A DNA stretch of 28,612 nt from a virus: IMG/VR virus record IMGVR_UViG_3300006334_000053, positions 1-28,612 of that record; one strand, given 5' to 3'. Numbering within the stretch: the first letter of the stretch is position 1; each line of letters starts with the position of its first letter. A program made the position numbers and the translations under genes. Shown here piece after piece: positions 1-28,612 of the stretch. The notes beneath the pieces are model-generated. The model was not told where the DNA came from. It was given only the letters and a program-made list of their open reading frames with translations, and searched no databases.

Positions 1-1
1 T

Positions 2-1681
2 CTTAGTACTGGTAATAACTTTACTGAAATAGATTTCGAAAAAGCACCAACTACATTAGTAGTCGGACAAAATGGTGCTGGTAAATCTACAATGCTAGAT
101 GCAATATCTTTTGGGTTATTTGGTAAACCACATCGTAAAATATCTAAGATGCAATTAGTTAATTCTGTTAATCAGAAAGGTACTGTAGTTGAAGTAGAGT
201 TTAGAATTGGTAAAAAACAATTTAAAATAGTTAGAACAATTAAACCAAATAAGTTTGAAGTCTGGATAGATGGTAACATGGCAAATCAAAACTCTCATGT
301 TACAGACTATCAGGCAATGTTAGAGAAAAATATTCTCAAATTAAATCATAAATCTTTTCACCAAATTGTAGTTTTAGGGTCTTCGAGTTTTATACCTTTT
401 ATGCAGTTATCCTCACAACAACGTAGAGGTGTAATCGAAGACCTACTTGATATCAACATGTTTTCTATAATGAATCAATTATTAAAAGAAAAGATATCAA
501 TCTTAAGAGAAAAGATTACACAAAATGAAAACGATATTAATTTAGTTGATTCAAAAATAAATGCACAGAAAAAATATTTGAGAGATATAGCAAGTGTAAA
601 TGCACAGTTTAGAAAAGAAAAAGAAGACATGATTGTTTCTACTCAAGAAGACATTAGAGTACTCAATGATAAAAATATAGTCTTAAGCAAACAAGTAGAT
701 AACTCATTACAACCCGCAATAGACATGCAAAGTTCTGTAATAAAAATAAAAGATAAGTTTGAAGAAACGGTTGCAAATATAAATGCACAATTTAAAGTTG
801 TCAAGAAAGAACATAAATTCTTTTCCGAGAACGATGAATGTCCTACATGCAGTCAAGAAATAAACTTAAAATTAAAACAAGAAAAAATAAAAACAACTAA
901 AAAAAGACTAGACGATTTAAAAGTTGGATTAGATAAATCAAGCACAGAAAGAGAAAACTATAAAAAATCAATACAACTATTTCAAGATACGATTGACGAT
1001 TGTGCAAGATATAATTCAGAGATATCTGGTAATACTAAAACTATTGATAAATTAAATAAAGTAATTGATTCATTAAGAAATGAAATAGATTCTAAAATAG
1101 AATCGAGTGGTGATTTATCAGATGCAAATGCAGACCTCGAAGAGTACAGAAAAGAAAAAGAAAAGCATCAAGACGAAAAATATAAATTAAATGAACAGTT
1201 CTCATATCACCAAGTAAGTGGTGAACTATTACGAGATACTGGTATTAAATCAAAAATAATAAAACAATATTTACCTGTAATAAATAAATTGACTAATCAA
1301 TATTTACAGACACTAGATTTCTTTGTTCACTTTGACTTAGACGAAAGTTTTGTAGAGACTATTCGTTCTCGTCACCGTGATGCTTTTACTTATGATTCTT
1401 TTTCAGAAGGTGAAAAACAAAGAATTGACCTGTCATTATTATTTACTTGGCGACAAATTGCTAAGATGAAAAATAGTGTAGCAACTAATCTTCTAGTACT
1501 TGATGAAACATTTGATTCATCTTTAGATATGGAAGGGGTTGACAATTTAATGAAAATACTGTATACTTTGCAGGAAGATACAAAAGTATTTGTAATATCC
1601 CATAAGGGAGAACTTGAGGATTCAATCTTTGATAGAAAGATTGAGTTTATCAAAGATAAGAACTTTAGTAAAATTAGATAG
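2..1681 (+). CDS. 46: gp46-like SbcC/Rad50 recombination nuclease ATPase subunit (5' end outside window)
   Basis: The reading frame is open from the first bases, so the N-terminus lies upstream. This is an SMC/Rad50-type ATPase. In phage T4, gp46 works with nuclease gp47 to resect DNA ends for recombination-dependent replication and host DNA breakdown. Seen here: Walker A GQNGAGKST (about nt 68-94, so the first ATG at 92 falls inside the motif and cannot be the start), long coiled-coil arms, a CPTC zinc hook at nt 839-850, the ABC signature FSEGEKQRID, and Walker B LLVLDE near the end. The gene is followed by the sliding clamp after 9 nt. Its last 150 bases also hold a strong sigma70-like promoter. 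The identification is secure; only the missing 5' end limits it. Confidence 0.95.
   Translation, partial: LSTGNNFTEIDFEKAPTTLVVGQNGAGKSTMLDAISFGLFGKPHRKISKMQLVNSVNQKGTVVEVEFRIGKKQFKIVRTIKPNKFEVWIDGNMANQNSHVTDYQAMLEKNILKLNHKSFHQIVVLGSSSFIPFMQLSSQQRRGVIEDLLDINMFSIMNQLLKEKISILREKITQNENDINLVDSKINAQKKYLRDIASVNAQFRKEKEDMIVSTQEDIRVLNDKNIVLSKQVDNSLQPAIDMQSSVIKIKDKFEETVANINAQFKVVKKEHKFFSENDECPTCSQEINLKLKQEKIKTTKKRLDDLKVGLDKSSTERENYKKSIQLFQDTIDDCARYNSEISGNTKTIDKLNKVIDSLRNEIDSKIESSGDLSDANADLEEYRKEKEKHQDEKYKLNEQFSYHQVSGELLRDTGIKSKIIKQYLPVINKLTNQYLQTLDFFVHFDLDESFVETIRSRHRDAFTYDSFSEGEKQRIDLSLLFTWRQIAKMKNSVATNLLVLDETFDSSLDMEGVDNLMKILYTLQEDTKVFVISHKGELEDSIFDRKIEFIKDKNFSKIR
1539..1567 (+). promoter_or_regulatory. 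Sigma70-like promoter inside gp46, upstream of the sliding clamp gene
   Basis: TTGACA at 1539-1544, a 17-bp spacer and TATACT at 1562-1567. It lies in the 3' coding part of gp46 and would start transcription near 1574, giving gp45 a leader of about 117 nt. The surrounding 32 bases recur with one mismatch at the hsp20 promoter, which supports a regulatory role beyond coding. Activity is inferred. Confidence 0.55.
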
Positions 1682-1690
1682 GAGTATATC

Positions 1691-2368
1691 ATGGAACTAA
1701 GTGACCAAACGATAGGTGTATTAAGAAACTATGCAACTATCAACCCGAATATAGTTGTCGAATCGGGTAATCAATTGAAGACTATTTCTGTAGCAAGAAA
1801 TGTTCTTTCATCGGCAACAATTCAAGAATCATTCCCGCAAGGGTTTGGTATATATGATTTAGGTGAATTTCTAAATGTTTTAGATTTAGTAGATGGCGCA
1901 CATCTTTCATTTGAATCTGATTATGTAACTATCGGTGACAAGACTGGTCGTTCTGCAGTAAAATATTACTATAGTGACCCAGACATGTTGACTTCATCTG
2001 GTAAAGATGTTGTTATGCCAGAAGCAGAAGTTAATTTTACACTAGATAGTGATACACTTGCGAGAGTTCGTAAGGCCGCTGGTGTTTTAGGGCATAGTGA
2101 ATTATCTATCTCTAATACTCAGGGTGCAGTAAGATTATCAATTGCTGATATATCAAATGCAACTTCGAATTTGTTTAGCATAGATGTTGAAGGTACTTAC
2201 CCAGAAGGTGTAGACTTCAACTTTATAATGAATGTGAATAATTTAAAAGTTATTGATGAAGACTTTCATGTAGCAATCTCTTCAAAATTAATTTCACAAT
2301 TTACTAGTACTCAAAGTGATATAGAATATTTTATCGCACTTGAGAAATCTTCAACTTACGGAGCATAA
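1691..2368 (+). CDS. 45: DNA polymerase sliding clamp (gp45-like)
   Basis: This 225-residue protein matches the size of T4 gp45 (228 aa), the trimeric ring that tethers the polymerase and, in T4, also activates late transcription. It follows gp46 and precedes the clamp-loader genes, which is T4-like order. The sequence has the mixed alpha/beta texture of clamps but no short catalytic motif, so the call rests on length, position and overall resemblance. An AGGAG ribosome site lies a few bases before the ATG. If the TATAAATA box at 24323-24330 is a true late promoter, this clamp would probably take part in its activation. That last point is inferred from T4 biology. Confidence 0.88.
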   Translation: MELSDQTIGVLRNYATINPNIVVESGNQLKTISVARNVLSSATIQESFPQGFGIYDLGEFLNVLDLVDGAHLSFESDYVTIGDKTGRSAVKYYYSDPDMLTSSGKDVVMPEAEVNFTLDSDTLARVRKAAGVLGHSELSISNTQGAVRLSIADISNATSNLFSIDVEGTYPEGVDFNFIMNVNNLKVIDEDFHVAISSKLISQFTSTQSDIEYFIALEKSSTYGA

Positions 2369-2369
2369 A

Positions 2370-2597
2370 ATGGCAAAACCAGTACCTGAAAAGAAAGAAG
2401 ACGACCACTCACAAATATACGAAGTATCAAATAGAGTTGCACGTTCAACAGTAGCAGTTATTGATACAGTAGTACAAAGAGGTGGTTTCAAAGGAGAAGA
2501 GTTGACAACTATAGGTCAACTTAGAGACCAAGCAACTCAGATTATACAATTGTGCGAACAATTTCAATCTAAGCAAGGTCTTGACAAGTCTAGTTAG
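2370..2597 (+). CDS. Small hypothetical protein between gp45 and gp44
   Basis: A 75-residue charged protein of unknown function. I chose the ATG at 2370 because GGAG sits at 2360-2363 with a 6-nt gap; an in-frame start at 2340 would overlap gp45 and lacks such a site. The N-terminus is rich in Lys, Glu and Asp and the rest is predicted helical, with no recognisable motif. It occupies the slot where T4 carries rpbA (an RNA polymerase-binding protein), but I see no resemblance to that protein. Its 3' end contains the -35 box of the gp44 promoter. Confidence 0.7.
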   Translation: MAKPVPEKKEDDHSQIYEVSNRVARSTVAVIDTVVQRGGFKGEELTTIGQLRDQATQIIQLCEQFQSKQGLDKSS

Positions 2598-2609
2598 ACC
2601 TGTTATAAT
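2581..2609 (+). promoter_or_regulatory. Strong sigma70-like promoter of the clamp-loader genes
   Basis: Perfect TTGACA at 2581-2586, a 17-bp spacer and perfect TATAAT at 2604-2609, with TG at 2601-2602 giving an extended -10. It overlaps the 3' end of the preceding small gene. Transcription would start near 2616, leaving a leader of about 93 nt before gp44. Confidence 0.7.
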
Positions 2610-2625
2610 ACTCTCTTTTAATTTC

Positions 2626-2690
2626 GAGAGTTGTAAGTATATTGCTAGGTGTCACAGTAATATTATACACAATGCTTTCTTACAACTCTC
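2626..2690 (+). promoter_or_regulatory. Long-range inverted repeat in the gp44 leader
   Basis: GAGAGTTGTAAG at 2626-2637 is the exact reverse complement of CTTACAACTCTC at 2679-2690, a 12-bp perfect stem closing a 41-nt loop. It lies wholly within the predicted leader and ends 18 nt before the gp44 start, which has no clear Shine-Dalgarno sequence. A role in translation control or RNA stability is inferred. Confidence 0.5.
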
Positions 2691-2708
2691 ACCTTTGAAT
2701 TTTATATT

Positions 2709-3644
2709 ATGAATGATGATTTCCTATGGGTCGAGAAGTATCGACCAAAAACTGTCGAGCAGACAATACTTCAAAAACAACTAAAAGATACATTTACTAA
2801 GATTGTCGAATCTGGTGAAATACCAAATATGTTATTCACTGGTACTGCAGGTCTTGGTAAGACAACTGTAGCAAAAGCAATATGCGAACAACTTCAACTT
2901 GATTACATTGTTATCAATGGGTCAGAAGAAGGTAACATAGATACACTTCGTGGTAAAATAAAACAGTTTGCATCTTCTATTTCATTACAGGGTGGTTACA
3001 AAGTAGTCATACTAGATGAAGCAGACTATTTAAATCCACAATCAACTCAACCAGCACTTCGTGGTTTTATCGAAGAGTTTTCTCAGAACTGTAGATTTAT
3101 TCTCACATGTAATTTTAAAAATCGTGTGATTGAACCACTACATTCAAGATGTGGTGTTTATGAATTTAATACTGATAAGAAAACTATGGCACAATTGTGT
3201 ATGCAGTTTATGAAACGTCTTGAAGATATTCTTACTCAAGAAAATGTTAAATATAATAAAGATGTAATTGCAGAACTTATTAGTAAACATGCGCCAGATT
3301 GGCGTAGAGTTTTAAATGAGTGTCAACGTAATTCTATTGGTGGCACAATTGATGCAGAAGTTTTAATAAGACAAGATGACAGTTTCAATGATTTATATCC
3401 TGCCCTGAAAGCAAAAGATTTTAAACGTATGCGAACATGGGTTGTAAACAATATTGATATTGACCCAGTGGCAATCATTCGTGGTGTCTATGATACTATG
3501 CACGAGAATGTCAAACTAGAAAGTATACCACAACTTGTAATTATACTTGCTGATTATCAATACAAGAATTCATTTGTTGCTGACCACGAACTAAATATGG
3601 TAGCATGTTTGACAGAGATTATGGCAAATGTTGAGTTTAAATAG
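2709..3644 (+). CDS. 44: Clamp loader large subunit, AAA+ ATPase (gp44-like)
   Basis: AAA+ ATPase of the replication factor C type that opens and loads the gp45 clamp together with gp62. Visible motifs are Walker A GTAGLGKT (residues 45-52), Walker B ILDEAD with D103 and E104, and the SRC arginine-finger motif (residues 146-148). The length of 311 aa is close to T4 gp44 (319 aa). It is followed after 2 nt by gp62. The AUG is preceded by an AU-rich stretch rather than a good ribosome site; in T4, RegA represses gp44 by binding at such a position, and a RegA gene lies downstream here. That regulation is inferred by analogy. Confidence 0.95.
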   Translation: MNDDFLWVEKYRPKTVEQTILQKQLKDTFTKIVESGEIPNMLFTGTAGLGKTTVAKAICEQLQLDYIVINGSEEGNIDTLRGKIKQFASSISLQGGYKVVILDEADYLNPQSTQPALRGFIEEFSQNCRFILTCNFKNRVIEPLHSRCGVYEFNTDKKTMAQLCMQFMKRLEDILTQENVKYNKDVIAELISKHAPDWRRVLNECQRNSIGGTIDAEVLIRQDDSFNDLYPALKAKDFKRMRTWVVNNIDIDPVAIIRGVYDTMHENVKLESIPQLVIILADYQYKNSFVADHELNMVACLTEIMANVEFK

Positions 3645-3646
3645 GT

Positions 3647-4024
3647 ATGAATCCATTTAAATATTTAAACGAAATCAACTATGGTAAAAGAAATATCATG
3701 GTAGATGAAGAAACAGAAAAAGCATATGTACCTTTCATAATTAATAGGTCATTGTCTTATTTTCCTGATACAGTCGCACTTGCTAATGAAATGAATAGAT
3801 ATGGCCACCTAGAATCACGTCTACAATTCGCATTTCTTATAAATACTATTAGAAAAAGAAAACGATTTAGTAAATGGATTAAACCAGAAATCGAAAATGA
3901 TGTTGAAGTGGTTAAAGAATACTATGGATATAGCAATGAAAAAGCAAGACAAGTTATTCAACTACTTACACCTCAACAATTAGATGTATTAAGAAAGAAG
4001 GTGAGTAAAGGTGGAAGAAAATAA
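3647..4024 (+). CDS. 62: Clamp loader small subunit (gp62-like)
   Basis: This 125-residue protein is the non-ATPase partner of gp44. It is shorter than T4 gp62 (187 aa), as I recall is usual in marine T4-like phages. The family pattern is visible: an N-terminal NPFKYLNEI segment, then NRSLSYFPDT with ANEMNRYGH, and IRKRKRFSKW followed by a YYGYSNEKA helix. It starts 2 nt after gp44 and overlaps the regA start by 14 nt, which suggests translational coupling. The identification rests on this pattern plus position between gp44 and regA. Confidence 0.88.
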   Translation: MNPFKYLNEINYGKRNIMVDEETEKAYVPFIINRSLSYFPDTVALANEMNRYGHLESRLQFAFLINTIRKRKRFSKWIKPEIENDVEVVKEYYGYSNEKARQVIQLLTPQQLDVLRKKVSKGGRK

Positions 4025-4424
4025 TATAATAACATGGTCACCTGCAGATATGTTAGAAGTAACAATTGCAGAACCAGATGACTTTTTAAAAGTCAGAGAA
4101 ACATTAACACGTATCGGTGTTGCATCAAGAAAAGAAAATAAATTATTTCAATCGTGTCATATATTACACAAACAAGGTAGATACTTCATAGTACACTTTA
4201 AAGAATTGTTTATGCTAGACGGAAAGAAATCTAATTTAGAGCAATCGGATTTAGAACGTAGAAATACTATAGCAACATTGTTAAGTGATTGGGGACTAGT
4301 TGAAATACAAAATACAGAAAAAGTAAAAGAATGTAGTTCTCTAAAACAAATTAAAATAATACCTTTTAAAGAAAAGAATGAATGGGAACTTTGTCCAAAA
4401 TATAACATTGGCAATACAAAGTAA
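4011..4424 (+). CDS. regA: RegA translational repressor of early mRNAs
   Basis: RegA binds the start region of early phage mRNAs (in T4, gp44, gp45 and others) and blocks ribosome entry. The match to T4 RegA is strong: DFLKVRETLTRIG, FQSCHILHKQGRYFIVHFKE, LLSDWGLVEI, and KNEWELCPKYNIGN at the C-terminus. The start is uncertain. The long form begins with GTG at 4011 behind a GAAGG site, overlapping gp62. The in-frame ATG at 4050 (MLEVTIAEPD) aligns with the T4 start and gives 124 aa against 122 in T4, but has no visible ribosome site. I report the long form and consider the short one equally possible. Confidence 0.93.
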   Translation: MEENNIITWSPADMLEVTIAEPDDFLKVRETLTRIGVASRKENKLFQSCHILHKQGRYFIVHFKELFMLDGKKSNLEQSDLERRNTIATLLSDWGLVEIQNTEKVKECSSLKQIKIIPFKEKNEWELCPKYNIGNTK

Positions 4425-4863
4425 TCGTGTTTTCGAAACAAGTATTGACCCTGAACTAATAAATCAAAACTGGACTACAATTGTTAACATGATTGATAGT
4501 CACCCTAACGATTTAGTTAAAAGAGAACCTAATAAAAATAGAATCATGTTAAATGATTTACATCAAAGACAATCTGTTAAACCTATTGTAAAACAAATTA
4601 TTTCTTTATTGCAGGACATTTGTCCAGACAAAACAATTACAAATATTGCATTCATGGGTTTTGGTAAACATGAAAGTTATCCATTACATAGAGATAACAT
4701 GGACGTTTTGTTGCTACAAGTAAAGGGTCGTATTAAATTAGTAGTAAAAGAAATAAATAAAGTTATGATACCAGGCGATGTCGTTTATATACCTCGAGGT
4801 ACTGACCACGAAATAACTCCATTACAATCTCGTGTAACTTATTCTTTTGGGATTGAAGGTTAA
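4378..4863 (+). CDS. Cupin/JmjC-like Fe(II) oxygenase-type protein
   Basis: A 161-residue protein with a double-stranded beta-helix pattern. It has HxD at H104-D106 (YPLHRDNMD), a PGDVVYIPRGTDH strand pair carrying distal H144, and R152 downstream. The HxD...H triad is the usual Fe(II) site and the Arg could bind 2-oxoglutarate. Substrate is unknown; such proteins hydroxylate or demethylate proteins, nucleic acids or small molecules. The ATG at 4378 lies 47 nt inside regA, and a TTG at 4411 is another possible start. The stop overlaps the stop of the convergent small gene. Confidence 0.65.
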   Translation: MNGNFVQNITLAIQSNRVFETSIDPELINQNWTTIVNMIDSHPNDLVKREPNKNRIMLNDLHQRQSVKPIVKQIISLLQDICPDKTITNIAFMGFGKHESYPLHRDNMDVLLLQVKGRIKLVVKEINKVMIPGDVVYIPRGTDHEITPLQSRVTYSFGIEG

Positions 4864-5078
4864 CAAATGCCTGCTTGTTTTGAAGTACGAACTATCTTTA
4901 CGCCTCTACGAACCAATTCATTACGAATCTTTTGTTTCTTTTTATTTGGCGTAGAATCATTATTAAGTGCTGAAAACAATTCATTCTGAGGCACTTGTTT
5001 AAGATAATAATGTTTTACACTTACTTTTTTAGTTGCTCTATCAACAATTTTTTCTGTAGGTTTAAACTTTGCTGGCAT
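4860..5078 (-). CDS. Small basic conserved hypothetical protein
   Basis: Reverse-strand gene of 72 residues, rich in Lys and Arg, beginning MPAKFKPTEK and containing a KKKQKIRNELVRRG block. I recall similar short proteins in marine T4-like phages but know no function; the charge would suit nucleic-acid or protein binding. I chose the internal ATG at 5078 because GGAG lies 8 nt upstream, whereas the longer frame (to 5165) reads through the hsp20 promoter. It is the only reverse-strand gene in the first 16.9 kb. Its stop interlocks with that of the convergent oxygenase-like gene. Confidence 0.75.
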   Translation of the reverse strand: MPAKFKPTEKIVDRATKKVSVKHYYLKQVPQNELFSALNNDSTPNKKKQKIRNELVRRGVKIVRTSKQAGIC

Positions 5079-5090
5079 TTTTTTTACTCC

Positions 5091-5122
5091 AGGGGTTGAC
5101 AATTTAGTGAAAATACTGTATA
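5091..5122 (+). repeat. 32-nt near-identical copy of the promoter segment in gp46 (1534-1565)
   Basis: Positions 5091-5122 and 1534-1565 agree at 31 of 32 bases (AGGGGTTGACAATTTA, one A/G difference, then TGAAAATACTGTATA). In gp46 the segment is coding (EGVDNLMKILY); here it is intergenic promoter DNA. Other promoters in the window share only the -35 and -10 cores, so ordinary promoter consensus does not explain the match. Confidence 0.8.
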
Positions 5123-5124
5123 GT
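5096..5124 (+). promoter_or_regulatory. Sigma70-like promoter of hsp20
   Basis: TTGACA at 5096-5101, a 17-bp spacer and TATAGT at 5119-5124. A second AT-rich box (TATAAT, 5128-5133) follows but is badly spaced. Transcription from the first would start near 5131. The sequence 5091-5122 is a near-copy of gp46 bases 1534-1565. Confidence 0.6.
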
Positions 5125-5137
5125 ATATATAATAGTA

Positions 5138-5161
5138 GTATGTGCGAATGGTTCGGCATAC
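5138..5161 (+). promoter_or_regulatory. Possible hairpin in the hsp20 leader
   Basis: GTATG (5138-5142) pairs with CATAC (5157-5161), and CGAA (5145-5148) with TTCG (5152-5155), with small bulges between and a 3-nt loop. It lies in the predicted leader about 20 nt before the AGGAG ribosome site. Leader hairpins act as heat sensors in some bacterial small heat-shock genes, but this one does not cover the ribosome site, so that role is doubtful. Confidence 0.3.
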
Positions 5162-5191
5162 ACATAAACTTGCTTAATATTAGGAGTTAAT

Positions 5192-5602
5192 ATGACACAA
5201 ATAGAAGCATTTGGTCAATTCAGACCATTCTCGGTGGGATTCGATTCTATCTTTGATACTTTACAAAGAGTATCGGTTCCTCAATCAAACTATCCTCCAT
5301 ATAACATCGTCAAGAAAGGCGAAAGTTATTTTGTTGAACTTGCAGTCGCAGGTTTTCAAAAGAAGGATATCAACATCGAAGTAGAAGATTCTTCACTTAA
5401 GATATCTGTTATCGCTAAGTCAGAAGACAAATTTGCTGAAATAATACACAAAGGTATTTCAACAAAAGACTTTGTAAAAACTTTTGCACTTGCAGAGTTT
5501 GTCGAAGTAAAATCTGCTGAACTTGATGATGGTATATTATCAATTGAATTGATAAAAAATATACCTGAAGAGAAAAAACCTAAAACTATTAAAATTAAAT
5601 AA
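5192..5602 (+). CDS. hsp20: Small heat-shock protein, Hsp20/IbpA type
   Basis: A 136-residue alpha-crystallin-domain chaperone that holds unfolded protein. The N-terminal GFDSIFDTLQ resembles IbpA. The core has YFVELAVAGFQKKDINIEVE followed by DDGILSIELIKN, the usual end of the crystallin fold. Hsp20 genes are common in marine T4-like phages and probably protect host or phage proteins during infection. It has its own promoter and AGGAG ribosome site, and is closed by an intrinsic terminator, so it is a single-gene unit. Confidence 0.92.
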   Translation: MTQIEAFGQFRPFSVGFDSIFDTLQRVSVPQSNYPPYNIVKKGESYFVELAVAGFQKKDINIEVEDSSLKISVIAKSEDKFAEIIHKGISTKDFVKTFALAEFVEVKSAELDDGILSIELIKNIPEEKKPKTIKIK

Positions 5603-5611
5603 TAGTATTTG

Positions 5612-5645
5612 TGTCAAGGGGTAGAAATATCCCTTGACATTTTTT
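5612..5645 (+). terminator. Intrinsic terminator after hsp20, overlapping the gp43 promoter
   Basis: TGTCAAGGG (5612-5620) and CCCTTGACA (5631-5639) form a 9-bp perfect stem with a 10-nt loop, followed at once by a T run (5640-5645). The 3' arm contains the TTGACA -35 box of the next promoter, so terminator and promoter share bases. Confidence 0.8.
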
Positions 5646-5662
5646 GTTCAACCTAGTATAAT
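5634..5662 (+). promoter_or_regulatory. Sigma70-like promoter of DNA polymerase gp43
   Basis: Perfect TTGACA at 5634-5639, a 17-bp spacer and perfect TATAAT at 5657-5662. Transcription would begin near 5669, giving a leader of about 18 nt with AGGA before the ATG at 5687. Confidence 0.7.
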
Positions 5663-5686
5663 ACACAATAACTACAGGATTATATT

Positions 5687-8161
5687 ATGAATTTTTATAC
5701 TAACGTAACCCGTTATGGCAACAGTTTGCTCTACATAGGTTACAAAGGTGGACAAAGAGTCAAGCAAAGAATTCCATTCAAACCAAAATTATACATAAAA
5801 ACATCTAAGAGTGTTAGTGAAGGTGGTTATGCAACTTTAGATAATCTTCTAGTAGAACCAATTGAGTTTGATTCTATGAAAGATGCAACAGACTTTGTAA
5901 AGAGATACGAAAACGTAGATGACTTTACAGTTTATGGTATGAATAATTATGTCTCACAATTTATTGCACAGAAATATCCAGAAGAAATTAAATTTAATCG
6001 TGAAGATATATCTGTCACAACAATTGATATTGAATGTCAATCAGACCAAGGTTTCCCTGAACCACATTTAGCAGAATGGCCCATTACTGCAATCACAATC
6101 AAGAACAGTAAAGAAAATGTTTATCGCACATGGGGTTTTAATGAATTTAATCCAGCAGACAATGTAGTTTATATACAATGTAAAAACGAAGCGGCCCTGC
6201 TTCACAAATTTCTAGAGTATTGGAAAGATAACTATCCAGATATTGTTACTGGTTGGAATAGTATTGGTTTTGATATGGTATACATCGTCAATAGAATTAG
6301 AAAAGTTTATGGTGAAGAAGAAATTAAAAAACTATCACCTTGGGGTAATGTCAAAGAAGACAATAGAAAAGATAAGTTTACTGGTAATACTAATTATGCA
6401 TATGACATTATGGGCATAACTCAACTTGACTATTTAGAATTATATAAGAAGTTTACATATGTGCAACAAGAAATGTATTCATTAAATCATATTGCACACG
6501 TAGAACTTGGTGAAGGTAAGTTATCATATGAAGAAGAAGGCAGTTTGTTTTCATTATATAAAAATGATTATCAAAAGTTTATTGAGTACAACATTAAAGA
6601 CGTTGAATTAGTTGATAGATTCGAAGAAAAGTTAGGTCTTATTACATTAGCATTGACTATGGCATATCGTGGTGGTGTAAACTACAGAGACGTGCTAGGC
6701 ACAACAATGATATGGGACACTATTATCTATCGTATACTCGAACAGAATAAAGTTGTTTGTCCACCTAAAATAGAAAAGAGTAAATCAGATTTTGTTGGTG
6801 CATATGTCAAAGAACCTCAGATTGGTGCCCATGATTGGGTAGTATCATTTGACTTGAACTCACTATATCCTAATATTATCGTTCAGAATAATATGTCACC
6901 CGAAACTGTAGTTGATGGACTAGTCGATACATCTATTGAACATATGTTAAGAAAACAAACAGACATTGATACAACATATGCAACTACACCAAATGGTGCA
7001 AGATTTAAAAAAGATAGACAAGGTGTAATCCCATTTGTTATTCAGAAATACTATGAAGAACGTGTAGAGATTAAAAAAGAAATGTTGAAATTACAACAAG
7101 AGTATGAATCTACACCAACTAAATCTTTGTCAAATAAAATATCACATTTGTATAATGAACAAATGGCAATTAAGATTTTAATGAACTCACTTTATGGTGC
7201 ATTAGGTAATCGTTGGTTTAGATACTTTGACCAACGTGTTGCAGAATCTATCACGATGTCGGGTCAGTTAGCAATTCTTTGGGCAGAACGAACTGTCAAC
7301 AAAGAAATGAATAAATTATTAGAAACAGATGAAGAAGATTATGTCATAGCAATTGACACAGATTCACTATACATTCGTATGGGTGAACTCGTCCAGAAAT
7401 TCAATCCTAAAAATCCTGTTAAGTTTCTGGACGAGATATCTAAAACTCATTTTGAAAAAGTCTTAACAGATTCATATCAAGAGTTTGCAGATTATTCTGG
7501 TGCAATGAGTAATCGTATGGAAATGGGTAGAGAAGTTATTGCAGACAAGGGCATTTGGCAGGCAAAGAAAAGATATATTCTAAATGTACATAACTCAGAA
7601 GGTGTTCAATATGCAAAACCAAAACTAAAAATTATGGGCATTGAAGCAATTAAATCTTCTACACCAGAATTAGTTCGTAACAAAATGAAAGAGTTGTTTC
7701 CTATCTTAGTTGGTAAAACTCAAGATGAAGCACAAAGTTTTGTTGCAAACTTTCGTAAAGAGTTTAGTGAAATACGTCCAGAAGATATTGCATTTCCTCG
7801 TGGTGTTCGTCACGTAAAAAAATATAAAGACAAGAAAAAGATTTATACCAAAGGCACACCAATACATTCTAGAGGCAGTTTGCTACATAATCATTACATA
7901 GAAAAACACCAATTGACTAAAAGATATGAAATGATTGGTAATGGCGAAAAGATTAAATTTTGTTATCTAAAAACACCAAACCCAATAAATGAAAATGTTA
8001 TTTCTTTTAAAACAAGATTACCAGAAGAGTTTAATTTGCATAAATACATTGACTATGATACAATGTTTGAAAAAACTTTTCTTGAACCGCTTGAACCAAT
8101 CTTTGATGCGATTGATTGGTCGGCAGAACCTAAAGCATCGTTAGAGGATTTTTTTAATTAG
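5687..8161 (+). CDS. 43: Replicative DNA polymerase, family B (gp43-like)
   Basis: An 824-residue family B polymerase, somewhat shorter than T4 gp43 (898 aa) but complete. The proofreading exonuclease shows DIE at D114/E116 (exo I), [12 protein letters not shown] (exo II) and [11 protein letters not shown] (exo III). The polymerase part shows [10 protein letters not shown] (motif A), [13 protein letters not shown] (motif B) and DTDS (motif C). No frameshift or inserted intron is visible, although gp43 is a frequent home for introns and homing nucleases in this phage group. It has its own promoter and works with gp45, gp44 and gp62. Confidence 0.97.
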
Positions 8162-8170
8162 AGGTTAAGG

Positions 8171-8350
8171 ATGGCCGAATTTCTATTATATACATTATTA
8201 TTTTTATGCATAATCGCAATGATAGGTGAAAACTCAAATCCAAGAGGTATGAATATCTTTTGGTATAAAGTTCGTGTAAAAGCAAAAGAATATTGGAAAG
8301 CACTTAGAGAATACGACTCAGGAAACAATAACGGAAACGGGAAATTTTAA
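8171..8350 (+). CDS. Small membrane protein, unknown function
   Basis: A 59-residue protein starting MAEFLLYTLLFLCIIAMIG, one clear N-terminal membrane helix, followed by a basic stretch (FWYKVRVKAKEYWK) and an Asn/Gly-rich tail. AAGG precedes the start. It begins 9 nt after gp43 and its stop abuts the next ATG, so it is probably co-transcribed with gp43. No function is recognised. Confidence 0.65.
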   Translation: MAEFLLYTLLFLCIIAMIGENSNPRGMNIFWYKVRVKAKEYWKALREYDSGNNNGNGKF

Positions 8351-8728
8351 ATGGCACAAGTACATGAAATGATTTATATGAAAATGACAAATGGTGAATA
8401 TGTTTATGGCACTAATAAAGCAATTGGTCTTTATAGTGTTGAAAATAATTGTGAATGCGAATATGAGTTTGACCATGTACCCGCAATGAAACTATCTGGT
8501 CAAGGTGGATATTCAGAAGGGTCTACTGCATTTAAATATTTAGGTAGAGAAAAACAATTTAATGAAGATGGTACAACAGAGATAATAGTAAAACATGACC
8601 CCATGTCAGTATCACAACCCATGAGTCAAGAGGTTTTGTACAAAGATGTAAATGGTGAAACCAAAGTACATAAAACTCATGGTTGGGACTATAACACAGG
8701 TAAATTTATAACAGTGGAGAAATGGTAG
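8351..8728 (+). CDS. Hypothetical protein
   Basis: A 125-residue soluble protein with no motif I recognise. It contains a CECEYEFDH segment and is rich in Gly, Tyr and His, and looks mostly beta. A GGGAAA sequence precedes the ATG. It starts immediately after the preceding stop and the next small gene begins right after its own stop, so it belongs to the same tightly packed run. Confidence 0.75.
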   Translation: MAQVHEMIYMKMTNGEYVYGTNKAIGLYSVENNCECEYEFDHVPAMKLSGQGGYSEGSTAFKYLGREKQFNEDGTTEIIVKHDPMSVSQPMSQEVLYKDVNGETKVHKTHGWDYNTGKFITVEKW

Positions 8729-8836
8729 ATGGAACTAATAGGAATATTTATCCTTGTTATACCTTTTGTAATTGGTTATCTAGTAGGTAAACAAGCAGGT
8801 ATAAAAGAAGCACAAAATAATGATAGAGTGGATTGA
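8729..8836 (+). CDS. Tiny single-pass membrane protein
   Basis: A 35-residue reading frame directly after the preceding TAG, beginning MELIGIFILVIPFVIGYLVG, a complete membrane helix, then a short charged tail. GGAGAAATGG upstream includes a usable ribosome site. It overlaps the next tiny gene by 17 nt. The helix and its place in a chain of adjoining frames support it, but it is short enough to need proteomic proof. Confidence 0.5.
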   Translation: MELIGIFILVIPFVIGYLVGKQAGIKEAQNNDRVD

Positions 8837-8975
8837 AGCAATCTTACAAATGATAGGTATACTAACTTTAGTATATCTGTTTACCATATGGGGACTAAGT
8901 GGTGGTTTTAAAAAATTCTTTACATTTAAAAAGAAAAAGAAAAATGATGTAAACAGTGGTGCCAAGTTTGGGTAA
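8820..8975 (+). CDS. Tiny membrane protein with lysine-rich tail
   Basis: A 51-residue frame, MIEWIEAILQMIGILTLVYL and onward, with one membrane helix (about residues 9-25), a Gly-Gly-Phe turn and a Lys-rich segment. It overlaps the previous tiny gene in another frame. The positive residues after the helix suggest that side faces the cytoplasm. Function is unknown. Confidence 0.5.
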   Translation: MIEWIEAILQMIGILTLVYLFTIWGLSGGFKKFFTFKKKKKNDVNSGAKFG

Positions 8976-9087
8976 GAAAACAAAAAAAGAAATCGAACAA
9001 CAAAGACAACACAACAAAATGATGAAAAAATATCGCAAGATATTTAAAGAACAGGGTTGTATGCATTGGAGAGATTCTTCTGGTTGA
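8959..9087 (+). CDS. Possible tiny basic protein
   Basis: A frame of about 42 residues with no ATG start; GTG at 8959 or TTG at 8968 are the options. The product is very basic (GKKTKKEIEQQRQHNKMMKK) and ends in CMHWRDSSG. It overlaps the previous gene and its end covers the -35 box of the next promoter. Support is only continuity of packing and a plausible composition. Confidence 0.35.
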   Translation: MPSLGKKTKKEIEQQRQHNKMMKKYRKIFKEQGCMHWRDSSG

Positions 9088-9112
9088 CTTTGTTTGTTTA
9101 ATAATGTATAAT
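9084..9112 (+). promoter_or_regulatory. Sigma70-like promoter of the primase-like gene
   Basis: TTGACT at 9084-9089, a 17-bp spacer and TATAAT at 9107-9112. The ATG at 9121 is only 8 nt downstream of the -10 box, so transcription would start almost at the start codon (leaderless or nearly so). Confidence 0.65.
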
Positions 9113-9120
9113 GACAGGTG

Positions 9121-10074
9121 ATGTATAGTTTAACAATATTCAAAAATACTTATGACAATAAGACTCATAGAACTATGAGTTTTGATTCATGGGATAAATT
9201 TGAAGAGTTGCTATACAAATTATCTAATGAACGAGGTGCAAAAGGTGGAAATAATAGTTCTGCTCTTATTAGTCCTGCTAGGTTTGACGAAGGTCGGACA
9301 AGAAGTAATAAGAGTGTTAATAAATGGGGTGCTTGGTCTTGTCTTGATGTTGATAGTTATATACTTGCTGATACATCTGGCGATGTTCTTGTGCAATTAA
9401 AAAAAGAGTTGTATGAAAAGTTTGGTGCTTATCATTATGTATGTTATAGTACTGCATCATCTACAGAAAAACGACCAAAGTTTCGTTTAGTCTTTCCTCT
9501 CACTAAAGAAGTAGATGCGAAAGACTTATCACATTTCTGGTTTGCGATGAACAAACAATTCAAAGAGATTGGTGACGAACAAACAAAAGACCTTGCTCGT
9601 ATGTATTATGTACCTGCACAATATCCAAATGCATTTAATTTTATCTTCACTAATGATGGTGTCAAACTTGACCCAGAAATGTTAATGGAAAAACATTCTT
9701 ATATTGAAAACAAGGGTGTAAACTTTCTAGATAGATTACCACCAGAATTACAGAAAGCAGTTGTTGAACATCGTAAAAGCAAACTAAATAATACTAACGT
9801 CAATTGGTCTAGTTATAGAGATTGTCCTTTCTGGTCAAAGAAACTTGAAACAGAATATCGAACTATAACAGAAAGTGGTTGGTATTATAAAATGTATCAG
9901 ATTATGGTCGCAACATCTGGTAATGCAGTATCGAAAGGTTACCCAATTACTGCTCAACAAGTCGCAACTCTATGCAAAGAGTTTGATGCAGAAACTGGTG
10001 GTTGGTATAAAAACAGAGATATGGTACGAGAAGCAGATAGGGCACTAGAATATGTCTACAGAAACAGAAACTAA
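9121..10074 (+). CDS. Primase-like replication protein (AEP-type domain)
   Basis: A 317-residue protein. Residues 71-130 (numbered from an alternative GTG start at 9118) resemble the archaeo-eukaryotic primase fold of phage replication proteins: WSCLDVDSY supplies a DxD metal site (D77, D79), and VCYSTASS with RPKFRLVFPLT resembles the second motif. In relatives I remember that motif as STHSHT followed by PR-RL; here the His residues are replaced. There is no DnaG-type zinc finger or TOPRIM domain, unlike T4 gp61, and no helicase domain. Its place beside the UvsX/gp41 block suggests the primase role, but an inactive or different function is possible. Start ATG 9121, with GTG 9118 as alternative. 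Confidence 0.55.
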   Translation: MYSLTIFKNTYDNKTHRTMSFDSWDKFEELLYKLSNERGAKGGNNSSALISPARFDEGRTRSNKSVNKWGAWSCLDVDSYILADTSGDVLVQLKKELYEKFGAYHYVCYSTASSTEKRPKFRLVFPLTKEVDAKDLSHFWFAMNKQFKEIGDEQTKDLARMYYVPAQYPNAFNFIFTNDGVKLDPEMLMEKHSYIENKGVNFLDRLPPELQKAVVEHRKSKLNNTNVNWSSYRDCPFWSKKLETEYRTITESGWYYKMYQIMVATSGNAVSKGYPITAQQVATLCKEFDAETGGWYKNRDMVREADRALEYVYRNRN

Positions 10075-11020
10075 AGTTGTGAAAATATTAGTTACAGGTG
10101 GCGCAGGGTTTATTGGTAGTCATTTAATGCATTCTTTGTTAACAGAAGAATATGATTTATATTGTGTTGGTATTGATAACTTTAATAATTACTATGACCC
10201 ACAATTAAAACAAGATAGATGTAATGCATTTGGATTAGAAATAAGAAATTGTGATTTAAACGATTTTGAAAAACTAGATTATCTTTTTGCGGATTATGAA
10301 CCTGATATTGTCGTGCATTTAGCGGCACGTGCTGGAGTTCGCCAAAGTGTCGGCAACGAACACTTGTATCATAGAGATAATATAGATGGCACACAAAATT
10401 TAATTAACGTATGTAAGTTACATAACGTCACCAAAGTAATTTATGCATCAACATCATCTGTCTATAGTGGCACAAAAACATTGCCATGGACAGAAGAGAT
10501 AGTTCAACCACATCAAAAAAATCCATATGCATACACTAAGTATGTAAATGAGTGTCAGTTTAAAATGTCTGGTCTACATAATATAGGTCTAAGATTTTTT
10601 ACAGTATATGGACCATGGGGTAGACCCGACATGGCATTGTATGATATGACAAAAGATATCGTTGCTGGTAATCCTGTTAGGGCATTTAATTGGGGTCTAA
10701 TGAAAAGAGACTTTACGTATATATCTGATATTATTGCTGGTATTAAATTATGTATTTTTAATCAAGACATACGTTCAGATGAAATCTTTAATATCGGTAG
10801 AGGCAAACAAGTCGACCTAATACATTTTATAAATAGAATAGGAATTGAATTAAATAGAGAACCAGATATTATAAAAACACCACCACATCCTGCAGACGTA
10901 CTTGAAACTTGGAGTAATACATCTAAGATTGAAAAAATTGGATATCAACCAGTAGTTGATATTGAAGAAGGTGTTGCAGAGTTTGTAAGTTGGTACAAAG
11001 ATTATCATGAGGTTAATTAA
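10052..11020 (+). CDS. UDP-glucuronate 4-epimerase-like NAD-dependent epimerase
   Basis: Extended short-chain dehydrogenase of 322 residues. It has the NAD-binding TGGAGFIGSH, the IDNFNNYYDPQLK signature typical of UDP-glucuronate 4-epimerases, catalytic Ser/Thr in ASTSSVYSG and YAYTK (YxxxK), and FFTVYGPWGRPDMAL followed by KRDFTYISD. The expected reaction converts UDP-glucuronate to UDP-galacturonate. The next gene is a UDP-glucose 6-dehydrogenase homologue that would supply the substrate, so the pair forms a short pathway for acidic sugar nucleotides, perhaps to modify surface glycans or DNA. It overlaps the primase-like gene by 23 nt. Confidence 0.88.
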   Translation: MSTETETKVVKILVTGGAGFIGSHLMHSLLTEEYDLYCVGIDNFNNYYDPQLKQDRCNAFGLEIRNCDLNDFEKLDYLFADYEPDIVVHLAARAGVRQSVGNEHLYHRDNIDGTQNLINVCKLHNVTKVIYASTSSVYSGTKTLPWTEEIVQPHQKNPYAYTKYVNECQFKMSGLHNIGLRFFTVYGPWGRPDMALYDMTKDIVAGNPVRAFNWGLMKRDFTYISDIIAGIKLCIFNQDIRSDEIFNIGRGKQVDLIHFINRIGIELNREPDIIKTPPHPADVLETWSNTSKIEKIGYQPVVDIEEGVAEFVSWYKDYHEVN

Positions 11021-11913
11021 TGAATATGAATGATTTTAAAGAAGGTATACCTATGCCTAACAAAGAGCAAAAAATAAAATTAGGTATTGTCGGTCATGGT
11101 TTTGTTGGTAAAGCAGTTGATTATGCATTTACTCATGAATTACTTGAAAAATATATTGTAGACCCAAAGTATAACTACTCTATTGACGATTTATGTAGAG
11201 AAGGGCCGACTTTGACTTTTATTACTGCACCAACACCAATGCATGATAATGGTACAGTAGATGCATTAATAGTTGAAGATGCAGTTTTAAAACTTATAGA
11301 ACATACTGCGAGTATTGTTGTTATAAAATCAACAATCACACCCGATATAATTAATAGGTTGTACAATTCTATACATGACCAAGATAAAATTAGACTTACT
11401 TACAACCCAGAGTTTTTGACAGAAAATAATTCTGTAGAACAATTTATATATGCACCGCATCACATATTAGGTGGTGTATCTCCAGATGCATGTAGTAAGG
11501 TATCTGAATTTTATCAGATGTTTAGTATGTGTGTAAGTACACAATTTTTTACAATGACACCACAAGAAGCATCTTTTGTTAAGTATGCAATCAATAGTTT
11601 TCTTGGAATGAAAGTAACATTCTTTAACCAACTACATGATGCGGCACTTGACTTTAGTTGTAGTCCACAAAGAATTATTAATTCTGTATCTGCAGATAAA
11701 CGAATAGGTTTTGCACATACTCGTGTGCCTGGGTTTGACGGAAAGAAAGGTTTTGGTGGCGCATGTCTACCAAAAGATATGAATGCATTTGTTAAATTTA
11801 ATGAAAACTTGACTTTGATTGCCGAGTCTGTTAAAATAAACAACAAAATGCGAGAAGAGTATGAACTCGATGAACGAGAGAAATCTAACAACATAAATTT
11901 TGAGGATAAATAA
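11020..11913 (+). CDS. Shortened UDP-glucose/nucleotide-sugar 6-dehydrogenase
   Basis: A 297-residue protein with the NAD-binding GIVGHGFVGKAV, YNPEFLTE, the central FVKYAINSFLGMKVTFFNQL helix and the catalytic cysteine in GFGGACLPKD. These match the UDP-glucose/GDP-mannose dehydrogenase family, which oxidises the sugar C6 to the acid. Normal members have about 390-450 residues; here the C-terminal UDP-binding domain is absent and the protein ends soon after the central domain. There is no sign of a frameshift, so this may be a natural short form. ATG 11020 follows GAGG; a second possible start is 11053. Its start overlaps the epimerase stop. Confidence 0.85.
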   Translation: MNMNDFKEGIPMPNKEQKIKLGIVGHGFVGKAVDYAFTHELLEKYIVDPKYNYSIDDLCREGPTLTFITAPTPMHDNGTVDALIVEDAVLKLIEHTASIVVIKSTITPDIINRLYNSIHDQDKIRLTYNPEFLTENNSVEQFIYAPHHILGGVSPDACSKVSEFYQMFSMCVSTQFFTMTPQEASFVKYAINSFLGMKVTFFNQLHDAALDFSCSPQRIINSVSADKRIGFAHTRVPGFDGKKGFGGACLPKDMNAFVKFNENLTLIAESVKINNKMREEYELDEREKSNNINFEDK

Positions 11914-11914
11914 T

Positions 11915-12964
11915 ATGGCATCTATAATGGATAAGTTGAAGAAAAATTCAACACTAGGAAATACTGCAGTACTTTCTGATTCTAAATTTTTTACTGAATC
12001 AGATATGGTAACTACAGACGTACCCATGATTAATGTAGCATTGAGTGGTAACTTTGATGGTGGTGTAATGCCAGGACTTACTGTTCTTGCTGGTCCAAGT
12101 AAACACTTTAAAACATCTTTTGCATTAAAGATGGCATCATCTTATTTAAAAGAAAAGAAAGATGCAGTACTATTATTTTATGATTCAGAGTTTGGTTCAC
12201 CACAATCTTATTTTGAACAATTTGATATTGATACAAAAAGAGTTTTACATACACCTATTACTAACGTAGAAGAATTAAAGTTTGACTTAATTAGACAACT
12301 AGAAGAATTAGAAAGAAATGATGATGTAATAGTTGTAATCGATTCTATCGGTAACCTTGCAAGTAAAAAAGAACTTGAAGATACATTCAATGAAAAGTCT
12401 GTTGCAGATATGTCTCGTGCAAAATCATTGAAAGGTTTATTTAGAATGACAACGCCTTATTTAAAAATGAAAAACATACCACTTCTTGCAGTAAATCATA
12501 CTTATAAAGAAATTGGTTTGTTCCCTAAAGACGTTGTTGGTGGTGGTACTGGTATCTATTATTCTGCAGACAACATTTGGATTATAGGTAGAAGACAACA
12601 AAAAACAGGTACAGAAGTTACTGGTTATGAATTTGTTGTTAACATTGAAAAGAGTAGATATGTCAAAGAGAAATCTAAAATACCTATCGCAGTATCATGG
12701 GAAGGTGGCATAGAAAGATTTAGTGGTCTACTTGATGTTGCACTTGCTGGTGGTTATGTAGTAAAACCTAGTAATGGTTGGTACCAAGTAGTCAACAAAG
12801 AATCTGGTGAAATGATTGGCAGTAAACTAAGAGAAAAAGATACTTTAACAAGTGAGTTCTGGAATCCTATCTTTGCTGATACAGACTTCAAAGAGTTTGT
12901 TAAAAGTCAGTACTCGATTGGTCTACAGTCAAAAGTAGATATGGAAGAAATCGTTAGTGAATGA
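11915..12964 (+). CDS. uvsX: UvsX-like RecA recombinase
   Basis: RecA-family strand-exchange protein used in phage recombination-dependent replication. It has Walker A GPSKHFKT (residues 60-67; T4 UvsX has GPSKSFKS), Walker B VIVVIDSIGN and GGTGIYYSADN. I chose ATG 11915, which has GAGG 9 nt upstream inside the end of the previous gene; an earlier TTG at 11900 is less likely. The protein has 349 residues, in the usual range. Downstream frames overlap it and lead into the gp41 helicase, the same functional grouping as in T4. Confidence 0.93.
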   Translation: MASIMDKLKKNSTLGNTAVLSDSKFFTESDMVTTDVPMINVALSGNFDGGVMPGLTVLAGPSKHFKTSFALKMASSYLKEKKDAVLLFYDSEFGSPQSYFEQFDIDTKRVLHTPITNVEELKFDLIRQLEELERNDDVIVVIDSIGNLASKKELEDTFNEKSVADMSRAKSLKGLFRMTTPYLKMKNIPLLAVNHTYKEIGLFPKDVVGGGTGIYYSADNIWIIGRRQQKTGTEVTGYEFVVNIEKSRYVKEKSKIPIAVSWEGGIERFSGLLDVALAGGYVVKPSNGWYQVVNKESGEMIGSKLREKDTLTSEFWNPIFADTDFKEFVKSQYSIGLQSKVDMEEIVSE

Positions 12965-13340
12965 TATCGTAGATAAACTTAGTGAAGGCATTCACTATGA
13001 AATTATTCCAAGTTCGTTAGATGAAAAGGGTTGGGACGTAAGACTGCTAGAAGAGTTTCCCGAAACTGTTATACGTTATGGTAATGTTGCATTCGATGGT
13101 AAACAAGATGCACTTACTTTTAACTATAATATAGTTAGCAGTCCTGACCCTGAGTTAGAAATAGAAGGTAACTTTCAGTTCCAAGAGTACTGTGGAAGAA
13201 TACTAAGTAATATTATAGAGGCATCTATTGCCGATGGGTCAATGATGGCATGGGATAAAGAGAACGAAGAAGTTCTTGCAACAAAAGAAAATTTAGAATG
13301 GGCAGAAAATGAATATAAATCTAGAACAGACGATACTTAG
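12957..13340 (+). CDS. Hypothetical protein between UvsX and gp41
   Basis: A 127-residue acidic protein starting with GTG at 12957, overlapping the UvsX stop by 8 nt and the helicase start by 32 nt. It has no membrane helix and no motif I recognise. T4 has gp40, a membrane-bound head chaperone, in this slot, but this protein is soluble and looks unrelated. The overlaps on both sides suggest that it is translated with UvsX and gp41 and may serve replication. Confidence 0.75.
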   Translation: MNDIVDKLSEGIHYEIIPSSLDEKGWDVRLLEEFPETVIRYGNVAFDGKQDALTFNYNIVSSPDPELEIEGNFQFQEYCGRILSNIIEASIADGSMMAWDKENEEVLATKENLEWAENEYKSRTDDT

Positions 13341-14697
13341 AAATCTTCTCACCAATGAAGAATACACACGTAGAGTATTACCATTTCTAGCACCTGATTA
13401 TTTCGAAGGTGTTTACAAAGACTTATTTAAAGAAGTCGCAAAGTTTGTATCTAAGTATAATAAGATACCAACTCTTGAATCATTTAAAATTGAAGTCGAT
13501 GAAGGCAACAGATTAAGTGAAGAAAACTATCGACAGGCAATTGAAATGTTGCCTAATATTTTTACTGCTGAATCTGAAAATCTAGACTGGTTAGTTGAAA
13601 GAACTGAAAAGTGGTGTCAAGACCGTTCTGTATATAATGCAGTTATGGAATCTATATCTATCATCGATGGTAAACATGCAACACTTCAAAAGAATGCAAT
13701 ACCCGATGTTCTATCGAAAGCACTTGGTGTTTCTTTTGATACTAATATTGGTCACGATTATCTTGAACAAGTAGATGAACGTTATGATTATTATCATGAA
13801 CAAGAAGAACGAATACCATTTGACTTAGATAACTTTAATAAAATAACTAAAGGTGGTTTACCAAACAAAACTTTAAACATTGCTCTTGCAGGTACTGGTG
13901 TTGGTAAATCTTTATTCATGTGTCACTTAGCATCTAATATATTATCACAAGGTAGAAACGTCTTATATATTACTATGGAAATGGCAGAAGAAAAAATTGC
14001 AGAAAGAATCGATGCTAACTTATTAAATATACCAATCGACCAGATTGAGAATCTATCTAAAGATATGTTTAAAGATAAAGTATCTCAGATAACTGCAAAG
14101 ACAGATGGTAAATTAATTATCAAAGAATATCCAACAGGTCAAGCAAACACTTCACACTTTCGTGCATTACTCAATGAATTAAAACTTAAGAAAAACTTTA
14201 TACCAGAAATAATCTTCGTTGACTATCTAAACATATGTGCATCAAGTAGAATGAAGATGATTGGTGGTAGTATCAACTCTTATTCTTATATCAAGAGTAT
14301 TGCAGAAGAAATGCGAGGTCTTGCAGTAGAATTTAATGTCCCGATTATGAGTGCAACACAAACAAACAGAAGTGGTTTTACTAGTGACGACCCTGGTCTA
14401 GAAGATACTTCTGAATCGTTTGGTTTGCCAGCAACTGCTGACTTAATGTTTGCATTAATATCAAATGAAGAATTAAATACAATGGGTAAGATACTTGTTA
14501 AACAATTGAAAAACAGATATAACGACCCAACTAAATACAATAGATTTACACTAAAAGTTGATAGAAGTAAAATGCGATTAGCAGATGATGATAATCAAAA
14601 CGTTGTAGTAAATAATGATGATACACCTGTATTTGATAAGTCAACATCAGGTGAACGAGTGAGTTCAGAAAAATTTAAAGATTTTAAATGGGAATAG
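13309..14697 (+). CDS. 41: Replicative DNA helicase, DnaB type (gp41-like)
   Basis: A 462-residue protein close to T4 gp41 (475 aa), the hexameric helicase that unwinds DNA ahead of the fork. Its N-terminal domain starts NLEQTILRNLL, as in DnaB-type N-domains. The ATPase domain has Walker A AGTGVGKS (residues 194-201), YITMEMAEE (motif 1a) and EIIFVDYLN (Walker B). It overlaps the unknown gene upstream and the small membrane gene downstream by 10 nt. In T4 the helicase works with primase gp61; the primase-like protein at 9121 is the only candidate partner here. Confidence 0.93.
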   Translation: MNINLEQTILRNLLTNEEYTRRVLPFLAPDYFEGVYKDLFKEVAKFVSKYNKIPTLESFKIEVDEGNRLSEENYRQAIEMLPNIFTAESENLDWLVERTEKWCQDRSVYNAVMESISIIDGKHATLQKNAIPDVLSKALGVSFDTNIGHDYLEQVDERYDYYHEQEERIPFDLDNFNKITKGGLPNKTLNIALAGTGVGKSLFMCHLASNILSQGRNVLYITMEMAEEKIAERIDANLLNIPIDQIENLSKDMFKDKVSQITAKTDGKLIIKEYPTGQANTSHFRALLNELKLKKNFIPEIIFVDYLNICASSRMKMIGGSINSYSYIKSIAEEMRGLAVEFNVPIMSATQTNRSGFTSDDPGLEDTSESFGLPATADLMFALISNEELNTMGKILVKQLKNRYNDPTKYNRFTLKVDRSKMRLADDDNQNVVVNNDDTPVFDKSTSGERVSSEKFKDFKWE

Positions 14698-14891
14698 TAG
14701 ATAAAGTAAAAGACACATTATGGGGTGCGCCAGACAAAGGTATATCTGGTGAACCAGACCCAGAAGAATTAAGTGTTGACAATGCATATAAAACTAGATG
14801 GATATGGTATCATACTATCTTAGGGATTGAGTTGTTAATAGTTATCTTAATACAGTTAGCAATATTAGTTGTGTTAGCAGTAAAATTATAG
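14688..14891 (+). CDS. Small membrane protein
   Basis: A 67-residue protein with a soluble N-terminus (about 40 residues, Gly/Pro/Asp-rich) and one strong C-terminal membrane helix, with LGIELLIVILIQLAILVVLA near the end. It begins inside the last codons of gp41 and shares its transcript. Function is unknown; the tail-anchored layout would place the N-terminus in the cytoplasm. Confidence 0.7.
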   Translation: MGIVDKVKDTLWGAPDKGISGEPDPEELSVDNAYKTRWIWYHTILGIELLIVILIQLAILVVLAVKL

Positions 14892-14899
14892 GAGAAAAT

Positions 14900-15166
14900 A
14901 TGGCAGATATAAAAACTGTTGTGACTACATATGGAGAATACATAGGCGAAATTGAAGAAGGAGCAGATGTAATCAGATTAAAAAACCCTAGAATGGTTAT
15001 ACAATCTCAAGAAGGTTTTGGTTTTGCAAAAGGAGTTTGTGTAACTTCTGTAGAATCACCAGAAGAAATTATACTTAAGAAACCACAAGTTGTTTTAGTT
15101 GTTGATACTCATGCAGATGTTAAAAAAGCATATGAAGAAGCAACATCGGTAATAGAAAGAGTTTAA
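14900..15166 (+). CDS. Small beta-barrel (Sm-like?) hypothetical protein
   Basis: An 88-residue protein. TTYGEYIGEIEEGADVIRLKNPRMV has the look of the first strands of an Sm/LSm-type barrel (a loop-closing Gly-Glu-Tyr-Ile segment followed by a LKNPR turn), and the C-terminal half ends in a helix. The Sm link is a fold-level guess; if right, it could bind RNA. AGGAG lies just before the ATG, and the stop overlaps the next ATG by one base. Confidence 0.7.
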   Translation: MADIKTVVTTYGEYIGEIEEGADVIRLKNPRMVIQSQEGFGFAKGVCVTSVESPEEIILKKPQVVLVVDTHADVKKAYEEATSVIERV

Positions 15167-15840
15167 TGAAAGTATTAATTACTGGACATACTTCTGGTAT
15201 TGGTAAAGCAATACTAGAAAACTGTCCTAGTAATTATGAAGTGCAAGGCATTTCTCGTACAACAGGTTATGACATTGTTAATAATCTTGCAGATGTTCTT
15301 GGTTTCATAAAAGAATACCAACCAGATGTATTCTTCAATAATGTTTGGGGAGATGGCAATCAAAATCAGATTGCTACTTGGTTTGTAGATAGATTTGAAA
15401 AAGGTGTTATGATTACAACTGGTTCTGTTCTTGCATATACTCATCTAGCAGATAATCTTGATGGATTTTATGATGGTCTAATAAGTCAACCATATATGCA
15501 CTATAGTGATACTAAAGCAAAATTATTACTAGAAGCATTTATGTGGAAAGTAAGAAATAAAGAAGCAAAAAATGTATACTGGACAAACTATAGTCTTGGT
15601 ATGACTAAAACTGGTTTAACAAATAGAGACACGAATGGTGACTTTGACCCAACAAAACACGAAGACTATCCAATGTTAGACCCAGATGATGTTGCTCAGA
15701 GAATGTGGAGAGACGTAGAAAATAAATTATACTTAGAACAGTTTGAAGTTGCAATTGAACAAAACAGAGATTGGAAAGATAGAAGTAGAGTAGAAGTTTT
15801 TATGGACTTAGTTACAAACCTAGAAATTTATGGTGCATAA
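15166..15840 (+). CDS. Short-chain dehydrogenase/reductase
   Basis: A 224-residue Rossmann-fold enzyme with the NAD(P) motif TGHTSGIG at the N-terminus, FNNVWGDGN in place of the usual NNAG, a catalytic Ser in TTGSVLAYT, and the YSDTK (YxxxK) pair. Catalytic residues are therefore present. The substrate is unknown; a sugar-nucleotide or other small ketone is likely from the family. It sits in a run of overlapping genes between the helicase module and the DUF3310 gene. Confidence 0.85.
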   Translation: MKVLITGHTSGIGKAILENCPSNYEVQGISRTTGYDIVNNLADVLGFIKEYQPDVFFNNVWGDGNQNQIATWFVDRFEKGVMITTGSVLAYTHLADNLDGFYDGLISQPYMHYSDTKAKLLLEAFMWKVRNKEAKNVYWTNYSLGMTKTGLTNRDTNGDFDPTKHEDYPMLDPDDVAQRMWRDVENKLYLEQFEVAIEQNRDWKDRSRVEVFMDLVTNLEIYGA

Positions 15841-16119
15841 ATGACTGAGTATAGCGAAGCAGTAGAACAACAAAAACTATTACTTGAAGTAGAAAAATGG
15901 GCGAAAGGCATTAGTTGTATACATTTTCATTCACTAACATCAATGCATTATGATACTGCAGAAACTAAAGCAGAACTAATAAAAAATGGAGCAGTTACAG
16001 ACACAACATACAATAATGGACTTATTATCAGAACAAGAAATGATAAAGAAGTTTGTAGATTTGGTATAGAAAGAACAGGTGATGATTTAATAAATTGGTA
16101 TGGCAGAAATAGTAATTAA
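15841..16119 (+). CDS. Hypothetical protein
   Basis: A 92-residue soluble protein starting directly after the dehydrogenase stop and overlapping the next gene by 20 nt. It contains ISCIHFHSLTSMHYD, with several closely spaced His residues, but no motif I can assign. Position suggests co-expression with the neighbouring oxygenase-like gene. Confidence 0.7.
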   Translation: MTEYSEAVEQQKLLLEVEKWAKGISCIHFHSLTSMHYDTAETKAELIKNGAVTDTTYNNGLIIRTRNDKEVCRFGIERTGDDLINWYGRNSN

Positions 16120-16732
16120 TAATTCTTATTATACTAACATGTTAGATAATCTAATAGATGATTTTTATTCTTTAGATTACGACAACATGGATTATAATAG
16201 AATTAGAGGCGATTTAGATAATGGTGAATATTATTGTTCTAGAGAATACTTAAATGATATTATGTCAAGAAGTCATGACGGATACCCTGATGCATTTTAT
16301 AGTACTTCTATAAGTCATGCATTAGAAAAAAACCCAAGTGGTTGGAAAGAATTTTATGAATATTACAAATATGAATTTCCACCAGAAATTGGTGCAAAAC
16401 ATAATGCTTTATTAAATTATTATCCACCAGGTGGATTCATAGGTTGGCACACAAATTGGAATGCATCTGCATATCAAATGCTATTTACATATAGTTTAAA
16501 AGGTGATGGGTATTTTAATTACTTAGATAATAAAACAAATGAAATAGTCACTATACCAGATAAGAAAGGTTGGCAATGTCGTTGGTTTCATTTTGGTGAA
16601 GAGAATGACCCAGAAAATCATTGTTGGCATTCAGCATATACTTCGTGTGATAGATTTACAATGGCAGTAAAGTTTACTAACATAGATTATTTAAATGAAG
16701 TAATTGAAGACTTGACAACTAATGACAACTAG
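16100..16732 (+). CDS. 2OG-Fe(II) oxygenase-like protein with HxN in place of HxD
   Basis: A 210-residue protein with the layout of the 2-oxoglutarate oxygenase fold. NYYPPGGFIGWHTNWN supplies H117 and N119, HCWHSAYTSCDRFTMAVKF supplies the distal H177 and R185, and strands between them carry GDGYFNYLD. In this superfamily the first motif is normally HxD or HxE; here the acidic ligand position is Asn. Enzymes that lose the carboxylate can bind halide or lose activity, so the function is open. It overlaps the previous gene by 20 nt, and its 3' end contains the next promoter. Confidence 0.6.
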   Translation: MAEIVINNSYYTNMLDNLIDDFYSLDYDNMDYNRIRGDLDNGEYYCSREYLNDIMSRSHDGYPDAFYSTSISHALEKNPSGWKEFYEYYKYEFPPEIGAKHNALLNYYPPGGFIGWHTNWNASAYQMLFTYSLKGDGYFNYLDNKTNEIVTIPDKKGWQCRWFHFGEENDPENHCWHSAYTSCDRFTMAVKFTNIDYLNEVIEDLTTNDN

Positions 16733-16740
16733 TGTATAAT
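16712..16740 (+). promoter_or_regulatory. Sigma70-like promoter of the DUF3310 gene
   Basis: Perfect TTGACA at 16712-16717, a 17-bp spacer and perfect TATAAT at 16735-16740, inside the 3' end of the previous gene. The ATG is 8 nt past the -10 box, so the message would start at or within about 3 nt of the start codon. Confidence 0.68.
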
Positions 16741-16748
16741 ATAGGACA

Positions 16749-17033
16749 ATGGCAAAAAAAATAAAATACAAATATAATGAGAATGATAATATTCTTGAAT
16801 TATTAAAATATGTTAACTCGACTTACGAGCAACATTATTCTAAAAACAAGTTTCAAGCAACTGAATTTATCATTGATGGTGGTCATGGTGAAGGTTTTTG
16901 TATCGGTAATATTATGAAATATGCACAACGATATGGAAATAAGAATGGGTACAATAGACAAGACTTATTAAAAGTTATTCACTATGCCTTGATTATGCTT
17001 CACGTCCACGACAAGACTCATTCGAAACGATAA
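16749..17033 (+). CDS. DUF3310 protein
   Basis: A 94-residue protein. NKFQATEFIIDGGHGEGFCIGNIMKYAQRY and NRQDLLKVIHYALIML show the DUF3310 pattern (a Gln/Glu-containing start, FCxGN with KYxxRxGxKxG, and a helix with Lys-Ala/Val-xx-Tyr). The family is common in phages and often sits near nucleotide metabolism genes; its activity is not established. It has its own promoter. The last 41 nt overlap the end of the convergent curli operon. Confidence 0.8.
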   Translation: MAKKIKYKYNENDNILELLKYVNSTYEQHYSKNKFQATEFIIDGGHGEGFCIGNIMKYAQRYGNKNGYNRQDLLKVIHYALIMLHVHDKTHSKR

Positions 17034-17214
17034 ACTCTTTCATATCACTTATCCAATTTCGCATTCTTTGTGCCTGCTTTTCATGGAAGTTTTTGTTTTT
17101 TAAATCTTTCATAGATTGTTCAATATGAAAATCGTATAGTCTAGTCGCAAATGCAATTGCATCTTGATATGGCATACGAACTGAATTTGAAAAAGACCTC
17201 TCTACTTTTTTCAT
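16993..17214 (-). CDS. Small basic protein, last gene of the curli/cyclase operon
   Basis: A 73-residue, strongly charged, helical protein (KDLKNKNFHEKQAQRMRNWI) with no membrane segment. Its ATG overlaps the cyclase stop by 4 nt (ATGA), so it is almost certainly translated with it. I recognise no family. Being paired with the cyclase, it might be cytoplasmic and act on the same pathway, but that is a guess from position. Confidence 0.65.
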   Translation of the reverse strand: MKKVERSFSNSVRMPYQDAIAFATRLYDFHIEQSMKDLKNKNFHEKQAQRMRNWISDMKEFIVSNESCRGREA

Positions 17215-19076
17215 GGTGAATATATTTCTATTTTTTCTTCTTTACCTTTTACTTTAATTGTATCTAATTTTTTAAATAAAAAATCTTTACGACTATATCC
17301 ATATTGACGAATAGAGTTTACAGTATCTAAACTGATAAGTATTCTATTGTTTTTATATTTGCCTCTGGCCGCTAGTGCTTCCAAACGAGCGGCGAGATTA
17401 ACTGCATCTCCGATGACTGAATAATCAAATCGGGAAACAGAACCCATGTTGCCAACGATGCAGTCACCAGTATTAATACCAATGCCAACATTGATGCTAG
17501 GAAGATTTTTTCTTTTAAATTCATCTTGTATTATCTTTAGTTCTTGTTCTATTTCTACTGCAGAAATACATGCCATTTCTGCATGATACGTATTGTCTAA
17601 TGGTGCATTCCAAAATGCCATTATACAATCACCCATGTATTTATCAATCGTGCCTCCATTACGTAGTATAATATTAGACGTTCTATCTAAAAAGTTATTA
17701 ACTAATTCCACTAAACCTTCGGGGTCATCATTGTTTTTGTAATGTTCTGATATTGGTGTAAACCCAACTATGTCCATAAAAAAGAATGTCATGTTCTTTT
17801 TCTCACCACCAAGTTTTAGTAGACTTGGGTCTTCTGCAAGTTTATCTACCATGTCTGGCGATAGATATGTTTTGAACTGACCTTTTATCATTTCTTTAAG
17901 TTTGTATGTCACGTAGTACTTGTTAAATGATGCATGTCCAAACACTAGAAGCGATGCCAATGACGTATACACTACATCAATAAGTAATAGAGCAGTATAC
18001 CAATAATATAGTCCTGTTGCGATTATACCACCAATCATTGCAAGAGATAATATGCCACTTAGATACGTAGGCAATCTATATACCATAAGTAGTATCAATA
18101 ACATACTCATTGTTAAAACAAGTATCTCTAATTGTTCAAGAAAGAAATGTCTTTGTATTTGTACACCACTTACAACAGTTTGAATTAAGTTTGCTTGAAC
18201 ATCATGTGGGTACATCGCACCCATTGGTGTTGGCACTGGATTTACTAATCCACCAGCAGATAAACCAATGATATACATTTGTCCATCTGGCATTGGTTCA
18301 CCAAAAGAGATACGTTTAAACTTATTCCAATATGCAATTTGTATGTTAGAGTTAGGTGTGGTAGACATTTTATCTAATTTACCCATTCTTACCCATTCAA
18401 CACCTGCTTCTTTTACTTTCATCGCATAATTAGGTTGACGATTCCAAACACGTAAAGTTTCTAGTGCGAGAGAAGGATAGATATGACTATTTGCAATTAC
18501 CATTAATGGTGCTTCACGAACTATACCATCAATACTTGGTGCGGCACTTACAACACCGACACCAACAGGATTTAATTCTTTTATAGGTGTAGAAATACCT
18601 TTATACGTATACAACCAGTCACTAGGGTCACCTTTACCTAGTTTACCAAAACCAAGAAAAGGTTTATCGCCTTTATTTGATACGTTTGTAGGAATAGAAG
18701 ATAATATAACTTCTCTTTTTGACATCGCATATGCAAGGTCATTGTCACCATCGAATCTATCGGGTTCAGTAAATCCCATGTTCATTACATACAAAGACAA
18801 TGCCCCATTTGAAGTTAAAACTTTTGCATAGACATCACGTGGAAATGGAAATTGTCCAAACTTCTCTAAAGACTTTTCATCAATATCAACTAGAACAATA
18901 CCAGAGTCTACAGGTGTTTGTAGATATTGTAGTGAATCAAAATAGTTTAAACGAAACTGTTCTACTAATTTAGGGTCAGCAACACGAACACCAACTAATA
19001 ATAGTATTGTTATGAGAATAACTTTCCAATTATATATCGCTTTGTTTACCATACATTTTAAAATATTTTTTACCAC
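17211..19076 (-). CDS. CHASE2-domain class III adenylate cyclase
   Basis: A 621-residue membrane enzyme making cAMP. A membrane helix (about 17-31) leads into a periplasmic CHASE2 sensor (about 40-305: VLVDIDEKSL, FPFPRDVYAKVL, SIDGIVREAPL). Three further helices follow (about 314-333, 337-358, 361-380), then a cytoplasmic cyclase domain (about 428-600). Catalytic residues are complete: metal Asp in FFMDIVGFT (D435) and YMGDCIM (D483), adenine-selecting K479 and D551, and N560/R564 in VNLAARLE. The Lys/Asp pair indicates ATP rather than GTP. Start 19076 overlaps the oxygenase gene by 47 nt; ATG 19052 is an alternative. In bacteria such cyclases often neighbour FecR-domain genes, as here. Confidence 0.93.
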   Translation of the reverse strand: MVKNILKCMVNKAIYNWKVILITILLLVGVRVADPKLVEQFRLNYFDSLQYLQTPVDSGIVLVDIDEKSLEKFGQFPFPRDVYAKVLTSNGALSLYVMNMGFTEPDRFDGDNDLAYAMSKREVILSSIPTNVSNKGDKPFLGFGKLGKGDPSDWLYTYKGISTPIKELNPVGVGVVSAAPSIDGIVREAPLMVIANSHIYPSLALETLRVWNRQPNYAMKVKEAGVEWVRMGKLDKMSTTPNSNIQIAYWNKFKRISFGEPMPDGQMYIIGLSAGGLVNPVPTPMGAMYPHDVQANLIQTVVSGVQIQRHFFLEQLEILVLTMSMLLILLMVYRLPTYLSGILSLAMIGGIIATGLYYWYTALLLIDVVYTSLASLLVFGHASFNKYYVTYKLKEMIKGQFKTYLSPDMVDKLAEDPSLLKLGGEKKNMTFFFMDIVGFTPISEHYKNNDDPEGLVELVNNFLDRTSNIILRNGGTIDKYMGDCIMAFWNAPLDNTYHAEMACISAVEIEQELKIIQDEFKRKNLPSINVGIGINTGDCIVGNMGSVSRFDYSVIGDAVNLAARLEALAARGKYKNNRILISLDTVNSIRQYGYSRKDFLFKKLDTIKVKGKEEKIEIYSP

Positions 19077-19569
19077 TATATAAATCTTCTTTCTTTCTAC
19101 TATAGTGTATCATTGCTTGATAACATGAACGACCTTTAAATTCTTTTCTATAATGTGGTACAGTACCCTTGTAAACAATTGCATCGCCTGGCATTAATAA
19201 GTAAGGTTTATCGTCAAAGTAAATATTCCATTTAGTTCCACCTAAATGTATAGTTGCACTCCATTCTAAAAATAAAGTGTCTGTATGTTCTGGCATTGAA
19301 TCACCTTTTAAATATTTACGAGCAAGACTTCGTACAGGATATAATTGTCTTTTTGTAATTTGTTGCATATGGTTAAGTTTTTTTGCCATAATCATTTCTG
19401 TCCATGCAGGTGCAAAAAATTGGTATTTATAATCAAATACTTTACTTGAAAGGGGAGTAAATGAAGCATGATTACCAACTCTATCTTGTATTTGACATTC
19501 ATGCTCTAACATTAACATACAAAACCTCGCAAGGTCTGAACTCAGAAAATTTTTAACTACTTCAATCAT
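19030..19569 (-). CDS. 2OG-Fe(II) oxygenase embedded in the curli operon
   Basis: A 179-residue protein of the prolyl-hydroxylase-like fold. It has HxD in MPEHTDTLF (H95, D97), a PGDAIVYKGTVPHYR strand with distal H139, and R147 in GRSCYQAMIHY, so iron and 2-oxoglutarate ligands look intact. There is no signal peptide, so it is cytoplasmic. Its start overlaps the second curlin gene's stop by one base (TAATG), and its end overlaps the cyclase. A role in hydroxylating an operon product before export is possible but only inferred from position. Confidence 0.75.
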   Translation of the reverse strand: MIEVVKNFLSSDLARFCMLMLEHECQIQDRVGNHASFTPLSSKVFDYKYQFFAPAWTEMIMAKKLNHMQQITKRQLYPVRSLARKYLKGDSMPEHTDTLFLEWSATIHLGGTKWNIYFDDKPYLLMPGDAIVYKGTVPHYRKEFKGRSCYQAMIHYSRKKEDLYSGKKYFKMYGKQSDI

Positions 19570-20414
19570 TATTGTTGTGCAACAGAAATGCTACAACCAC
19601 CCATAGTTTGGCAGTTTTGTGATAGTGAATAAGACTGAGCAGAATTGCCTTGTTGACTTAAATTTAATGTTGTTGGACTAGAACCAGTTAAAGATATATT
19701 TGCAGTATGTGTTGCATAACCACTTTGATATCCTGTAACATTGTTTCCATCATTGTATGTGTATAAATTTACAGTTTTTACACCATCAGTATTTTGTCTC
19801 CAGAATACATTATTATTATCAGAGTAAAGATAAAATGTTGCTTGATGTTCACTATAGATACCTGCAGATGAATTTCTTTGACTACCTGCAAGATTATTAT
19901 TATCTCCATGAATATCAATAGTTACATCATGACCACCACCTTCACTTCCGTCCCATGCAAAAGTTGTATCATTTAAAGAACTTAAAATATATCCCTGACC
20001 CCAACGAACATTATTATCGTCACCATAAATGTGAAGACCTATATGAGATTCTTTACAAAGTGAACCACGACCACATATTTGTGCAAAGTCTAAATTATTA
20101 AATGTACCGTCTATATCACCACTACTTAAACTACCCCAATGCCCATAACTTACTTTATTATTATGTCCATGCTGGATTATTTTTACTTCGTTGCCTTGGT
20201 GTTGCATTGAAAAGTCTACTTTGTTGTCTTTACCTTCTTGTTCGATAAACAACTTTGTACCTTCACCACTTTGAGTAATATATATTTCATTATCAGCATA
20301 TGCATATTCACAACTTGCAATACCAATCGAAAATAAAATCCACATTGTTATAATAGTTTTAAGTCCTTGTGGCGATATTTCTTCTTTGATACGTTGTATG
20401 TAATATTTAATCAT
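19569..20414 (-). CDS. Second curlin-repeat amyloid-type protein (CsgA/CsgB-like)
   Basis: A 281-residue secreted protein. The mature N-terminus, DNEIYITQSGEG, is almost the same as that of the other curlin-like protein (DNEIYIEQVGEG), then repeats follow such as IYGDDNNVRWGQ, IHGDNNNLAGSQ and LYSDNNNVFWRQ, spaced about 35-40 residues. This strand-turn pattern with Asn and Gln ladders fits a curlin-type beta-solenoid. The signal is ambiguous: AYA before D41 fits signal peptidase I, but IASC at residues 32-35 also reads as a lipobox. If lipidated, it could be a membrane-anchored nucleator like CsgB. Several extra Cys residues may form disulfides. Confidence 0.8.
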   Translation of the reverse strand: MIKYYIQRIKEEISPQGLKTIITMWILFSIGIASCEYAYADNEIYITQSGEGTKLFIEQEGKDNKVDFSMQHQGNEVKIIQHGHNNKVSYGHWGSLSSGDIDGTFNNLDFAQICGRGSLCKESHIGLHIYGDDNNVRWGQGYILSSLNDTTFAWDGSEGGGHDVTIDIHGDNNNLAGSQRNSSAGIYSEHQATFYLYSDNNNVFWRQNTDGVKTVNLYTYNDGNNVTGYQSGYATHTANISLTGSSPTTLNLSQQGNSAQSYSLSQNCQTMGGCSISVAQQ

Positions 20415-21562
20415 TCTTGTGTTATTATGATTCTTGTATCTGAACCATCTCCTAAAGTTATCTCGCTTGGTTTTTGGTTAGTATATGTTTCAATAACTGC
20501 ATTAGTATAAATTGCATGAGTTATTCTAATAATACCTTCTACTTCTCTAGTCATAACAATTGTTTCTTCTTCTTTATTAACAAACGTACTATACTGACTA
20601 TCATCATCAAACCCTACTTGAGTGCCTTCAATGTTAACATTACCTATATCTGCGACTTCTCTATCAATCTCATTTATTCTGTCAAGTTCTGCAGTAATGT
20701 CTAATAAGTCTTGAAGAAACTCAACATCTAGTAAATCAATATCTAGTTCAGTATATTCTAATTCTCCTTTATCTTCTAAAGCATCTTCTTCTAAGGCATC
20801 ATATGCCAAAAAATCGACATCTAAAATACCTTGAGCATCATCTTCTTTACTTTCTCTTTCTGCTTCTACTTCTTTTATTTCTTTTGGTGGATTGACAATA
20901 AACATATTATTAATTGAATCAGGAGTAATACCTTCAAGAATAACTGTTCTTTGTGGCATAACATCATATGATTGTAACATCATGGATTGATATGCCTCAT
21001 TCAATGTAATTGTCCCACCAGCATTTGTAATAATTATTTCACCAGATGAATTTCCATTTTCATCAGGCAATAATACAACTAACGTTCTGCCAAGTTCATC
21101 AACAGTGGTCGTGAAATCTGTACCACGAATACCTATCTGAGCAGTAGGTGTAGAGATATCGATATTTGCTTTATCAATTCTTGCACCTGTGCCAGAAGTA
21201 AATCTAGCAGTACCCATTGCCATTCGCATTGTCATCTTAGATAACGATGGGTCTGGGTCATAATATACTTCGTCAATGTAAATTCTTGTATGTTCAGTTA
21301 ATGCTAATTCTTCTTCATCTTTGAATTCAATTAACATTCTACCATTACCAGTAACGGCAGTATCATTCATTTCTACATCAGGTAAACTCGCATCTGAAAC
21401 AATTAGTTCTTCACCAGATTGTCTTTCAAGTGCGGCACTACCAGTGTGTTCACGAATATCACCAATAGAGTCTGCATAAACAGACCCTATTAGTAAAAGA
21501 TTACTCGCCAGTATCTTGTTGAATAATCGTAATTTCTGAACCGTCTGTAACAAAACTTGCAT
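20411..21562 (-). CDS. FecR-domain periplasmic protein with acidic C-terminal region
   Basis: A 383-residue exported protein. A signal peptide ends near SVYA (residue 30). A FecR-like domain follows (about 60-180: TAVTGNGRMLIEFKDEEEL, then MAMGTARFTSG and IGIRGTDFTTTV, the usual FecR core). Next is a long acidic, Leu/Asp-rich stretch (about 230-300) and a beta-like tail ending DGSDTRIIITQE. FecR domains act in envelope sensing, and FecR-domain genes often adjoin CHASE2 cyclases in bacteria, as in this operon. It begins 62 nt inside the curlin gene upstream, a long overlap; no better in-frame start is visible. Confidence 0.85.
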   Translation of the reverse strand: MQVLLQTVQKLRLFNKILASNLLLIGSVYADSIGDIREHTGSAALERQSGEELIVSDASLPDVEMNDTAVTGNGRMLIEFKDEEELALTEHTRIYIDEVYYDPDPSLSKMTMRMAMGTARFTSGTGARIDKANIDISTPTAQIGIRGTDFTTTVDELGRTLVVLLPDENGNSSGEIIITNAGGTITLNEAYQSMMLQSYDVMPQRTVILEGITPDSINNMFIVNPPKEIKEVEAERESKEDDAQGILDVDFLAYDALEEDALEDKGELEYTELDIDLLDVEFLQDLLDITAELDRINEIDREVADIGNVNIEGTQVGFDDDSQYSTFVNKEEETIVMTREVEGIIRITHAIYTNAVIETYTNQKPSEITLGDGSDTRIIITQE

Positions 21563-22418
21563 CTAATATCGCCTCTGTACTATTTAAACCTGTACCTGTT
21601 CTTTGACCAACAAATACATAGTTTTTATCACCTGTTAAATCTACAGATATTTTATTATCACTTCCATCTTCTTGAGTTGTTAATATCCAGTTGTTTGAAC
21701 CAGTTATATCCCAATCCCAGATAGCATTCGAAGAGTTTATAAAAGCACCAATAGTGTTTGAAGCGCCACTACCATCAACTAGTAAGTCAATGTTGGCACC
21801 ATCTGCACTACCTTCTGTAATATTCCAGGCATCCCAATATGCGGCATTTGACCCATAATTACTTGTAGCATTACCACCATAAGTTCCATAACCAGTGATA
21901 TTACTACCAGTGAATGTATGAGCAGAGTAAGTTCTAAAACCAGCACTATTATTAAAAAATGCACCATCACCTAAATTATAAGGTGTGTTATAGGTTTCAG
22001 ATTTATTACCCAGTCTAAACAATGTTTGGTTGTAACTGCCTTGAATATCTACATTCATATCAATGGCATCTGCACTATAGTTACTACTAGTATTACCAGA
22101 TACAGTACCAATCAATTGATTGATTCTATTATTTGAACCTACTAGATTGTAATCTATGTTTGACCCATCTGAATTGATATCACCAAATAACAAGTTATTA
22201 CTACCATTAAATAACCAGTATGCATTACTGTTACCTATTTGTAGTTTCATATCGGTCGCATTAGCACCAGTGTTAGTATTTTGTCCAATCAAGTTTCCAT
22301 TACCTGTTTGTTCAATAATAATTTCTACACCTTCTCCAACTTGCTCGATATATATCTCATTATCTGCAAATGCAAATGCACTTACTGTTAATAATAAAGC
22401 GAGAATTAAAGTTCTCAT
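21501..22418 (-). CDS. csgA-like: Curlin-repeat amyloid-type protein (CsgA-like)
   Basis: A 305-residue secreted protein with a clear signal peptide (cleavage after AFA, residue 18). The mature start DNEIYIEQVGEG with IIIEQTGNGNLIGQ is curlin-like. Repeats follow of the form strand, Gly-Ser-Asn-Asn, strand (NGSNNLLFGD, VGSNNRINQL, TGSNNWILTT), about 22-30 residues apart, rich in Asn, Gly, Ser and Thr with few charges. It is longer than E. coli CsgA (151 aa). It starts with ATGA overlapping the CsgG stop, and the ribosome site AAGGAG lies within csgG. It is the most likely structural amyloid exported by the CsgG pore. Confidence 0.85.
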   Translation of the reverse strand: MRTLILALLLTVSAFAFADNEIYIEQVGEGVEIIIEQTGNGNLIGQNTNTGANATDMKLQIGNSNAYWLFNGSNNLLFGDINSDGSNIDYNLVGSNNRINQLIGTVSGNTSSNYSADAIDMNVDIQGSYNQTLFRLGNKSETYNTPYNLGDGAFFNNSAGFRTYSAHTFTGSNITGYGTYGGNATSNYGSNAAYWDAWNITEGSADGANIDLLVDGSGASNTIGAFINSSNAIWDWDITGSNNWILTTQEDGSDNKISVDLTGDKNYVFVGQRTGTGLNSTEAILDASFVTDGSEITIIQQDTGE

Positions 22419-23287
22419 TCTTTCTCCTTAATTAATGAGTGTTTATCGTTAACTCCATCTGATAGATGTGGGTGACGATGACCACTCTTTATTTGCCAAT
22501 AACCCCTATCGTGGCCTTGGTAAATAAGTTCTAATACTGCAACTTCAATAGCGGAGCGAACTGCAAAAGTCACACTCTCGTTAAATCCATTACCGTCTTC
22601 AAATTCCAATAACTTTGTGTCCATATCAAAGAATCGGAATAAATCATAACCACCACCGACAGACAAAATAGTTTTTTTCGCCTGAACATTCATTAAAATT
22701 TCACCTGTTAGTGTTGAGGTTGCCCTTAGACTAACAATTACTGAATCTCTTCTATATGATGTATTGTGTCCGACACCTAAGTATCTTGCTCCACGACCAC
22801 CACTTTCGATGTTAGTGTCATATCCAACAACACCACCATCAATTAAAATTCCTGCAAATACTAAAGAACCTAGTGCTTTGTCTTCATTAAACTCTTCTCT
22901 AGAACTTCTTATTATTTGTCTTTCTCTTATGAGAGCATCTATATTAGTTCTTTCAACTACTCTAAACCACTCTCCATTACCTGCAGTTTTAAGTGCATCA
23001 ATAACAAGTAAATCTGCACCTTGTGTTACCGCGGTAGAAAAATCTGAAAATGTATCTCTACTTTTTCTTTGCCCTGTTTTATCTGTAAATCCATAAACTG
23101 CAACTACTACAGGTTTGTCATTATCTGGACCCGGTACATTTTTTAATTCATATGTAGATGGCAACCTTTCAACAGTTGCACTTTCTCTACATGCTAGTTG
23201 GTCATCATCGCAATCTATACGAGAATAAGAAGGTATACTAGCACAACTTGATAGAACTAATAGTCCTACCAATAAAAATATTTTCAT
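22415..23287 (-). CDS. csgG: CsgG-like outer-membrane curli secretion lipoprotein
   Basis: A 290-residue lipoprotein with lipobox LSSC (Cys15). It aligns along its length with E. coli CsgG: FTDKTGQRKS, DFSTAVTQGADLLVIDAL, RTNIDALIRERQIIR, GYDTNIESGGRGARYLGVG, TGEILMNVQAKKTIL, FRFFDMDTKLLEFE and a final GHDRGYW. CsgG forms a nonameric outer-membrane pore that exports curlin subunits. In the constriction loop the E. coli residues Y51 and N55 appear to be Asp here while F56 is kept, though a one-residue insertion makes the Y51 position uncertain. Its start overlaps the csgF stop (TAATG). Confidence 0.95.
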   Translation of the reverse strand: MKIFLLVGLLVLSSCASIPSYSRIDCDDDQLACRESATVERLPSTYELKNVPGPDNDKPVVVAVYGFTDKTGQRKSRDTFSDFSTAVTQGADLLVIDALKTAGNGEWFRVVERTNIDALIRERQIIRSSREEFNEDKALGSLVFAGILIDGGVVGYDTNIESGGRGARYLGVGHNTSYRRDSVIVSLRATSTLTGEILMNVQAKKTILSVGGGYDLFRFFDMDTKLLEFEDGNGFNESVTFAVRSAIEVAVLELIYQGHDRGYWQIKSGHRHPHLSDGVNDKHSLIKEKE

Positions 23288-23754
23288 TAAAATGCTCCAC
23301 TACCTACTGGTACATCTAACGTTGTTATTGTTCCGTCATCACCTGTTATAGTGATTCTAATTACATCAATACCATCTTCACCACAACCAGTGCATAAATC
23401 ATATGCAACTGTATTACCAAGCATATCAAAGAAACCTGATATCTCACCTTCATTTATTCCATCACCAAACATTTGGTCAACTAATTGTTTTGATATTTGA
23501 GCATAAATTCTTGATTCTAAGTTTCTAAGAAATTTAGCATGGGTTGTACTTTCTGATTCACGTTCTGCTTTTGCAATTGCAGATTCAACATCTTCTTGAA
23601 TTTTGTCTCTACGAGACTTTTGTTGGTTTTCTATCGTCAAGTAATGTGAACTAGTCCCGATACCACTAAATGATGGCGATTTAAACTTATGGACTATTTG
23701 GTCAGCAAATACATTACTTACGAGTAGACTTGCGACTAGTACTAATATTTTCAT
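23287..23754 (-). CDS. csgF: CsgF-like curli assembly factor
   Basis: A 155-residue exported protein with a signal peptide (cleavage after VFA). The mature N-terminus VHKFKSPSFSGIG resembles CsgF, whose N-terminal NPxFGG segment plugs into the CsgG pore. Further on, FLRNLESRIYAQISKQLVDQM and the C-terminal strands ending in Phe also fit the family (E. coli CsgF, 138 aa). CsgF couples the CsgG pore to nucleation of fibres at the cell surface. It overlaps the preceding membrane-protein gene by 41 nt and is followed at once by csgG. Confidence 0.9.
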   Translation of the reverse strand: MKILVLVASLLVSNVFADQIVHKFKSPSFSGIGTSSHYLTIENQQKSRRDKIQEDVESAIAKAERESESTTHAKFLRNLESRIYAQISKQLVDQMFGDGINEGEISGFFDMLGNTVAYDLCTGCGEDGIDVIRITITGDDGTITTLDVPVGSGAF

Positions 23755-24019
23755 CTTTCTTTCCTTGTTTTTTTAATTCTTCTTGTTTTCGATATTCGAT
23801 AACAGTATTTACTTTTTGTTGTAATCGTATCAAGTCATTGTCAAGCATTCTAATCTGGTCTAATAATTTAATGAGAGTCTTATGTGAAGCACTAATTTTT
23901 GGTTTTAGTTCTTTTGTCACATACTTCCAAACATACCAGATAAAATATCCCATACCAATTGCCATTAGAACTGGATAACCCACCTCATCAATAATCAAAA
24001 TGATTTGGTCGATTTTCAC
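23714..24019 (-). CDS. Small membrane/coiled-coil protein B of the curli operon
   Basis: A 101-residue protein with DEVGYPVLMAIGMGYFIWYV forming an N-terminal membrane helix, then a coiled coil (about 40-75) and a Lys-rich tail. It resembles the gene before it in layout and in the Gly-Tyr/Ile-Pro start of the helix, so the two are probably a tandem duplication. The start is GTG sharing a base with the upstream TAG, with AGGAG a few bases before. Such YvrJ/BhlA-like proteins can be holin-like, but a scaffold role in curli export is equally possible. Confidence 0.7.
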   Translation of the reverse strand: MKIDQIILIIDEVGYPVLMAIGMGYFIWYVWKYVTKELKPKISASHKTLIKLLDQIRMLDNDLIRLQQKVNTVIEYRKQEELKKQGKKDENISTSRKSTRK

Positions 24020-24315
24020 TAGTCTCTCCTAGAGTCTATCTTTCCGTCTTCAACAAAGTTTTCGTTTCTTGCAACCCTATCAATATCAGGTCTCAAGTCT
24101 AAAGATTCACTTACTAGTAAATCAATCTTTATCATATCGTTATTCATTTGTCGAACTCTTGACTCTAAACCATTCATAATATTAGTAAGTCCCGTGACAG
24201 AACCACCGACACTATCTAAGATATATTTTAAAGTCAGAAAGATAAAGAACCCCATGATGATTGCACTACCAATCGGGATACCCACTTCCATTAATAATTT
24301 CATTATATTCGTCAT
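24019..24315 (-). CDS. Small membrane/coiled-coil protein A, first gene of the curli operon
   Basis: A 98-residue protein with MEVGIPIGSAIIMGFFIFLT as the membrane segment, then a predicted coiled coil (LTNIMNGLESRVRQMNNDMI) and a charged tail. It is a likely paralogue of the next gene. The TATAAATA box ends only 7 nt before this ATG, so the message would start at about the ATG; the in-frame ATG at 24303 is an alternative that leaves a 14-nt leader. No clear ribosome site is present for either. Confidence 0.65.
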   Translation of the reverse strand: MTNIMKLLMEVGIPIGSAIIMGFFIFLTLKYILDSVGGSVTGLTNIMNGLESRVRQMNNDMIKIDLLVSESLDLRPDIDRVARNENFVEDGKIDSRRD

Positions 24316-24322
24316 ACACGTC

Positions 24323-24330
24323 TATTTATA
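24323..24330 (-). promoter_or_regulatory. T4-type late promoter of the curli/cyclase operon
   Basis: Read on the reverse strand, 24330 to 24323 is TATAAATA, the exact T4 late promoter box recognised by the phage sigma factor gp55 with clamp-borne coactivation. By T4 spacing, transcription would start near 24317, just before the first operon gene. It lies in the intergenic gap between the divergent genes, the only such intergenic match in the window. I see no sigma70 promoter for this operon nearby. Confidence 0.65.
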
Positions 24331-24371
24331 TGAAAACTGACTTATAACAAGCATATATAATGAAACAGTGG

Positions 24372-24400
24372 TTGACATTTATTGTTTTACCATGTATAAT
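24372..24400 (+). promoter_or_regulatory. Sigma70-like promoter of the outer-membrane protein gene
   Basis: Perfect TTGACA at 24372-24377, a 17-bp spacer and perfect TATAAT at 24395-24400. Transcription would start near 24407, leaving a leader of about 21 nt with GGAG ahead of the ATG. It diverges from the late promoter of the curli operon. Confidence 0.7.
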
Positions 24401-24427
24401 TTTGTTACTATAAATTTGGAGTAATAT

Positions 24428-25045
24428 ATGAAAAGATTGTTGATTTTAATAGCATTGCTATCTGTACCAGTATTTTCTGCAGAAAACTGGGATAGAGAAC
24501 AATTAAATTTAAAACTACAAACTAAAGATAGTTTTGGTAATAATGTATCTTGGAGATACAGACATTACTTTGGAGATACAGATAAAACACATCACCAATT
24601 GGGTTACAAACTCGATAACTGGGATTTTTCATATCAGTACATTGAAAAGAAAGGTAGGATTGAACACCGACCTAGAATATCAGTAAAACTTTATCAACAA
24701 GATAATGGTTTCTACTTTAGACCTAGAGTAGAGTACCGTGATATCGAAGGTAAAAAAAGTGATACTTATTACTTTAGAGTCTTAACTACTCTTGGATATA
24801 AGGGGAACTTTAATTGTAATTCAAACTTAGTTTGTTTTGCACCACAAGTTCATTTTTCACCTAGATTCGCATTCGCAAAAGACGGTGTAGATGACGGAGA
24901 ATTTGAAGATATTCAAACTGATATCATGTTAAATATTAAGTTTGGTAAAAAGTTTACCATAAGGCCTGGGGTTAGATACATAGTAGATGATGACTACAAT
25001 ACTGACAAACTCTATGCAACCTTACAGTTTAGTGTCAAATTCTAA
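24428..25045 (+). CDS. Predicted outer-membrane beta-barrel protein
   Basis: A 205-residue exported protein. The signal peptide MKRLLILIALLSVPVFSA (cleavage near residue 18) is followed by alternating amphipathic strands rich in Tyr, Arg and Asp (WRYRHYFGD, WDFSYQYIEK, FYFRPRVEYRD, FTIRPGVRYIVDDD). The sequence ends YATLQFSVKF, with the terminal Phe typical of barrels folded by the BAM complex. It may change the host surface, for example against superinfection, or assist curli export, but neither is shown. It has its own sigma70-like promoter and overlaps the next gene by 59 nt. Confidence 0.75.
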   Translation: MKRLLILIALLSVPVFSAENWDREQLNLKLQTKDSFGNNVSWRYRHYFGDTDKTHHQLGYKLDNWDFSYQYIEKKGRIEHRPRISVKLYQQDNGFYFRPRVEYRDIEGKKSDTYYFRVLTTLGYKGNFNCNSNLVCFAPQVHFSPRFAFAKDGVDDGEFEDIQTDIMLNIKFGKKFTIRPGVRYIVDDDYNTDKLYATLQFSVKF

Positions 25046-25496
25046 GTATCAAGTATTTGAAAACTTTCTTGATGACCCAGATGAAGTCTTAGAGTTTTCT
25101 AAGAGTTCTAATTATTATACTGCAAAACAATATGCAGAATATAATAAAAGTGAATCTATTGGTAAATGGCCAGGACTTCGAACTAAGAATCTTATGTTCG
25201 AACTTCCTGAGGTCGTCAATAAAATACAAAACATGTTTGATGTAAAAGTTGGTTGGATTACTTTTTACAAACATTTACTAGAACAAAACATATCTGCACC
25301 CATGCCACATATCGATAAAGCATGGGACTTTTCAGGTGTCATTTATCTAGAAGGTAATGGTGGCACTTGGATAGATGGTGACGAAGTCCCATTCAAATAC
25401 AATCGTGCAGTTTGTTTCAATGCAAACGTACCACATCACCCACTCCACGGCAATACAGATAGAACTGTAATTACATTCTTTTCTTGGTTTAAATAA
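24987..25496 (+). CDS. 2OG-Fe(II) oxygenase-like protein (DUF6445-like)
   Basis: A 169-residue protein with FENFLDDPDEVLEF and the WPGLRT segment that I associate with DUF6445, then MPHIDKAWDFSGVIYL (H108, D110) and VPHHPLHGNTDRTVITFF (distal His 150/151 and R159). The HxD...H...R set fits an active 2OG oxygenase. Substrate is unknown. The ATG at 24987 lies inside the previous gene; internal starts at 25014 (ATG) or 25032 (GTG) would shorten the overlap and keep all the conserved region. Confidence 0.7.
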   Translation: MMTTILTNSMQPYSLVSNSKYQVFENFLDDPDEVLEFSKSSNYYTAKQYAEYNKSESIGKWPGLRTKNLMFELPEVVNKIQNMFDVKVGWITFYKHLLEQNISAPMPHIDKAWDFSGVIYLEGNGGTWIDGDEVPFKYNRAVCFNANVPHHPLHGNTDRTVITFFSWFK

Positions 25497-25522
25497 GCGA
25501 CATATTCTGTCGCAGTAAAATA

Positions 25523-25588
25523 CTTATTTTAATTACAAGGGTTGACAATTCCTGTTTGACCCTGTAAAATACTTGTATTAAGAATAAG
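25523..25588 (+). repeat. Imperfect inverted repeat flanking a promoter
   Basis: The 17-nt arms 25523-25539 and 25572-25588 are inverted copies with 14 of 17 positions matching, and they flank the promoter 25542-25570. A short inner repeat (AGGGT at 25538-25542, ACCCT at 25559-25563) nests inside. This could be a repressor operator or a structural artefact of AT-rich DNA. Confidence 0.4.
25542..25570 (+). promoter_or_regulatory. Sigma70-like promoter upstream of hypothetical gene at 25601
   Basis: TTGACA at 25542-25547, a 17-bp spacer and TAAAAT at 25565-25570. The first part of the spacer (AATT, then TGTTTGAC) is shared with the next promoter at 26060. Both lead to an AGAGGTAAAATG start. 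Confidence 0.6.
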
Positions 25589-25600
25589 AAAAGAGGTAAA

Positions 25601-26050
25601 ATGCAAAGTAATCAATTTATTAAAAAAGTAAAAGAAGACCTTTACAGGTCTAATTCTATAAATTATGAAGATGGTAAGTATACTTTCCATAGTGATTACG
25701 AACAGAATGTAAAAGAAGTTGAAATCACCGATGAAAAATTAGCAGAAGAATTAGGTGAGTCTTTACCTTGGGTCAGAGGTTATGTTGACTTTAGAAAAAA
25801 TGACTTTAAGAAAGGTATAACAATAAAATTTTATACTCGTAAATTTTATACTAGAGAAGGCACTAGAGACGATGTTTTGTTTGTCTTTGTTCCTTACGAA
25901 GACTTTATTGAAAAACGAGTAAAAGTTTGGTTAGATGGTTACTGTACAAATTACTGTCGTGACGGTTATTTTTCTGACCCATTGTGTGAGAATTTTAAAT
26001 ATTGGAATTTTAACTTTCAATCAGAGGTAGAAAAATTTCAATTAATATGA
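25601..26050 (+). CDS. Hypothetical protein
   Basis: A 149-residue soluble protein with no family I recognise. It has charged, Tyr- and Phe-rich composition and ends with a short Cys pair region (DGYCTNYCRDGYFSDPLC). The peptide KFYTR occurs twice in tandem, from a 15-nt duplication at 25826-25855. AGAGGT precedes the ATG. It has its own promoter, is followed by another promoter, and seems to be a single-gene unit. Confidence 0.75.
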   Translation: MQSNQFIKKVKEDLYRSNSINYEDGKYTFHSDYEQNVKEVEITDEKLAEELGESLPWVRGYVDFRKNDFKKGITIKFYTRKFYTREGTRDDVLFVFVPYEDFIEKRVKVWLDGYCTNYCRDGYFSDPLCENFKYWNFNFQSEVEKFQLI

Positions 26051-26059
26051 AAATAAGAG

Positions 26060-26088
26060 TTGACAATTATTGTTTGACTTGTTATAAT
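26060..26088 (+). promoter_or_regulatory. Sigma70-like promoter upstream of the gene at 26120
   Basis: Perfect TTGACA at 26060-26065, a 17-bp spacer and perfect TATAAT at 26083-26088. It is a sister of the promoter at 25542 in spacer and leader. Transcription would start near 26095. Confidence 0.7.
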
Positions 26089-26119
26089 AACAACATAAAT
26101 TAATAAACAGAGAGGTAAA

Positions 26120-26380
26120 ATGTTAAGTAAAACATTAATAAAAGAACTGTCAAAGATTCAGACACCTGAACAATTGGCAGAAGTCTACAATTTCGGTAAA
26201 GATATTTTAGACGCCCTTGCGAAAGCAAGTTTCAAAGAAGGTGACGGCGTGTTCGTTGTTCAAAAAACTAAAAAAACTTTTGGTACAATCATTGAGATTA
26301 AACAAAAGAAAGCAGTTGTTCAAATGAGAGGTAGACATTACAGAGTGCCTCTTTCAATGTTAGAGGTAGCAGACATATGA
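26120..26380 (+). CDS. Small KOW/SH3-like protein
   Basis: An 86-residue protein. After a helical N-terminus (about 1-38), FKEGDGVFVVQKTKKTFGTI, then KKAVVQMRGRHYRVPLSMLEV, shows the pattern of a small SH3-like or KOW barrel that in other proteins binds RNA or ribosomal partners. Function is unknown. It has AGAGGT before the ATG and overlaps the next gene by 4 nt (ATGA), so the two are co-translated. Confidence 0.75.
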   Translation: MLSKTLIKELSKIQTPEQLAEVYNFGKDILDALAKASFKEGDGVFVVQKTKKTFGTIIEIKQKKAVVQMRGRHYRVPLSMLEVADI

Positions 26381-26763
26381 TTTATCTATCAGAAAAAATT
26401 CTTGCAGAAAACTGCGAGTACGAAGTTGTTGAAAGTTTAGGTACTAGTACTAGTTTACAAAGTTATGTGACTACTACTTACGATAAATTAGAGAATCTAT
26501 TCGGTACACCTTCTTATTCAAGTGGTGACCCATATGATAAAGTAAATACAGAATGGTGTATTTATGGTAAAGTCTATTTCACAGATGAATATGGTGACAA
26601 AGATTACGAAGTTATTCAGGCGACAGTTTACAATTGGAAAACTGGTGGTACGCCTACAGAAGAATACGAGTGGCACGTAGGTGGCACATGTTATGAAGCG
26701 GTTGAATTCATTGAGGAAATTCTCAATGGTCAAGTTCAACCAGATTACAACGAGAACGACTAA
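26377..26763 (+). CDS. Hypothetical protein
   Basis: A 128-residue acidic, Tyr- and Thr-rich protein. YDKLENLFGTPSYSSGDPYDK and a later YEWHVGGTCYEAVEF are notable, but I assign no family. It looks beta-rich with a C-terminal helix. The start overlaps the previous stop (ATGA), and it is followed by a strong AGGAGG site for the DUF932 gene, so it is in the middle of a three-gene unit. Confidence 0.75.
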   Translation: MIYLSEKILAENCEYEVVESLGTSTSLQSYVTTTYDKLENLFGTPSYSSGDPYDKVNTEWCIYGKVYFTDEYGDKDYEVIQATVYNWKTGGTPTEEYEWHVGGTCYEAVEFIEEILNGQVQPDYNEND

Positions 26764-26777
26764 CTATAGGAGGTATT

Positions 26778-27734
26778 ATGGTAGCGGCAGTTGAAAGTAT
26801 GGCATATGCAGGAGAAGTTCCATGGCATGGCCTTGGTACGAAAGTTAGTGATGACTTGAGTCCCAACCAGATAATGGTGAAAGCAGGACTTGATTGGCAA
26901 GTCGACAAGGTGCCAACTTATGCAAGAGTTGGTGAAATTGAAGTTCCTACTGGGCAAGAAGCACTAGTAAGAAGTTCTGATAATAAAGTTCTTACTCAAG
27001 TTGGTAAGAATTGGTACCCAGTACAAAACGAAGAGGCATTTGAATTCTTCTCAGAGTACTGTTTAGCAGGTGACATGAGTATGGAAACTGCTGGTTCATT
27101 ACGTGATGGTAAAATGGTTTGGGGACTTGCAAAAGTCAAAGAGTCATTTGACATTGGTAAAAATGACCAAGTAGATTCATACCTATTATTTGCAAACCCA
27201 CATGAATATGGAAAGTCTATTGATATTAGATTTACTCCAATCAGAGTTGTTTGTAATAATACTTTAAGTATGGCATTAGCATCTGTTAAAAACCAGGGTA
27301 CAAAATTGAACCACAGAAAAGTGTTTGATGCTAACCACGTAAAAGAGACTATGGGTCTTGCAAGTGAGAAGTTTTCTCAATACAAAGATGTGGCACAATT
27401 TCTTGCGAGTAAAAACTTTAGTGCGAAAGCATTAGTTCAATACTACAATGAAGTGTTCCCTAGAACTTACCAAGGTAAAAAACCTGTGACAGTTGAAAAG
27501 TTTGAAGACTTATCTACTACAGGTCAAGATGCATACTCAGTTCTTGAGACCCAACCGGGTGCTGAAATGGGTGCAGGAACTTGGTGGCAGGCACTTAACT
27601 CAGTTACTTATCTTACAGACCACAAGATGGGTAGAGAGGCAGATTCGAGAATGGCATCTGCATGGTTTGGTAGAAACCAAACTAGAAAGATTAAAGCAGT
27701 CGAGAAGGCAGTAGAATACGCCGAAGCGGCATAA
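26778..27734 (+). CDS. DUF932 phage/plasmid-like protein
   Basis: A 318-residue protein of the DUF932 type (the phage/plasmid-like TIGR03299 group). Visible family features are the N-terminal PWHGLGTKV, WYPVQNEEAFEFF, and RFTPIRVVCNNTLSMAL in the middle. Members occur in phages, plasmids and bacteria, often near recombination or anti-defence genes; their activity is unknown. An AGGAGG ribosome site before the ATG suggests high expression. The gene is closed by an intrinsic terminator. Confidence 0.88.
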   Translation: MVAAVESMAYAGEVPWHGLGTKVSDDLSPNQIMVKAGLDWQVDKVPTYARVGEIEVPTGQEALVRSSDNKVLTQVGKNWYPVQNEEAFEFFSEYCLAGDMSMETAGSLRDGKMVWGLAKVKESFDIGKNDQVDSYLLFANPHEYGKSIDIRFTPIRVVCNNTLSMALASVKNQGTKLNHRKVFDANHVKETMGLASEKFSQYKDVAQFLASKNFSAKALVQYYNEVFPRTYQGKKPVTVEKFEDLSTTGQDAYSVLETQPGAEMGAGTWWQALNSVTYLTDHKMGREADSRMASAWFGRNQTRKIKAVEKAVEYAEAA

Positions 27735-27749
27735 TCTTTTCAAACGAGG

Positions 27750-27776
27750 AAAGTCAACTTTAGGGTTGACTTTTCT
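27750..27776 (+). terminator. Intrinsic terminator overlapping the next promoter
   Basis: AAAGTCAAC (27750-27758) and GTTGACTTT (27765-27773) form a 9-bp perfect stem with a 6-nt loop, running into a short T-rich tract. The 3' arm contains the TTGACT -35 box of the promoter at 27766-27794. It is the same design as the terminator after hsp20. Confidence 0.7.
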
Positions 27777-27794
27777 TGTATATATAAGTATAAT
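27766..27794 (+). promoter_or_regulatory. Sigma70-like promoter of the HExxH/nuclease gene group
   Basis: TTGACT at 27766-27771, a 17-bp spacer and perfect TATAAT at 27789-27794. Transcription would start near 27801, close to the ATG at 27808. Confidence 0.65.
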
Positions 27795-27807
27795 GTAGGC
27801 AAGATTA

Positions 27808-27963
27808 ATGATTAATTGGTTCAAAAAGTTATTCTCAAAACAAGAAGAAAAAGAAGAATGTCATTACGAACTTTGGATTAAAGAACAAGAAGATGAACAT
27901 TATTTGCAAAAACGAGAAGATTCAAAACAAAGCAATAGACCTAGTAAAACAACTCAAGATTGA
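27808..27963 (+). CDS. Small hypothetical charged protein
   Basis: A 51-residue frame beginning MINWFKKLFSKQEEKEE, highly charged with a short amphipathic N-terminus. The upstream AGG lies before the predicted transcription start, so the leader would be only about 6 nt. Its last 71 nt overlap the HExxH gene in another frame. It is plausible as the first gene after the promoter, but it may instead be a leader frame that carries ribosomes toward the next start. Confidence 0.45.
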   Translation: MINWFKKLFSKQEEKEECHYELWIKEQEDEHYLQKREDSKQSNRPSKTTQD

Positions 27964-28192
27964 AGACAAAGACGTAATCGTTTCGATTAGAAAATTACCA
28001 AAAAACATTTCATTACAAAATACTAAAGGGTATATTGAGTTTGATGAACAATTAGAACATTTAGATATCTACATTAGATACGATGAAGAAAAATATATCA
28101 CACTTGCACATGAGTTAATTCATGCACAACAATTATTGACGAAAGGCAAGATAGATGAAGACGATGCCTATGAAAGAGAAGCAAAATTTTAA
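27893..28192 (+). CDS. Minimal HExxH metallopeptidase-like protein
   Basis: A 99-residue protein with LAHELIHAQQ (H73, E74, H77), the zinc-binding HExxH motif, followed 17-19 residues later by YEREA (E94/E96), which can give the third ligand as in ImmA/IrrE-like zincins. The chain ends straight after KF, so it is near the smallest possible zinc peptidase unit. It may be a protease acting on a phage or host regulator, or a degenerate binding protein. AAGAAG precedes the ATG. It overlaps the genes on both sides (71 and 29 nt). Confidence 0.7.
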   Translation: MNIICKNEKIQNKAIDLVKQLKIEDKDVIVSIRKLPKNISLQNTKGYIEFDEQLEHLDIYIRYDEEKYITLAHELIHAQQLLTKGKIDEDDAYEREAKF

Positions 28193-28612
28193 ACACGTCC
28201 CAGTAGAACTAACTGAAATGGATGCGGTTACGACAGATGAAGGTCGTAAGTATCACACACCCGAAGGCATAGACTTACCATCGATTACTACAGTATTATC
28301 GATACTTAGCAGAGATAGTATCGCAAAGTGGCGTAAAAGAGTCGGTGAAGTAGAAGCAAATAAAATATCGACTCGTGCCGCGAATCGTGGTACTGCAGTT
28401 CATACAGTTTGCGAAAAGTATCTAGATAACGATGCTGACTATCTAGATGGCGTAATGCCAAATAATATAGAAACGTTTCAAAAGATACGACCTATTTTAG
28501 ATGAAAACGTAAACAATATTCATGCTCAAGAGGCACCTCTTTACTCTACTTATCTAGGTGTTGCTGGTAGAGTCGATTGTGTTGCAGAATGGCAGGGCAA
28601 ACTATCTATTAT
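28164..28612 (+). CDS. PD-(D/E)XK exonuclease, 3' end outside window
   Basis: An open frame of 149 codons that runs off the window. IDLPSITTVLSIL at the start, the RGTAVH motif (an Arg-Gly-x-x-x-His found in RecB-like phage exonucleases) and GVAGRVDCVAEWQGKLSI, which should precede the catalytic Asp and Glu-x-Lys, fit a PD-(D/E)XK nuclease. It is probably a DNA exonuclease in recombination or host DNA breakdown. The start is ATG 28164 or ATG 28170, both inside the end of the HExxH gene. Confidence 0.82.
   Translation, partial: MPMKEKQNFKHVPVELTEMDAVTTDEGRKYHTPEGIDLPSITTVLSILSRDSIAKWRKRVGEVEANKISTRAANRGTAVHTVCEKYLDNDADYLDGVMPNNIETFQKIRPILDENVNNIHAQEAPLYSTYLGVAGRVDCVAEWQGKLSI

Follow-up and report, generated by a model that had tools for sequence, protein, structure and literature searches.

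Several roles have been suggested for the curli genes of phages. In the available portions of the papers concerned, sibling capture (PMC7029224) and a lysis or pinholin-like role (PMC9004378) have been proposed, and for a fuller curli module with FecR and a cyclase superinfection defence is one option named (PMC9599517). A divergent barrel gene is not mentioned in those portions of the three papers. The words 'barrel', 'porin' and 'DUF2490' are absent from the main text of PMC9599517, the available part of PMC7029224 has 'barrel' once and neither 'porin' nor 'DUF2490', and that of PMC9004378 has 'barrel' 12 times, in the portions available for CsgG, and lacks 'porin'. In Pelagibacter phage HTVC008M and Methylophilales phage Melnitz the operon runs in the order CsgF-CsgG-curlin-FecR-curlin-cyclase, and both phages have the operon but not the barrel gene that is described below.

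Phages can also encode outer-membrane proteins, as the Lom protein of lambda illustrates. Among bacterial outer-membrane barrels, the KdgM/NanC porins (PF06178; 4fqe, 4pr7, 2wjq) are 12-stranded and have a basic lumen that admits anions, while OmpG and CymA are 14-stranded. In the available part of PMC4827864, DUF2490 (PF10677) appears under TC 1.B.81 among putative porin families and has no established function. In the open-licence literature we found no paper on a phage-encoded porin, on a phage outer-membrane protein with superinfection exclusion, on a pelagiphage outer-membrane protein with superinfection, on phage PA-2/NmpC or on phage C48C1.

Gene organization of the locus

The window, that is, the whole stretch of DNA analysed here, is a virus record of 28,612 bases from a marine T4-like phage, with T4-like replication genes and a G+C content of 32.7%. 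The curli operon that lies in it beside the barrel gene is already published, and it is the barrel gene that is new. The features of the locus are as follows.

24428-25045, + strand: predicted outer-membrane beta-barrel gene, ORF of 205 aa with an ATG start
24418-24421, + strand: ribosome-binding site GGAG, read from the sequence, six bases 5' of the barrel ATG
24372-24400, + strand: early-type (sigma70) promoter TTGACA-17-TATAAT, 12/12 matches
24323-24330, - strand: late promoter word of the T4 type, TATAAATA, preceding the curli operon
25032-25496, + strand: orf169, probable GTG start at 25032, 14-nt overlap with the barrel stop
24019-24315, - strand: TM98, first gene of the operon, phrog_18771 match (E 6e-25)
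23714-24019, - strand: TM101, second gene, phrog_18771 match (E 1.5e-27)
23287-23754, - strand: CsgF, Pfam CsgF 39.6 bits (cut-off 25.8)
22415-23287, - strand: CsgG, Pfam CsgG 156.9 bits (cut-off 20.8)
21501-22418, - strand: curlin-repeat-like protein A, Curlin_rpt 13.3 bits, under the cut-off of 20.7
20411-21562, - strand: FecR-domain protein, 37.3 bits (cut-off 24)
19569-20414, - strand: curlin-repeat-like protein B, Curlin_rpt 16.2 bits, under the cut-off
19030-19569, - strand: 2OG-oxygenase-like gene (insert), PHROG label 'ferrochelatase'
17211-19076, - strand: CHASE2-adenylate/guanylate cyclase, Pfam matches above cut-offs

CsgG and CsgF pass the Pfam cut-offs and lie in the known gene order, which identifies a phage curli (type VIII) module. 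The order from CsgF to the cyclase is that of HTVC008M and Melnitz, and curlin-repeat-like protein A occupies the same position as in those phages. Their operons are without the 2OG-like insert that the window has, and nothing matching this insert was found in the nine related contigs introduced below either. The barrel-bearing group differs further from HTVC008M and Melnitz in that the operon is reversed beside the barrel and that the cyclase is missing in six of the nine related contigs, being found in L015, L177 and L234 only. TM98 and TM101 are two small membrane proteins, the former with one N-terminal membrane segment (by eye), and since both match phrog_18771 they look like tandem paralogues. 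On the other side, orf169 lies 3' of the barrel in 9/9 related contigs, truncated in L013; it has a weak profile match to cupin and an HxD...H...R pattern, which we take to be the 2OG-Fe(II) oxygenase motif.

Prediction of the outer-membrane barrel

The original prediction was that this gene codes for an outer-membrane barrel of about 187 mature residues with a signal peptide and a terminal Phe, and the sequence features were confirmed. The N-terminus, MKRLLILIALLSVPVFSAENWD, has a basic n-region, a hydrophobic core and a cleavage site with small residues, so that the signal peptide takes up about residues 1-17 or 1-18 and leaves a mature chain of about 187-188 aa (cleavage placed by eye). The aligned relatives have the same signal-peptide plan, and by eye the aligned sequences carry a Sec-type signal without a lipobox. 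The last strand, LYATLQFSVKF, alternates and appears, again by eye, to be a C-terminal beta-signal. The terminal Phe is present in nine of the ten barrel records and is replaced by Ile in L007.

When the mature chain was modelled with AlphaFold2 on an 8-row alignment, one row being 63% identical, the best model was all-beta with a pLDDT of 80, a pTM of 0.63 and 11 strands assigned; mean pLDDT in the remaining four models was 79, 77, 62 and 52. A first run with the full precursor and 8 rows that were 85-94% identical to the window had given a pLDDT of 42. The strand count of the model is odd, although it has to be even in a bacterial barrel whose two termini lie in the periplasm. At its N-terminus residues 1-5 have a pLDDT below 50, and residues 1-7 may form a twelfth strand. 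The 50 PDB matches listed by VIA-align are, by title, all membrane beta-barrel proteins, one of them (9n2d_B) being known by title alone as a BAM-complex chain. KdgM (4fqe; Z 13.9, 154 aligned, rmsd 3.6) shared the top place with OmpG (Z 13.9), and CymA (Z 13.8) and NanC (Z 12.8) came next. With Foldseek there was one match with an E value below 0.001, the EspP barrel. The alternation of polar and apolar residues in the predicted strands was not reached in any of 20,000 within-strand shuffles, the strands and their faces being taken from one predicted model. The gaps that fall between strands are not independent support because the model saw the alignment gaps. By prediction, then, the protein has the signal peptide, the beta-signal and the strand alternation of Gram-negative outer-membrane barrels, no soluble fold was predicted, and the gene product is very probably an outer-membrane beta-barrel.

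Comparison with known families

The barrel had no NCBIfam match, no PHROG match below E 0.017, no Pfam match above cut-off and, in a PDB sequence search, nothing below E 0.07. The DUF2490 model, whose family resembles the barrel in signal peptide and size, matched residues 20-121 of the window barrel below threshold (E 1.7e-4, 21.8 bits, cut-off 29.8). L007 and L001 scored 20.8 and 19.2 bits, also under 29.8, and L177, L003 and L005 had no match; at E up to 1 the model matched four of eight relatives, and the divergent type B allele of L177 was unmatched even at E up to 10. OMP_b-brl matched under its cut-off in the window (E 0.018) and in L177 (E 0.0078). Since two of the three KdgM-family barrels scanned gave similar sub-threshold cross-matches to other barrel families, such matches say 'barrel' and not 'family'. 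Profile comparison by hhalign gave 22.2 against DUF2490 (maximum of five shuffles 18.1) and 24.1 against KdgM/NanC (maximum of five column shuffles 22.0), and scores slightly above those of shuffles are not proof of kinship with either family.

The KdgM/NanC porins are the closest in structure, with the top match, a similar size and a basic inward face in common with the predicted barrel, but the top place is shared with OmpG and there is no sequence-family match. Pfam KdgM (gathering score 22 bits) did not match eight members at E up to 1 or five members at E up to 10, and the KdgM family model had no match in four records. A KdgM-like sequence motif in the barrel was considered and rejected, membership being unsupported by the DNA pattern, by the KdgM model and by the profile comparison. 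Phage-encoded outer-membrane proteins in BFVD, such as E1A206 of Aeromonas phage phiAS5, are like the barrel secreted and of a barrel-type fold, but the best BFVD match had an E value of only 1.6e-3. We describe the barrel as, by prediction, a new orphan family of phage outer-membrane barrels.

Promoters in the control region

A distance of 112 nt separates the start codon of the barrel gene from the first operon ATG (24315) on the opposite strand. The sigma70-like promoter originally proposed for the barrel gene is indeed there, and it is a perfect match to TTGACA-17-TATAAT. Across the whole window, sigma70-type sites with at most one mismatch number 11 against 0.74 expected in shuffles. The early-type promoter of the barrel is present in 7 of the 10 barrel-bearing records and is missing in L004, L005 and L006. 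On the operon side, TATAAATA by itself is no more frequent in the window than expected (4 occurrences against 5.55), but 62 of the 117 distinct stretches upstream of TM98 contain it, as against 153 of 20,000 random 75-mers drawn from the collected loci, and in 26 of the 62 it begins 13 bases before the inferred TM98 start. Judged by this placement, the curli operon has a T4-type late promoter. Since the barrel has an early-type and TM98 a late-type promoter, the proposal of an early barrel and a late curli phase is supported at the promoter level, except in the subgroup of L004, L005 and L006.

Distribution of the barrel gene

The barrel was found in the window and in nine IMG/VR contigs, each barrel-directed scan recovering 3-9 of the same nine, and in 10/10 records it is divergent from this curli operon. 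A barrel HMM detected nothing more at E up to 10 when applied to the open frames of the collected loci (169 of 170, all but L008, which is the window's own copy). Among 102 distinct TM98 versions, which at a maximum of 80 loci per scan are the best-scoring ones and not a random sample and do not include the window and L177 alleles, 5 have the barrel and 97 do not; 88 of these 97 have at least 1.5 kb on that side. The ten barrel records are closely related and represent few independent events, and because they all share one gene order we count them as one insertion event.

No match was found in phage records and no relative in cellular genome contigs, and the plasmid search gave one Streptomyces match with an E value of 8. 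In 397 SAR11-order genomes there was no convincing relative: four weak fragments were obtained (E 8e-4 to 5e-3), three with internal stops and the fourth covering 44 positions of a 473-aa frame. No DUF2490 match was obtained in 297 SAR11-order genomes at E 0.001. Two kinds of candidate were discarded. A Pseudomonadota match (E 2.5e-4, 398 genomes) rests on the signal peptide and a following stretch that does not resemble barrel strands, and the pattern matches in L176 and L236 are unrelated proteins. Of the named phage records, that of phage C48C1 gave the best match to gp41 and orf318; this phage is outside the seven CsgG matches, and the two stretches of it that were examined had no barrel or curli match.

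Apparent allele exchange and selection

Comparison of the window with L177 showed that DNA identity is 0.65-0.86 across about 23.6-25.1 kb and 0.98 on both sides. Within this region dS is 1.40 for TM101, 2.16 for TM98 and 1.25 for the barrel, against 0.05-0.39 for most genes compared (CsgG 0.21, CsgF 0.18, orf169 0.13). The diverged block with these three genes is about 1.4 kb long, and for this one pair the simplest reading is that TM101, TM98, the control region and the barrel were exchanged as a unit. The barrel allele of L234 is that of L177. The window/L177 dN/dS values are 0.22 for the barrel, 0.04 for TM98 and 0.06 for TM101, so that the barrel is still under purifying selection, and in the 13 pairs listed the barrel values range from 0.10 to 0.25.

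The predicted basic inner face

In the predicted strands Arg and Lys make up 21 of the 64 inward residues and none of the 64 outward ones, on a face scale that itself counts charge. When the faces were set from uncharged residues only, 18 Arg/Lys were inward and 3 outward (Fisher p 5e-4). By a cruder, model-free yardstick the inward net charge per residue was +0.23, +0.25 and +0.18 in the three barrel alleles tried (of the eight aligned). All three exceed a set of 12 proteins of the KdgM/NanC family and DUF2490, which includes two near-duplicates and ranges from -0.04 to +0.15 with NanC highest. Fourteen of the 21 inward basic residues are identical in all eight aligned rows. The identity between the two allele types is only marginally higher for inward residues (0.62) than for outward residues (0.59) and loops (0.60).

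Possible functions of the barrel

Because Arg and Lys line the predicted inner face, an anion channel is our best mechanistic guess. In this explanation host RNA polymerase would transcribe the barrel gene from its own early-type promoter, Sec would export the product and, as the C-terminal beta-signal suggests, the host BAM machinery would assemble it, so that a barrel of about 188 residues would sit in the outer membrane of the host. There it might act as a small channel of the KdgM/NanC kind that admits anions such as phosphate, nucleotides or acidic sugars during infection; that the channel is open, that it prefers anions and that the phage benefits are all inferred from the model and the sequence. 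Taken as a whole, the explanation that the barrel is an early phage protein acting as a small anion-admitting outer-membrane channel is tentative and falls somewhat short of an even chance, and the anion-channel function taken by itself is conceivable on the predicted structure, though we would not count on it. The curli operon would be separately controlled and share the intergenic region with the barrel, and the two need not work together. If the barrel is an early phage channel, a lytic phage would change what the outer membrane of its host admits, beyond what that membrane displays.

A different role, superinfection exclusion, was part of the original prediction. The early barrel would occupy or alter the cell surface, mask a receptor and so block the adsorption of competing phages. 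An early-type promoter is what such a gene would have, and the apparent allele swap and the narrow distribution fit an accessory competition gene. There is also precedent, since phage proteins that inactivate receptors, Cor among them, are established (PMC11436027, available part) and superinfection defence was proposed for the published curli operon (PMC9599517, available part). No specific support for the claim was found beyond such precedent. Loops that vary faster than the rest of the barrel, as for a receptor mask, were not found in the comparison of allele types, and with substitutions not concentrated in loops an arms race over exposed loops is not favoured. The low dN/dS in the 13 pairs listed likewise speaks against it, and so, if the host belongs there, does the lack of a convincing family member in the 397 SAR11-order genomes for the barrel to mimic or replace. 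We consider this role rather unlikely.

It was also proposed that the barrel is paired with curli export in rebuilding the host surface. As a partner in envelope remodelling the barrel would aid CsgG/CsgF export, the anchoring of curli, or TM98 and TM101. What remains of this pairing is the constant neighbourhood, with all ten barrels adjoining this operon, and the one apparent co-exchange, in which the TM101-TM98-barrel block differs much more strongly between the window and L177 than the genes on either side of it. Several observations speak against the pairing: 97 of the 102 distinct TM98 versions are without it, as are HTVC008M and Melnitz, the barrel has its own strand and an early-type promoter against the late-type promoter of the operon, and ten barrels in one gene order amount to one insertion event. 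A curli partner is, in our judgement, unlikely. A two-step programme, in which an early arginine-lined pore would feed synthesis with anions in the oligotrophic sea and a late curli export pore would follow under a shared divergent control region, is more doubtful still.

An enzymatic or lipid-binding barrel, comparable to LpxR, PagP or OMPLA and not a channel, would agree with the second place of LpxR in Foldseek (E 1.4e-3) and with C130 and C136, which are invariant in 10/10 barrel records, but LpxR is just 38th by VIA-align (Z 11.0), and we regard this role as improbable. That the product is a soluble secreted beta protein or the ORF a matter of chance, which the lack of any family model at cut-off and of a PHROG match below E 0.017 would allow, is highly improbable in view of the protein-level conservation with dN/dS well below 1, the signal peptide and beta-signal, and structural matches to barrels only.

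To return to the preferred reading of an early anion-admitting channel, the barrel is a small testable protein, and its control region has clear early-type and late-type promoters. The gene also marks pelagimyophage-like genomes that are useful for asking what the published phage curli operon is for.

Further observations on the locus

The word ATATATA[AC]T lies 5' of the barrel gene at 24353-24361 and is kept in 10/10 records, including L004, L005 and L006; it may be another promoter element. The identity of the window and L177 also dips at 25.4-26.0 and 26.3-26.9 kb, and an insert lies at about 19.0-19.6 kb. Between these two records orf149 is 75% and orf128 32% identical (25601-26763, + strand), as against 99% for orf318, and this divergence suggests that another variable region lies close to the barrel.

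HTVC008M and Melnitz likewise have TM98 and TM101 with the operon, and an Rz-like LysB match of TM101, though very weak (E 0.016), bears on the published lysis hypothesis. In at least L096, L018, L019, L020, L029, L144 and L152, a T4-type lysozyme-like frame, recognized by eye from a QLRE-L-IDEG motif near its start, shares the strand of the curli operon and lies 5' of it. This position again suggests a link between the operon and lysis.
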